DNA of 64,000 nucleotides from an uncultured Flavobacteriales bacterium (GTDB lineage Bacteria > Bacteroidota > Bacteroidia > Flavobacteriales_D > Sanyastnellaceae). The notes below the pieces were generated by a model that searched no databases, was not told the DNA's origin, and saw nothing but the letters and a program-made list of their open reading frames with translations. Of the stretch, positions 1 through 64,000 are shown in pieces (the first letter of the stretch is position 1; each line of letters opens with the position of its first letter). The stretch lies in contig CALSMK010000005.1 of assembly GCA_943787435.1 (NCBI GenBank), forward strand, positions 1 through 64,000. The letters are read 5' to 3'. Position numbers and translations under genes: made by a program.

Positions 1-1
1 T

Positions 2-685
2 GCAGCAGGGACCCATCAACTGCTCACGTTGGGCATCACGCCAACCCGTCCAGACACCGGTTACGGCTACATTCAATTCGAAGATTTGCCTGATGCCGAA
101 GACCAGAGGCTTCGTCAGGTTCGCACCTTCACAGAGAAGCCGGACTTGGATTTGGCTGAACGCTTTTTGGCCTCTGGAGATTTTTGCTGGAATGCGGGGA
201 TTTTTGTGTGGTCGGTTCAAACCGTTCTCGATCGGTTCGAGGCGCAAATGCCGGATTTGCACGCCCTTTTTGTTGAGCGGAAGTCGGATTTGGGCACCGA
301 GCGCGAAGAAGACGCCATCCACGCCATTTATGGCTCAGCGGAGAACATCAGCATTGACTATGGCATCATGGAAAAGGCGCCCAACGTTGGTGTGGTTTTA
401 GGAGAATACGGGTGGAGTGACTTGGGCACTTGGGGCTCGCTTTACGACAAGCTCGACAAGAATGAAGAGGGTCATGCGGTCTCGGGTGCTTCGCTGCTCA
501 CAGAAAGTTCATCTGGACTGATGGTGGCGGCCGAAGGCAAGAAGCTGATCGTGGCCAAGGGCCTCGAAGACTTCATAGTGGTCGACACCCCAGACGCGCT
601 GCTGATTTGTCCACGCAGCGATGAGCAATGGGTGAAGCAGTTGGTCTCCCGACTCAAGGCGGAGAAAGGCGAGCCATTGGTTTGA
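2..685 (+). CDS. Mannose-1-phosphate guanylyltransferase, C-terminal part (5' end outside window)
   Basis: Open frame runs in from the window start; GITPTRPDTGYGYIQ, FTEKPDLDLAERFLASGDFCWNAGIFVW and SIDYGIMEKAPNVGVV are typical of the family. Confidence 0.85.
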   Translation, partial: AAGTHQLLTLGITPTRPDTGYGYIQFEDLPDAEDQRLRQVRTFTEKPDLDLAERFLASGDFCWNAGIFVWSVQTVLDRFEAQMPDLHALFVERKSDLGTEREEDAIHAIYGSAENISIDYGIMEKAPNVGVVLGEYGWSDLGTWGSLYDKLDKNEEGHAVSGASLLTESSSGLMVAAEGKKLIVAKGLEDFIVVDTPDALLICPRSDEQWVKQLVSRLKAEKGEPLV

Positions 686-900
686 CTTCAAACCCCAAGC
701 GCACCACACCAAGGTTGGCGCGGCGCGAAAGGGTGTGAGCCAGAATTTATGTTTTCGCAAAGGGAGCCGGCTTGCGGTTTGCCGGAGCCATGTGGGGGTC
801 GTCCCTTCATCGCTGGTGGCAAGGTGAGGCTGACTTCTCCTGCTTTCATTGACGATTCTGCTTGTCGAGGCTGACATTCATCACCGGCCGCTTCGGTGCT

Positions 901-908
901 TACCTTCG
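901..908 (+). promoter_or_regulatory. Putative -7 element (TACCTTCG) of mlaE
   Basis: TACCTTCG then 8 nt to the ATG at 917. Confidence 0.45.
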
Positions 909-916
909 TCTCAGGC

Positions 917-1654
917 ATGGGCATCCTCTTCCATATCGGGCGTTTTTTCTCCTTCCTTGCAGCGGCATTGCGCCGACCGCAAAAGGGCCGTGTTTTTGCA
1001 CAAGCGACCTTGGTCGAGTTGGAGGCCATTGGCGTTCAAAGTGTGGGCATCGTAGCGTTGCTGAGCGTGTTCATGGGGGCCGTGATCGCCATCCAAACGG
1101 CGCACCAGGTGGGCGGTTGGGTGCCGGCCTACACCATCGGGTTCACAGTTAGGCAGACCATGATATTGGAGTTTGCCCCGACCATCATTCCGGTCATCCT
1201 GTCGGGCAAGGTGGGCTCCAACATCGCATCACAAATCGGGACCATGCAGGTCACAGAGCAAATTGATGCCCTGGAAGTCATGGGGGTCAGAAGCATCTCC
1301 TTCTTGGTGTTGCCCAAGCTGCTCGCGGCGTTGCTGATTTTTCCATTTTTGGTGGTCATCGCCATGGTCTTGGGGATGGGCGCTGGAGCGTTCATCTGTG
1401 ATTTCGCAGAGCTGAGCAGCTTTGCCGATTACGAGTACGGGTTGCAGGTGGACTTCAGCCCTTTCGACGTGACCTACGCCTTGATTAAAACCTGTGTCTT
1501 TGCTTTGATCATTACCAGTGTGAGTGCCTACCATGGTTACTATACCTCAGGAGGAGCGCGCGAGGTTGGGCGGTCAAGCACCAAGGCTGTGGTCTACAGC
1601 GTCGTCATCGTCATGGTGGCCAATTTGGTCATCACGCAATTGCTCTTGACATGA
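917..1654 (+). CDS. mlaE: MlaE-family ABC transporter permease
   Basis: MlaE/YrbE-like hydrophobic protein (QTAHQVGGWVPAYTIGFTVRQTMILEFAPTIIPVILSGKVGSNIASQIGTMQVTEQIDALEVMG); followed by the ATPase. Confidence 0.88.
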   Translation: MGILFHIGRFFSFLAAALRRPQKGRVFAQATLVELEAIGVQSVGIVALLSVFMGAVIAIQTAHQVGGWVPAYTIGFTVRQTMILEFAPTIIPVILSGKVGSNIASQIGTMQVTEQIDALEVMGVRSISFLVLPKLLAALLIFPFLVVIAMVLGMGAGAFICDFAELSSFADYEYGLQVDFSPFDVTYALIKTCVFALIITSVSAYHGYYTSGGAREVGRSSTKAVVYSVVIVMVANLVITQLLLT

Positions 1655-2412
1655 TTCGGGTCAGCGGCGTGAAAAAAGCCTTTGGCGAAAAGGCGGTTCT
1701 GCATGGCATCGATGCGGAGTTCAATTCAGGGCAAGTCAACTTCATCATTGGAAGAAGCGGATCGGGAAAATCCGTGTTGACCAAGTGCATTGTGGGCTTG
1801 CTCGAGGTGGATGCCGGCTTGATCCAATACGGAGACACTGATTTTTCTGAACTCGACCTTAAAGGCCGCGAGAAGGTCAGAAGACAAATCGGCATGTTGT
1901 TCCAGGGTGGAGCGTTGTTCGACTCCATGACGGTGCTGGAAAACGTGATGTTCCCGCTTCGCATGTTCAGCGACATGACCGAAGAGGAGCGCCTCGAGCG
2001 CGCCATGGAATGTCTGAGGCGCGTCGAGCTTGAAGGGGCCGAGGACCGGTTTCCTGCGGAAGTGTCTGGGGGCATGCAGAAACGCGTGGCTTTGGCCAGG
2101 GCGATCGTGGGAAAGCCCCAGTATTTGTTTTGCGACGAGCCCAATTCAGGCTTGGACCCTCAGACTGCGATTGTGATCGACAATTTGATCAAAGACCTGA
2201 CCCATGAATACGGAACCACCACCGTGGTGATTTCGCACGACATGAACAGCGTCATCGAAATCGGAGACAGCATCCACTTTCTTCATGAAGGAGAAGTGGC
2301 CTGGCACGGAGACCGCATGGACATCTTGGACAGCGGAGTGAAGTCCCTTGATGGGTTTGTCTACGCATCGGACTTGATGAAAGACATCCGGAAACAGCTT
2401 CGCAAAAAATGA
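1651..2412 (+). CDS. mlaF: MlaF-like ABC transporter ATP-binding protein
   Basis: Walker A GRSGSGKS, signature VSGGMQKRVALARAI, Walker B LFCDEP; overlaps the mlaE stop. Confidence 0.9.
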   Translation: MIRVSGVKKAFGEKAVLHGIDAEFNSGQVNFIIGRSGSGKSVLTKCIVGLLEVDAGLIQYGDTDFSELDLKGREKVRRQIGMLFQGGALFDSMTVLENVMFPLRMFSDMTEEERLERAMECLRRVELEGAEDRFPAEVSGGMQKRVALARAIVGKPQYLFCDEPNSGLDPQTAIVIDNLIKDLTHEYGTTTVVISHDMNSVIEIGDSIHFLHEGEVAWHGDRMDILDSGVKSLDGFVYASDLMKDIRKQLRKK

Positions 2413-3080
2413 GCAAGGCACCGTCTCGCATTCCATTTTCTCTGCCCCGGTTCAGCGAAGAGGAGATGAACAGGAAGCTCGACGCCATGTACGGTCAGCT
2501 TTCCCAACGTAGAACGGTTCGTTCGTTCAGTTCTGAGCCCGTCCCCATGGGCGTTTTGGAAAAGGCGATTCGCATTGCCGGGACGGCTCCAAGCGGGGCC
2601 CACAAACAGCCATGGTCCTTTTGTGTGGTGACCAACGCAGAGTTGAGGAAACGGATCCGGGCCAAAGTTGAAGAGGAGGAGAGACGGAGCTACGAAGAGC
2701 GGATGTCACAGAAATGGCTGGAAGACCTGGAGCCGTTGGGCACAGATGCCATCAAGCCGTACATCGAAGAGGCGCCGGCTTTGATTGTGGTCTTTAAAAA
2801 GGTCCATGAGCCGGACAAAGAGAGCGGTGCCCGCCACCCCAATTACTACGTATCGGAAAGCTGCGGAATTGCAGTCGGATTGCTTTTGGCAGCGTTGCAT
2901 GAAGCGGGTTTGGCGACGCTGACCCACACCCCTTCTCCCATGAATTTCTTGGCCGAACTGTTGGAGAGGCCTTCGCATGAACGCGCCTTCCTCAATATTC
3001 CCGTTGGTTGGCCTTCTTCTGATGCTACTGTGCCTAACCTTTCGCGCAAACCGTTGAACGAAATCCTGTTTCGGTACTGA
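2409..3080 (+). CDS. Nitroreductase family protein
   Basis: RRTVRSFSSEPVP, APSGAHKQPWSFCVV, ESCGIAVGLLLAALHEAGLATLTHTPSPM. Confidence 0.82.
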   Translation: MSKAPSRIPFSLPRFSEEEMNRKLDAMYGQLSQRRTVRSFSSEPVPMGVLEKAIRIAGTAPSGAHKQPWSFCVVTNAELRKRIRAKVEEEERRSYEERMSQKWLEDLEPLGTDAIKPYIEEAPALIVVFKKVHEPDKESGARHPNYYVSESCGIAVGLLLAALHEAGLATLTHTPSPMNFLAELLERPSHERAFLNIPVGWPSSDATVPNLSRKPLNEILFRY

Positions 3081-3237
3081 ATTCTTGTCACAACGTGTGA
3101 TTTCAAGTTACTCTTAAACAGGGGGTTAAGGGGGTTATTCACCATTTCGTGAGGAAGTTTCTCTCATGTGTAAAAAGAGGGGTCGGCACTTGGAAAAGGG
3201 GCATTTACTTTGCACCGCATTCGCAATACCTGTAATT

Positions 3238-3471
3238 ATGTCTGAAATCCGCGAGAAAGTGACCGCGATTATCGTCGACAAGCTCGGCGTAGAGGCTTCT
3301 GAAGTAAATGATGAAGCTGGATTCACCAACGACTTGGGAGCTGATTCCCTCGACACCGTTGAGTTGATCATGGAATTCGAGAAGGAATTCAACATCGCCA
3401 TCCCGGACGATCAAGCCGAGAAGATTGGTACCGTTGGCCAAGCCATCGAGTACATCGAAAACGCGAAGTAA
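3238..3471 (+). CDS. acpP: Acyl carrier protein
   Basis: [23 protein letters not shown]...[27 protein letters not shown]; phosphopantetheine site DSLD. Start trimmed from ORF 3166. Confidence 0.96.
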
Positions 3472-3478
3472 GCCCCGC

Positions 3479-4726
3479 ATGGAGCTGAACCGTGTGGTCA
3501 TCACGGGAATGGGTTGCCTGACTCCATTGGGCAACGATGTTCCGTCCTACTTCGACGCTCTCAAAAAGGGTGTCAGTGGTGCGGGACCCATCACCCGGTT
3601 TGATGCCGACAAATTCAAGACCCAATTCGCCTGTGAGGTGAAAGATTGGGACCCGCTTGAGCACTTCGACAGAAAAGAAGCGCGCAAGCTGGATCCATAC
3701 GCCCAGTATGGAATGGTGGCCGCGCGTCAAGCTGTGGCCCAATCTGGATTGGTTGAGTCCAACCCCAACTTGGACCGAGTGGGGGTCATTTTCGGAAGCG
3801 GCATTGGAGGCCTGTTTACTTTCCAGCAAGAGATCACCTCTTTTGCCCAGGGAGACGGCACCCCCCGCTTCAATCCATTTTTCATTCCCAAAATGATCGG
3901 TGACATCTGTGCCGGTCACATCAGCATGGAATATGGATTTAGAGGCCCCAATTACGCTTGTGTCTCTGCTTGTGCCAGTGCCACCAACGCCATCATTGAT
4001 GCCTTCAATGCCATCCGGTATGGCAAGGCCGATGCCATGGTGAGTGGCGGTGCAGAAGCCGCAGTGGTGGAAGCCGGCATTGGTGGGTTTGGTGCCATGA
4101 AGGCGCTTTCGACCCGAAATGACGACCCTTCCGTGGCCTCTCGGCCATTTGACGTCAACCGCGATGGCTTTGTTCTGGGTGAAGGTGCTGGGGCGGTTGT
4201 CCTCGAATCACTCGAACACGCCCAAGCCCGAGGAGCCCACATCATCTGTGAAGTGATGGGCGGCGGCGCCTCTGCCGATGCACACCACATGACGGCTCCT
4301 CACCCTGAAGGGTTGGGCGCGAGAAATGTGATGCGCGCAGCCTTGGAAGACGCTGGAATGTCTCCAGACGAGCTGGATTACGTCAACGTGCACGGAACGT
4401 CCACGCCCTTGGGGGACTTGGCGGAAGTCAAAGCCATTGAAGAGGTCTTTGGCGATCACGCGAAGACACTGAGCATTTCCAGCACCAAGTCCATGACTGG
4501 ACATTTGCTCGGTGCGGCCGGCGCCATTGAAACGCTGGCGTGCATCATGGCCGTGACCGAAGACGTGGTTCCTCCCACCATCAATTCTACGGATCCAGAT
4601 CCTGCGTTGAACCAAGAGTTGGACTACACCTTCAACGTGAAGAAAGAGCGCCCAGTGAGGGCGGCCTTGTCGAACACCTTTGGCTTTGGCGGCCACAACG
4701 CCTCGGTCATCGTTCGCAAATTCTGA
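3479..4726 (+). CDS. fabF: Beta-ketoacyl-ACP synthase II
   Basis: MELNRVVITGMGCLTPLGND; active-site CVSACASATNAI; HGTSTPLGD; KSMTGHLLGAAGA. Confidence 0.96.
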   Translation: MELNRVVITGMGCLTPLGNDVPSYFDALKKGVSGAGPITRFDADKFKTQFACEVKDWDPLEHFDRKEARKLDPYAQYGMVAARQAVAQSGLVESNPNLDRVGVIFGSGIGGLFTFQQEITSFAQGDGTPRFNPFFIPKMIGDICAGHISMEYGFRGPNYACVSACASATNAIIDAFNAIRYGKADAMVSGGAEAAVVEAGIGGFGAMKALSTRNDDPSVASRPFDVNRDGFVLGEGAGAVVLESLEHAQARGAHIICEVMGGGASADAHHMTAPHPEGLGARNVMRAALEDAGMSPDELDYVNVHGTSTPLGDLAEVKAIEEVFGDHAKTLSISSTKSMTGHLLGAAGAIETLACIMAVTEDVVPPTINSTDPDPALNQELDYTFNVKKERPVRAALSNTFGFGGHNASVIVRKF

Positions 4727-5430
4727 TGCCCTTTGGGATTCGGAGCACCCGTGAGGCGAGAATCAAAAGGTTCATCCGCCGTCATTTTGGGGTGCGGATA
4801 TCTCGGATAGAACCATACTTGGAAGCGTTTCGGCATTCGAGTTCGGTGACCTGCCAAAAGGACGATTTGCCGAGCAATGAAAGGTTGGAATTTTTGGGGG
4901 ATTCGGTGCTTGACATGATTGTGGTCGACATGCTTTTCCGGCAATTCCCAAACGGAGACGAAGGAGAGATGACCCGAATGAAAGCGCGCTTGGTGAGCCG
5001 AGAAGCCTTGAATTATTTGGGCGAAGAAATCGGGGTGGAACACCTGCTTGACGCGCAAACAGGGAAAGGACCTGTGCACCCTACACTTCGCGGCAACGCC
5101 ATGGAAGCCATTGTTGGAGCTGTCTTTTTGGACCGTGGATATCGGCGAACACAAAAGGGTGTTTTGAAATTGCTGAAGCGATTTGATGTCGAGAAGCGGC
5201 TCCAAGCCACGGTTGATTTCAAGAGCAAACTTCACGAGTGGGGCCAGAAGCGAAAGCGGAAGGTCCAGTTTGAAGTGCTGCGCGAATTCAAACGCGATGG
5301 AGAGCACCGATACGAGATGCAAGTGAAGGTTGGGGGCAAGGTGATGGGAACCTCAGACGGCCCCTCTAAAAAGTCAGCAGAACAAGCCGCTGCCCGCGTT
5401 GCTTGTCGTCATATCTTCGGCAACGACTAA
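4726..5430 (+). CDS. rnc: Ribonuclease III
   Basis: NERLEFLGDSVLDMIV motif plus C-terminal dsRBD; TGATG overlap with fabF. Confidence 0.93.
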   Translation: MPFGIRSTREARIKRFIRRHFGVRISRIEPYLEAFRHSSSVTCQKDDLPSNERLEFLGDSVLDMIVVDMLFRQFPNGDEGEMTRMKARLVSREALNYLGEEIGVEHLLDAQTGKGPVHPTLRGNAMEAIVGAVFLDRGYRRTQKGVLKLLKRFDVEKRLQATVDFKSKLHEWGQKRKRKVQFEVLREFKRDGEHRYEMQVKVGGKVMGTSDGPSKKSAEQAAARVACRHIFGND

Positions 5431-5462
5431 GGGTCCAATTCAGGACGCTGGTCTGCACAGCC

Positions 5463-5885
5463 ATGGCCGTTACCCTTCGACTCGACATCGAGGAAGAGGA
5501 TTTGCCCTTTGATTTTCTCGGGGTAAGCTGTACTGACGCAGGCCATCGGTTTTGTTGGAACCTGAACCGAGCGCTGGGCACGGAGCTCTCCTTTCACCAG
5601 GAGTTGCACGTGCAACACAAAAAGCGGCCGCCAACAAAACATTGTGTTTGGCGGCACGAAGACGAATTCGGAGGGTGGACTTTCGATGTCGTTTGGAACC
5701 GGTCGCCGGAAGGGGCAATGATCCCCAACCTTGTCCATTTCGATTATTTGTTGCGCATCGAGTCCATCATCGGTGAGCAAGCCAATCGGTTGATGGACAG
5801 CTTACGCACCATGAGACGCGTTGCGGCATGCTTCCCAGTAGAAGCCTCTGCAGTTCGAGGTCATGAGGTGTTGTACTATGAATAA
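5463..5885 (+). CDS. IPExxxVDY-type small protein
   Basis: Position between rnc and pyk; MIPNLVHFDYLLRI resembles the IPExxxVDY signature. Confidence 0.7.
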   Translation: MAVTLRLDIEEEDLPFDFLGVSCTDAGHRFCWNLNRALGTELSFHQELHVQHKKRPPTKHCVWRHEDEFGGWTFDVVWNRSPEGAMIPNLVHFDYLLRIESIIGEQANRLMDSLRTMRRVAACFPVEASAVRGHEVLYYE

Positions 5886-7332
5886 AGGAAAAGAAAGAAC
5901 CCACATCAGGATGTCTCAGAAATTCACCAAAATCGTGGCCACAGTTGGTCCAGCGAGTACTTCCCGCGAAGTCTTGGAAGGGATGATCAAGGAAGGGGTC
6001 AATGTGATCCGCCTGAACTTCTCTCACGGGGAGTATGAGACCCATGCCACCACCGTTGAACGGGTCAAGGCCATTGATCAGGCCTTGGGCACACACACAG
6101 CACTTTTGGCCGACATGCAAGGGCCCAAGCTGCGCGTTGGTATGATGGAAGATGGCGCCGAGCTTGTGGCGGGGGCCAAAATTGTCATTCGCGTGGGACA
6201 AGAGACGGGCAATGCGCAGACCGCTTGGACGCGATACGAGAAGTTCGCAGAAGACGTGCAGGCCGGAGAGCCCGTGTTGCTCGACGATGGCAAATTGAGA
6301 CTGCGCGTCGAAGAAACCAATGGCAAAGACGCCGTGACCTGCGTGGTGGAACACGGGGGAATTTTGAAGTCCAGAAAGGGCTTGAATTTGCCATCAACCA
6401 AAATCAGCTTGCCGAGCTTGACCACCAAGGATTGCGAGGACTTGGAATTTGCCCTTGGCCTCGGTGTCGACTGGATTGGATTGAGTTTTGTGCGTTCAGC
6501 GGCAGATGTGGTGGACCTGCGCGAGCGAATCCAAGCCGCAGGAAGTCATGCACGCATTGTGGCCAAAGTGGAGAAGCCCGAAGCGGTGGAAGACTTGGTC
6601 GGCATTGTGGAAACCACGGATGCCGTGATGATTGCCCGAGGAGACTTGGGTGTGGAGGTCCCCATGGAGCAGGTTCCCATGATTCAGAAGCGGACCATTG
6701 AAATGTGCCAGCGACAGGGCAAACCCGTTATTGTGGCCACCCAAATGATGGAGTCCATGGTGGACAGCATTGCCCCGACCCGGGCCGAGGTGACAGACGT
6801 GGCGAATGCGGTGTTGGATGGTGCGGACGCAGTGATGCTCAGCGGGGAAACATCGGTTGGAGAACATCCGATTGAGGTCATCAAGGCCATGAAGGCCATT
6901 GTGACTGAAATCGAAAAAGAGCCCAGGATTTATCACCTCCATCGCGAGCCAGAGGACATCCGCCCCGAGCGTCAAGTGACGGATGCGATTTGCTACAATG
7001 CTTGCGAACTCGCTCAGCGGGTGGGGGCCAAGGTCATTGTGACCATGACCTTCAGTGGCTACACGGCCTATAAGGTGGCCAGCCAGCGTCCACATGCACC
7101 CATTCATGTGTTCACGGGCAACGAAAGCATTCTGGGTCAATTGGCCTTGTGTTGGGGGGTGGAAGCCCACCTCTACAACAAAATGGTGTCCACAGACCAC
7201 ACCATTTCAGACGTCAAAAACATCCTTCAAAAGCACGGTTGCGTGGGAGAAGGAGACCGTGTCATCCACGTGGCCAGCATGCCAATTGCAGAAGCGGGGA
7301 TGTCCAATATGTTGAAAGTGAGCGAAATCTGA
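5878..7332 (+). CDS. pyk: Pyruvate kinase
   Basis: KIVATVGPAS, VIRLNFSHG, MIARGDLGVEVPMEQVP, MLSGETSVG. Start could also be 5911. Confidence 0.95.
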   Translation: MNKGKERTHIRMSQKFTKIVATVGPASTSREVLEGMIKEGVNVIRLNFSHGEYETHATTVERVKAIDQALGTHTALLADMQGPKLRVGMMEDGAELVAGAKIVIRVGQETGNAQTAWTRYEKFAEDVQAGEPVLLDDGKLRLRVEETNGKDAVTCVVEHGGILKSRKGLNLPSTKISLPSLTTKDCEDLEFALGLGVDWIGLSFVRSAADVVDLRERIQAAGSHARIVAKVEKPEAVEDLVGIVETTDAVMIARGDLGVEVPMEQVPMIQKRTIEMCQRQGKPVIVATQMMESMVDSIAPTRAEVTDVANAVLDGADAVMLSGETSVGEHPIEVIKAMKAIVTEIEKEPRIYHLHREPEDIRPERQVTDAICYNACELAQRVGAKVIVTMTFSGYTAYKVASQRPHAPIHVFTGNESILGQLALCWGVEAHLYNKMVSTDHTISDVKNILQKHGCVGEGDRVIHVASMPIAEAGMSNMLKVSEI

Positions 7333-7411
7333 CACTTCGTCCCCGCAAAGTCGCGGGCTATCTTCGCGCGACAGGGCCAGATGGCGATTCCATCAGGTCC
7401 GATAGCAAACC

Positions 7412-10400
7412 ATGAATCGACGTTTCCCAGAACGAGGCCCCCTTCATTTGCCATCCATCGCCGAAGAGGTGATGGGTCAATGGGAAGAGGGCAACGTCTT
7501 TCAGCGCAGTGTGGATTCCCGGCCCAAGGAAAAGCGCTTTGTGTTTTTCGAGGGCCCTCCCTCTGCCAATGGCAAGCCGGGCATCCACCATGTGATGGCC
7601 CGAGCCCTCAAAGATTTGTTTTGCCGATACCGCACCTTGAAAGGCGAGCGCGTTGAACGCAAAGCGGGATGGGACACGCACGGTCTTCCCGTGGAGCTCG
7701 GGGTCGAAAAGGCCTTGGGCATCACCAAGGAGGACATCGGCAAGAAAATCTCGGTCGAGGAGTACAATGCGGCCTGCCGAGAGTCGGTCATGCAGTACAC
7801 CCAGGAGTGGAACGACTTGACCCGACAAATGGGGTATTGGGTGGACATGGACGCGCCCTATGTGACCTACCAGCCCAAGTACATGGAGTCGGTTTGGTGG
7901 CTGCTGTCGCAGATGCACCAAAAAGGACTGCTCTACAAAGGGTACACCATCCAACCTTACAGCCCCAAAGCGGGGACGGGACTGAGCAGCCATGAGTTGA
8001 ATCAACCCGGTGCCTATCGCGATGTGACCGACACCACGGTGGTCGCTCAATTCCGGTTGTTGTCAGAAGACGCCACCCGGGTCAGACAATGGGCTGGCGA
8101 AGAAGCAGAAGGGCTGCCTGTGGACCTGTTGGCGTGGACGACCACGCCATGGACCTTGCCGTCCAACACGGCATTGACCATTGGGGCAGGGATCGATTAC
8201 AACATTGTGAAGACCGCGAATCGGTATACAGGTGAAGCGGGGTTGGTGGTGTTGGCCCAGGCACTCTGCGGCAAGCATTTCGGAGGAAAGAAGGCGCCAG
8301 AATCCGAGGTCTTGGCCACGGTCAAAGGCAGTGAATTGGTGGGCCTTCGGTACGAGCAACTCATCGATTGGACGCAGCCCATGGAGCGGCCGGAAGACGC
8401 ATTCAAAGTCATCCCCGGTGATTTCGTGACCACGGAAGACGGCACAGGCATTGTGCATACGGCGCCAACATTTGGTGCAGATGACGCAAGGGTGGCCCAA
8501 GCCGCAGGCGTTCCGCCCATGCTGGTGGATGACGGACAAGGGGTGGGCGTTCCCTTGGTGGATTTGCAGGGTCGACTTCGCCCTGAATGTGGACCATTGG
8601 CTGGACGTTACGTGAAGCAGGAGTACCACGATGGCGATGCACCCGAGAAATCTGTGGACGTTGAAATCGCCATTGACCTGAAGACCCGAGGCCGGGCATT
8701 TTTGGTCGAGAAGTACAAGCACAGCTACCCACACTGCTGGCGGACTGACCGCCCCGTTCTGTATTACCCATTGGACAGCTGGTTCATCCGGGCCACGGCG
8801 GCCAAAGACCGGATGCGCGAGCTCAACGATACCATACAGTGGAAACCAGCGGCCACAGGGACCGGTCGGTTTGGAAAGTGGCTGGAAAACCTGAACGATT
8901 GGAACTTGAGCCGGTCTCGTTACTGGGGAATTCCCATTCCCATTTGGAGGACGGAAGACGGATCAGAGGAGAAGTGTGTGGGGTCTGTGGAAGAGCTCTA
9001 CAACGCTTGTACCGAGTCTGTAGAAGCCGGTTTGATGTCCACGCATCCCTTCGCAGGGTTTGTGCCTGGAGACATGTCAGAAGACAACTACGCCAAAGTG
9101 GATTTGCACAAGCACATCGTCGACGGCATTGTCTTGAAGGCTTCAGATGGATCCCCCCATGCACAGGGAGTCCGATTTGATCGATGTGTGGTTTGATTCG
9201 GGCAGCATGCCCTATGCCCAATGGCATTACCCGTTCGAGAATCGAGACCGCGTGGAAGGCCCCGATGGCGGGCTGTCCTTCCCTGCAGACTTCATTGCTG
9301 AGGGTGTGGACCAAACCCGGGGCTGGTTTTACACACTTCACGCCATCTCGACCATGGTGTTCGACAAGGTGGCTTACAAGACCGTCATGTCCAATGGCTT
9401 GGTCCTGGACAAGAATGGCCAAAAGATGTCCAAGCGCTTGGGCAATGCGGCTGATCCCTTCGAGACGTTGTCCAAGTATGGCCCAGATGCCACACGTTGG
9501 TACATGCTCACCAACGCCCAGCCTTGGGACAACCTAAGGTTCGACACCGAAGGAATTGGAGAGGTACAACGGAAGTTCTTCGGAACCTTGCACAACACCT
9601 ATGCGTTCTTGGCCCTCTACGCGGGCATTGATGGATGGGATCCAGAATCCGATGCCCCTGAGGTTTCGAACCGGCCAGAGTTGGACCGGTGGATCTTGAG
9701 TCGCTTGCACACCTGCATGGCAGAAGTGGAAGCCGCCTTGGACGGTTTTGAACCCACCAAAGCGGGCCGACTCATCCAATCTTTTGTGGTGGACGACCTG
9801 AGCAACTGGTATGTGCGCCTGGGTCGACGCCGGTTCTGGAAAAGTGAATCCGACACAGACAAGCAAGCGGCTTATGCCACATTGCACAGTTGCCTGAGAA
9901 CGGTGGCCCTCATGGCGTCGCCCATTGCCCCATTTTATTGCGACCGCCTGTGGCAGGACCTCGGCGGTGAAGACTCTGTGCATTTGGCCGACTGGCCCTT
10001 GGTGGATGCGTCTTTGAGGGATGCCGAATTGGAGGCCCGCATGGACCTGGCGCAGCGCGTCTGAGTTCGCTGACGTTGAGCTTGAGGAAGCGGGAAAAAA
10101 ATCCGCGTCCGACAACCACTGCAACGCATTTTGGTCCCTGTCATGGACCCCGCTTTTGGCGCCCGATTGGAAGCGGTGGCAGAGCTGGTCATGGGAGAGG
10201 TCAACGTGAAGGCGGTGGAGCCCCTGGCAGAAGACAGTGCCATCCTGACCAAGCGGCTCAAGGGCGGACTTCAAAAAGCTGGGTCCCCGTTATGGAAAAC
10301 GCATGAAGCTGGTGGCTGGTGCCATCGCGGGATTGGGACAGGAGGACATCCGAGCTCTCGAACGCAATGGGCGCTTGGACATGACTTTGGAAGACGGCCC

Positions 10401-10778
10401 CAGTGGAAGCTTTTGCTGGATGACGTTGAAGTTCAAACCGAGGACATCCCAGGCTGGCTCGTGGCCGGAGAAGGTGGAGTGACGGTGGCTTTGGACATCG
10501 ACATTTCTCCAGAACTGCGGAAAGAAGGCCTGGCGCGCGAGCTGGTGAATCGAATTCAGCAACAGCGAAAAGACGCAGGACTGGAAGTCACCGACCGCAT
10601 TGCACTCACACTAGAAGGTCCCGAAGAACTGCAAGAATCAGTCGCCTCTAATTTGGACTATATTCGGGCCGAAACGCTCGCCAATGAGCTCACATGGGGC
10701 CCAACGGGACCCGGAGCGAAAGAGGAAGAACTGGAACCCCAAATGACTGTGGCCATCGCCATGGTCGCCATTCAATGA
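7412..10778 (+). CDS. ileS: Isoleucyl-tRNA synthetase, reading frame interrupted by about 5 apparent indels
   Basis: FFEGPPSANGKPGIHHVMARALKD; SDLIDVWFDSGSMPYAQW; GQKMSKRLGNAADP; LSLRKREKIRVRQPLQRILVPV recoverable across frames. Fragments: ORFs 7412-9196, 9147-10064, 10131-10778. Confidence 0.93.
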
Positions 10779-10781
10779 ACC

Positions 10782-11166
10782 ATGGCAAATACACGTTACT
10801 CCGACTCAGATCTCAAGGAATTCGAAGACTTGATTCACGCCAAGCTGAAGCAAGCAAGGTCCGATTTTGATCAGTTGCAGCGCTCTCTGTCTTACGAGGA
10901 CGACAACCGGACGGAAGACACAGCACCCACCTTCAAAATGATGGAGGATGGCAGCGACACCATGAGCCGTGAGGAAACGGCCCAACTGGCTGCGCGACAA
11001 CAGAAGTTCATCATGAACCTCGAGAATGCGCTGCTTCGCATCAAAAACAAGACCTATGGTTTGTGCAGGGTGACGGGCAAGTTGATCGCCAAAGAGCGAT
11101 TGCGCTTGGTTCCCCCATGCGACCATGTCCATTGAGGCGAAGAACCAGCAGGACCAGCGACGTTGA
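10782..11166 (+). CDS. TraR/DksA family zinc-finger-type protein, frameshifted near its C-terminus
   Basis: DLKEFEDLIHAKLKQARSDFDQLQ...ALLRIKNKTYGLCRVTGKLIAKERLRLVP; removing one C at 11112-11116 restores HATMSIEAKNQQDQRR and a stop at 11166. Confidence 0.82.
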
Positions 11167-11814
11167 GCACCGATTTGCGCCCTTCTCGGGCAGTTTGGAT
11201 TGTGGCGGCTGTGCTTCTGCTTGATCAAATGGTCAAGGTGGGCATCAAGCTGTCATTCGCACTGGCGGAAAAGGTGACTTGGATTCCAGGCGCATTCGAC
11301 ATTCAATTCATTGAAAACGATGGAATGGCCTTTGGTTGGGCCCTTCCTGGAGCCACCGGAAAGTATGTTTTGACGGCCTTTCGCGTGGTGGCCGTTGTGC
11401 TGCTCTCCATGCACTTGTTTCGAATAGGTAAGACTGGAGCTCCCAGGGGGTTTCGTCAGGCCTTGGCTTTGATTTTGGCGGGCGCAGGGGGGCAACATCA
11501 TCGACAGCATTTTTTACGGACGGCTGTTCACGCGGAGCGGTTTTGCTCAATCCGCCACTTGGTCATGGCAAGGGGATTGGGGCAGCTATGCGCCTTGGTT
11601 CCGTGGAAACGTGGTCGACATGTTTCACATATCGGTGAAGTGGCCCAGCTGGTTTCCAGTGGAGACTTGGGTGGGGAGCGAAGTGTTCCCTCCGATTTTC
11701 AATGTGGCCGACGTGGCCATCACCTTCGGGGTGGCTTGGATTGTGATCAAACAGAAGCACTGGCTCGGTCAGGAGCCGGAACCCAGTCCCCGTGTGAGCG
11801 AATCAGCTCTATGA
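11163..11814 (+). CDS. lspA: Signal peptidase II (lipoprotein signal peptidase), frameshifted
   Basis: LLLDQMVKVGIKL; IENDGMAFGWAL; removing one G from the run 11487-11492 gives GAGGNIIDSIFYGRLF...[19 protein letters not shown] start overlaps the upstream TGA. Confidence 0.87.
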
Positions 11815-13723
11815 GGGCGTCCACGGCCCCCGCTTCAGGAATGTTGCGCTCCACCACTTCTTTCTCCTTGTAGAGGGTGATTTTACCCGGGCCTGTGCCC
11901 ACGTACCCGTAGTCCGCATCGGCCATTTCTCCAGGGCCATTGACGATGCACCCCATGATTCCGATTTTGATGCCTTTCAGGTGGTCCGTGACGGCCCTGA
12001 TTTTGGCGGTGGTCTCCTGAAGGTCAAACAAGGTCCTTCCACAAGAGGGGCAGCTGATGTATTCGGTTCGGCTGATGCGCGTTCGGGTGGCCTGAAGGAT
12101 GCCAAAGGCCGTTCCGTTGAGGGCGCGCAAGCCACCTTTCATGCCCACCTCGGATTGGATCCAAATCCCATCGGAAAACCCGTCCAGCAAAAAGACCGCC
12201 CATATCAGACGAAGCTTGCAATTGAAGGGCCTCGGCGCTCATGTGGCTCAAGTCGCGTTGCACCACAACGGGCAGGTCACATTCGGCGTGCATGAGGCGA
12301 AAAAATGCGGCGCGCAAAGAGACCAAGGCGTTGGCTTGCTGTGTGGAAAGAAGCAGAACCAAGGGGACGCCGGCATAGCGGTTCAATTCGGCAATCCGCT
12401 CTAGGCTGAGGTCCTCTGCGGCCATCTTCAGGACGTTCAATTGGTCATCCAACTGGCCTCCAGCAGCAGCGGTTTCAAAGCCCGCCCAATTCCAGAGGGG
12501 GTGGTGACGGACTGCAGAGCCTGAGTGCTTCATCCAAGCGTCGGCGTCTTGCAAGGCGACCAACCAACCAGGCAGGGCGAAATCGCATTTGCGGTCACCG
12601 ATGTAAACCAAGTCGCAAGCGGCATCGTCAGCGGCCCATTTGTCGAGTTCGGTTTGATAGCGATGCCCGAGTCCAAACAGCCCAGCGGGCGTGAGTGGCC
12701 GGCCACTGAGGTCATGGCAGACAATCGGCACTTGGGCGCCACCCACCATGGCGACAGCCCGCGTACTGCGGCGCTCGTAGGCAAAGGGGTTGAAGGCTTC
12801 AGGAACAGCGGTCGAGGCGGCGGCCGAATCGGTGCCACTTCGGCTGTTTTCGGCCTGGTCCACCAGCAGCTGCGCTACGGGATTTCGGCTTCAGGGGCTT
12901 CGGTGAGGGAAACCCGGATGGTGTCGCCCAGCCCCTCAGCAAGCAGGGTGCCAATGCCCACGGCGCTTTTGATGCGCCCATCTTCACCTTCACCGGCTTC
13001 TGTCACCCCCAAATGAAGGGGGTAAGCCATGCCTTCTTTTTGCATGCGCTCAGAGAGCATGCGGTACGCCTGCACCATGACTTGCGGATTGCTCGCCTTC
13101 ATGGACAGCACAATGTCGTGGTAGTCTTCGTCCCTGCAGATGTTCAGGAATTCCATGGCGCTCTCCACCATTCCGAGCGGGGTGTCGCCATAGTGGCTCA
13201 GGATTCGATCGGACAATGAGCCGTGGTTGGTCCCAATCCGCATCGCTCGGCCAAGGGCCTTGCACTTGTGAACCAGCGGAGTGAATCGCTCGCGAATCCG
13301 GTCGAGTTCTGCCGCATAGGTCTCGTCGGTGTATTCGTGGGTTTCGAATTTCTTTTTGTCGGCGTAATTCCCTGGGTTCACCCGGATCTTCTCAACGTGA
13401 TCGGCGGCGACTTCAGCGGCATTTGGCGTAAAGTGAATGTCGGCAACCAAAGGAACGCCTTGGTGTCCGGCGCCATCCAACTTGGCCCTGATTTCACCCA
13501 AAGCCAGCGCCTCCTTCTTGCTTGGGGCAGTGATGCGGACGATTTGACATCCGGCATCGATCATGCGAAGGGACTCTGCTACCGTGGCCTCCACATCCAT
13601 GGTGTCGGCTGTGGTCATGGATTGCACCACGATGGGGGCGTCGCCTCCAACGGTCACCCCTCCGATTTGAACCGTTCTTGTGGGCAGTCGTTCAGGGCTG
13701 GTGAGGGTCGATTCCGAAGTCAT
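11747..13723 (-). CDS. ispG: 4-hydroxy-3-methylbut-2-enyl diphosphate synthase, large type with insert domain; two apparent frameshifts
   Basis: [38 protein letters not shown]-terminal [20 protein letters not shown] and [22 protein letters not shown]; fragments 12875-13723, 12024-12863, 11747-12190. Confidence 0.92.
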
Positions 13724-13917
13724 ATCGTGCAGGTTGGCGGTATGGGTGGCAGATCGGCAGGCGCAGGGGCCGAAGCGAACGCGTGGATGAAGGTAACACG
13801 TGCCCTGCCGCCCCTGTTTCGCTTTGGGCCCTTCAATTGTCTTTCGTTGGGTCGAGATTGAACCGGCGAGACGCCCGTTGGTTTCATCTTTGAAGGGCGC
13901 AACTCCCTCGCACCACT

Positions 13918-15040
13918 ATGCTCGGTCATCAATTTCACGAATGGCGTCCCGAAAGGGACAAGCGCACCCCTTTGTGAGCGCCTGTTGGAGCTGTTCACAG
14001 AGGTTGTGACACATACCAGCGGTGATGTCGACGAGGCCATGGACTGGATGCGGACTTTGGACCGGCAACACGGCCTCACGGAACCCGACTACACCTTGGA
14101 CGATTTCTACGAAGACTTGAAGGCCAAAGGGTATTTGAGAGAAGCCACTGGGCCCGGAAATTCAGGGTTAGAACTGGGTTCAAGGGGAGAGCAGCACATG
14201 CGAAAAAGGGCCTTGGACCAGATTTTTGGCAACCTTAAAAAGGGCAGCCAAGGCCGGCACAAAACCAAAGACAGGGGGCAAGGAGACGAGCCCAATGAGG
14301 ACAAAAGACCGTATCGGTTTGGAGACAAGTTGGACCAAGTGGATTTCAGCGCTTCGCTTCGCAACGCTCAAATTCATCACGGTCCCGGGGCACAGAGTGG
14401 CCGGGGTGGTTTTCGAATGACCGAAGATGATTTGGTGGTTGAAGACCGAGAGTTCAGAAGCACCACAGCGACGGTGCTGATGATCGACATCAGCCACAGC
14501 ATGATCCTGTATGGGGAGGACCGAATCACACCCGCCAAAAAAGTCGCCATGGCCCTGGCGGAATTGGTCATGGTCAAATACCCCAAAGACACCCTCGACA
14601 TTGTGGTTTTTGGCGACGACGCATGGGAGATTTCCATTGCGGATTTGCCCTACCTGCAGGTGGGGCCATTCCACACAAACACGGTCGCAGGGCTGGAAAG
14701 GGCCATGGATATCCTTCGGCGGCGAAAGACCCCGAACCGCCAGATTTTTATGGTGACCGACGGCAAACCGAGTTGTTTGAAGGAAGCCGATGGCTACTAC
14801 AAAAACAGCTTTGGCTTGGACCCCTACATCACGGGTAAATGCCACAACCTCGCCCGCCAATGCCGCAAGCTGGGCATCCCCATCACCACCTTTATGATTG
14901 CCACTGACCCGGCGCTACAGCGATTTGTTTCGGACTTCACAGAAGCCAACAATGGCCGGGCATTTTTTACGGGCCTTCAGGGGCTTGGAGACACCATTTT
15001 CGCCGACTTCGAACGCAACCGCCGCGGGCGCGCCCGCTGA
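13918..15040 (+). CDS. VWA-domain protein (CoxE/BatA-like)
   Basis: VLMIDISHSMILYGEDRITPAKKVAMALAEL (MIDAS DxSxS) and FMVTDGKPSC. The start at 13918 requires one indel near 13974; the uninterrupted ORF is 13985-15040. Confidence 0.78.
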
Positions 15041-15046
15041 CAGACC

Positions 15047-16525
15047 ATGAACACAGCTTCACCCGACATTCTCACCCTTGGCGCCTTGCGCGATTCGGGG
15101 TATGTCCCCCAAACCATTTCCACCGAAATCCGAAACAACCTGGTGTCGCGCCTTCAATCAGGCGCCCCCTTGTTTGAGGGAATTGTGGGGTACGAAGACA
15201 CCGTCATTCCCGATGTGCAACGGGCCCTTTTGGCCGGACACAGCATGAATTTGCTGGGCCTTCGGGGCCAGGCCAAAACGCGCATTGCCAGGGGCCTGAC
15301 CGAGCTGCTCGATGAATGGGTGCCGGTTCTTGATGGCGCCCCATTGCCAGAAGACCCCATGGCTCCCATCACCTTTCAGGGGGCGAAATTGGTGGAAGAG
15401 AAGGGCGATAAAGCCCCTGTGCGATGGATGCACCGGAGCGAGAGGTATGTCGAGAAGCTGGCCACGCCAGACGTGAGCGTGGCCGATTTGATCGGAGACA
15501 TCGACCCCATCAAGGCCGCCAACGAAGGACTGGACTACAGCGACCCACGCGCCTTGCATTTTGGGCTCATCCCTAGAAGTCACAGGTGCATTTTCGCCAT
15601 CAATGAGCTGCCCGATTTGCAGCCCCGCATCCAGGTGGCGCTGTTCAACATTTTGCAGGAAGGCGACATTCAAATCCGCGGTTTCCAGATGCGTCTTGAT
15701 TTGGACATCCAGTTTGTATTCACGGCCAATCCTGAGGACTACACCAACCGGGGGGCCATCATTACACCGCTCAAGGACCGGATACAGAGCCAAATTTTGA
15801 CCCACTATCCGGCCTCTTTGGAGGACGCCATGTCCATCACCGACCAAGAGGCGAAATGGCAGCCTGGCCAATCCGATCGTGTGGCCGTGCCCGCTGTGGT
15901 TCGGCGGGTTTTGGAGCGCATTGCATTTGAAGCCCGAGAAAGCGAGTTCATCGACGAAAAGAGCGGGGTATCCGCCCGATTGCCCATCAGCGCGCTGGAG
16001 CATTTGATTGCTGCTGGGGAACTCAGGGCGTTGCGCAACGGCTCATCCAACACCACGGTTCGGGTCACCGACTTGTTGGCCGTGGTTCCCGCCGTGAACG
16101 GCAAGGTGGAATTGGTGTACGAAGGCGAGCAGGAAGGGGCTGCTGGCGTGGCTTTGGCATTGGTCAGCAAGGCCATTCGAAGGGAGTTTCCCACCTCGTT
16201 TCCGGACATTGAATCTGTGAAGCGGGGCAAGGTTGAGGATCCCTACCAGCCCATCGTGGCTTGGTTCAACAAGAACGAGTTGTCGGTGTTGCGCGACCAG
16301 CCAGACTCAGAATATGCCTCCGCCCTTCATCAAGTGGATGGCTTGGGTGAAGTGGTGGCCAAGTATTGCCCAGGAATCGAGGGGGATGAAGCCCTGGGGT
16401 ACATGGAGTTCGTGTTGCATGGATTGGCGGCGTACAATGAAATTGGTCAATCTGTGTTGGGGGCCGATGTGACTTTCGGAGATTTGATTGGCAACCTGTT
16501 TGAACCGGACAACGACGAAGATTGA
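15047..16525 (+). CDS. MoxR/magnesium chelatase-like AAA+ ATPase
   Basis: LLGLRGQAKTRIARGL P-loop-like motif, FAINELPDLQPRIQVALFNILQEGDIQIRGF, FTANPEDYTNRG; partner of the adjacent VWA gene. Confidence 0.82.
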   Translation: MNTASPDILTLGALRDSGYVPQTISTEIRNNLVSRLQSGAPLFEGIVGYEDTVIPDVQRALLAGHSMNLLGLRGQAKTRIARGLTELLDEWVPVLDGAPLPEDPMAPITFQGAKLVEEKGDKAPVRWMHRSERYVEKLATPDVSVADLIGDIDPIKAANEGLDYSDPRALHFGLIPRSHRCIFAINELPDLQPRIQVALFNILQEGDIQIRGFQMRLDLDIQFVFTANPEDYTNRGAIITPLKDRIQSQILTHYPASLEDAMSITDQEAKWQPGQSDRVAVPAVVRRVLERIAFEARESEFIDEKSGVSARLPISALEHLIAAGELRALRNGSSNTTVRVTDLLAVVPAVNGKVELVYEGEQEGAAGVALALVSKAIRREFPTSFPDIESVKRGKVEDPYQPIVAWFNKNELSVLRDQPDSEYASALHQVDGLGEVVAKYCPGIEGDEALGYMEFVLHGLAAYNEIGQSVLGADVTFGDLIGNLFEPDNDED

Positions 16526-17262
16526 GCCTTGAAGAGAACCCGAAGGAAGCGGCCATCGCATTGGCTACGGTCCGCCACAAAGACGGTGTGGCCATCCTTC
16601 GTGTGTTCACCCGAGAACATGGAATCGTGGGGTGCTTGGTGCGGGAAGGCACCAAGGGCGCAAGGCGGGGTCGCAACCTTCATGCACCGCTGTCCATGCT
16701 GGACTTGGTGGGTTTCCGCGAAATGAAGAACGGGCTCTTTCGGTTTGATCGGGCCGAACGTCCATTGCCTCAAGAACGAACCCTGCTCGAGGTCCCCAGA
16801 AGCGCAGTGGCCATGTTTTTGGCCGAGGTCATTCTTCGGACCATGGAAGCTGAAGCTCCCCACCCAGAGGTGTTCGATGCCCTGTGGGAGACGGCAGAGT
16901 GTTTGGAACGGGACAGCGCATTTGCGCGAATCCACCTGGCATTTTTGGTTCAGGCCGTTCGCGTTCAAGGGCTGAGGCCTGATGCGCCAGTGGAACCTCC
17001 GGCATGGGCAGAGCGATTCAATCTGGCCACGGCGGATTGGGAATCAGGTCCTCCAGTCGGCGAGGATTTCCTTTCGCCTTCCGAAGCCACCGCGTTTCTT
17101 CGCATTCAAGGCACGGAAATTGATAAGGTGAGGAGTCAATCGCTCCCCTCTGATGCTCGAAACCAGCTCGTGCTGCAACATGTGCACTACCTGCAACTCC
17201 ATTTATCGAACCCAAAACCGCTTCGGTCATGGGACGTGCTTCGCACCGTCCTTGCCGAGTAA
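16522..17262 (+). CDS. recO: DNA repair protein RecO
   Basis: ATVRHKDGVAILRVFTREHGIVGCLVREGT N-terminal OB-like domain and overall length; TTG start in a TTGA overlap. Confidence 0.78.
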   Translation: MSLEENPKEAAIALATVRHKDGVAILRVFTREHGIVGCLVREGTKGARRGRNLHAPLSMLDLVGFREMKNGLFRFDRAERPLPQERTLLEVPRSAVAMFLAEVILRTMEAEAPHPEVFDALWETAECLERDSAFARIHLAFLVQAVRVQGLRPDAPVEPPAWAERFNLATADWESGPPVGEDFLSPSEATAFLRIQGTEIDKVRSQSLPSDARNQLVLQHVHYLQLHLSNPKPLRSWDVLRTVLAE

Positions 17263-17278
17263 GGGCTGGGGTTTTGGA

Positions 17279-19681
17279 ATGCGCTGTGCTGTGGCCTTCG
17301 CCCTGTTGATGGGCCCCATCCTGTCCTGGGCTCAGGTGATCGAGGTTCGAGATGAAGATGGGAATCCGGTTCCTGCAGCGGTGATTCGAAATGAATCGGG
17401 CACGGCTAGGATGACCGACTTAGATGGCCGGTTGCAGCTCGACAGCCTCCTTCGTCAAGGGGACACCTTGGAAATTCGAAGCATGGGCTTTGGCACGCGG
17501 TCACTCGCCATGCCTGAATCAACCTATGATGTGGAGGTTAAACTCTCTGCCGAATCGGTCAATTTGTCCGAGGTGGTGGTGGCCGCCAGCCAACCGGCCC
17601 GCGAAACGCTCGGCGCGGTCGAGGTCAGTCGAATCTCAGCGACATCCATCGCCAGGAGGGTGCCTGCCAATGCGGCAACCTTGCTTTGGAGAACGGGTCA
17701 AGTGATGATCCAACAAAGCCAACAAGGTGGGGGCTCTCCCATTTTGAGAGGGTTCGAGGCCAATCGGATATTGCTCGTTGTGGACGGGGTGCGGTTGAAC
17801 AATGCGATTTACCGAAGTGGCCATTTGCAAAACGCCATGACCGTGGATCCATTCGCTGTGGGCAGCACTGAAGTGCGCCATGGGGCGGGTTCAGTTCAAT
17901 TCGGAAGCGATGCATTGGGGGGCGTCATTCACTACCACACGCGAAATCCAAGTTGGCAGAATGGGACGAAGGCAAGGGCCCAGGTGGTGGCGGGCTCGGT
18001 GAACCGAGGATCCTCATTTCACGCCGATGTGGAGACCACCCGGAACAATTTGGCCAGCTTCACGAGCGTGAGCCACCGGCGGTTTGGTGATTTGAGAATG
18101 GGCCGATGGAGGCCACATGGCCATGAAGAATGGGGGAAGGTGGCCTGGCTTGTTCGTTCGAATGTTCAAGGCTTGAACGTGGAGGATACAGCCGAGGAGA
18201 ACGAAGATGAGAACCTCCAGCCGGGCACCGCTTACCACCAAACAGATGTGGTTCAAAAGCTGCGTTACGGCACAACCAAAAGCCATGTGGAGCTGAACCT
18301 TCAGCACAGCACAAGCTCCAATGTCCCTCGGTTTGATCGTTTGAATGACCTCTCATCAGACGGGGGTCCAAAATGGGCCCAGTGGGATTATGGGCCGCAG
18401 CAGCGTTCCTTGGCCGCGCTCAAGTTTCGGTCCCAGGTGCAAGGGTTGGGCAACGTGACGCTCTTGGGCGCTTGGCAGCAGGTCTCCGAAACCCGGTTGA
18501 AGGCGCGATTCGGAGATTCGAGCCGAGAAGTTCAAGACGAGCAAGTCGGGGTGGGCAGCATTCAGCTGGACATCGACCAACGTTTGGGACCATGGAAGCT
18601 GGCCTACGGAGGCAGTTGGAACCACAACAATGTGAATTCCAAGGCTTGGAACGAACGCCGGGCAGATGGGTTTCTGTTGCCAGAGTCTGCCTTGACGCGG
18701 TACCCGAATGGAGGAGCCACCATGGGATCTGCAGCGGGATATGGCGGGCTTTCCCGTCGCTGGGGCCGATGGAACATGCAGGCAGCGGCCAGATACACAC
18801 GCGGATGGTTGGCCGCCCAATTTGAGGATCAGCCGGGCCTGGCGCTCCCATTTTCTTCGGTGGGGTACAACCGGGGGGCCCTGACGGGAAGCGCGACCGT
18901 GCAGTGGCAGGCCAATGGTCAATTCAATGCCCACGCCACCTTGGCCAGTGCCTTTCGAAATCCGAACGTCGACGATGTCGGCAAGGTTCGCGCCAAGGAT
19001 GGGTTTGCCGTGGTTCCATCGGACAGCCTGATGCCAGAGCGGCTTTACAACGCAGAAATGGGGGCGGTTTGGCGGTCCAAAAGTCGACGGGTCAGCCTGC
19101 AGGCCACCGGATTTGAAACCGCGTTGTTGGATGCCATTCAACCTGTGAATTCAGCATTGCAACTGGATGATGGGACCTGGACAGACACCATCGTTGTGGA
19201 GGGCGACACCAATTCCGTTCAAGTGAATGCCAATACAGGGCGGGCGCGAATCCGAGGGATTCAAGGCCAGGTCCGGTTCAAACTGAACCCGGGGTGGCGC
19301 GGCCGGCTCACGGTCAACTTGACCCGCGGAAGAGATGCGGACAACGCGCCTCTGTCCCACATTCCACCGGCCTTTGGCGCATGCATGGTTTCTCGCAGTT
19401 GGGATTGGGTCACCTTGAATATGCACGGGCACTGGAGCGCGGCCAAGCGGCTTGAAGACTATGGCCCAGGCTCCACAGACAATTTGGCGGAAGCCACATC
19501 AGAAGGCACTCCGTCGTGGTGGACCATGGGCTTGGATGTTGAGGCGAGGTTGACAACCAGAACCGCCTTGAGTTTGGGCGTCCACAATGCGCTGGACCGC
19601 CATTATAAAGTCTTTGCGTCGGGCATCAGTGCAGCCGGCCGAGATTTGCGCATTGGCTGGCGTTGGAAGCCCAACGAATGA
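17279..19681 (+). CDS. TonB-dependent outer-membrane receptor with carboxypeptidase-like N-terminal domain
   Basis: Signal peptide; plug GGGSPILRGFEANRILLVVDGVRLNNAIYRSGHLQNAMTVDPFAVGSTEVRHGAGSVQFGSDALGGVIHY; C-terminal beta-barrel. Confidence 0.88.
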   Translation: MRCAVAFALLMGPILSWAQVIEVRDEDGNPVPAAVIRNESGTARMTDLDGRLQLDSLLRQGDTLEIRSMGFGTRSLAMPESTYDVEVKLSAESVNLSEVVVAASQPARETLGAVEVSRISATSIARRVPANAATLLWRTGQVMIQQSQQGGGSPILRGFEANRILLVVDGVRLNNAIYRSGHLQNAMTVDPFAVGSTEVRHGAGSVQFGSDALGGVIHYHTRNPSWQNGTKARAQVVAGSVNRGSSFHADVETTRNNLASFTSVSHRRFGDLRMGRWRPHGHEEWGKVAWLVRSNVQGLNVEDTAEENEDENLQPGTAYHQTDVVQKLRYGTTKSHVELNLQHSTSSNVPRFDRLNDLSSDGGPKWAQWDYGPQQRSLAALKFRSQVQGLGNVTLLGAWQQVSETRLKARFGDSSREVQDEQVGVGSIQLDIDQRLGPWKLAYGGSWNHNNVNSKAWNERRADGFLLPESALTRYPNGGATMGSAAGYGGLSRRWGRWNMQAAARYTRGWLAAQFEDQPGLALPFSSVGYNRGALTGSATVQWQANGQFNAHATLASAFRNPNVDDVGKVRAKDGFAVVPSDSLMPERLYNAEMGAVWRSKSRRVSLQATGFETALLDAIQPVNSALQLDDGTWTDTIVVEGDTNSVQVNANTGRARIRGIQGQVRFKLNPGWRGRLTVNLTRGRDADNAPLSHIPPAFGACMVSRSWDWVTLNMHGHWSAAKRLEDYGPGSTDNLAEATSEGTPSWWTMGLDVEARLTTRTALSLGVHNALDRHYKVFASGISAAGRDLRIGWRWKPNE

Positions 19682-19688
19682 AGGCCTT

Positions 19689-19696
19689 TATCTTCG
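19689..19696 (+). promoter_or_regulatory. Putative -7 element (TATCTTCG) of holB
   Basis: TATCTTCG-AGAC-ATG. Confidence 0.5.
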
Positions 19697-19700
19697 AGAC

Positions 19701-20825
19701 ATGGACGTGACCCGCGAGCCGATTGGACAAGAAACACTGGCCGCACAACTGGCCCAGCGCGCAAATGACGAAGCGTTGGCGCATGCTGTGCTGTTGACAG
19801 GAGCCCCAGGCCGTGGCGGCCTGGCTCTGGCTCTCGGCTTGGCGCGTCAGTTGCACTGCAAGGGCACAGGCCCCGAGCCATGCGGCAGTTGCCCTTCTTG
19901 TTTGCAGCACGATCAACTGCAGCACCCCGATTTGCATTTCACCTTTCCCGTGGCCAAACCTCCAGGAAAGGACAAGTCGTTGAGCGTGGATCAGCTCGAC
20001 ACCTGGCGCCAAGCCATTTTGGAGATGGGCGCCCATTTTGACATGGTTGAATTGAGGGAGCGGATGTCATTGGGCAACAAGCAACCTTTTATTTCTGTCC
20101 ATGAAGCGGCCGACATTCTCCGTCGCTTGTCCCTGACCTCGCATGCCGGGGGTTGGAAGGTTCAAGTCATTTGGGGCGCGCAAACCATGAGGACGGACAC
20201 GGCCAACAAACTGTTGAAGCTCCTCGAAGAGCCGCCAAAACGCACCTTGTTCATCCTTCTTGCGGACAGCACTGAAGGGCTGTTGGCCACCATTTTGTCC
20301 AGGACACAGATCATTCCAATCGGACCGATTTCTCCCGCATCGATTCGCCAACGCCTTGAGGGTGAAGGCGGCTCAAGCGAAGCGATTTCAGATGCAGTGG
20401 CGTTGGCCGATGGAGACTTGGCGTTGGCCAGGCGGTTGGTGCAGACCGATGCGGCGGCAGAGTTTGCCATGTATGTGGACTGGATGCGGACCTGTTACGC
20501 CCGAGATGGAAGGAAAGCCGCAGGGCTGGCCGATCAATTTCACGACTTGGGAAGAGAAGCCCAAAAGCAATTCTTGGCCTATGCCTTGCACATGGTTCGC
20601 CAGTGCATTGTGGGCAATTACGGTGCGCAAGGTGCCGTGCGACTTCGCGCTGCAGAGCGGGGGTTTGCTCAAAAATTCGCGGCATTCATTCACCACGGAA
20701 ATGTGATGGACATGCAGTCCACCTTGGAAAGTGCGGCCCGTGAAGTGTCGGGAAACGTTTACGGCAGAACCGTCTTTCTGGATTTGAGCATGAAAATGAT
20801 GGAACTTCTTCATCGTCCGAAGTAG
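19701..20825 (+). CDS. holB: DNA polymerase III delta' subunit
   Basis: HAVLLTGAPGRGGLALALGLARQLHC, CGSCPSC zinc module, ANKLLKLLEEPPKRTLFILLADSTEGLLATILSRTQ. Confidence 0.87.
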   Translation: MDVTREPIGQETLAAQLAQRANDEALAHAVLLTGAPGRGGLALALGLARQLHCKGTGPEPCGSCPSCLQHDQLQHPDLHFTFPVAKPPGKDKSLSVDQLDTWRQAILEMGAHFDMVELRERMSLGNKQPFISVHEAADILRRLSLTSHAGGWKVQVIWGAQTMRTDTANKLLKLLEEPPKRTLFILLADSTEGLLATILSRTQIIPIGPISPASIRQRLEGEGGSSEAISDAVALADGDLALARRLVQTDAAAEFAMYVDWMRTCYARDGRKAAGLADQFHDLGREAQKQFLAYALHMVRQCIVGNYGAQGAVRLRAAERGFAQKFAAFIHHGNVMDMQSTLESAAREVSGNVYGRTVFLDLSMKMMELLHRPK

Positions 20826-20901
20826 GGGGCACCGTGGCATCGGCTTATCTTCGGATGGAGCGTCGGACCAATCCGGCATCTTGAAGCGAGGACCAGGAGA
20901 C

Positions 20902-22161
20902 ATGGGTTGTGGATCATGCAAAAAAGGCGAGGACGGCAAGCCCATGGGCTGCAAGTCCAATGGGAATTGCGGCAACTGTGGTTGCGACGTGATGACTGTG
21001 TTCGATTGGTTAGAGGGGGTACCCATTCCTGAGGGGCAGCGTGCATTTGACATTGTCGAGGTTCGTTTCAAGCGAAACCGCAAAGGCTATTTCCGAATTG
21101 GACAGGGCCGCCGTGTTCAGACCGGGGATGTGGCCGTGGTGGATGTTGCGCCAGGAGAAGACATGGGCATTGTATCCCTGACAGGAGAGTTGGTGAGGGC
21201 CCAGATGAAGGCCAAAAATGTGCGCGACACCCACGAGATCAAGCGGGTGGCTCGCAAAGCCACCATGGAGGACATCTCCACGTGGCAATCCGCGCGCAGC
21301 CGAGAGGAAGACACCCTCAAACAAGCACGTCAAATTGTGGCTGAACACCAAGTCGAGTTGAAGCTCGGCGACGTGGAGTTTCAGGGCGACGGGACCAAGT
21401 GTACGTTTTTCTACACAGCAGAACATCGGGTTGATTTCCGAGAATTGGTCAAAGCTTTGGCGGCAGCGTTCAAGGTTCGAATTGAGATGCGCCAGATTGG
21501 TGCCCGGCAAGAGTCGGCCCGGCTAGGGGGCATTGGGGTCTGTGGAAGGGAATTGTGTTGTTCAACATGGTTGACCGACTTCCGGAGCGTGTCGACAGGT
21601 GCGGCTCGGTATCAGCAACTCTCCTTGAACCCGCAGAAATTGGCGGGCCAATGCGGAAAGCTCAAGTGCTGTCTGAATTTCGAGCTGGACCAGTACAAGG
21701 AGGCGGTGGCGAAGTTTCCGCCCCCGAGCACGAAGCTGCACACCCGGAAAGGAAAGGCCGGCCATTTCAAGACCGATATTTTCGGTGGCAAGATGTGGTT
21801 TCAATACTTCGATGATCCTGGGGCTTCTCCCGTTCCCATTGAATTGGAGGACATCCGAGAGATCATGGCCATGAATGATCGGGGAGAAAAGCCCGATGAC
21901 TTGAAAGGCTTTGCCGTTCAAGAAGTGGCCGCGCCAGAAGACGCTTTGTTTGGCGATGTGGTGGGCCAAGACGACCTCAAGCGCTTTGACCAGCCTTCGG
22001 GACAGCGCCGACGCAAAAACAGAAGTGGCCACAAAAAAGGCGGAAACAGCAAGGGTCCTCAAGGTGGAAACTCAGGGGGTCAAGGCCCATCCGCCAACTC
22101 GGGCAAACGAAGAAACAAGCGGCGTAAACCCAACAAAGGGGGCGGCCCGAAAGCAGGATGA
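20902..22161 (+). CDS. ricT: RicT/PSP1-family protein (YaaT-like)
   Basis: VEVRFKRNRKGYFR; TFFYTAEHRVDFRELVKALAAAFKVRIEMRQIGARQESARLGGIGVCGRELCCSTWL; GQCGKLKCCLNFE. Cys-rich N-terminus, basic C-terminal tail. Confidence 0.87.
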   Translation: MGCGSCKKGEDGKPMGCKSNGNCGNCGCDVMTVFDWLEGVPIPEGQRAFDIVEVRFKRNRKGYFRIGQGRRVQTGDVAVVDVAPGEDMGIVSLTGELVRAQMKAKNVRDTHEIKRVARKATMEDISTWQSARSREEDTLKQARQIVAEHQVELKLGDVEFQGDGTKCTFFYTAEHRVDFRELVKALAAAFKVRIEMRQIGARQESARLGGIGVCGRELCCSTWLTDFRSVSTGAARYQQLSLNPQKLAGQCGKLKCCLNFELDQYKEAVAKFPPPSTKLHTRKGKAGHFKTDIFGGKMWFQYFDDPGASPVPIELEDIREIMAMNDRGEKPDDLKGFAVQEVAAPEDALFGDVVGQDDLKRFDQPSGQRRRKNRSGHKKGGNSKGPQGGNSGGQGPSANSGKRRNKRRKPNKGGGPKAG

Positions 22162-22637
22162 TGGCGCGCCAAACGTGGAGGTTGACGCTGCTTTTGATGG
22201 CTGTCGTCATGGCCATGGGATGCGGCCAGGGCCCGGTGGCCCTTGACGCGGTTGAATTGGACCCGAAGGCTTGGTTTGCGTCGGACACGGTCAAAATGAA
22301 CTTCACGGTTGACCACCCCGAACACCGGCATGATTTGCAGTTTGGATTGCGGCATGACGACCGGTATCCATTTTCCAATTTGTACCTCTTCGTGCGGTTG
22401 AACTACCCCAATGGAAAGACCTTAACCGACACCTTGGAGTGCCCCCTCGCGTCGCCAAGTGGCGAGTGGTACGGCGATGGCAGCCGTTGGATCGATCATC
22501 GAATCGGGTACAAACGCGGAGTGGCCTTTCCCTTGGCCGGAGAGTACTCCCTTGAGGTGGTCCATGCCATGCGGATGGATCCACTCCCGGGAATGGCAGA
22601 GCTTCGCTTTGCCATGTTTGACAAAACAGCTCCCTGA
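22158..22637 (+). CDS. gldH: GldH-like gliding motility lipoprotein
   Basis: Lipobox-like MAMGCG; YPFSNLYLFVRLNYPNGKTLTDTLECPLA; follows ricT as in other Bacteroidota. Confidence 0.83.
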   Translation: MMARQTWRLTLLLMAVVMAMGCGQGPVALDAVELDPKAWFASDTVKMNFTVDHPEHRHDLQFGLRHDDRYPFSNLYLFVRLNYPNGKTLTDTLECPLASPSGEWYGDGSRWIDHRIGYKRGVAFPLAGEYSLEVVHAMRMDPLPGMAELRFAMFDKTAP

Positions 22638-22641
22638 CTTC

Positions 22642-23088
22642 TCAGTCGTTATCGGGCAGAGGCGCAGGCTCGCCGTGCGCGACGGCTTCGCCATCGTCTT
22701 CCCAACCATAAAATCCACCTCGGAGGTTGTACAGCTCTTTGAACCCGGCCTTGGCCAGGTTGTTCATGGCGTCTTCGCTGCGGCCACCTGCAGCGCAATA
22801 GAGCGCAATCGGACGGTTTTTAGGCAAGGCGTGGGCAACCGCTGAAAAATCATCCTCGAGGAAGTCAATGAGAGACGCGCCTGCGATGTGGCCACTTTTC
22901 CACTCTTGAGCGGTGCGGACATCGATGAGCAAAAGGTCACTTCGGTCCTCCACCAGGCCTTTGAGCTCGGTTGGGCTGATGTCTCGGGCTACGCCTTGGC
23001 TGGGCTGTCCATCACAGGAAGTCACCATCCCAACAAACAGGAACAAAGAGAAAAACGGAAGGAGACGCAAAAAAGAGCAACGGAACAT
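22642..23088 (-). CDS. Rhodanese-like domain lipoprotein
   Basis: LLLIDVRTAQEWKSGHIAGASLIDF; PIALYCAAGGRSEDAMNNLAKAGF; lipobox VTSC. Confidence 0.85.
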   Translation of the reverse strand: MFRCSFLRLLPFFSLFLFVGMVTSCDGQPSQGVARDISPTELKGLVEDRSDLLLIDVRTAQEWKSGHIAGASLIDFLEDDFSAVAHALPKNRPIALYCAAGGRSEDAMNNLAKAGFKELYNLRGGFYGWEDDGEAVAHGEPAPLPDND

Positions 23089-23092
23089 GCAA

Positions 23093-23100
23093 CGAATGTA
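23093..23100 (-). promoter_or_regulatory. Putative -7 element (TACATTCG) of the rhodanese gene
   Basis: TACATTCG-TTGC-ATG. Confidence 0.5.
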
Positions 23101-23186
23101 CCGGAAGTCTGTTATTCCCTTGTCCAAGCGCTCTGGTCACTTCGATACTCGGGTGGCGAAAGCGTGCTGTAAATTGCTGCTCTGCA

Positions 23187-25295
23187 ATGATGAATTCGAT
23201 GTCCTTTGCCCTTTTTCGTTCGGCCACCTTCTCGGTGTTTTTGCTCTTGACGGCTCCTGTTTTTGCCCAAGAAAGCGGAGTCTTACCCTGTGGCCAGAAT
23301 CAGGCCCAAGATGCGCTGGAAGCCCTTTATCCAGAAGCCAAAGTCGAGCGGGAACTGAGGGAGTCCACATCCCGAGCGGCCGCAGCTGCTGTGCTGGAGC
23401 GCGGCAACAACGACGATGAGGTGTACATCATCCCCGTGGTGTTTCACGTGATCCATGACAATGGCCCAGAGAACATTTCGACCGAGCAGATTTTGGACGC
23501 AATGACCATCTTGAATCGGGACTTCAGAAAGCTGAACCCAGATACAGGGCAAATTGTAGCCGGGTTTGTGGACATCGCAGACGACATGGACATCGAATTC
23601 CGGCTGGCCAAAAGAGACCCCCAGGGCAACTGCCATTCGGGAATCAACCGCATCGAAAGTGAGCTGACCTACGACGGCTCCAATCAGATGAAGCAGCTCA
23701 TCAACTGGCCGCGCAACAGCTACATGAACGTATACGTGGCCGCGGATGCAGCGGGAGCTGCAGGCTACACCAACTACCCCTCTGAGTGGGGAGCCAATAC
23801 AGATGGAATTGTTCTGAAGTACGATTATGTGGGAAGCATTGGGACCAGCAATGCATACCGCAGCCGAACGCTCACCCACGAATGCGGTCACTGGCTCAAC
23901 TTGCCTCACCTGTGGGGCAGCTCAAACAACCCCAACGAACCCGACAACTGCGATGTGGATGATGGGGTGGAGGACACCCCGCTTTGTTTGGGAAGTCCTG
24001 TGGGCTTTTGTGATGTGGAGCGCACCACATGTGGCTCCCTTGACAATGTCCAGAATTACATGGAGTACAGCTACTGCAGTAAAATGTATACCACAGGACA
24101 GCGTGCCCGGATGAGGGCTGCTCTGAACAGTTCAGTGGCCGACCGCAACGAGCTCTGGTCGGAGCAGAATGTGGAGGACACAGGGGTGTTGGAGGAAGAG
24201 CTGTTGTGCCGTGCTGAGTTCAGCGTGGACCGCAACGAAGTTTGCTTGGGAGAAGCCTTGGATTTTAATGACGAGAGCTTCTTTGGCGTGTCGGAATGGT
24301 CTTGGGATTTTGGAGATGGAACCACCTTGTCAGGTTCGGACACGGAAGTTCATCAGAACCCCACCCACGTCTTTGAGGTGCCCGGTGAATTTGAGGTGTA
24401 CTTGACCGCATCCAACAGCACCGGCTCGGTCACTTCTCAAGACCCTGTGGTGATTCGCGTTTTGGACGATGGTCCATTGCCCGGTGAATTGCAAGAGGGG
24501 TTCGAAGCGTCGGAAGGTCCATGGAGCGAAGGCGAATGGTCCGTCGAGACATTGGCCGGACAGGCCTGGCAGATCCGGGAGACCACGGGCTACTCTGGCC
24601 TCAGGTCGCTCTATGTTCGCAACCGTCAAAATGTGGGTGGAGAAATCACAAGGGTGACGTCGGGCACATTCAATGCCACCGGCATGGCCTCATTGATGAT
24701 CGGCTACAAATACGCGTACAGCCACAGAACCACAGGCGTCACAGACGACCGCCTGAAACTGCAGGTAAGCAAGGACTGTGGGATGACTTGGAACACACGA
24801 CAGTTCCACCGTGGATTGATTGACTTGCCCACGGCTCCTGATCACGGAGGCAACTTCTATCCTTCTGGAGAGGACGAATGGTCAGGCCATTTGGAGGAGG
24901 TGAGCAACGACATTTATTTCGTCCCGAACCTGCGCTTCCGTTTTGAGTTCGAGTCGAAAGGGGGCAACAATGTGTTCTTGGACGACATCAACATTTATGG
25001 CGTGGATTCATTGGGCAACATCCTCGACTTGAACGAAGTTTCTGAGGGCCCCTCATTTGGACTCACGGCCTACCCCAATCCAAGCCAAGGAGCCTTTACC
25101 GTGGACGCCCGCTGGGGTGGAAATGGCGCCCAATTGTTGGTGCGAGATGCCGCCGGTCGCTTGGAACGAACCATTCGCCTGAACGGAGAAGGGGGCAGGA
25201 GAACCACCATTGATGGTTTGGCCCAAGGGGTTCATTTGCTGGAGCTCAACGCCCAAGGCCGAAGGGAAGTTTTGCGTTTGATTGTGGCCCACTGA
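23187..25295 (+). CDS. Secreted M43-type zinc metalloprotease with PKD domain and T9SS-like C-terminal domain
   Basis: LTHECGHWLNLPHLWG (HExxHxxxxxH-like), PKD WSWDFGDGTT, C-terminal LTAYPNPSQGAFTVDA...GLAQGVHLLELNAQGRREVLRLIV. Confidence 0.86.
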   Translation: MMNSMSFALFRSATFSVFLLLTAPVFAQESGVLPCGQNQAQDALEALYPEAKVERELRESTSRAAAAAVLERGNNDDEVYIIPVVFHVIHDNGPENISTEQILDAMTILNRDFRKLNPDTGQIVAGFVDIADDMDIEFRLAKRDPQGNCHSGINRIESELTYDGSNQMKQLINWPRNSYMNVYVAADAAGAAGYTNYPSEWGANTDGIVLKYDYVGSIGTSNAYRSRTLTHECGHWLNLPHLWGSSNNPNEPDNCDVDDGVEDTPLCLGSPVGFCDVERTTCGSLDNVQNYMEYSYCSKMYTTGQRARMRAALNSSVADRNELWSEQNVEDTGVLEEELLCRAEFSVDRNEVCLGEALDFNDESFFGVSEWSWDFGDGTTLSGSDTEVHQNPTHVFEVPGEFEVYLTASNSTGSVTSQDPVVIRVLDDGPLPGELQEGFEASEGPWSEGEWSVETLAGQAWQIRETTGYSGLRSLYVRNRQNVGGEITRVTSGTFNATGMASLMIGYKYAYSHRTTGVTDDRLKLQVSKDCGMTWNTRQFHRGLIDLPTAPDHGGNFYPSGEDEWSGHLEEVSNDIYFVPNLRFRFEFESKGGNNVFLDDINIYGVDSLGNILDLNEVSEGPSFGLTAYPNPSQGAFTVDARWGGNGAQLLVRDAAGRLERTIRLNGEGGRRTTIDGLAQGVHLLELNAQGRREVLRLIVAH

Positions 25296-25317
25296 TTGAG
25301 CTTGGCACAGTGGGAGG

Positions 25318-27120
25318 TCAGTCCTCGGACACCTCTTGCAGCCATGCGCGGTAAGCACCAAACAGGTTGGATCGGCTCACAAATCCGACATAGCGTCCGT
25401 TCTGTTCAACCGGAAGGTTCCAAGCTTGGGTTCGGTCGAATTTGTCCATGACCGCGTCCATGTTCTCGCTGAGGTCCAGAGAGGCAGCAGGGACCACCAT
25501 GAGGTCCTTGACAGTGAGCTCGTCGTATCGGGATTGGTCAAACATCACCCCCCGGATTTCTTCGAGTGGTACGATGCCAATGAGCCTTCCGTCGGATTGG
25601 AGAACGGGGTGGATGTTGCGCTTGCTCCGGGCCACCACCTCCACCAATTGACGCAGAGACATGTGGGCATGGACGGGCTCAAAATCTCGCTCCACCTGTT
25701 CCGCCAACTTCATCAGAGTGAGAACCGCTTTGTCTTTATCGTGGGTGAGCAACTCGCCCCGGTCGGCGAGTTCTTGCGTGTAAATGCTATTGGGGCGCAT
25801 CCAACGGGCCGTTTGAAAGGCGATGGAACTCGTGAGCATCAAAGGGATAAAGAGGTCGTATCCACCACTGGCTTCTGCAGCCAAAAAGATGGCCGTCAGC
25901 GGCGCCCGCAGAATGCCCGCCATTAGGCCTGCCATTCCGGCCAATACAAAGTGTCCCCCCACCAAATGCCAGCTTGGAAACAAGATGTCTGTGGTCAACA
26001 AGAAAATGCCGCCGAGAAGGGCGCCGCTCACCAGAGCGGGCGCGAAGACTCCTCCCACGCCTCCCGCACCCACGGTGAGGCCGGTCAGTGCGGGCTTGCA
26101 TGACCAAAGGATGGCCATGACGAGGAGCGTTCGAAGGGCCGATCCAGGAATGAAAGCGGCGCGGCCTTCAGGGTCAAGACGATCGAATTGGTCACTGAGG
26201 AGGTCATTGATGAGTTCAAAACCTTCTCCATAGAGTGAGGGAAAGAAAACGAGCACCCCTCCAATGGCGGCTCCAGAGAACAGAATACGGGCACCAATGT
26301 GCTTGAACTTCCGCACCAAACTGCCTGTGCCTCGGTAGACCGCACTGAACCAAACCGAGGCCAATCCGCAGAGGACGGCAAAAGGCAGGTAGGCCAATAC
26401 AGTGCCGTCCCAAGGAGGAAGATTGCGGCCCGCCTGCATTAGCTCTTCGGGGTCAATGAACAGCGTAGTGGTGAGCAAAGCAGACAAGGACGCGATCAGC
26501 AAGGGGACCAGGCTGGCTGTAGTGAGGTCAATCATGATCACCTCGACCGCGAATACGATTGCTGCCAATGGGGCCTTGAACATGGCCGCCAGTGACGCCG
26601 TCGCGGCGCAGCCGATCAAAACCAAGCGGTGCTTGTAATCCAAGTTGAATCGCTCAGATACTTCCGAGGCTATGGCTGCACTGCCTTGGACCGCAGGGGC
26701 CTCCAATCCAGCGCTGCCTCCAAAGCCCACCGTGAGCAAAGCAGAAGCTGCAGGGCTGATCATGGACATTCGTGGCAGCTTAGCGCGCATGCGAGACAGC
26801 GCGTGCAACGTGGAAGGAATGCCCGGTCCAGGGTGTCTTCCCCCAAAAACCCGCCGGACCAAGAGTTGTGTCAGAACAAGGCCAATGATGGGCAACACAA
26901 AAAGCACCTCTTCGGTGCCTCCGTCCACCGCCTCTGAGGGGAGGTTTCGCAGCCAGCCCACCCCGTTTTTCAAAAGCACGGCAAGCAACCCTGAGGCCAT
27001 GCCAATGAGAGCAGCGAGCAGCACAACAGCGTTCCTTGGACCCAAGCGGCCCCAGATTTCGTCAGGTGAAAATTTGGACAGGAATTGCCAGAGCGCTGCG
27101 GCCCTTTCTCCTTTCTGCAT
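25318..27120 (-). CDS. ClC-type chloride channel/antiporter with C-terminal CBS domains
   Basis: GRHPGPGIPSTL, GFGGSAGLEAPAVQGSAAIAS (gating-Glu region), GAGGVGGVFAPALVSGALLGG; CBS-like tail. Confidence 0.87.
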   Translation of the reverse strand: MQKGERAAALWQFLSKFSPDEIWGRLGPRNAVVLLAALIGMASGLLAVLLKNGVGWLRNLPSEAVDGGTEEVLFVLPIIGLVLTQLLVRRVFGGRHPGPGIPSTLHALSRMRAKLPRMSMISPAASALLTVGFGGSAGLEAPAVQGSAAIASEVSERFNLDYKHRLVLIGCAATASLAAMFKAPLAAIVFAVEVIMIDLTTASLVPLLIASLSALLTTTLFIDPEELMQAGRNLPPWDGTVLAYLPFAVLCGLASVWFSAVYRGTGSLVRKFKHIGARILFSGAAIGGVLVFFPSLYGEGFELINDLLSDQFDRLDPEGRAAFIPGSALRTLLVMAILWSCKPALTGLTVGAGGVGGVFAPALVSGALLGGIFLLTTDILFPSWHLVGGHFVLAGMAGLMAGILRAPLTAIFLAAEASGGYDLFIPLMLTSSIAFQTARWMRPNSIYTQELADRGELLTHDKDKAVLTLMKLAEQVERDFEPVHAHMSLRQLVEVVARSKRNIHPVLQSDGRLIGIVPLEEIRGVMFDQSRYDELTVKDLMVVPAASLDLSENMDAVMDKFDRTQAWNLPVEQNGRYVGFVSRSNLFGAYRAWLQEVSED

Positions 27121-28946
27121 CACCCCAGTCTAATTCTGACGCCACAGACCAACATGTCGTCCACTTGGTCTTCGTTGGCCTCGTTTCTCCAAGCTTCAAT
27201 TTGGCTCCTCAACTCCGCTTCTTGTCGGTCCACAGGGAGGGAGGCCAATTCGGCCAACAATGCCCTAAATCGCTTTCGCATGAATTTGCGGCCCTTGGGG
27301 CCGCCAAATTGATCGGGATAGCCATCAGATGCGCAGTACACCATGTCTCCGTCCTCCAGCGCCATCACTTGTGTGGTGAACCTGAACGCACCAGGCTCAA
27401 AGCTGGCAATGGCGCGTTTGTCGGGTTTGAGCTCGATCACCTCCCCATTCCGGACCAGATAAGCCGGTGAATTGGCGCCGGCATACTCCATGGTTTTCTC
27501 CTCTAAGTTGATGGACACCAGACCCAGGTCCATACCGTCAGGAACTTGGTCTTTGGCTTCTAGGCTGCTGTCTTCTCCCCGGTGAAGGACCGTCCGGGCA
27601 AGCTCATTAAGCCGGTCCAGGATTTTCCCCGGTTGGGTGTACACCTTGCCAATGTGCTGCAGGGCGTTGTGCCCGAGCAGGCTCATGAAAGCGCCAGGAA
27701 CCCCGTGTCCAGTGCAGTCCACGGCTGCAAACATGCGCCATGCATCCAACTTGTGGAACCAAGGAAAGTCGCCACTGACGCCGTCACGGGGCATGTGAAA
27801 CACAAACTGTCGGTCAAACACCCCTTTGCGCAAGGTGTCGCTGGGGAGAATGGCGCCTTGGATGCGTCGCGCGTAGTCAATGCTGGAGGTGAGGTCGGTG
27901 TAAAGGCGATGTATTTCTTCGCCCTGGGACTCGAGTTGGGTCGCTTGTCGTGTTAATGCCTTGGTCCTCTCCTCGACTTTGGCCTCCATTTCTCTTTCGT
28001 AGCCTGCGAGGTCATCTCTCATGTCCAACAGGGTCTTGCCCAAGACATCTTCTTCTGACAGTGGCGTGTACTCTGCGTCAAATTGTCCCTGTCCAACGGC
28101 GGCGCTGAATTCGCGCGTTCTTTGAAGGCCATCCGCCAGGCGATCCAGGGCTTCGGCCATTTCTCCAATTTCATCCTTCCTGGAGGGCATGGGGAAAGGG
28201 TGGTCAATGCCCCTTGAGAGGTAAAGCAGCCTGGCTCGAACCTTTCTCAAAGGCCGACGGATGGCGCGGGTGACCCAGGCAGCAATGCCCAAGCCGGCAA
28301 ACAGGGCAAAGAGTGAAATCCACTTCACCAAGGTGTCCAGTCGGCGGCCGCTTTGCTCCACAGCCTCATCGGTGACCCTGGCCAAGTCAGCAAAATGAAG
28401 CTCCATGGTGTGAAGTCCAGACTCCAATGAATCGAGTTTTGACGTCAAGTCTTCCCCTGGATGAAAGGGGTCGTCTAACATTTCGTCTACGTTTAGAATG
28501 AGCTGGAAATCGGCATCGAAATCAGCTTTTCGGGTTCCCGGGGGAACCAAGCCTTGCAAGGCGTCCAACAAGGCATCGGCTGCCAAATGATGCCGATAAA
28601 CCCTCTGGTGTAGGCCTTCCAGCTGGGGTGAAGTGGCTTTGAGCTCCACCAAGGTCGACGCAAATCCGTTTTGGAGCTCATCCAAAGTCTGGTGCGCATC
28701 CACATGGAGATGAATCGGTTCGGGAAGGCGGGCGGCCAGCAGTGCATAAGCCCTCATGGCCTCCACCCGTTGAAGAAGTTTGGCCACTTCAGCTTTGGCC
28801 AAGTCCACAGTGACGGCTTCCTCCAGCAACTCAGACTGGCGCTCGGTGGTTCGCGCAGTGAGCACAAAAAACACCGCGAGGGCGCCAATAAACAGGCCGA
28901 AGCCGGCGAAAATTCGGGTGCCTATGGAGTGGGACCAATTCCGCAT
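27120..28946 (-). CDS. Membrane HAMP-domain SpoIIE/PP2C-type serine phosphatase
   Basis: Two TM segments flanking a helical extracytoplasmic region, HAMP-like linker, then DYARRIQGAILPSD, FAAVDCTGHGVPGAFMSLLGHNAL, VYCASDGYPDQFGG. Confidence 0.87.
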   Translation of the reverse strand: MRNWSHSIGTRIFAGFGLFIGALAVFFVLTARTTERQSELLEEAVTVDLAKAEVAKLLQRVEAMRAYALLAARLPEPIHLHVDAHQTLDELQNGFASTLVELKATSPQLEGLHQRVYRHHLAADALLDALQGLVPPGTRKADFDADFQLILNVDEMLDDPFHPGEDLTSKLDSLESGLHTMELHFADLARVTDEAVEQSGRRLDTLVKWISLFALFAGLGIAAWVTRAIRRPLRKVRARLLYLSRGIDHPFPMPSRKDEIGEMAEALDRLADGLQRTREFSAAVGQGQFDAEYTPLSEEDVLGKTLLDMRDDLAGYEREMEAKVEERTKALTRQATQLESQGEEIHRLYTDLTSSIDYARRIQGAILPSDTLRKGVFDRQFVFHMPRDGVSGDFPWFHKLDAWRMFAAVDCTGHGVPGAFMSLLGHNALQHIGKVYTQPGKILDRLNELARTVLHRGEDSSLEAKDQVPDGMDLGLVSINLEEKTMEYAGANSPAYLVRNGEVIELKPDKRAIASFEPGAFRFTTQVMALEDGDMVYCASDGYPDQFGGPKGRKFMRKRFRALLAELASLPVDRQEAELRSQIEAWRNEANEDQVDDMLVCGVRIRLG

Positions 28947-28947
28947 A

Positions 28948-29850
28948 TCAGCGTTTTCCCAATTCGGCCAAGTTGGCTTTGCACCACGCGATGCGGTCTT
29001 GGTTCAAGAGCGCTTCTGAAACAATGGTCAAGGCTTCGTAGCCATTGCGCTGTTTGGGGTCCAATGCGATGGCACTTTCTAGGCCCTCTGCGGCTTCTGT
29101 CCACAAAATGGCAGCCATTTTCAATGCGGTGTCCACGGCATCTAAATCGTCTTCAGCCGCCTTGAATTGCCTCACACCTTGGTTGTACGTATGAACGGCG
29201 AGGTTGTACTCCGATCGGAAGGCGTCGTGCCCGAGGGCAATGGCATTCTGGTAGCAGACTTGCCCCCATTTGAACCAAGGGCCGGCTTGGCTTTGCTCTT
29301 GGGTTTCAGCTTGGACAAAGGCGTATTCGGCCAGCTGTTGCTCCAAAAGAACAGCGTCAGGTGTGGAATCCCAGTTGGGCTGGAGATGTTGGTTGATTCG
29401 CACGTAGGCCTCGAAGTGGTCCCGAGACCAATGCGCGTCACCTGGCTGGCTCATGGCCAATGCGTGATTGGCGTCCTCTAAGTGGGTGTCAGCCAGAAAA
29501 GAAAGCAGAGGTTCTCTTCGTTCAGCAACGCGGCCTTCTGGATCGAGGCGAGCGCTCTCCATGGCGGCAGCGATGGACTCTGTTCGCATTTGAGAGTCAG
29601 GGTGTCGGCCTTCTCGCTCAACAAAAATGGACTTGAGCACATAGGCCTTCACATACCACGTGAGGGGGTCCATTCCCTCACCAGATGCGATGGCCGATTC
29701 AATTTTCTCAAAGGCTTTCTGATGTTGCCCGGCTTGGGAAAATTCTATGGACTCACGGGTCAATCGGCCCTGAGCCGTGGCGCATGAAGCCAGAAGGACC
29801 ATGGTCCAAACTGTGGCGACTTTGATCATGAATATTGACTTCAATTTCAT
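28948..29850 (-). CDS. TPR-like exported (lipo)protein
   Basis: Signal/lipobox MVLLASCATAQG; helical repeat-like sequence; ATGA overlap with the upstream gene. Confidence 0.6.
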   Translation of the reverse strand: MKLKSIFMIKVATVWTMVLLASCATAQGRLTRESIEFSQAGQHQKAFEKIESAIASGEGMDPLTWYVKAYVLKSIFVEREGRHPDSQMRTESIAAAMESARLDPEGRVAERREPLLSFLADTHLEDANHALAMSQPGDAHWSRDHFEAYVRINQHLQPNWDSTPDAVLLEQQLAEYAFVQAETQEQSQAGPWFKWGQVCYQNAIALGHDAFRSEYNLAVHTYNQGVRQFKAAEDDLDAVDTALKMAAILWTEAAEGLESAIALDPKQRNGYEALTIVSEALLNQDRIAWCKANLAELGKR

Positions 29851-30473
29851 GGGCAAATCCTTTGCAGAAAAGGCACGGGCAGGGCCATTCCTTTGTCTTG
29901 GAGGTTCTGTTCTTGTTGCACGATGCACAGCCCAATGTTGGCCCCTTCACCGCTCCTCCTGAAGGAAAGGTCACTGGTGGCGATTTCGCCGCCATCGGTG
30001 ATGATGAGTGCTTGCTTGTCTTTCTTTCGGCTCCAACGGTTCAATGCTTCTTCTATGGATGAGTCTGGTGTTGGCCCATCCGTCCCGCTCAAAAACAAGA
30101 CCGTGAAATCTCCTTTGTGATCGCGCAAGGTTTTGGCGTCCAAGGATTTGATTTCTACGGGAAGTCCTGCGATCGATCGGCCATCCAAGCGGGTGCCCAA
30201 GTCCTCCGCCAAGTCGTCCCATCCCACTACGCCAATGCTGAATTTTTCCCTTTGGTCCAGATCTGGCCAGAACATTTCTCGACCGAGCAAATAGAGGTAG
30301 CGGCCAAAGTGCATGGCCCAAATTGGCGACCGGTCGATCTCAGGGTCCCCCAAGTTCGACGCATTGCACGGAACGTCATCAGCACCAATGGAAGGACCCA
30401 AAGGTGCAGCAAGGGTTGGCGTCATCACAAGGGATGGGCCAAGCAGGGCGAGGAACAGGAACGGCCGCAACAT
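29847..30473 (-). CDS. YfiR-like (DUF4154-like) exported protein
   Basis: Signal peptide; FGRYLYLLGREMFWPDLDQREKFSIGVVGWDDLAEDLG...FTVLFLSG...DKQALIITDGGEIAT resembles the YfiR family. Confidence 0.6.
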   Translation of the reverse strand: MLRPFLFLALLGPSLVMTPTLAAPLGPSIGADDVPCNASNLGDPEIDRSPIWAMHFGRYLYLLGREMFWPDLDQREKFSIGVVGWDDLAEDLGTRLDGRSIAGLPVEIKSLDAKTLRDHKGDFTVLFLSGTDGPTPDSSIEEALNRWSRKKDKQALIITDGGEIATSDLSFRRSGEGANIGLCIVQQEQNLQDKGMALPVPFLQRICP

Positions 30474-30516
30474 CAAATTCGCGTCTTCGCAAAATATACC
30501 GCGAAGCAACGCGGAA

Positions 30517-31014
30517 TCAAGCTTCTGTCTCCAGTTGGCCCAAATCGCGGTCGAACAAGTAGAGGCCTGCTGAGTCAGAGCCAATCATGGCCAGTTTGTC
30601 CATAATTGTTCTGGCCAAAGCTTCTTCTTCAATTTGCTCAGCGACATACCACTGCATGAAGTTGTGTGTGGTGTAATCCTTGCGCGACAGGCAGAGGTCC
30701 ACCACCTCATTGATGCTGGCGGTGACTTTGGTTTCGTGATCTAAGAGTGTGGTGAAAATGTCCTGAAGACCAGAAAAGCTGGCTTGAGGTGCATCGAGTG
30801 CTGGGATCTTGGCTGTCCCTCCGCGCTCATTCACGAATCGAATCAGTTTGAGCATATGCTCGCGTTCTTCATCGCTGTGCTTGTATAGAAAGGCTGAGGT
30901 GCCATTGAGCCCCGTGGTCTCAGCCCAAGAGGCCATGGCAAGGTAAAAATGAGAGGAGAGAGCCTCCATTTCGATTTGGGCGTTGAGTGCGCCTTCAATG
31001 TGGGTGTCGAGCAT
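30517..31014 (-). CDS. Ferritin
   Basis: LNAQIEMEALSSHFYLAMASWAETTGLNGTSAFLYKHSDEEREHMLKLIRFVNERGG; FMQWYVAEQIEEEALART. Confidence 0.93.
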   Translation of the reverse strand: MLDTHIEGALNAQIEMEALSSHFYLAMASWAETTGLNGTSAFLYKHSDEEREHMLKLIRFVNERGGTAKIPALDAPQASFSGLQDIFTTLLDHETKVTASINEVVDLCLSRKDYTTHNFMQWYVAEQIEEEALARTIMDKLAMIGSDSAGLYLFDRDLGQLETEA

Positions 31015-31018
31015 AAAA

Positions 31019-31036
31019 TTTCAGATAAAAATGAAA
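31019..31036. promoter_or_regulatory. Palindromic operator-like site upstream of ferritin
   Basis: TTTCAGATAAAAATGAAA; same TTTCA-N8-TGAAA architecture, 4 bp from the ferritin ATG. Confidence 0.6.
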
Positions 31037-31113
31037 TGATTCAGTTGATGTATTTTGTATCCAAGTATTGAAGGTCAATGAGTTATATTGTTGACTAAAA
31101 TATGGATATGATG

Positions 31114-31560
31114 TTAGAGTGGGGTTGATGACTTATGCAATCCGCCAAGGGCGAAAAGGGTGTTGAACCAATGTAAATCTCCCTTTCCTGAGATGGTTGA
31201 AACCGCAGCCCGCATTTCGAGAAGGGGAAGCACTGTTTTTTGTTCAAGGTGCGACTGAAGTGCGACATGGACTTCATCTGGATTGCGAATCGCTGTGAAT
31301 TTCTCATGTCGTTCTCCTAAGATTTTGAGTCGTTCCACCAGGCCGGCAGAATGGAGGATCCCAAGCTGGGTGCTGACGCCTCCTCGGCTGATGTCGAGGG
31401 TGCCTATGATTTCATCTGATGTCAAGGCTGTGGGGTGGGCGAGCAAAAGTGCGTGTATCCTGCCTGCTGTTTTTGTAAAGCCCCAAGCCTTCAAGACGGG
31501 TGGCCAGTGTCTCAGCAGGTAATTGGCCGCCGCAGAAAATTCGCTGAATTCCTCATCCAT
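31114..31560 (-). CDS. GbsR/MarR-family winged-helix transcriptional regulator
   Basis: WGFTKTAGRIHALLLAHPTALTSDEIIGTLDISRGGVSTQLGILHSAGLVERLKILGERHEKFTA. Confidence 0.82.
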   Translation of the reverse strand: MDEEFSEFSAAANYLLRHWPPVLKAWGFTKTAGRIHALLLAHPTALTSDEIIGTLDISRGGVSTQLGILHSAGLVERLKILGERHEKFTAIRNPDEVHVALQSHLEQKTVLPLLEMRAAVSTISGKGDLHWFNTLFALGGLHKSSTPL

Positions 31561-31563
31561 ACC

Positions 31564-31571
31564 CAAAAGTA
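31564..31571 (-). promoter_or_regulatory. Putative -7 element (TACTTTTG) of the GbsR-like gene
   Basis: Exact TAnnTTTG match, 3 nt before the ATG. Confidence 0.55.
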
Positions 31572-31589
31572 TTTCATTAATAAATGAAA
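31572..31589. promoter_or_regulatory. Palindromic operator-like site upstream of the GbsR-like regulator
   Basis: TTTCATTAATAAATGAAA; arms TTTCA/TGAAA with 8-nt spacer; abuts a TACTTTTG element on the minus strand, 12 bp from the ATG. Confidence 0.65.
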
Positions 31590-31595
31590 CAGAAA

Positions 31596-32600
31596 TTAGA
31601 ATTTTAATCTATTGGGGTCAACAAGAACAGGGGTTTCTGAGGCACCTTCTATTTGGTCGGCTAAATTTTGTGCCCATTTGGGGCCAATCAAGACCCCCCT
31701 TGTTCCAAGGCCATTGAAGACAAACCATCCAGGTCGACCGGGCATCGGTCCCACGATGGGTCTGCGGTCTCGCGACACGGGGCGCAATCCCACTTGGTGA
31801 AGTATTGTCTTCAGTTTCGATGGGGATTCCAGTTCTGACTCAAGCGCGTCATGCAGGAAGGCCGCCGTTTCTGGTGTGGATGCGAAGTCTTCTCTGTGCC
31901 ATTCATAGCTGGCCCCCAGTCGCCAAAGGTTCGGCGCAATGGGCAGGGTCCATTTTCCAAAATTGAGGATGAGGTCTTGGGGAACAGGGCTTGCGTGGGA
32001 TTCTGAATCGTGCCCTACGGTGAGGATTTCTCCTCGGTTGGCCCGAAGGTCTAAGGGAATGCCTGCCGGGGCATCTCTCATGGCCAAGCCTCGGCAGTCT
32101 ACCACAACGTCCCATTCGGTGGCGCTTTCTGACACATCGAAGGTCCGCTTCTCAAACCGTCCGGAGTCGTTCAAATGTTCGCGCCAGAGGGGAATCAAGG
32201 ATTGAAGGTTCACCCATCCACCTCCTGTGACTGTGCCATAATTGGCCTCGCCATCCTGGAATTGTACTGGAGAAATCCAAGGACAATCAGCGCACTTCTC
32301 ATTCCAAATGGCCGCATAGTCGGCATTGGCGAGTCTTTTGCGAATGGAAAGGGGGTGAAGAAAGGGCGCGTCCAAAATGGCCGAGAAATCGTCCATGGTG
32401 GCCTTGAGTGCATCCAGATGAGCTTGCGCATCCCAAACCTCAACAACCCGCCGAAAGGACATGGGGTTGAACATGCCGGCTGCCACAGAGGAGGCTGAGG
32501 GCAACCCCGCGTCGATCACATGGCAATCCCAACCCCTTTGAAGGGCCACATGGCTAAACAAAGTGCCCGCCAAGCCTTGGCCAATGACAAGGACACGCAT
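31596..32600 (-). CDS. FAD-dependent oxidoreductase (DAO family)
   Basis: MRVLVIGQGLAGTLFSHVALQRGWDCHVIDAG dinucleotide-binding fold; GLRPVSRDRRPIVGPMPGRPGWFVFNGLGTRGVLIGP. Confidence 0.8.
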   Translation of the reverse strand: MRVLVIGQGLAGTLFSHVALQRGWDCHVIDAGLPSASSVAAGMFNPMSFRRVVEVWDAQAHLDALKATMDDFSAILDAPFLHPLSIRKRLANADYAAIWNEKCADCPWISPVQFQDGEANYGTVTGGGWVNLQSLIPLWREHLNDSGRFEKRTFDVSESATEWDVVVDCRGLAMRDAPAGIPLDLRANRGEILTVGHDSESHASPVPQDLILNFGKWTLPIAPNLWRLGASYEWHREDFASTPETAAFLHDALESELESPSKLKTILHQVGLRPVSRDRRPIVGPMPGRPGWFVFNGLGTRGVLIGPKWAQNLADQIEGASETPVLVDPNRLKF

Positions 32601-32602
32601 GG

Positions 32603-33808
32603 TTAGGCTGTGGCGGCCACCACGCCCAACTCACGCCCCACCTTTTCAAAAGCAGCGAGGGCTTGGTCCAAGTGCTCTTGGGTGTGAGCGGCACTCAGTT
32701 GAACGCGAATTCGGGCTTGTCCTTTGGGGACCACAGGGTAGAAAAAGCCAATCACATATATGCCCTCTGCAAGCAGAGCATCGGCCATGGTTTGGCTCAA
32801 TCGGGCATCTCCGAGCATCACCGGCACAATGGCGCTTTCACCGTCTTTGAAGTCCAGTCCGATTCGGGTCAAACCCGCTTTGAAATAGCGGGTGTTTTCT
32901 TCGAGTTGATCTCGAAGTGCGGTGGTCTCGTCCAGCATTTTAAAGACCTCCAAGCTGGCGCCAACAATGCTGGGAGCCAGAGAGTTGCTGAACAGGTATG
33001 GCCGACTTCGTTGACGGAGCATCTCGATGATTTCGGCACGGCCCGTCGTGAACCCGCCCATGGCACCACCGAGGGCTTTGCCCAAGGTTCCGGTGATGAT
33101 GTCCACCCTGCCCAAGGCGTCACGCAGTTCTATGGAGCCCCGGCCTGTCTTTCCAATGAAGCCCGTGGCGTGGCATTCGTCCACCATCACCAAAGCGTCG
33201 TAGGCATCTGCGAGGTCACAAATCTTGCCGATTTGCGCCACATAACCGTCCATGGAAAACACCCCGTCGGTCACAATCACTTTGAACCGATGGCCCGCTT
33301 CGTTGGCGGCTTGCAGTTGTTTTTCGAGGTCCGCCATGTCATTGTTGGCATACCGATACCGGGCTGCTTTGCACAGCCGAACTCCATCGATGATGGACGC
33401 ATGATTCAAGGAGTCCGAGATGATGGCATCCTCTTTGGTCAGAAGCGGCTCAAAGACCCCGCCGTTGGCGTCAAATGCTGCAGCATACAGAATGGTGTCT
33501 TCCGTATGGTGGAATTTCGCAATCGTGCTTTCTAACGCCTTGTGAATGTCTTGGGTTCCGCAAATGAACCGCACGGAGGACATGCCGAAACCTCGGTCAT
33601 CAATGGCTTTTTTCGCGGCATTCACCACCCTGGGGTGGGAGGAGAGGCCCAAATAGTTGTTGCCACAAAAATTCAAGACCTCGCTTCCATCATCCAATCG
33701 GATGACGGCATCTTGGACCGATGCGATGACCCGTTCTTTTTTGAACAGTCCATCTTCTTGAATCGAATCGAGTTCGGCCCTCAAGTGGCCCTTTATTTTG
33801 CCGTACAT
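32603..33808 (-). CDS. kbl: Glycine C-acetyltransferase (2-amino-3-ketobutyrate CoA ligase)
   Basis: [75 protein letters not shown]. Confidence 0.93.
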
Positions 33809-33812
33809 GCCA

Positions 33813-33820
33813 CGAAGATA
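33813..33820 (-). promoter_or_regulatory. Putative -7 element (TATCTTCG) of kbl
   Basis: TATCTTCG-TGGC-ATG. Confidence 0.5.
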
Positions 33821-33995
33821 GCCGCCTCGGTTTGGCAAAGAAGTGAGACTGGAGCCCTCAAGAATCCATGGGTTCGGAGGCGAATGGAGCCATCGAGATC
33901 TGAAAAAGCAACCAAGGCTTGAGTGGTTGGGAGTTGGCCTGCATTTTCTGAGCGCATCCATGATGCGCCACACGAGGCTTCCGGCACGGCTGAAT

Positions 33996-34003
33996 TAACT
34001 TCG
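33996..34003 (+). promoter_or_regulatory. Putative -7 element (TAACTTCG) of metG
   Basis: TAACTTCG then 7 nt to the ATG at 34011. Confidence 0.45.
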
Positions 34004-34010
34004 TTCCCTC

Positions 34011-36080
34011 ATGACTGCCAAGCCTGCGCGCACTTTGGTCACTTCGGCGTTGCCCTACGCCAATGGCCCCATTCACATTGGTCACATCGCCGGTGCTTAT
34101 TTGCCAGCAGACCTTTACGTTCGCTATCTCCGGGCACGGAAGAGGGATGTGGTGTGGGTATGTGGTTCAGATGAGCACGGTGCGGCCATCACACTTCGGG
34201 CGCGAAAAGAGGGAACCACCCCGCGGGCCATCGTGGACCGGTACCACGCTGAGATGCAAGAGGCGTTCTCTGGGTTGGACATTGCATTTGACCATTACGA
34301 CCGCACTTCGAGTGAGGAGCACCATGGTTTTGCACAAGAATTCTTCCTGGAACTGCTCGAAAAGGGCGCGTTCACAGAAGAAACCAGAAAGCAGTTTTAC
34401 GATCCGCAGGAAAAGCAATTTTTGGCCGACCGCTATATCCAAGGAACTTGCCCCAAATGCCAGGACGAACGGGCTTATGGAGACCAATGTGAAAAATGCG
34501 GGTCTGCTTTGTCCCCAGACGAACTGATTGACCCCAAAAGCACCTTGAGCGGCAGTACCCCTGAAATGCGCGATACCACGCTGTGGTATTTGCCCATGGA
34601 CCGGCACGAGTCGTGGCTCAAAACCTACCTGGAGGACGGGGTTTTGGATGGCGAACAACACCACGATCCCAAGTCCTGGAAGGCCCACGTGACTGGCCAA
34701 TGCAAGAGTTGGGTGGATGGCGGTTTGCAGAGCCGGGCCATGACCAGAGACTTGGATTGGGGCGTCCCCGTCCCCGTCGAAGGCGCGGATGGAAAGGTTC
34801 TGTATGTCTGGCTTGATGCGCCTTTGGGGTACATCACAGCCACTCGAAATTGGGCGAAGAAAAACGGAGCGGATTGGGCGCCTTACTGGAAAGACAAGGA
34901 CACCCAGTTGGTTCACTTCATTGGAAAGGACAACATCGTTTTTCACTGCATCATTTTCCCGATTCTCCTGAAAGAGCACGGCGGGTACTTGCTGCCTCAC
35001 AACGTTCCGGCCAACGAGTTCATGAACCTCGAAGGGGACAAAATTTCAACCTCGCGCAACTGGGCGGTTTGGGCCAAGGAATACATCGACGATTTTCCGG
35101 GCCGCAGCGATGAGATGCGCTACGTTTTGGCTTCCATCATGCCCGAGCAAAAAGATGCTGAATTCACGTGGGAAGACTTCCAGTCTAGGGTAAACAATGA
35201 GTTGGCAGACGTCCTCGGGAATTTCGTGAACCGGGTGGTGGTCCTCACCTCGAAATACTTTGACGGGAAGGCTCCATCGGCCAGTGGAACATGGACCAGC
35301 ACCGACGAGGCTTTGCGTGAACTCATGGCGTCAACCCCTGCGGCAGTAGGCGACGCCATTGAGCGTTACCGTTTCCGGGATGCCTTGCAGCACGCCATGG
35401 GTTTGGTGCGGGCGGGCAACAAGTACTTGACAGAAGAGGAGCCTTGGAAGGTCATGAAGACCGATGCCCAACGAACAGCGGACATCTTGAGCTTGGCCTT
35501 GCAAATCACAGCCAATGCGGCCATTGTGCTGGCGCCGTTTTTGCCTCGGACTTCCGAGAAAATCGCAACAGCCCTGGGCACATCTGACCTGCCTTGGGAT
35601 GCGGCTGGCGGCGACTTGGTTCCGACGGGACAGCCTTTGGGCGCCCTCCCCATTTTGTTTGAGAAGGTGACCGATGAGCAGGTCGAGGTGCAGCGCGCCA
35701 AACTGGGCCCGGACGCTTCTCAGGAGGGGCTTCGTGACGTGGAGACCGAGAAGCCCGAAACCTCTTTTGATGACTTTCAGGCCATGGACCTGCGGGTGGC
35801 AGAAGTGGTGGCCGCCGAGAAGGTCAAAGGGGCCGACAAGTTGCTGCAGCTCACGGTCAGAACAGGCTATGATGAGCGGACCGTTGTCAGTGGCATTGCC
35901 GAACACTTCAAACCCGAAGATGTGGTGGGCCGCAAGGTGACGTTGTTGGCGAATCTGGCTCCAAGAAAAATTCGCGGCGTGGTTTCTCAGGGAATGGTAC
36001 TGATGGCCTCGACAGAAGATGGTGGCTTGCGGTTTGTCACCCCTGATGAAGGGGCCGAAGCCGGAGACATCATTCGTTGA
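34011..36080 (+). CDS. metG: Methionyl-tRNA synthetase with C-terminal tRNA-binding domain
   Basis: TSALPYANGPIHIGHIAGAYLPADLYVRYLR, CPKC zinc module, KISTSRN (KMSKS variant), C-terminal DLRVAEVVAAEKVKGADKLLQL. Confidence 0.96.
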   Translation: MTAKPARTLVTSALPYANGPIHIGHIAGAYLPADLYVRYLRARKRDVVWVCGSDEHGAAITLRARKEGTTPRAIVDRYHAEMQEAFSGLDIAFDHYDRTSSEEHHGFAQEFFLELLEKGAFTEETRKQFYDPQEKQFLADRYIQGTCPKCQDERAYGDQCEKCGSALSPDELIDPKSTLSGSTPEMRDTTLWYLPMDRHESWLKTYLEDGVLDGEQHHDPKSWKAHVTGQCKSWVDGGLQSRAMTRDLDWGVPVPVEGADGKVLYVWLDAPLGYITATRNWAKKNGADWAPYWKDKDTQLVHFIGKDNIVFHCIIFPILLKEHGGYLLPHNVPANEFMNLEGDKISTSRNWAVWAKEYIDDFPGRSDEMRYVLASIMPEQKDAEFTWEDFQSRVNNELADVLGNFVNRVVVLTSKYFDGKAPSASGTWTSTDEALRELMASTPAAVGDAIERYRFRDALQHAMGLVRAGNKYLTEEEPWKVMKTDAQRTADILSLALQITANAAIVLAPFLPRTSEKIATALGTSDLPWDAAGGDLVPTGQPLGALPILFEKVTDEQVEVQRAKLGPDASQEGLRDVETEKPETSFDDFQAMDLRVAEVVAAEKVKGADKLLQLTVRTGYDERTVVSGIAEHFKPEDVVGRKVTLLANLAPRKIRGVVSQGMVLMASTEDGGLRFVTPDEGAEAGDIIR

Positions 36081-36840
36081 TCACCGCCTTTCTGACGCGG
36101 CCATGTTGGTCGCGTTGCAGCACCCATTGACCCGATGTGGGCTTGATCTTTCGGCCCATCATGTCCATGGTTTCCACAACATTGAAGGGGAGTTCTTGGA
36201 CGGGCAGCTCGATGTGATTCAGCCCTTCGAACGAAGTCCAGGACCAGCGACATCGCTCGACGGCGCTGCCGGCCATCCAACCTTCGTAGAGTCGGAGTTC
36301 AAAATCAAAGGGCGATTCAACGCTGCTCAAGTCCACGCCAGGCTGGTAGTCCAAAAAGCGAGAGTGGGGCTCTAAGTTCCCGTCAAAGCCAAACGCATTG
36401 GGCGCAGTGTTCACGTTTTCGGCAGCCAGCAGGACGCCGCTCGCATCGAACAGCGCAAACCCGGCATAACCAAACCAATACGGGGTCTGATAATCGGGAG
36501 AGACTTCCACCTCCATGTGGCCCAGCTCAGTGTTGCCAATCACCAATGGTTGGATGGCAATGGAGTCGCACAAGTCAGAGAGGGTGCTGTCGCTGCCACA
36601 TTGAGCCAGCAGGCATGCTTCCAAGGTTTCGAAGGGGACTGTCCCTTCACAGCCACCCCAAGTAAACTGGTTGCACCCCAGGTTGTCTTGGTCAAAGTAC
36701 CAGGCGGGGATGGCCGCCTCACAAGGTCCAGGATCGGGGAGCAAAAAGCAGGGGTCATCTTGAGCGAAAACCGTGCTCCATGACATCGAGGCCGTACAGA
36801 GGAGCAGGGCGAGCAGCTTTGAAAACATCGATCGGGTCAT
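36070..36840 (-). CDS. Secreted protein with Kunitz/BPTI-like domain and T9SS-like C-terminal tail
   Basis: Signal peptide then CFLLPDPGPCEAAIPAWYFDQDNLGCNQFTWGGCEGTVPFETLEACLLAQC (six-Cys Kunitz pattern); C-terminal MDMMGRKIKPTSGQWVLQ. Confidence 0.8.
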   Translation of the reverse strand: MTRSMFSKLLALLLCTASMSWSTVFAQDDPCFLLPDPGPCEAAIPAWYFDQDNLGCNQFTWGGCEGTVPFETLEACLLAQCGSDSTLSDLCDSIAIQPLVIGNTELGHMEVEVSPDYQTPYWFGYAGFALFDASGVLLAAENVNTAPNAFGFDGNLEPHSRFLDYQPGVDLSSVESPFDFELRLYEGWMAGSAVERCRWSWTSFEGLNHIELPVQELPFNVVETMDMMGRKIKPTSGQWVLQRDQHGRVRKAVINE

Positions 36841-36912
36841 CAGAATGGAAGGGTGAACTCCCGGAAGTTACGCCCTTGATTTTCTGGGCCCGAGTCGTTC
36901 GAAATTCTGGCG

Positions 36913-37932
36913 TTACGACTTTCTAAAACGCCCGGATCGTTGCAGATACTCAGCGATTTGGATGGCATTGGTGGCGGCGCCTTTCTTCAAGTTGTCGGCG
37001 ACAATCCACAGGTGCAGCCCTTGCTCATGGGACAGGTCACGTCGTATGCGACCTACGAAAACTTCATCTTTCCCAGCGGCTTTGAGCGGCATGGGGTAGA
37101 TGTTGGACATGGGGTCGTCTTGAATGATCAAACCCGGCATGAGTTGAAGGGCTTCCTTCACATCGGGCACGCTGAACGAGCGCTCCAGCTCCAAATAGAC
37201 ACTTTCACTGTGCCCTCCTTCGACGGGGACACGGACTGCGGTCGCACTGACCTCAACTTGGGCATCGTTCAGGATTTTTTTGGTCTCATGGTGGAGCTTC
37301 ATTTCCTCTTTGGTGAAGTCGTTCTCCAAAAAGACATCGCAATGGGGCAAACAGTTTCCATTGATGGGGTGGGGATAGACACGGTTGGCCTCTTCTCCTG
37401 CCCTTTCTTGCTCGAGTTGATCAATTCCCGCCTGTCCAGTTCCAGTGACGCTTTGATAAGTGCTCACAATGGCCCGGCGAATCAAAAAGCGATCGTGCAG
37501 TGGCTTCAAAGCCATCACCAACTGGATCGTGGAGCAGTTTGGGTTGGCAATGAGAAGGTCTTCATTGCGAATGGCGTCCGCATTCACTTCCGGCACAACC
37601 AAAGGCACTTCGGGGTCCATTCTCCATGCGGAAGAATTGTCCACGACTGAAGCGCCAATGTCGGTGAAGGCCCTGGCCCATTGGCGGCTCACATCACCAC
37701 CAGCACTGAACAAGGCCAGGTCTGGCTTTTGCTCTAGTGCCTCTTCCACTGTCATCACAGGAATCTCTTGACCGCGAAATTCAATGGTCTTCCCTTTGGA
37801 CCGGCTGCTGGCCACCGGAAGGAGTCTTTTCACAGGGAATTTCCGTGCGGCAAGGCCTTGCAAGATGGTCTGGCCAACCAATCCTGTAGCGCCGACAAGA
37901 GCGAGAGTGCGTCCGTGGGTCGAGTTGGCCAT
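36913..37932 (-). CDS. asd: Aspartate-semialdehyde dehydrogenase
   Basis: TLALVGATGLVGQTILQGLAARKFPVKRLLPVAS; LIANPNCSTIQLVMALKPLHD; VPVEGGHSESVYLE. Confidence 0.94.
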   Translation of the reverse strand: MANSTHGRTLALVGATGLVGQTILQGLAARKFPVKRLLPVASSRSKGKTIEFRGQEIPVMTVEEALEQKPDLALFSAGGDVSRQWARAFTDIGASVVDNSSAWRMDPEVPLVVPEVNADAIRNEDLLIANPNCSTIQLVMALKPLHDRFLIRRAIVSTYQSVTGTGQAGIDQLEQERAGEEANRVYPHPINGNCLPHCDVFLENDFTKEEMKLHHETKKILNDAQVEVSATAVRVPVEGGHSESVYLELERSFSVPDVKEALQLMPGLIIQDDPMSNIYPMPLKAAGKDEVFVGRIRRDLSHEQGLHLWIVADNLKKGAATNAIQIAEYLQRSGRFRKS

Positions 37933-37997
37933 GGTGGTTTCGGTTTCAGATTTGCAGCTGTGGTCCCTGAATAAACTGGCGGGAACCAAGAGGAGTT

Positions 37998-38005
37998 CAA
38001 AGTTA
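37998..38005 (-). promoter_or_regulatory. Putative -7 element (TAACTTTG) of asd
   Basis: Exact TAnnTTTG on the minus strand, 65 nt before the ATG. Confidence 0.45.
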
Positions 38006-38018
38006 GCAGGTTGCAGAG

Positions 38019-40438
38019 ATGCATCCTTTCTTTCATTTGTCTGGCCGCGCAGGGTTTTTTTTTCGTGGGTTTGTTTGGGTTTTGATCCCTTGGAGTTTTG
38101 TCATGGCTCCGGCCCAAGGGCAGTGGGTGATTTCGGCGCTGCATCCGGATCCCACTCCTTTTTTGGGCGCGCCTGAGGCGGAATACATTGCGCTGTATGC
38201 TTCAGGGGAAGAAGGGGATTGTTTGACAACAGAGGGACTGCGGTTGTCATGGAATGGCAGTGAGCGTGTCCTGCCCGGCGGGTGTTGGCCGGTTGGCGAG
38301 GTCGTATTGGTTCATCGGTCGGGGGACAGTTTGGCCTTTGGGTCTTACGATGTCTCCAAGATTTCATTGGCGTCTTGGCCGGCATTGGTCAATGGGGGGA
38401 CCACGGTGCATCTCAAAGACTCATTGGGCCAGGTTTTGGACATCATGCCTTACACCGAAGGCGGATTGAATGGAGGTGGGATACCGATTCTCAGGGGCGA
38501 CATCGAGGCCTGTGGCGCAGAGGTGAACCAAGTGATGTGGTCAGCCGATCAAGGTCCATTTGGTCCTTCTTCAGCTGCGTCTTCTTCAGCTTCAGCGCAC
38601 ACCACAGAAGCCCTTTTGTCTGCTGCTGGGCATTTTGATCGCTTCATCCCTCGTGGATTGGGGATGTGGGAATGGCAACTGGGCCACTCTGTGGATCCCA
38701 GTTCTGCGGAGTCTGCTCAAATGAGGGTTGAGGGCCAAGTGGTGGATTTGGAGTGGTTGACAGACTCGTCACTCCTGGCGCGGTGGCCGAATCGAATGGT
38801 CCAATCCCTGTCTTCAGGACAGCACTTGGACAGGGGCCTTTCCGTGTTGTTGGGTCCGGTCCGAGGCTGTGCTGCAGGATCGGAGGACTCATGGTTAAAA
38901 CACACGCTTCATCACCTTCCCCAAAGGGGGCAAATTGAAACCTTAGAGGTGTTGGCGGACCCCCATTCGAACGCGCTTTTTCAGGAAGAAGAACAGGTCA
39001 AATTGACCAACCTGTCTCCTTTTCCAATCGATGCTGGGGCTTGGAGTTGGGGAGGAGCGCAACTTCGACGGCGTCGGCTTCTCTGGCCCCATTCGCCTGC
39101 TCAGTTTTTGGCTTCAGATTTCAACGATTGGCCTGGCCTGTCCAATTCGGGGGGTGAGATGGTGATTCGTTCACCTTCGGGTCAGGAGGTGGCGTCCTTG
39201 TCATGGTCTCCATGTGACCATGACAACAAAGCCCTTGCGGGATCTGGTCTGCCCTTGGAGCGGCTTCCCGAACGAAATTCAATGTGGTCATCTGCTGGTG
39301 GTCCATCGGAGGTGGTCGCCCCCAATTTGGCCGCATTCGGGTGCCGCAAAAACGGCCTCGGAACCGTGACAGGCATCGACATTCACCTGAACATTCCCTC
39401 GGCCTTCTTGGCCCCTTCTGAATGGCGGTTTCAACCACCAGAAGGGACATCCATTTCGGTGGTTCCAACCAAAATTGGTGGCCAGCCCTTGTCATGGAGG
39501 TTGCCTGTTGAGCAGGCCCAAGCGGACTTTTTTCTGTGGCCACAGGGGACCGTGGTTTCCATTCAAACTGAAGGGGGATTTTGGCAACCTCTGGGCAAGT
39601 TCAGTTGCCCACCTCTGGTGGAGCCTGATGCGCTTTGTTTGCGAATGGAGGAAGTCCTTTGGGATGCTGTGGATTCTGGCGGTGAATTTGTGGAGTTGTT
39701 GAATTGTGGGGAAGTGCCCTTGGAATTGGGAGGACTGTCTGCCACCACAAAAGCATGGCCTCTCCCTTCGGAATGGCAAACGTGGATTGATCCTGCGTAT
39801 TCCGTGGTGCTCTTGCCCGATTCCGTTCTGGCCTTTGGGGAATGCACGAAGTGGTTCACTGCGGGATTTCCGGAATCGGGTCCAGCCCTGTGGCGGGCCG
39901 AGGCATGGTCCGCCTTGAACGATGAGGCCGGAGACCTGGCCATACGGTTGCCGGGCCGGTCCATGGATGCCGACAGGGTCCAATGGTCCCCTGATTTCAT
40001 TGGCCCTTGGTGGTGGTCGCCCGATGGCTGGTCTTGGCAGAGGCAAGGCCAAACAGATCTCGGCTGGAGCCCTTCTTCCAGCAGGGGTTCCCCGGAAGGC
40101 TCGAGCGGGTGACAGAGCGTCTCGATGCGTGTTTGGGGGCGACGGGCGAACCCGTCACGCGGGATGGACATTCTCAAAACGCCCCTGGGATTCAATGGCA
40201 GTTCCCAGAGGTCGGCCATCAGATAGAAGTGCGCATGGTGGGTTGGCCAGATGGGGTTCTGAAACGGGTTCAAATTCTGAGGCCGGATGACCGCATAGGA
40301 AGCTGGGCATGGGACGGATGTGACGAATCAGGATACCCAATGCCCCCGCAAAGCCTGATTTGGGATGTGCGTTGGGCGGGCCCGTCATGTCGCGGCAGGA
40401 AGGCCATTCGCGTTTCCGCACCGGGCTACGGAAAATGA
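38019..40438 (+). CDS. Large secreted lamin-tail-domain-type protein, apparent frameshift near 40090
   Basis: ORF 38019-40112 with repeated lamin-tail-like segments (EYIALYASGEEG..., GGEFVELLNCGEVPLELGG); continues in another frame (GRLERVTERLDACLGATGEP...IGSWAWDGCDESGYPMPPQ) to 40438. Confidence 0.6.
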
Positions 40439-40483
40439 AAAGAATGCACGGCGATTTTCAGCGTCTTATCGGACCTTGTTGCC

Positions 40484-41140
40484 ATGTTCGAAGGAGGGAT
40501 TCGCGAGGGGTATGCTTTGCCCGAGAGCTGGTGGCTCATGTGGGTCCTGATCGCTTGCGGCTTGGCCGTTCTTCGAACGATGAATCCAGATTGTCTGAGA
40601 CAGGCCCGATGGGCTTGGGGCAATTTCAGGCTGTTGCTTCAAGCCAAAGGCGATGGGGGGGGACTGACGGCGGTCGATGGACTGCACAATGGCCTGGCTG
40701 GTGTCAGTTTGGCTTTGGCGATTTCAGGCATGTGGTCCGTGGCCCAAGGTCAAGCCATGGGTTGGGCCTTGTTCACTCGTCTCTTGGCGCTTTGGTTTGT
40801 TATGATGGCCATGCGCTGGTGCGTTGGACAGCTTCTGGGCTTAACAGCGGGGTCGACTTCCTTGGGCCGTGAGTGGAGGTTGAATCACCGTTTGTTGATG
40901 GAGTCCACAGCGTGGATTCTGGCACCATTGGGTATGGTGGCCACTTTTAAGGGTGCAGACATTGCAAATATTGGATTGACTTTGAGCGCCCTGGTTTGGT
41001 TGGCCGGGTGGGGAGTCCGTCAGCGAAGGGCTGCGGGACTCTCCGAGTTATACGGAAGAAACCACCTGATGGCGATGTTCTACATTTGCACCCTTGAAAT
41101 CCTCCCGGTTGCGGTCCTCCTCCGCGCTTGGCAGGGGTAA
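40484..41140 (+). CDS. DUF4271-like integral membrane protein
   Basis: Multi-TM; position directly upstream of a HemD-like gene; C-terminal NHLMAMFYICTLEILPVAVL. Confidence 0.65.
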   Translation: MFEGGIREGYALPESWWLMWVLIACGLAVLRTMNPDCLRQARWAWGNFRLLLQAKGDGGGLTAVDGLHNGLAGVSLALAISGMWSVAQGQAMGWALFTRLLALWFVMMAMRWCVGQLLGLTAGSTSLGREWRLNHRLLMESTAWILAPLGMVATFKGADIANIGLTLSALVWLAGWGVRQRRAAGLSELYGRNHLMAMFYICTLEILPVAVLLRAWQG

Positions 41141-41144
41141 CACC

Positions 41145-41891
41145 ATGGGCAAGAAGGTCAAGACCATTCTGATTTCGCAACCCAAGCCAGCCACCGAGAA
41201 GTCCCCGTACTTCGACTTGGCGGCGAAACATAAGCTGAAAATTGATTTCCGCAGCTTCATCCATGTCGAAGGCGTGGATGGACAAACGTTTCGGCAAGAG
41301 CGCATTGACTTGGAGTCGCACGGCAGTGTGATTTTCACATCGAGGAATGCGGTAGACCACTACTTCAGGATGGCTGGGGAACTGCGTTACGACGTGCCCG
41401 ACAGCACCAAGTATTTCTGCATCAGTGAGTCCACGGCCCACTACCTCCAGAAGTACATCGTGTACCGCAAGCGGAAGATCTTCCATGGTCAATTGCGCTT
41501 CAATGAGCTTCTGGATTACATCAAAAAGCACAAAAAAGAGAAGTTTCTCCTTCCCTGTGCAGACATCCTCAAGCCGAGCATACCAGCGCAGCTGGAGGAG
41601 CATGGCATTGACTTCACCAAAGCGGTGATGTACAAGACGGTGTGCAGCGACTTGTCTGATTTGTCAGATGTGAAGTATGACATGCTCGTGTTTTTCTCTC
41701 CATCTGGAATTGAAAGCCTGTTCAAGAATTTCCCAGACTTCGAGCAGGGTGAAACAAGGATTGCTGTGTTTGGGCCCACCACCCAGAAAGCGGCTGAGGC
41801 CAAGGATTTGCGCATTGACGTTGCCGCACCGAATCCCAAGGCGCCGTCCATGAGCTTGGCCATCGAGAATCACATTCTTGGCAAAGACTGA
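41145..41891 (+). CDS. hemD: Uroporphyrinogen-III synthase-like protein
   Basis: VKTILISQPKPATEKSPYFDLAAKHKLKIDFRSFIHVEGV...VIFTSRNAVDHYFRMA...LVFFSPSGIESLFKNFPDF. Confidence 0.78.
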   Translation: MGKKVKTILISQPKPATEKSPYFDLAAKHKLKIDFRSFIHVEGVDGQTFRQERIDLESHGSVIFTSRNAVDHYFRMAGELRYDVPDSTKYFCISESTAHYLQKYIVYRKRKIFHGQLRFNELLDYIKKHKKEKFLLPCADILKPSIPAQLEEHGIDFTKAVMYKTVCSDLSDLSDVKYDMLVFFSPSGIESLFKNFPDFEQGETRIAVFGPTTQKAAEAKDLRIDVAAPNPKAPSMSLAIENHILGKD

Positions 41892-42300
41892 GCCCGACCT
41901 CGGCCCACAGTCGCCGGACCTGAGACAGGGCCGGGATCGAAGCCTCAAGCGCCGCGTGGTCATGGACCGCGTCTTTGCAGAAGGAAAAACAGCCAAGGCT
42001 TTTCCCTTGATCGCCCGGTTTGGGCAGATGGAGCCCGATGGTTCTGCGCCCACCCGAGTGGCCTTCACCGTTTCCAAAAAGAGATTTCGCCGGGCAGTGG
42101 ATCGAAATCGAATCAAGCGGTTGATGCGCGAAAACTGGAGAATTCATCGTTCCAGCTTTGAGTCCGCACTTCCGAAGGGCGTTCAGGGAGCCATCGTCCT
42201 CATCTTTGTTGGGAAGGACATGCCCACCGCCGAGGTGATGGAGAAAACCATGATGAAACTGCTGGGCCGCATGTCCGAAGATTCGAAACAAGACGCATGA
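41878..42300 (+). CDS. rnpA: Ribonuclease P protein component
   Basis: RVAFTVSKKRFRRAVDRNRIKRLMRENWR; TTG start. Confidence 0.88.
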   Translation: MAKTEPDLGPQSPDLRQGRDRSLKRRVVMDRVFAEGKTAKAFPLIARFGQMEPDGSAPTRVAFTVSKKRFRRAVDRNRIKRLMRENWRIHRSSFESALPKGVQGAIVLIFVGKDMPTAEVMEKTMMKLLGRMSEDSKQDA

Positions 42301-44005
42301 AACGAATTCGCTTTCCGCAATTTGCAGGGGTTGCCCTCATTGGTTTAACGGCGGTCCTTAGTATCCGGGCCATTCAGCCCAGCGGCACCTATTTCGAAGT
42401 CACCAAGCATTTGGAAATTCTCATGTCTGTCTTCAAAGGCGTTCATGAATTCTATGTGGAAGAGCCAGAGCCAGGAACGCTCATGGGTGTGGCCATTGAT
42501 GCCATGCTGGACGAACTCGATCCCTACACGGTGTATTACCCCGAATCTCGAATCGAGGATTTGAGGTTCATGAACACCGGTGAATACGGCGGCATCGGCG
42601 CCTTGGTTCAACCCATTGACGGGCGAATGACGGTGATTGAAGTCTACGGGGGTTACCCCGCTCACGAAGCGGGCATTTTGCCAGGCGATGTGGTGCGCAG
42701 TGTGGATGGCCGTGATCTGGGTGAGGGCGCGGACATGGAGGAAGTGGGAGACTTGTTGCAAGGAGAATCCGGAAGTGAATTGACCATAGGTGTTGATCGC
42801 CCTTATGGAGGCGGTTACATAGAGTTCGAAGTGGCCAGGGCCAAAGTCCGCGTTCCAGCGGTGACCTATTCAGGCATGCTCGACGACAAAACGGGATACA
42901 TCTATCTGTCCAAGTTCACCCGTGGATCTGCGGGAGAAGTGCGCAAGGCGCTCATGGCCCTCCGAGACTCTGCAGGGATGGAAAATCTGATTTTCGATCT
43001 GCGAGGCAATGGAGGCGGATTGCTCAATGAGAGCGTGAGCATCGTGAACCTGTTCGTGCCCAAAGGGACCGAAATCGTATCCACCAAGGGCAAGAGCGAA
43101 AAGTGGAACAAATCTTACAAGGCATTGGGAAGACCAACGGCACCTGATATGCCTTTGGTGGTCCTGATTGACGGCAAATCAGCCAGCGCCTCAGAGATTG
43201 TCAGTGGGACCCTTCAGGATCTTGGACAGGGCGTTGATTGTGGGCATGGAAAGCTTCGGAAAAGGGTTGGTTCAACAAACCAAAGACATGGCGTTCAACA
43301 CCCGCTCTGAAGGTGACTGTGGCCAAGTATTACACGGCCAGTGGACGGTGCATTCAGCGCTTGGATTATGGAGGAAAAAGAAATGCGCAGGGAAAAGCGA
43401 TCGCCGTGTCTGATTCTTTGCTCCGGACATTCGAGACGATCGGGGGAAGACCTGTGATCGAAGGCCGAGGCATCCAGCCAGACATTCAAGTGGAGACCCC
43501 ATTTATGTCCACCTTGATGGAGCGGTTGTTGTCGGATTTTGAAGTCTTTGATTTTGCGACCAAAGTGGCGTCGAGTCTCGACAGCAGCGATGTTTCTGAT
43601 CCGGTATCCTATGGGCTTAGTGACGACACATGGTCTGATTTTCAGACCCATTTGGAACAGGCAGGCTTTGAATATTCCACCCAAAGCATGGTGGTTTTGG
43701 ATGACCTGGCCGAAGTCCTCGAAATCGAGCAATACGATGAAGTGGCCGCCGATGCCATGAAGGCGTTGACGTCGAGCATTGAGCCCAACTTGGAGAGAGA
43801 CTTGAACCTGTTTGAAGATGAAATCAAACAAGCGATCGAGGAAGAGGTGGTTCTGCGATACCACTTGGCCGCAGGAATGGTTGAGCGCAGTCTTGCAGAA
43901 GACCCGACGGTGTTGCGGGCGCAACAGGCATTTGGTGATGAGCTGACCAGCATCATCGGTGAGCGCCGTCTCACAGAAACAGAACAGGAAGGGCCCAAGA
44001 AATGA
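42297..44005 (+). CDS. S41-family C-terminal processing peptidase with PDZ, two apparent frameshifts
   Basis: MLDELDPYTVYYP, GEYGGIGALV, LIFDLRGNGGGLLNESVSIVNLFVP, DGKSASASEIVSG; continues DRALIVGMESFGKGLVQQ and KVTVAKYYTASGRCIQ in other frames. Confidence 0.88.
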
Positions 44006-45582
44006 AGTCTTGGCCCAAGCCCGAATGGGCATGGACCCTGGCATGGTGTGCTTTGGCCTTGGCGTTCCCTTGGTCCAATTCGGGCATGAGCATTGCCACA
44101 GGTGCGTTGTCATTGGCTGCGATTTATTCCTTCATTCAAGGTCCAATTCATGAATCATCAGGGTTCAGAGACAAAAGGGTTGGAATCGCTGGATTTGCAC
44201 TCTTGTCTTTCGTGGCCCTTTCGGGTTTTTCATCGGCGTGGAGCGATCCCATGTTGGCATTGAATGACGTTCGCGTGAAATTGCCACTGGCTGTTGCTGG
44301 AATGGCCCTGTTGGCCGCCAAAAACGGATCGTATTTGTCCAGGCTGTCCGTGGAACGCGTGCTGAAGTGCGCGGTGTTCAGCGCTGGCTTGTCCACTGCT
44401 TGCATTGTGTGCTTGGACCTGTGGGACGGGCAGCCTTTCGGAGGCAGGTCTGCTTCCCGCTTCATCTCGCACATCCGGTTTGGATTGTGGTGGTCGGCCT
44501 TGCTGCCGCTGGCGTCAGGTGTGCTCAACAAATATTGGGGTTGGTCATCTGTCTTTTTCGCTGTTTTGGCCTGGACATGGACCGAGAGCATTTCGGGCTT
44601 GGCCTTGGGAGCTGTCACCAGCATCTGGTGGCTGCCCATCTTGTGCGCCACCAGCAGCGGCAACTCAGCATGGAAATGGCCAGAGATGAAGGCCCTTCGT
44701 CGAGCTGCATTCATTGCGACCGGCCTTGGAGCCCTGCTGTTTTCCTTTTTGTGGTGGAGCTTGCCCAACGACCACCCCCATCCCAATCAGGTGCTCGAGT
44801 CCAGTCAAGGGGGAGAGCCCTATTTCCACAACTTGGACCGCAGGGTTACCGAAAATGGCCATTTCATATGGACCAACATTGCCTGGGGAGAGTTGGCCAA
44901 AGGTTGGAGCACAAGGAGCGAAACGCCATTCAAAGAAGTCCAAGGAAGGCTCATCCGATTTCTGAGCTCCAAAGGGCTCAACAAAGACAAGGAAGGGGTC
45001 GCAGCATTGACGCCCGATGAGATTCAGGCGATTGTTTCCGGATATCCATCGGTCATCGAGTGGAAGGGCTTGGGTTGGTCCAGACGATGGAATCGCATTT
45101 GCTTCAATTGGGGGCCGTTGGTTGGATGGATCTACCCCCTTTGATGACAGCATTTTGTCGCGCATGTCCTACCACGAAGTGGCCCGGGTGGCCATTTCAG
45201 AAATGTCCTTCGCAGGGTGGGCCTTTGGGGTGGGTTCTGGAGACAAGGACACAGCGATGATGGCCGGTTTATGAAGGGCATTTTGACCATTGGCCGGCTG
45301 GATCCAGAGAACGTGCACACCATCAATACCTGTCCTTTGCTTTTGGGCTTGGGCATATTGGGGCTCTTGTTGTGGTTGATGGGCCATGCTGTGGCCCTCA
45401 CGACCCGTCAAGCTTGGCCGGGGTTGTTGGTCTTGGTTTTGAGTTGCTGGACCGAAGACACGTTGGAAACCCAAGCCGGGGTCACCCTGGCTTTGTGGGT
45501 ACTGGCCTTTCCCGTCTTGCCAGCAGGGGTTGGCTCAGGAAAGGGCCTTCTTCGCCGCAGTAAAGACCGCCTCCACCGTTAG
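44002..45582 (+). CDS. O-antigen ligase/polymerase-like membrane protein, about 3 apparent frameshifts
   Basis: Multi-TM protein; reconstructed DGSTPFDDSILSRMSYHEVARVAISEMSFAGWAFGVGSGD...HHQYLSFAFGLGILGLLLWLMGH matches the Wzy/O-antigen ligase layout. Confidence 0.72.
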
Positions 45583-46540
45583 GTCAAGCTGTCCTTCAGG
45601 GGTTGTGTGGAGGGCCTGAAGAATGTGCGTCTTGGGCCCCAATGGCGCCCACCTTTCTGGCCATTCTGGAGCATGGGTGCCGTACAAGCCGAGGACTGGA
45701 ATTCCCATGGCAGAGGCCGTGTGAAGGGGCCCAGTGCTGGAAGCCACCACCAATTTGGATTGGGCTTGCAAGGCCATGAGTTGGGTCAAGTCGAGCTGGC
45801 CGCCCAAGTCGTGGATCCACTCGTGCTTTGGCCAGTTGTGGTTCAAAGCTGCGCCGCTCTGAGGCTGTTCCTGTGATGCCCACTGTATGGCCTTCTTGTG
45901 CCAGTCGCAGGGCCAATTCAGCAAAACGATGAGGCCCCCAATTTCCTGCACTTCCGTGGGAACCGGGGTGAAGGAGAACGGGTGGGGCCTTCCATTTCTT
46001 CAAGAATTTGCGTCACTTTTTGGTCTGATTTGGGCGCTTTCAACCCCACCGAACGGCGGTATGAAAAGTCGGATTCCACCCCAAGGGGGAGCAACATCCG
46101 CAGGCCGTGCCAAGCCTCATGGCCGCCGGAACTGTGTCGGCTGTCCCAAATCCTTTGCGTCACTCGCCTCAGGGTGTGCCACCGTTTTCCCGTGGCGATG
46201 CGAATGGCAACACCGGCTGCTTGGCCGGCCACCGCCACCGATTTTTCGGGATATGCCATGACCAGCGCATCGTAGTTGCCTGCTTGGATGGCTTTCGCAC
46301 CCGCGCCATTTGGGTCATTGGTCATGTCTGAGGACCATTCCACCACATCATCGACACCCAAGGCCTGCTTGGCCACTGGAATGGCGTAGCCGCGCACCAG
46401 TAGGTCCACCTGGACCTCAGGGAATCTCTCTTTCAATGCCCTCACCATGGGCAAAGTCACGACGAGGTCCCCCAATGCATCTGTCCTCGCCAACAAAACC
46501 CGTTTTGGGGATGGCGTTTTGGGCGCCCTCAACGCCCGAA
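45535..46540 (-). CDS. Glycosyltransferase family 9 (heptosyltransferase-like), about 2 apparent frameshifts
   Basis: PKRVLLARTDALGDLVVTLPMVRALKERFPEVQVDLLVRG; VLLHPGSHGSAGNWGPHRFAELALRL; LVVASSTGPLHTASAMGIPVLGLYG across three frames. 5' boundary uncertain because it is in frame with the upstream GT2. Confidence 0.85.
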
Positions 46541-47297
46541 GGCGGGCGTGTTTGCGCCACGTTGCCCAGGCGCTTCTTCGCGCGATGACCCAACCCGCAC
46601 GGCCATCAAGAAAGCCCGCCTTGAGAACCCATGTTTTGATCCACTGGGCGGCGACTTTGGCCCAAACCAGGGGCAAGGGGGTAAGCTTTCCGCGTTGGTG
46701 CTGGTCTTCAGCCCCAGACCCTTCCAAAGCGTTCAATTTGGCTCAGGTGGTCAGCGGAATGAGGGTAGCTGTGGTGCTCTACGTGTCCTTGAAGGCGAGA
46801 GATGTCCACATTTCCATCGAACAGAACCTCTTCATGGATGGCGCCTTTCCAAACGCCGGAATGAGAAGGCCAAAGCCGAATTTTCCGATCTGGATGCCAT
46901 CCACTGTGGTGAATCCACTGGCCACAATAGCGGGTCAGACGGTTGATTTCGCCCACCCTCAGCGCCCCCGATTCGTTGCAAAAAGGACCTTGGATGTGCG
47001 AGAGAATGGCCGCTGCTGAGGTCTGGGGTCAAGGCCTCATCGGCATCCAAAACTCAAGGTCCATGCCCCTTTGGCTTCTGCATTGGCCTTGTTTTTGGTG
47101 GCCGACCATCCTTGCCATTGGCAGTCAAATACACGTGCACCCGCTTGTTTGGCCAAACTCGCCGTGTCGTCTTCACTGCCTGAATCAAATACCACGATGT
47201 CGTCGGCCACACCGCGCACAGATTCCAACAGCCTTGGCAGGTTGTGGGATTCGTTGCGGGTGATGATCACCACACTCAAAAGTGGTTGGTCTGGCAT
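46520..47297 (-). CDS. Glycosyltransferase family 2 (WaaE/KdtX-like), about 3 apparent frameshifts
   Basis: LLSVVIITRNESHNLPRLLESVRGVADDIVVFDSGSEDDT; LDADEALTPDL; RKIRLWPSHSGVWKGAIHEEV; HLSQIERF; AGFLDGRAGWVIARRSAWATWRKHARL. Confidence 0.85.
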
Positions 47298-47406
47298 GCG
47301 CTGTTTGTGTCTTTTGGGGCCAATCTAGTGGTGTCTGGGGCCCAGATTGGTGAGGAATGGTCGCAGGGTGTTGAAAACATGGTCCCATCCGGGTCCGTTG
47401 CGAAGG

Positions 47407-47414
47407 TAGTTTTG
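47407..47414 (+). promoter_or_regulatory. Putative -7 element (TAGTTTTG) of purD
   Basis: Exact TAnnTTTG, 7 nt to the ATG at 47422. Confidence 0.5.
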
Positions 47415-47421
47415 AGGGACG

Positions 47422-48704
47422 ATGCGTGTACTCATACTTGGATCCGGCGGCCGCGAGCATGCCATAGGCTGGAAAGTCGCCAAAAGCTCACTGCTGGAGG
47501 AGCTGTTTTTTGGTCCCGGCAATGCTGGAACGTCTGACATAGGAAGCAATGTCGATCTCAATCCGATGGACTTTTCGGCCGTGGAGGATTTTGTCCGGCA
47601 GAACCACATCAACATGATTGTGGTCGGCCCTGAGGCGCCACTTGCTGCGGGCATCGTCCGATCATTTTGCCAAAGCCAAGGGCCTTGAATCTGTAGCGGT
47701 GATTGGTCCGGGAAAGGAGGGCGCTCAGCTGGAAAGCAGCAAGAAGTTCGCCAAGGAGTTCATGAAACGCCACCGGGTACCCACGGCGAAGTTCAAGTCG
47801 TTTGGCAAGGGGCAGGTGCGTGAGGCCACGGCCTTTTTGAAAACCATGAAGCCCCCCTACGTGGTCCAAGGCCAGTGGCCTTGCCGCAGGAAAAGGGGTC
47901 ATCGTGACCGAAGATTACTCAGAAGCAGATAAGGCCGTTCGCGACATGATTCGCGGTGCTGCGTTTGGGGATGCAGGCAAGGAAGTGGTCATTGAAGAAT
48001 TCCTCAAGGGCGTGGAAGTCTCCATGTTTGCCGTCACCGATGGCGAAGCGTGGCGCTTGTTGCCCTCGGCCATGGATTACAAGCGGATTGGAGAGGGGAA
48101 CACGGGCCCTAACACGGGGGGCATGGGGGCCATCAGTCCAGTCCCACATGTGACGCCTGAGTTCATGGAAAAGGTGAAGAATCAGGTGGTGATTCCCACC
48201 ATTCGAGGCATCCAACGCGATGGGATTCCTTACCGCGGATTTCTGTTTTTCGGATTGATGAAGGTTCAGGGCGATCCCTACGTGATTGAATACAACTGCC
48301 GATTGGGCGATCCTGAAACCCAAATCATTCTTCCATTATTGGAAACGGACTTGCTGCACTTGATGGATGGGTTGTCTAACGGACTGCTTTCAGAAATCGA
48401 CGTTTCAATTTCACCCAAGGCTGCCGCTACAGTGACGCTGGCCAGTCAGGGCTATCCAGGAGACTACGCCAAAGGCAAAAAGATCCTCTTGCCAAACCCA
48501 AAGGACCGGAGTGATCATCAGTTGCTTTTCCACGCTGGAACGCGGTTGGATGGCGACGAGGTGGTGACCGCCGGAGGAAGGGTCATGGCCTCAGTTGGGT
48601 TGGGTGCAGAACTTGAAAAGGCCGTTGAAAAGGCCTACGAATTGGCCGAGAAGGTCGAATTCGAAGGCGTTCAGTTCCGCTCCGACATCGGGTCGGTGGG
48701 ATGA
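47422..48704 (+). CDS. purD: Phosphoribosylamine-glycine ligase, two apparent frameshifts
   Basis: MRVLILGSGGREHAIGWKVAKS; VVGPEAPLAAGI; reconstructed VVKASGLAAGKGVIVTEDY; MDYKRIGEGNTGPNTGGMGAISP; EYNCRLGDPETQ. Confidence 0.93.
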
Positions 48705-48726
48705 TGAAACAAGAAAAAGGGGGGCC

Positions 48727-48915
48727 TCAGATGAGGTCTCCGTTTTGGCGGGCCTTCGCTGTGAATTTGCTCTGCGTGCGGAGCCAGTATGCGAGACCGC
48801 CCAAAATGAGGGCAATCACGGCCAGGTTGATGGGGTCACTCGCGGGGACGAGGACCGTCTCGAAGGTCCACTCGACAAACTTGCCGACGGGGGTAATGAG
48901 TTCCTGGAGGTTCAT
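48727..48915 (-). CDS. Small single-TM hypothetical protein (62 aa)
   Basis: MNLQELITPVGKFVEWTFETVLVPASDPINLAVIALILGGLAYWLRTQSKFTAKARQNGDLI; one TM segment, promoter-like motif upstream. Confidence 0.5.
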   Translation of the reverse strand: MNLQELITPVGKFVEWTFETVLVPASDPINLAVIALILGGLAYWLRTQSKFTAKARQNGDLI

Positions 48916-48954
48916 GAGGTCACTTTGATGCGGCGAATTTAGGCACCTTTCGGC

Positions 48955-49866
48955 ATGCTTCACCTTCTTCAGTCCAATCAACCGGCTTCTTGGGGCATCA
49001 TTCCCGTTTTGGTGGCCCTGCTCGTCGCGGTTGGGGCCTTTGGTTCAGGGGTCCTGCCCTTGGAATGGCCGCCCATTTTGGGCGGGTTGGGGGTGATTGC
49101 AGGAAGCCGGGTGATCCACTTGATGCACATAGAGTCTGGCATGCGAAGCAAGCCTACAGGAATACCCAGCTGGGCTTGGGCGATCAGTGCGGCTCCATTG
49201 GTTTACGTCACGCCGGCTGAGTTGTGGTGGGGCAGCGTTCTGGTTTTGTTTGCATTGCGCTTGTCTTTGACTTTGAGGGAAGGGGACGTGTCGGGCAGCC
49301 CGTTCTTTTGGATGGGAATCGCCTTGGCGTTGGCCCCATTTTTATCGGAATCGCTTTTCCTTTGGGCGCTTGTGCTGCCCATTGTGGCTTTGTCTCTTCG
49401 CCCCTTTCGCCCTTCAGAAACCCTGGCGTTTCTCCTGGGTGCAGTCGCCCCACTCGGGCTCTATGAGGCGCACACATGGTGGATGGAGGGCGCTGTTCAC
49501 TGGCCTTGGGCCATAGAGCCACTGAATTCAAGGGTACAATGGCCGGCTTTTGGACTTCTGCCCATGGCCGTGGTCGGGTGGTTGACCCGACAAAAGTCCT
49601 TGTCCCGAGCGACAGCGCGACAGCGCTATGCCAGACAGGTGACCCAGTGGACGGGGTTGTTTTTGCTGGGCTTGGCCACCATCGGAATGGGGATTCAGAT
49701 TCCTGGAGTGGGGGAAGACACCCTTTATTCGGCCTTTGCGTTTTTCTGCGCTTGGACTTTGGGCTGGGTTTGGCCCAAAGGGTGGAAAGGAGCCCGCGTG
49801 GTGCCTTGGTTCATGGTTGCCATGGCCACAGGGGCAGCCTATTTCTTGGGAACCACCGCAACGTAA
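48955..49866 (+). CDS. DUF6427-like polytopic membrane protein
   Basis: Multi-TM; composition and position resemble the Bacteroidota DUF6427 family. Confidence 0.5.
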   Translation: MLHLLQSNQPASWGIIPVLVALLVAVGAFGSGVLPLEWPPILGGLGVIAGSRVIHLMHIESGMRSKPTGIPSWAWAISAAPLVYVTPAELWWGSVLVLFALRLSLTLREGDVSGSPFFWMGIALALAPFLSESLFLWALVLPIVALSLRPFRPSETLAFLLGAVAPLGLYEAHTWWMEGAVHWPWAIEPLNSRVQWPAFGLLPMAVVGWLTRQKSLSRATARQRYARQVTQWTGLFLLGLATIGMGIQIPGVGEDTLYSAFAFFCAWTLGWVWPKGWKGARVVPWFMVAMATGAAYFLGTTAT

Positions 49867-49897
49867 CCTTCCATCAGAATGACGCGTAAGGGGCCAC

Positions 49898-52375
49898 ATG
49901 AAGTTCAATGTGACCCTCCTTCTTTTGTTGTCGAGCGCCGTTTCCCTGGCCCAATCCTCCGTGGGCGAAGCGGTGGTTTCCATCCAAAGTGGAACATGGA
50001 ATGAACCGTCCACTTGGGACTGCACGTGCATTCCCGATGCACAGCATGAAGTCACGGTGATGTTTGGCCACCAGGTTGAGGCGCAAGCCGGCGACACCGT
50101 GCGGGCTGAGTCGGTGGCCATTGAAAATGGAGGCGTCCTGGTTCTCCCAACCACGTCCACGATTGAGGTGTCTTCAAGCTGGGCCTCCGAGGGAACAGTC
50201 GATGGCCAAGGTTGGGTTGTCTTTGTGGGTGAAGGCCCGCATGACTGCGGACCTGCTGTCTTGGATCGCATTGACTTGGGTGAAGGAACCACCCAAATCG
50301 TGGACACCCTTGTGGTGACTTCAGAACTTCACATTTCCGATGCCGAATTGACCACCAATGGCCTCCTTGTTTTGGAGGGCGAATCAGGGTTGACCTCCTC
50401 TGGAGGTGTGGTCACAGGCGAACTCACCCGTCGTTTTGATTGGGACAAAATCAACCCGTACACCCACATGATGGGGTCGGGCGTATCGGGGTCCACGGCA
50501 GAAAGTTTTTTGGGTCTTCCAGGGGCGGTTTACGTGAAAAGTTGGCAGGAAACGGGGACTTCGTATACTACGTTGGTCGAAGAGGACGAGTTGACTGTTG
50601 GAACAGGTTACTCTTGTGCCCTTCCATCCGGATCTTACGCCTATTCCATCTCAGGCGAGCCGGTCACAGAGGCCCAAATACAAGTCACAGGTGAAGCTCC
50701 GAATTCGTTTTGGCGCGGGTGGAACTTGCTCTGCAATCCGTTGACTGGTTTTGTGGATTTGAATTTGGCGACTGAATCTGGCCCAGGTGCCCAAGGCGCT
50801 ACCTATCAATGGGTGGACAGCTTGCTCACTTACACGGCACAAGTGGCTGGAGTTGGAACTTTTGGATCCAAAGGGATTCTCTTCCCAGGAGATGCGTTTT
50901 GGACGATCGCAGACACCACCTATTCTCTGGACTTCACCCCTTCTTGCTTGGTCCCCCGATCCACCTTGGAACTCCAGTCTTCCTCCCCATCCAGTGGCTT
51001 GTTGGCCATGGAAATGAAGAACGGATCCAGCAGGGAGCAATGCTCAGTGGGCCTCGATGGTGGCCATGCTTCGGAGTATGACCGGCTTGAAGACGCCATG
51101 TTCTCGTCTGCCTTCCGCGGCCGGAACAATTTGGACATTTACACCCACACTTCGGATTCGATTCCAGTGATGGTGAATGCCACGCATGGCGACGCACAGG
51201 TGATCCCTGTCTACATCAAAGCAGGGAACGGAGAAGAACTGACGATCAACATGCCGAGCGTTCCAGAAAACTTTTGTCTGGCTTTGGAAGACATTGAAAC
51301 TGGATTGACCGAAGGCATCGAGCCCGGCTTTTCATACAATTTCACGTGCAACAGCAGCAGCGATCATCACAGGTTCAACTTGATTGTCGGAGGGACGATT
51401 GCCGCCGAGGTCACTTCAGCATCATGTGCGACAGCGACCAATGGAACCGTTGTGGTTTCTGTGCCAGACCAAACCTCGACGCTCACCTTGGTGGACATCA
51501 ACGGAGAGGCGGCAGGGACGTTTGTGGGAGACCCATCAGGGGGCGTGTTTGCCGACCTGGCTGAAGGCATTTACGTGTTGACGGCCTTGACCGAAGGGTG
51601 CATGGATTTGACACGTGAGGTAGAAGTGAATTCAAATGCTGCCGGAGACGTGGCCTTTGAGGTTCAGGCCATGCCAGACCACATTGGATGTTACGATGAC
51701 CATGGCGGAATCGCCTTGGACATGGATGGAGGCCAAGCCCCGTATTCTGTAGAATGGGAGCACGGCGACACCGGCACGTCCATTGAAGTTGAACAGGCTG
51801 GCGTATTTTTTGCCGTGATCACCGACGCACACGGGTGCTCAGACAGTGCCTCTGTTGAGGTGTTGGAGGCCCCTCAAGTGGTGGCGGAAATGGACGCAGA
51901 GTCCACCGTGGTTGCCCTGGTAGGCGGAGAAGCTGAAGTCTCATTCAACAACATCAGCACCGGCGCTACCTCTCATCAATGGAGTTTTGGTGACGGCGGC
52001 AGCAGTTCCGAAATGAGCCCGACCCACGTCTACACCGAACCGGGGTCCTACACCGTGGGCCTGAATGCTTGGAATGACTACTGCTCGGACACCTACCAGG
52101 TCGTGGTGACCGTGGAGGTGGTCAGCAGCATTGGAGAAGCGGTCAATGCGATCGATCCAACGCTGCAGCGCACTTCGTCGGGCTGGAGTTTGAACCACCC
52201 TCAAGAGGTGTTTTCTGCAGAGGTTTATGACTTGACCGGCCGCGTGGTGATGTCCATGCAAGGTGCACCTGGTGTGCCTTTGATCATCGACGCTGGTGCC
52301 ATGCCAGTGGTTTCTTTGATCCGCTGGTATGGTGAACAAACGGGCCGTCAAAAGACTTGGCGCGTGGCACGCTGA
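49898..52375 (+). CDS. Large secreted PKD-domain surface protein, possible T9SS cargo
   Basis: Signal peptide; SGTWNEPSTWDCTCIPDAQHEVTVMFGHQV; PKD HQWSFGDGGSSSEMSPTHVYTEPGSYTVGLNAWN; C-terminal FSAEVYDLTGRVVMSM. Confidence 0.75.
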   Translation: MKFNVTLLLLLSSAVSLAQSSVGEAVVSIQSGTWNEPSTWDCTCIPDAQHEVTVMFGHQVEAQAGDTVRAESVAIENGGVLVLPTTSTIEVSSSWASEGTVDGQGWVVFVGEGPHDCGPAVLDRIDLGEGTTQIVDTLVVTSELHISDAELTTNGLLVLEGESGLTSSGGVVTGELTRRFDWDKINPYTHMMGSGVSGSTAESFLGLPGAVYVKSWQETGTSYTTLVEEDELTVGTGYSCALPSGSYAYSISGEPVTEAQIQVTGEAPNSFWRGWNLLCNPLTGFVDLNLATESGPGAQGATYQWVDSLLTYTAQVAGVGTFGSKGILFPGDAFWTIADTTYSLDFTPSCLVPRSTLELQSSSPSSGLLAMEMKNGSSREQCSVGLDGGHASEYDRLEDAMFSSAFRGRNNLDIYTHTSDSIPVMVNATHGDAQVIPVYIKAGNGEELTINMPSVPENFCLALEDIETGLTEGIEPGFSYNFTCNSSSDHHRFNLIVGGTIAAEVTSASCATATNGTVVVSVPDQTSTLTLVDINGEAAGTFVGDPSGGVFADLAEGIYVLTALTEGCMDLTREVEVNSNAAGDVAFEVQAMPDHIGCYDDHGGIALDMDGGQAPYSVEWEHGDTGTSIEVEQAGVFFAVITDAHGCSDSASVEVLEAPQVVAEMDAESTVVALVGGEAEVSFNNISTGATSHQWSFGDGGSSSEMSPTHVYTEPGSYTVGLNAWNDYCSDTYQVVVTVEVVSSIGEAVNAIDPTLQRTSSGWSLNHPQEVFSAEVYDLTGRVVMSMQGAPGVPLIIDAGAMPVVSLIRWYGEQTGRQKTWRVAR

Positions 52376-52406
52376 AAGTGAGCCGGGATTTCCGAACTTC
52401 GCCGAT

Positions 52407-53102
52407 GTGAAAGTCGGCGTCATCACCTTCCCCGGGTCCAACTGCGACCATGATATGGAATATGCCCTAGGCACGGAACTCGGTTTCCATGTCGAGAGGC
52501 TTTGGCACAAAGACCGCGACCTGAAAGGGGTCGACTTGGTCGTCTTGCCCGGTGGCTTCAGCTACGGAGACTATCTCCGCAGTGGAGCCATCGCTCGTTT
52601 CTCCCCCATCATGGAGGAGGTCGTGTCCCATGCAGGACGAGGCGGGCTTGTCCTCGGCGTCTGCAATGGTTTTCAAGTGTTGTGCGAGGCAGGGCTGTTG
52701 CCCGGAGCGCTCCGGCACAACGAAAGCCGAAAGTTCATTTGCCGCAATGTCTTGCTGCGCCCTGAGTCTTTGATGGCTCCCATGACGGCCAGCTTGCCAG
52801 ATGGCCAACCTTTGTGCATCCCCATTGCCCACGGCGAAGGCAACTACACCATCGACGACGCTGGGCTGGACGCCATCGAGGATGGCGATCAAGTCTTGTT
52901 CCGATACTGCGGACCCGATGGCGGTATTGAAGATGAATTCAACCCCAATGGTTCGGTGGACCACATTGCTGGGGTCTGCAATGCCAATGGCAATGTTTTT
53001 GGGATGATGCCTCACCCCGAGCGCGCATGCAGCGAAGCCCTCGGCAACACCGACGGAAGGGCCATGTTGTCTGCCCTGGCGACGGCTGTGGTACAAGCCT
53101 GA
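52407..53102 (+). CDS. purQ: Phosphoribosylformylglycinamidine synthase subunit PurQ
   Basis: VKVGVITFPGSNCDHDMEYAL, VVLPGGFSYGDYLRSGAIA, GGLVLGVCNGFQVLCEAGLLPGAL, PIAHGEGNY, GMMPHPERA. GTG start inferred. Confidence 0.93.
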   Translation: MKVGVITFPGSNCDHDMEYALGTELGFHVERLWHKDRDLKGVDLVVLPGGFSYGDYLRSGAIARFSPIMEEVVSHAGRGGLVLGVCNGFQVLCEAGLLPGALRHNESRKFICRNVLLRPESLMAPMTASLPDGQPLCIPIAHGEGNYTIDDAGLDAIEDGDQVLFRYCGPDGGIEDEFNPNGSVDHIAGVCNANGNVFGMMPHPERACSEALGNTDGRAMLSALATAVVQA

Positions 53103-53153
53103 CATCATTGCCGTCCACCGGTACTCTGCTTTCAGTCGGGAACATGAAAGGGT

Positions 53154-53161
53154 TAAGTTTG
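53154..53161 (+). promoter_or_regulatory. Putative -7 element (TAAGTTTG) of dxs
   Basis: Exact TAnnTTTG, 39 nt before the ATG. Confidence 0.45.
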
Positions 53162-53200
53162 TTTGTTCCCTACTCCCTGCAATAGAACGGGATTTCTATC

Positions 53201-55141
53201 ATGTCAGACGCTCCTTATTCCGCCGGTCCATTCCTCTCGAAGATTGTAGAGCCTTCGGATCTGCGAACATCATTCGCGGTGGAGGACCTTCCCCAAGTTT
53301 GCGACGAACTCCGGCAGTTCATTGTCGACGTGGTGAGTGAAAAAGGGGGGCACTTTGGTGCCAGTTTGGGTGTGGTGGAACTGACCGTAGCCCTGCATTA
53401 TGTTTTCAATACGCCAGAGGACCAGATTGTGTGGGATGTAGGCCACCAAGCCTACGGACACAAAATCCTCACTGGACGCAGGGATCGGTTCCACACCAAC
53501 CGCGTTCACAAGGGCTTGAGTGGTTTTCCAAAGCGCAGTGAAAGTCCCTTTGACACCTTTGGGGTGGGACACAGTTCGACCAGCATCAGTGCAGCCTTGG
53601 GCATGTCTGTGGCCAACAAACTGAAAGGTGAAGACCGCCAGCACATTGCGGTCATTGGCGACGGAGCCATGACGGCAGGCCTTGCATTCGAAGGGTTGAA
53701 CCATGGCGGTTGGGAGGACAACAACATGATTGTGGTGCTGAACGACAATTGCATGTCCATCGACCCCAATGTGGGGGCGCTCAAAGATTACTTGACCGAC
53801 ATCACCACTTCGCACACCTACAACCGAGTCAAGGATGAGGTGTGGCAGTTGTTGGGCAAGGTGTCCAAGTTTGGTCCAGATGCCCAAACCATTGCGTCGA
53901 AGGTGAGTGACATGGTGAAGGGCTCTCTGCTAAAGCAGTCCAACCTGTTTGAGTCCCTCAATTTTCGCTATTTCGGGCCCATCGACGGCCACGACGTGGA
54001 GCAAGTTGAGCACGTTCTGCGTGACCTCAAAGACATTCCAGGGCCCAAGATTTTACACCTGCTGACAACCAAGGGAAAGGGTTACGCTCCTGCAGAAGCG
54101 GGAAGCCCCACCCAATGGCATGCGCCCGGTCTCTTCAACAAGGAAACGGGTGAAATCATCAAGGTGGTTCCCAAATCACCAGAGCCCCCGAAGTACCAAG
54201 ATGTGTTTGGACACACCATCATTGAATTGGCCGAAAAGGATGAGCGCGTTGTGGGGGTAACCCCTGCCATGCCCACCGGGTCTTCTCTGAAATTCATGAT
54301 GGAAGCCATGCCTGGACGCGCTTTTGACGTGGGCATCGCCGAGCAACACGCGGTGACTTTTTCAGCGGGAATGGCCACGCAAGGGTTGGTTCCATTTTGC
54401 AACATCTACAGCTCTTTCATGCAGCGGGCCTACGATCAGGTCTTGCACGATGTGGCGCTTCAAAATCTGCACGTGGTGTTTTGTTTGGACCGCGGAGGCG
54501 TAGCCGGTGCCGATGGCCCCACCCACCACGGCGTCTATGATTTGGCGTTCATGCGCTGCATTCCAAACATGATCGTGAGTGCGCCCATGAATGAAGAGGA
54601 GTTGCGCAACCTCATGTACACAGCATCGGCTGACGACCACGGGCCGTTCAGCATTCGTTATCCCCGAGGAAAGGGTGTGATGACGGATTGGAAGACCCCC
54701 TTACGGAAAATCAAGGTGGGCACAGGCCGCAGGGTTCGCTCCGGCGAAGACGTGGCAATTCTGGGCATCGGTCACCAGGGCAACCATGCGCTCAAGGCTG
54801 CAGAACAGCTGTCAGAAGAGGGCATCTCAGCGGCCATGTACGACATGCGGTTTGTGAAGCCATTGGACGAAACCTTGCTCCACGAAGTGTTCGGCAAATT
54901 CGACAAAGTCATCACCGTTGAAGACGGTTGCATCCAAGGAGGAATGGGAAGTGCTGTGCTTGAATTTGCTGCAGACCAAGGCTACAAAGCGCAAGTCGTC
55001 AGGTTGGGTGTGCCCGACCGGTTCATTGAGCACGGCACTCAATCCGAGCTGTACACCGAGTGTGGGTACAACACAGATGACATTTCGGCGGCCGCCAGAA
55101 AGATGATCGGCGCCTCGCGCGCTGGCATCAAGGTGGGCTGA
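53201..55141 (+). CDS. dxs: 1-deoxy-D-xylulose-5-phosphate synthase
   Basis: VWDVGHQAYGHKILTGRRDRFHTNR, GVGHSSTSISAALGMSVA, VIGDGAMTAGLAFEGLNHGG, DVGIAEQHAVTFSAGMA. Confidence 0.96.
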   Translation: MSDAPYSAGPFLSKIVEPSDLRTSFAVEDLPQVCDELRQFIVDVVSEKGGHFGASLGVVELTVALHYVFNTPEDQIVWDVGHQAYGHKILTGRRDRFHTNRVHKGLSGFPKRSESPFDTFGVGHSSTSISAALGMSVANKLKGEDRQHIAVIGDGAMTAGLAFEGLNHGGWEDNNMIVVLNDNCMSIDPNVGALKDYLTDITTSHTYNRVKDEVWQLLGKVSKFGPDAQTIASKVSDMVKGSLLKQSNLFESLNFRYFGPIDGHDVEQVEHVLRDLKDIPGPKILHLLTTKGKGYAPAEAGSPTQWHAPGLFNKETGEIIKVVPKSPEPPKYQDVFGHTIIELAEKDERVVGVTPAMPTGSSLKFMMEAMPGRAFDVGIAEQHAVTFSAGMATQGLVPFCNIYSSFMQRAYDQVLHDVALQNLHVVFCLDRGGVAGADGPTHHGVYDLAFMRCIPNMIVSAPMNEEELRNLMYTASADDHGPFSIRYPRGKGVMTDWKTPLRKIKVGTGRRVRSGEDVAILGIGHQGNHALKAAEQLSEEGISAAMYDMRFVKPLDETLLHEVFGKFDKVITVEDGCIQGGMGSAVLEFAADQGYKAQVVRLGVPDRFIEHGTQSELYTECGYNTDDISAAARKMIGASRAGIKVG

Positions 55142-55187
55142 AAACCTTGGGGTTGCGACAGCGATTCGGCAAGGCGAACTTCGAAGA

Positions 55188-55691
55188 ATGGAAGACCCCA
55201 TCCGCAATCGCGTTGAAGAAAGCGGTCTCGTTCAATTGGACTTGTCCCAAATTCTGGCATCAAGAACCCTAAAGGGCTTGGATGTCGCACCCCAGTTGTG
55301 GCAAGGGTTGGCCATTCGCGAAGCGGATTTCCGAGCGTGGGTTTCAGGGCTGAACCCCGCTGAGTACTCAGGGGCAGATGTGTCTGTTCATTGCAGCAAA
55401 GAGGCCATTGTACCGGAGTGGGCCTGGATGTTGGTGGCGTCGGCGTTGGAGTCTGAAGCCGCCAGTGTTCATGCATGTGATCCAGAGGCCCTGCCTGCGG
55501 CCGTTCTGATGCGCATCGCAGAAGAATTGGACCTTGGTGAATTCGAGGGAAAGCGGGTGGTGGTGAAAGGGTGTGGATTGAAGTCCGGCCCAGGTCCAGC
55601 CATGCGCATTGTCGAACGCCTTCAGCCCGTGGTGAAGGCCCTGATGTTCGGCGAGCCGTGCAGCACGGTTCCCGTGTACAAGTCGCGTTGA
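55188..55691 (+). CDS. DUF2480-like protein
   Basis: Compact ORF: MEDPIRNRVEESGLVQLDLSQI...GCGLKSGPGPAMRIVERLQPVVKALMFGEPCSTVPVYK. Confidence 0.65.
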   Translation: MEDPIRNRVEESGLVQLDLSQILASRTLKGLDVAPQLWQGLAIREADFRAWVSGLNPAEYSGADVSVHCSKEAIVPEWAWMLVASALESEAASVHACDPEALPAAVLMRIAEELDLGEFEGKRVVVKGCGLKSGPGPAMRIVERLQPVVKALMFGEPCSTVPVYKSR

Positions 55692-55731
55692 CAAGCCTCC
55701 TCTGAACCGAGGTTTCACAGAGGGTTCGGCC

Positions 55732-55739
55732 TAATTTGC
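55732..55739 (+). promoter_or_regulatory. Putative -7 element (TAATTTGC) of polA
   Basis: TAnnTTGC variant, 7 nt to the ATG at 55747. Confidence 0.35.
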
Positions 55740-55746
55740 CGACCCC

Positions 55747-58608
55747 ATGTTGACCGAAGAATCCGACAAGAAGCTCTTTCTGCTCGACGCTTATGCCCTC
55801 ATCTTCCGGGCGTACTACGCGTTCATCCGCAATCCGCGCATCAACAGCAAAGGACAAAATACCAGTGCTGTTTTTGGCTTCACCACGACTGTGTTGGATG
55901 TGCTGCGCAATGAAAAGCCCACGCACATAGCCATCGTTTTCGACCCGCCTGGTCCCACGTTTCGCCACGAGGAGTATTCGGAATACAAGGCCAATCGCGA
56001 TGAAACGCCAGAAGACATCCGTGCCAGCGTGCCTTGGATCCACGAGGTGGCCGAGGCCTTGCAAATCCCCACCATCACGGTTCCGGGATTTGAGGCGGAC
56101 GACACCATTGGTTGCCTGGCTGGAATGGCAGAACGCGAAGGGTTCGATGTGTACATGATGACACCAGACAAAGACTATGCGCAGCTGGTGACGGAGAAGG
56201 TGAAGATGTTTCGACCGGGTCGTTCAGGAAACCCTCCAGAGGTTTGGGGGCCACCTGAGATTTGTGAGCGGTTTGGCATCGATCATCCCAATCAGGTGAT
56301 TGACTTGCTGGGCTTGATGGGGGACAGCGCCGACAACATTCCAGGGGTGCCCGGCATTGGCCCCAAGACGGCGGCAAAGTTGCTGACCAAGTACGGTTCA
56401 ATGGAGATTTTGTTGGACTCCACCGAAGACTTGAAAGGCAAGCAAAAGGAGAACCTCGAAAATTTCAGGGAACAGGCATTGCTGTCCAAGCGGTTGGCCA
56501 CGATTGCCCTCGATGTCCCTGTCGAGCCTGACTTCGAGGCCATGAAGTTGAACGGACCCAATGCGACCAAGCTGTCTGAGGTGTTTGAAGCCTTGGAATT
56601 CCGAACCTTGGCCCGGCGAATTTTGGGTTCGGCTGCACCAGCGCCCAGTGCCGCGTCAGCCCCTCAGGGTGTCCCGACGGCATCGCCAGCGGAGGGTTCG
56701 GACCAGAGTCAAATGGACATGTTTGGAGCGGGGGCATCCGGCACACCTGAAGCAGAAGAGGGTGCATTGTCCTCCTTCGATGCCGATGCCGTGGACTATC
56801 GACTTGCGGATTCACCCGAAGGTTGGGCCGAATTGGTGGCCACCATCGCGGGTGTCGATCAATTTGCCTTTGATACGGAAACCACTGGGCTGGATGCGCG
56901 AACGGCGCGTTTGGTGGGAATGAGTTTTTCGGTGAAGCCAGGAACGGGGTGGTATGTGCCAGTGCCCTTGGGTGAAGCCGACGAGCCTCAGTCCGAGGAC
57001 CAGAAAGTCCGTGAAGTCTTGGGTGCATTTTCCGCCGTATGGACAGCGAAAGACAAGGTTCTGGTGGCCCAGAACTGGAAGTATGACCACAAGGTGATGC
57101 TCGCTGCAGGAGTCAGCGTGGATTGCCAGGTGTATGACACCATGCTGGCTCACTATGTGCTGCAGCCTGACTTGAAGCACGGCATGGATTACTTGGCCGA
57201 GGTGGAATTGGGGTACAAAACGATCCCCATCACAGACTTGATTGGAAAGCGGGGCAAGAATCAAAAAACCATGGCGGACATCGCCCCTGATCGGGTGAAG
57301 GATTACGCTTGTGAAGACGCAGACATCACCCTCAGGTTGGCCGAAGTTTTCTCAGGACGGATGCCAGTGGACTCCCCTGAGCGTCGGATTTTGAATGAAT
57401 TGGAAATGCCTTTGGTTCCTGTCTTGGCCGATATGGAGCTGGAGGGCGTACGGCTCGATGTTGAGGCCTTGCACAACATGGCCAAAGGGTTGGAAGAGGA
57501 CTTGGGTAAGTTGAAGGAGTCCATTCAGAACCATGCTGGGGTCCCGTTCTCCATCGATTCACCACGTCAATTGGGGGAGGTGTTGTTCGATCACTTGGTG
57601 ATCTCCGAAAAGGCGAAAAAGACCAAGACCGGTCAATATGCCACCGGGGAAGACATCCTTCAGAAGTTGGTGGGCACCCACCCCATCGTGAGCGAAGTGC
57701 TGGAATACCGGCAATTGAACAAGTTGCTTTCCACGTACGTGAGGCCCTTGCCTGAATTGGTGGACCCGAAAACCCAGCGCGTACACACGCAGTACATGCA
57801 GGCTGTGGCAGCGACAGGTCGCCTGAGCAGCACCCAGCCCAACCTGCAAAACATCCCCATTCGCACCGCACGTGGAAGGGAGATTCGCAAGGCTTTTGTG
57901 CCCAGAGATGCAGACCACGTCTTGCTCGCAGCAGACTACAGCCAAGTGGAATTGAGGATCGTGGCTGCTTTGAGCGGTGACCGTGGCTTGTGCCAAGCTT
58001 TTCTGGACGGTGCAGACATCCACACGGCCACGGCCGCCAAGGTGTTTGGCATTTCGCCTGAAGAGGTGGATCGAGGACAACGAAGCCAGGCCAAGGCGGT
58101 GAACTTTGGCATCCTTTACGGCCAAGGGGCCTTTGGACTGGCCGAGACGCTTAAGATTCCACGGCGTGAAGCCAAGGCGATCATCGAAGCCTATTTCGCA
58201 GAATTTCCAGACCTCAAGGCCTACCAAACGCAGGTGGTCGAGACGGCCAAGGAAAAAGGCTATGTGGAAACCGTTTTGGGCCGCAAACGTTGGCTTCCCG
58301 ACATCACATCGGCCAATGCGGTGGTGCGCGGTTTTGCCGAAAGGAACGCCGTCAACGCGCCCATTCAAGGGTCTGCCGCAGACATCATCAAGGTGGCCAT
58401 GGTGCGCATTCACAAGGCCATAAAGGAGGAAGGACTCAGCGCCAGAATGATCCTTCAGGTACACGATGAATTGGTGTTTGATGTCCCAAAATCCGAGGCG
58501 GAAGCCTTGTCCGAATTGGTCAAAACCCACATGGAAAAAGCGGTCGAACTCGCTGTGCCACTTGAAGTTGAAATTCAAACGGGGGCCGACTGGTTAGAAG
58601 CCCACTGA
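55747..58608 (+). CDS. polA: DNA polymerase I
   Basis: LFLLDAYALIFRAYYAF; FAFDTETTGLDARTARLVG; LLAADYSQVELRIVAALSGD; VNFGILYGQGAFGLA; LQVHDELVFDV. Confidence 0.96.
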   Translation: MLTEESDKKLFLLDAYALIFRAYYAFIRNPRINSKGQNTSAVFGFTTTVLDVLRNEKPTHIAIVFDPPGPTFRHEEYSEYKANRDETPEDIRASVPWIHEVAEALQIPTITVPGFEADDTIGCLAGMAEREGFDVYMMTPDKDYAQLVTEKVKMFRPGRSGNPPEVWGPPEICERFGIDHPNQVIDLLGLMGDSADNIPGVPGIGPKTAAKLLTKYGSMEILLDSTEDLKGKQKENLENFREQALLSKRLATIALDVPVEPDFEAMKLNGPNATKLSEVFEALEFRTLARRILGSAAPAPSAASAPQGVPTASPAEGSDQSQMDMFGAGASGTPEAEEGALSSFDADAVDYRLADSPEGWAELVATIAGVDQFAFDTETTGLDARTARLVGMSFSVKPGTGWYVPVPLGEADEPQSEDQKVREVLGAFSAVWTAKDKVLVAQNWKYDHKVMLAAGVSVDCQVYDTMLAHYVLQPDLKHGMDYLAEVELGYKTIPITDLIGKRGKNQKTMADIAPDRVKDYACEDADITLRLAEVFSGRMPVDSPERRILNELEMPLVPVLADMELEGVRLDVEALHNMAKGLEEDLGKLKESIQNHAGVPFSIDSPRQLGEVLFDHLVISEKAKKTKTGQYATGEDILQKLVGTHPIVSEVLEYRQLNKLLSTYVRPLPELVDPKTQRVHTQYMQAVAATGRLSSTQPNLQNIPIRTARGREIRKAFVPRDADHVLLAADYSQVELRIVAALSGDRGLCQAFLDGADIHTATAAKVFGISPEEVDRGQRSQAKAVNFGILYGQGAFGLAETLKIPRREAKAIIEAYFAEFPDLKAYQTQVVETAKEKGYVETVLGRKRWLPDITSANAVVRGFAERNAVNAPIQGSAADIIKVAMVRIHKAIKEEGLSARMILQVHDELVFDVPKSEAEALSELVKTHMEKAVELAVPLEVEIQTGADWLEAH

Positions 58609-58773
58609 TTGCGCAACCTTTCTGTAGATCCCGGCGTAAATCTGAACATTGTGGGTTCTTCTGGAAGCCACTTCTTCCGCTTCCACCTTTCAAGGAGGAT
58701 AACTTTCCCCAAGACGGACCACCTGCACCACAGCAAGGGTTCACTTTGTAACTATAACAAATCTGGAATCTCA

Positions 58774-59706
58774 ATGAGACGCGCATACGCCCGATTGATG
58801 CCCCAACGGAAGTCCTCCGCATGGGTAGCCATGCCCTTGATGTTGCTCCTTTTTGGATGCGGCGAAGCTGCCCCTGATCAGGGCGATGCTGGCAGTGGCA
58901 CTGCCACAGAGCAAACCATGGAATCTGAGGGAATGATGCCTGCCCGCAGGCAAAAGGCCTTCAAGAAAATTTTCTTTGCGGTTCCTTCTCCCATCGAAAC
59001 CGCAATGCTGCTGGAGCGCAGTGGCATTCGATTTGACGCCGAGGCGTTGAATGAGGTTGAAAAAGCCACAGGCTACGCCACCACAGAATCACAGGCCGTG
59101 AACCTCGGTATCTATGCAGGTGACCTGAGCTACAGCGTGATCTTCAATCAGAACCAGCAATCCGTGGATTACCTGAACACCTGCCGCCGTCTTTGCGATG
59201 GATTGGGTGTAGGCGACATCATCAGCGCTGACTTGATTGCCCGGGCCGACAACAACCGCGATGTGCGGGACTCCCTGGTGAGCATTGTGACCGAGACTTT
59301 TTATGAGTTGAACGGCCGCTTCAGTGAGAACGGCATGGAAGAAGTCAGCGGTCTGATGGCCGCAGGCGGTTGGATCGAGGGGGTTTACTTGGGCACACGC
59401 CGATTGGACACCGCTACAGAAGACCTGAAGCTTCGAATCGCAGAGCAAAAGATGACCTTGGAGAACCTCCTTGGGTTGGTCGACAGCTATGCTCCAACGG
59501 AGGCATTGACCAACATGAAGGAAGCCCTTCGTGAAATCGAAACTGCATTTGCCGGAGTGCGCATCACAGAAAACGATGCTGCCTCTACTGCAGAAGAAGA
59601 CGGAACAGTGGTGATCAGCGGCGGGCCCATGGTTGAGTATGACCAGGCAACATTGACGGCCATTTCAGAATCTGTGGCCAAGATTCGTAACCAATACGCA
59701 CAGTGA
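58774..59706 (+). CDS. Hypothetical lipoprotein
   Basis: Signal plus lipobox LLLFGCGEA; SGIRFDAEALNEVEKATGYATTESQAVNLGIYAGDLSYSVIFNQNQ. Confidence 0.7.
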   Translation: MRRAYARLMPQRKSSAWVAMPLMLLLFGCGEAAPDQGDAGSGTATEQTMESEGMMPARRQKAFKKIFFAVPSPIETAMLLERSGIRFDAEALNEVEKATGYATTESQAVNLGIYAGDLSYSVIFNQNQQSVDYLNTCRRLCDGLGVGDIISADLIARADNNRDVRDSLVSIVTETFYELNGRFSENGMEEVSGLMAAGGWIEGVYLGTRRLDTATEDLKLRIAEQKMTLENLLGLVDSYAPTEALTNMKEALREIETAFAGVRITENDAASTAEEDGTVVISGGPMVEYDQATLTAISESVAKIRNQYAQ

Positions 59707-59723
59707 ACGTAAAGAACCACGCC

Positions 59724-60161
59724 ATGACTGCGATTAGAAAATACTCCCTCGCTGCTTTTTCCCTCCTGATGGTGCTTTTCAGCGCTTCAGAGACTGCAGC
59801 CCAATGCCGGACATTCACCAAGAAGCGCTGCCTTCCTCAATTGGAAGAGTATGTGCAGAATGACAATTACAACACGGCCGTTCTGATCCCTGGGGATGAG
59901 GCCGAGTTGGAGCTGACATTTTTTGGTGACCGCGCTTACCGACTGCTCATTTGTGGCCACCCTGTTTTGGGTGACCTGACTTTCCAAGTGCTCGACAGCC
60001 GTGGAAACGGCATCTATGACAGCTCAGACAAAGAGAGCAATCACTTTGATTTTCGGGTGGCCAACACCCAGCAAATGACGGTTCGGGTTCAAGTTCCAGA
60101 AACGGATGCCGTCATTCAGCACGAGGGCTGTGTGAGCATCATGGTTGGCTCCAAAGGCTGA
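59724..60161 (+). CDS. Hypothetical secreted protein
   Basis: Signal peptide AAFSLLMVLFSASETAAQC followed by a small beta-rich domain. Confidence 0.6.
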   Translation: MTAIRKYSLAAFSLLMVLFSASETAAQCRTFTKKRCLPQLEEYVQNDNYNTAVLIPGDEAELELTFFGDRAYRLLICGHPVLGDLTFQVLDSRGNGIYDSSDKESNHFDFRVANTQQMTVRVQVPETDAVIQHEGCVSIMVGSKG

Positions 60162-60176
60162 TTTTAGACCCCTTTC

Positions 60177-60213
60177 AAAAAACGCCCGTCGGATTTTCCG
60201 AGCGGGCGTTTTT
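60177..60213. terminator. Bidirectional rho-independent terminator
   Basis: AAAAAACGCCCGTCGGATTTTCCGAGCGGGCGTTTTT: GC-rich stem, A-run upstream and T-run downstream, between convergent genes. Confidence 0.9.
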
Positions 60214-60232
60214 GTTTGGGACAAACCCCCAA

Positions 60233-61003
60233 TCACAAGAATCCATCTACTGCCGCGCCGAACTCAGCGGGCTGCTCCGCATGCAGCCAATGCCCGGCAT
60301 CGATGGACACGGCCCTCAAGTCTGAAAAATGGCGCTGCAGGGCTTCCAGCCCTCGCCCCACCACATAATCAGATTGGGACCCATAAATGGCCAAGGTGGG
60401 CAGGTTCACTTGGCCCAAAGGCAGAAACGCGGTCATGTCCGCCAGGTGGCGCTTGAGGACGGGCAAGTTGTAACGCCAGGCGAACTGCTTGTCTTCATTC
60501 CGGAAGAGCCCCTTGAGCAAAAACTGCCGGACGCCAGCATCCGAAATTTGGAGGGCCAATTCAGCGTCAATGGATGACCGGCGGTCATGCTTGGCCAGGT
60601 CTAAGTCGGACAGGGCGTTGAACAAAGGGGTGTGATGCGGGGGGTACGCAACAGGGGCCATGTCTGCGATGATGAGTTTTCCGCAGCGCGAAGGGTGTCG
60701 GTCTGCAAAATGCATCACGGTTTTGCCACCCATGCTGTGGCCAAGCAGGTCGACTTTGGTCAACCTTAGTTCATCCAACGTGTCCAACACATCCATCACC
60801 ATGTCGGGATAGCTGTGGCTGGGGTGATGGGGACTGCGACCGTGGTTGCGTTGATCCAACAGCAGAACTGGCCGATCAGCGGACCATTTCATGGCCAAGG
60901 TTTGCCAATTGTCAGAAGACCCCAGTAGCCCATGTAAAATCACCAAAGGGCGCGCTGTGGGATTCGGGCGTTGGGCCGGCAGAAGACGGTGGGATAGGAC
61001 CAT
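60233..61003 (-). CDS. Alpha/beta hydrolase (YbfF-like)
   Basis: LVILHGLLGSSDNW, LDQRNHGRSPHHPSHSYPDM, DLLGHSMGGKTVMHFA. Confidence 0.87.
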   Translation of the reverse strand: MVLSHRLLPAQRPNPTARPLVILHGLLGSSDNWQTLAMKWSADRPVLLLDQRNHGRSPHHPSHSYPDMVMDVLDTLDELRLTKVDLLGHSMGGKTVMHFADRHPSRCGKLIIADMAPVAYPPHHTPLFNALSDLDLAKHDRRSSIDAELALQISDAGVRQFLLKGLFRNEDKQFAWRYNLPVLKRHLADMTAFLPLGQVNLPTLAIYGSQSDYVVGRGLEALQRHFSDLRAVSIDAGHWLHAEQPAEFGAAVDGFL

Positions 61004-61738
61004 TCAGCTTTGCGGGCGCAGGGCCTCTTTGTATTGACCTACTGCATTTTGCAGTCCCAAATAGAGGGCATCGGAAATGAGGGCATGTCCAATGGAGACC
61101 TCTTGAAGGGGGTGAACAAGGCGCACGAAATCCGCCAGGTTGTCCAAATTGAGGTCGTGACCGGCATTCACGCCCAATCCAACTTCGCTGGCCAGCCTTG
61201 CGGCCGTGGCATAGGGTTCGGCTGCCATTGAATGCCCTTCGCGGTGGGCCACAGCATAAGCTTCAGTGTACAGCTCGACGCGGTCGGCGCCCAGATCAGC
61301 CGCAGCACGAATTCGCGCTTCATCGGTTTCCATGAACAAGCTGGTCCGAATGCCTGCGGCCTGAAAACGCCCCAAAACACTCCTCAGCAATGTGGATTCG
61401 GCGAGGGTATCCCAGCCGGCATTGGAAGTCAAAACGTCGGGCGGGTCGGGAACAAGGGTGACCTGTTCTGGCTTCACTTCGAGCACCAAATCCACGAAAT
61501 CAGGGGATGGATACCCTTCAATGTTGAATTCCGTGTGCACCACGGGACGCAATTTGCGGACGTCATCATAGGTGATGTGGCGTGCGTCTGGTCTGGGGTG
61601 AACAGTGACGCCATCGGCCCCCCACGCCTGCAAATGCTGGGCTGCGCGCACAGGACACGGCAGATTTCCACCCCTCGCATTTCGCAGGGTTGCAATCTTA
61701 TTGACGTTCACACTCAATCGCGTTGGGAAAGTTTCCAT
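61004..61738 (-). CDS. pdxJ: Pyridoxine 5'-phosphate synthase
   Basis: RLSVNVNKIATLRNARGGNLPCPVRAAQHLQAWGADGVTVHPRPDARHI; FNIEGYPS; VNAGHDLNLDNL. Confidence 0.95.
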   Translation of the reverse strand: METFPTRLSVNVNKIATLRNARGGNLPCPVRAAQHLQAWGADGVTVHPRPDARHITYDDVRKLRPVVHTEFNIEGYPSPDFVDLVLEVKPEQVTLVPDPPDVLTSNAGWDTLAESTLLRSVLGRFQAAGIRTSLFMETDEARIRAAADLGADRVELYTEAYAVAHREGHSMAAEPYATAARLASEVGLGVNAGHDLNLDNLADFVRLVHPLQEVSIGHALISDALYLGLQNAVGQYKEALRPQS

Positions 61739-61771
61739 GGACGGGGGGCGGTTCTGCATTGGAGGGACGGC

Positions 61772-61779
61772 TAATTTCG
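61772..61779 (+). promoter_or_regulatory. Putative -7 element (TAATTTCG) of the CBS-nadK-DUF6089 operon
   Basis: TAnnTTCG, 32 nt before the ATG, in the divergent pdxJ/CBS intergenic region. Confidence 0.4.
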
Positions 61780-61811
61780 CAAAAGACCCATCTTTTTGGG
61801 CGGTCAAGTCC

Positions 61812-62465
61812 ATGCACGCAGGAAGCATCATCAATCAAGAGCTGATTTCGCTCGATCCGGGAGACACCTTGGAGAAGGCCCTCAGGGCCATGGACGAACT
61901 CAAGGTGGAGCATTTGCCCGTGGCGGCAGATGGCCGTTTCCTTGGTTTGGTGGCCGAACAGCACCTGTTGGACAAGGAAGGCGAGGCCGTCTTTTTGACC
62001 AATGTTCAGCTCATGCCTTTGATGGTGGCCCCTGGCCAGCATTTCCTGGAGGTGGTGGATGTGCTTTGCGAGGCCGATGTGAGTGTGGTGCCTGTGGTGG
62101 ACGAGGGCATGCTCGTGGGCAGCATTGACCGCGCCCATCTGTGGCGTGCGTTTCATCACAGCTTAACCCCGTATAGCGAGGGAAGCATTCTCACCTTGGA
62201 AATGCCATGGAAAGACTACAGTCTGGCTCAGGTCTCCCACAGGGTAGAATCTGAAGGGGTGAAAATCTTGCAAGTGCTGGTGTCCGACGGCTCCCAGCCC
62301 GAGAACGCAGAAGTGGCCCTCAGGCTGTCCTCTCGCGACATTGAGGGCCTCATAGACTCCCTTCGTCGCCACGGGTACGAAGTGCGGGCGTTCTACCGCG
62401 CCGAGGAGTATGCAGAAGAAATGAAAGAGCGCATGGCTGCATTCATGCGTTACATGAACATCTGA
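61812..62465 (+). CDS. CBS-domain protein
   Basis: ISLDPGDTLEKALRAMDELKVEHLPVAADGRFLGLVAEQHLLD; second CBS repeat; directly upstream of nadK. Confidence 0.82.
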   Translation: MHAGSIINQELISLDPGDTLEKALRAMDELKVEHLPVAADGRFLGLVAEQHLLDKEGEAVFLTNVQLMPLMVAPGQHFLEVVDVLCEADVSVVPVVDEGMLVGSIDRAHLWRAFHHSLTPYSEGSILTLEMPWKDYSLAQVSHRVESEGVKILQVLVSDGSQPENAEVALRLSSRDIEGLIDSLRRHGYEVRAFYRAEEYAEEMKERMAAFMRYMNI

Positions 62466-62471
62466 TTGAGC

Positions 62472-63407
62472 ATGTCAAAAAGCCCCGCCATTCAATCTGT
62501 TCTCATTCATGGTCAGGCGCTGGAAGCGCAGGCACTGAATGAAGTTCAATTGGTTTTGTCGGCCTTGGTGGCCTCCGGTGTTTCCATATCGGTGACCGAG
62601 TCATTCGCTGCCTTGCTGTTGGAATGCGGCGTGGATGCCCAGCAATACGGCATTCAAAACGCAGCAGTCGATCACCGACCAGACATGGTCCTTTCGTTGG
62701 GCGGAGACGGCACGGTTTTGGAAACCGCAGCGTTGGAAGCGGTGGAGGGCATTCCTGTGTTGGGCATCAACACCGGCAGGCTGGGCTTTTTGGCCCACCT
62801 CCCTCTGCAGGGCGCCTCAGAAGCCATGGCTTCTATCATGACCGGTTCTTACATCGTCGAATCCAGAAATCGCCTCGAGATTGAATTCCTGGGGATGGAT
62901 GTAGACCTCGGACGGTATGCCTTGAATGAGGTCACGGTGCACAGGAGGGATGTGGCGAGCATGATTCGCATTTCGGTTCACCGCGACGGGACATTTGTCA
63001 ACCGATACTGGGCAGATGGCCTCATCGTTTCCACCGCCACAGGGTCCACGGCATACTCTTTGAGCTGTGGTGGCCCCATTGTTCATCCCGACAGCAATGC
63101 GATTGTGCTCAACCCCATTGCCCCCCACAACCTCAATGATCGTCCCTTGGTGATTCCTGCGGAGGGAACGCTCGAGATTCATGCTGAGGGGAGGGACGAC
63201 CATTTGATGTTGACCTTGGATTCGAGGTCCCACAAGGTCAAGGCCCCCGCTCGGTTCAAGGTGCGCCCCGCGAGCCGGCCGTTTTTGTTGGTTCAATTGC
63301 CGGGCGTGGACTTCATTGAAACCGTTCGAAGAAAATTGCACTTTGGAATGGACGGCCGCGAAGGCCCTTCCAGTGCGGCACACGAAAACCCCACTGGTTC
63401 TCGTTAA
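62472..63407 (+). CDS. nadK: NAD kinase
   Basis: DMVLSLGGDGTVLETAAL, LGINTGRLGFLAHL, YWADGLIVSTATGSTAYSLSCGGPIVHP. Confidence 0.94.
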   Translation: MSKSPAIQSVLIHGQALEAQALNEVQLVLSALVASGVSISVTESFAALLLECGVDAQQYGIQNAAVDHRPDMVLSLGGDGTVLETAALEAVEGIPVLGINTGRLGFLAHLPLQGASEAMASIMTGSYIVESRNRLEIEFLGMDVDLGRYALNEVTVHRRDVASMIRISVHRDGTFVNRYWADGLIVSTATGSTAYSLSCGGPIVHPDSNAIVLNPIAPHNLNDRPLVIPAEGTLEIHAEGRDDHLMLTLDSRSHKVKAPARFKVRPASRPFLLVQLPGVDFIETVRRKLHFGMDGREGPSSAAHENPTGSR

Positions 63408-64000
63408 TGCAGGACCTGAAGGCCATGAACTTCTCGATCCGTCTCCTCTCTCTCATCTGCGTCCTGGCATTCCTTGGGCCGGTTTCTGCGCAGCGAAAAT
63501 TTGAGCAGAGCAAAACATTGGGGTTCACGTTGGGCACCGGATACTACCTTGGCGAAATGAACCCCACCGGCCACCTCAAAGGTCGATTTCAGCCGGGTTA
63601 TGGAGGGTTTCTTCGGTTCAATTTGAACCGCCGATTTGGTGTTCGGGCAGCACTCAACAGAACGACTTTGCTGTATTACGATGCCGACTCCAATGACCCT
63701 TGGTTGGTGAACCGGAACTTGCATTTTCGCAACAACATCACCGAGGGCTCTGTGGTGGCAGAATTCAACTACTCCCGGTATCAAATCGGGAACACCAAAG
63801 ACCGGTTTGCGGCCTACCTCTTTGCAGGCCTCTCGCTTTACAGCCACATGCCACAGGCCGAGATTGACGGATTTTGGTACGAGTTGCAGCCGTTGGGCAC
63901 GGAAGGACAAGGCACCAGTGATGGTGGCGAGCGCTATGCCACCACCGGTTTTGCCGTCCCGTTCGGGTTTGGCTTCAAGTTGAACTTGGGCCACTTCTCC
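63407..64000 (+). CDS. Outer-membrane beta-barrel, DUF6089/PorG-like (3' end outside window)
   Basis: Read directly (absent from the ORF track because it runs off the end): MQDLKAMNFSIRLLSLICVLAFLGPVSAQRKFEQSKTLGFTLGTGYYLGEMNPTGHLKGRFQPGYGGFLRFNLNRRFGVRAALN; follows nadK. Confidence 0.75.
   Translation, partial: MQDLKAMNFSIRLLSLICVLAFLGPVSAQRKFEQSKTLGFTLGTGYYLGEMNPTGHLKGRFQPGYGGFLRFNLNRRFGVRAALNRTTLLYYDADSNDPWLVNRNLHFRNNITEGSVVAEFNYSRYQIGNTKDRFAAYLFAGLSLYSHMPQAEIDGFWYELQPLGTEGQGTSDGGERYATTGFAVPFGFGFKLNLGHFS

Follow-up and report, generated by a model that had tools for sequence, protein, structure and literature searches.

A GbsR-type regulator encoded in the window (the whole 64-kb stretch of DNA that was analysed) is likely to bind two copies of the palindrome TTTCA-N8-TGAAA, to repress its own gene from one copy and to control the next gene, here a ferritin gene, from the other. 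The two copies look like a real and functional operator pair of a GbsR-type autoregulator. In the proposed mechanism a dimer of the regulator would bind the AT-rich palindromes. At operator 1, which overlaps the putative promoter of the regulator, the bound protein would block RNA polymerase and so cause autorepression, and at operator 2, where the next gene begins, it would control that gene by occluding a promoter or by acting as a roadblock. Since the next gene in this genus encodes ferritin, ferritin output would be tied to the regulator's own inducer.

The Locus and Its Two Palindromes

The genes on the minus strand follow the order kbl, DAO-type oxidoreductase, regulator, ferritin, and a YfiR/HmsC-like gene (Table 1). 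The kbl gene is listed from an early GTG codon and its true start is probably later; the oxidoreductase gene ends 6 bp from operator 1. For the regulator, the ATG at 31560-31558 is probably a better start than the listed TTG at 31566. The ferritin matches PF00210 over its full length (137 bits against a gathering score of 24.5, profile positions 3-141 of 142), and its residues 2-156 align with the bacterial ferritin 3bve.

Table 1. Coordinates of the regulator-ferritin locus in the window
Feature	Position	Strand	Basis or location
kbl, glycine C-acetyltransferase (context gene)	32603..33973	-	TIGR01822, 683 bits, residues 61-452
DAO-type FAD oxidoreductase (context gene upstream of operator 1)	31596..32600	-	PF01266
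Operator 1, TTTCATTAATAAATGAAA	31572..31589		gap between oxidoreductase stop and regulator start
Putative -7 promoter element (TAnnTTTG) of the regulator, TACTTTTG	31564..31571	-	abuts operator 1
GbsR-type winged-helix regulator, 150 aa as listed	31114..31566	-	profile and structure matches
Operator 2, TTTCAGATAAAAATGAAA	31019..31036		4 bp ahead of ferritin start codon
Ferritin, 165 aa, FtnA-like	30517..31014	-	PF00210, 3bve alignment

An earlier, sequence-only reading of this DNA reported two palindromes with identical arms and spacing, the second of them 4 bp from the ferritin start, and direct inspection of the window reproduces both exactly, with the arms TTTCA and TGAAA and 8-bp spacers. 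Two copies of the pattern are observed in the window against 0.12 expected, and none of 100 shuffles of the window yielded two. The motif is not frequent in the source draft genome either (2.12 Mb, 78.5% complete), where the arm pattern has five copies versus one for the reversed control pattern. The remaining three copies are internal to long reading frames, and their spacers contain G/C; when an A/T-only spacer is required and up to one mismatch is allowed, operators 1 and 2 are the sole matches in the genome. No TTTCA-N8-TGAAA site accompanies the second ferritin-family gene of the same genome, on contig C16. A regulon extending beyond the regulator locus is unsupported, the other matches in this genome being inside coding frames. 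The genomes of 10 further class members each have 0-5 copies of the pattern with an A/T spacer, and in most of these genomes one copy sits at the regulator. A variant with GGG in the spacer, TTTCAAGGGATTTTGAAA, is shared by seven genomes of the genus at places other than the regulator locus (for example, G001:C7:35001 and G012:C44:28334) and is perhaps a conserved coding stretch.

Conservation of the Operator in Bacteroidia

The regulator was searched for in 60 related genomes and in two sets of 299 genomes each, one from the order and one from the phylum, and the 84 best-scoring non-redundant loci were read, 82 of them with an evaluable upstream stretch. An exact palindrome lies just upstream of the regulator in 76/82 loci (80/82 with one mismatch), counts that do not amount to a p-value because the loci are phylogenetically related and were the best-scoring ones. 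The conservation at orthologous regulator loci that the earlier reading called for is thus found across the class. Chance formation in AT-rich DNA would suit the AT-rich gaps in which both palindromes of the window sit, but all 19 control palindromes of the same letters scored zero in the 82 loci, and spacers of 2-7 or 9-14 bp were found in 0-1 loci; we count this explanation, with its negligible probability, as already refuted.

Regulators that share the operator have as little as 22-30% identity to the window protein. The columns flanking the arms extend the dyad symmetry, giving the class-wide consensus AAACTTTCA-N8-TGAAAGTTT, a 26-bp operator. A second copy of the palindrome is present within 600 bp past the regulator stop in 56/83 loci, mostly 15-23 bp past the stop. 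In most of the more distant superfamily members the site is missing. The putative binding site of the regulator is very probably this palindrome. At two loci (L029 and L032) a small lipoprotein-like protein is encoded divergently on the 5' side of the regulator, and the one at L032 matches the heavy-metal-associated (HMA) domain.

The Regulator Protein

The assignment to a GbsR/MarR-like family made from the sequence is confirmed, as a GbsR/MJ223-type fold, by profile comparison and predicted structure. Pfam MarR_2 matches the regulator weakly. The nearest solved structure is the archaeal protein MJ223 (PDB 1ku9), the usual template for GbsR-type proteins (PMC6207618), which is both the top match of a profile built from class members (E 9e-24) and the best PDB match of the AlphaFold monomer model (pLDDT 90). 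As in MJ223, the model has an N-terminal winged helix-turn-helix and a C-terminal helical dimerisation region. The regulator is expected to work as a dimer, and the palindromic operator fits a dimeric regulator. Tryptophans W19 and W26 are invariant among the regulators. In the region of the recognition helix the own-genus proteins differ from the class consensus, yet their operator is unchanged, which speaks against the proposed binding. The sequence has no cysteine, which makes thiol-based redox sensing unlikely.

Orthology with the choline regulator CudC (NCBIfam NF047500) is rejected, as the regulator scores 20.5 bits against a curated cut-off of 218; class members reach at most E 8e-18 with this profile. 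The gene context of the osmostress group (GbsR, OpuAR, OpcR, and YvaV), with genes for glycine betaine synthesis or Opu transport alongside, is likewise not found here, the neighbours being kbl, the DAO-type oxidoreductase, and ferritin.

Promoter Geometry at the Two Sites

The TAnnTTTG element noticed in the sequence-only reading does abut operator 1 on the minus strand, and the same arrangement, a palindrome directly abutting a TAnnTTTG-like box, recurs at the same-genus loci. The consensus TAnnTT[TC]G is the -7 box of the Bacteroidetes sigma-A, positioned from -12 to -5 (PMC9723704). From this box the ATG of the regulator is predicted to lie at most 1 nt from the transcription start, which could leave the transcript with almost no leader. 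Among loci outside the genus, TAnnTT[TC]G is located 15-17 bp past site 1 in 37 of 64 and is rare in the rest of the stretch scanned. Given the promoter spacing between the -33 element and the sigma-A -7 box, this distance puts the right arm of the palindrome, with its TTTG-like end, at -33. In either geometry, abutting the box or overlapping -33, the bound protein would cover the core promoter, and the apparent overlap of site 1 with the promoter fits autorepression. Repression is the default reading, since each of the four GbsR-type proteins with a functional characterisation is a repressor (PMC6207618).

At site 2 the picture is different in that no sigma-A -7 box was found nearby in 55/56 loci, so the ferritin promoter is not located. 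Site 2 is 1-4 nt from the next start codon in a large part of the own family; in other families the distance is mostly 16-46 nt. Site 2 is best read as a roadblock or an intra-operon operator, and a promoter of another type at this site is possible. Across the class, at loci L021-L032 and L089-L143, an A7 or T7 tract stands right after the regulator stop, 8-11 nt ahead of site 2; no sigma-A -7 box was found near the tract, which was not seen in the window's genus and is possibly part of another promoter type.

Because site 2 ends so close to the start codon in the own genus, the element might instead act in RNA, as a stem-loop that exerts translational control. This is extremely unlikely, as the arms are invariant, the few one-mismatch cases (ATTCA, CTTCA, and TGAAT) are uncompensated, and site 1 outside the genus occupies the -33 region, ahead of where transcription is predicted to start.

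Ferritin as a Probable Lineage-Specific Target

The earlier reading also suggested checking whether the motif is conserved upstream of orthologous regulator-ferritin pairs. At ferritin it is kept in 14 of the 15 same-genus genomes that have the regulator (9 exact sites, 5 with one mismatch), where the site ends 1-4 nt before the ferritin start. The regulators of these genomes fall to 34-38% identity with that of the window, and the persistence of site 2 despite this divergence implies selection. The ferritin-proximal site is absent from the fifteenth genome, G015. This genome contains two near-identical regulator-ferritin loci on two contigs (L010 and L034), a result of duplication or of assembly redundancy; in L034 another reading frame separates the regulator from ferritin.

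Relatives without a detected regulator provide the complementary comparison. Twenty such genomes were considered; 13 have ferritin, 12 of them with a readable upstream region. A site within 60 bp of ferritin occurs in none of these 12 versus 14/20 relatives with the regulator; under a loose criterion (760 bp, one mismatch) the numbers are 2/12 and 19/20, with a Fisher p = 1e-5 that is indicative only, the genomes being related. In 8 of the 12 regulator-less relatives the oxidoreductase is immediately ahead of ferritin, with kbl visible in seven, which argues for a true absence of the regulator from this position and against an assembly gap. At loci L179-L182 ferritin directly follows the regulator without a site of its own, as in a simple operon. 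Thus the site goes with the regulator gene and not with ferritin.

Ferritin in other bacteria is commonly under the control of regulators that respond to iron or peroxide, and the palindromes could in principle be sites of another DNA-binding protein, such as an iron or stress regulator of the Fur or OxyR type, with the GbsR-type protein a mere neighbour. However, the site stands upstream of the regulators even where the next gene is not ferritin, is absent near ferritin once the regulator is gone, and is not spread over an iron regulon, and we regard this explanation as very unlikely. Ferritin is, as the comparison of related genomes suggests, a lineage-specific target of the GbsR-type regulator.

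In loci outside the genus, the genes behind site 2 encode an SDR with an epimerase Pfam match (which we take to be TIGR01777), DCC1-like proteins, DUF2071 proteins, small membrane proteins, or methyltransferases, and the link to ferritin therefore does not imply iron-sensing. A set composed of DUF2071, DCC1-like, SDR, and small SRPBCC-like proteins recurs behind the regulator in other Bacteroidia, at loci L184, L185, L186, and L187. Within the own family ferritin is often found just behind genes of the kinds that site 2 precedes elsewhere (G028, G022, and G018), and in another family this was seen once (L108). In the simplest history, this genus would have lost the intervening genes, and site 2 would thereby have come to abut ferritin.

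The same history leaves room for a regulator that binds both palindromes but activates ferritin, or that mainly regulates itself, site 2 being a remnant of the lost ancestral downstream genes with little effect on ferritin. Such a role is compatible with the position of site 2 ahead of other genes outside the genus, with the ferritin that lacks its own site at L179-L182, and with the missing -7 box near site 2. Against it stand the retention of site 2 at the ferritin start in all but one of the same-genus genomes, across strongly diverged regulators, and the uniform repressor function of the studied GbsR-type proteins, and we consider it rather unlikely. Repression of the regulator's own gene together with control of ferritin remains our preferred reading. 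The original proposal, that the regulator represses itself and ferritin, is accordingly upheld by site conservation, by the absence of the site without the regulator, and by the fold, while we infer binding and repression themselves from comparison and promoter geometry. The proposed iron-storage control holds as a target in this lineage but not as the general role of the family, which has other genes behind site 2 elsewhere.

A broader interpretation is possible but doubtful: a Bacteroidia-wide GbsR subfamily with the 26-bp operator might sense an envelope-, lipid-, or metal-related signal, and gene loss might have rewired it onto ferritin here, creating a new kind of ferritin switch outside the iron and peroxide regulators.

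Comparison with Known Systems

The GbsR-type family and its regulatory logic are already known. In the openly licensed literature we did not find a GbsR operator of this form, its class-wide conservation, or a link to ferritin, and in a 2018 survey of the family the gene neighbourhoods of Bacteroidetes members gave no consistent picture of the regulated process (PMC6207618). The conserved operator and its candidate target genes provide, for the Bacteroidetes GbsR group, a specific binding site that can be tested throughout a class. The ferritin case suggests how the loss of intervening genes can bring iron storage under a local regulator.

CydE of Alishewanella, a repressor of cydAB with sulfate as the inducer, provides a precedent for GbsR-type repression outside osmoprotection (PMC6207618); its target and phylum are different, and there is no sign of cyd genes beside the window regulator. 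The predicted mode of action also has precedents in Bacillus subtilis, where GbsR, bound to operators past the start site, forms a roadblock and OpcR blocks the -35 region (PMC7396694). The latter resembles what we propose for site 1 outside the genus, although OpcR controls choline uptake genes. The closest parallel is B. subtilis GbsR itself, the choline-sensing repressor of gbsAB and opuB, which shares with our regulator the winged-helix superfamily, the MJ223-like fold, an AT-rich inverted-repeat operator near the start of the controlled genes, and local targets (PMC7396694). In contrast to the GbsR half-sites, which are 4 bp apart, 8 bp separate TTTCA and TGAAA here, and in place of osmoprotectant genes the predicted targets are ferritin or an SDR/DCC1-like/membrane-protein operon.
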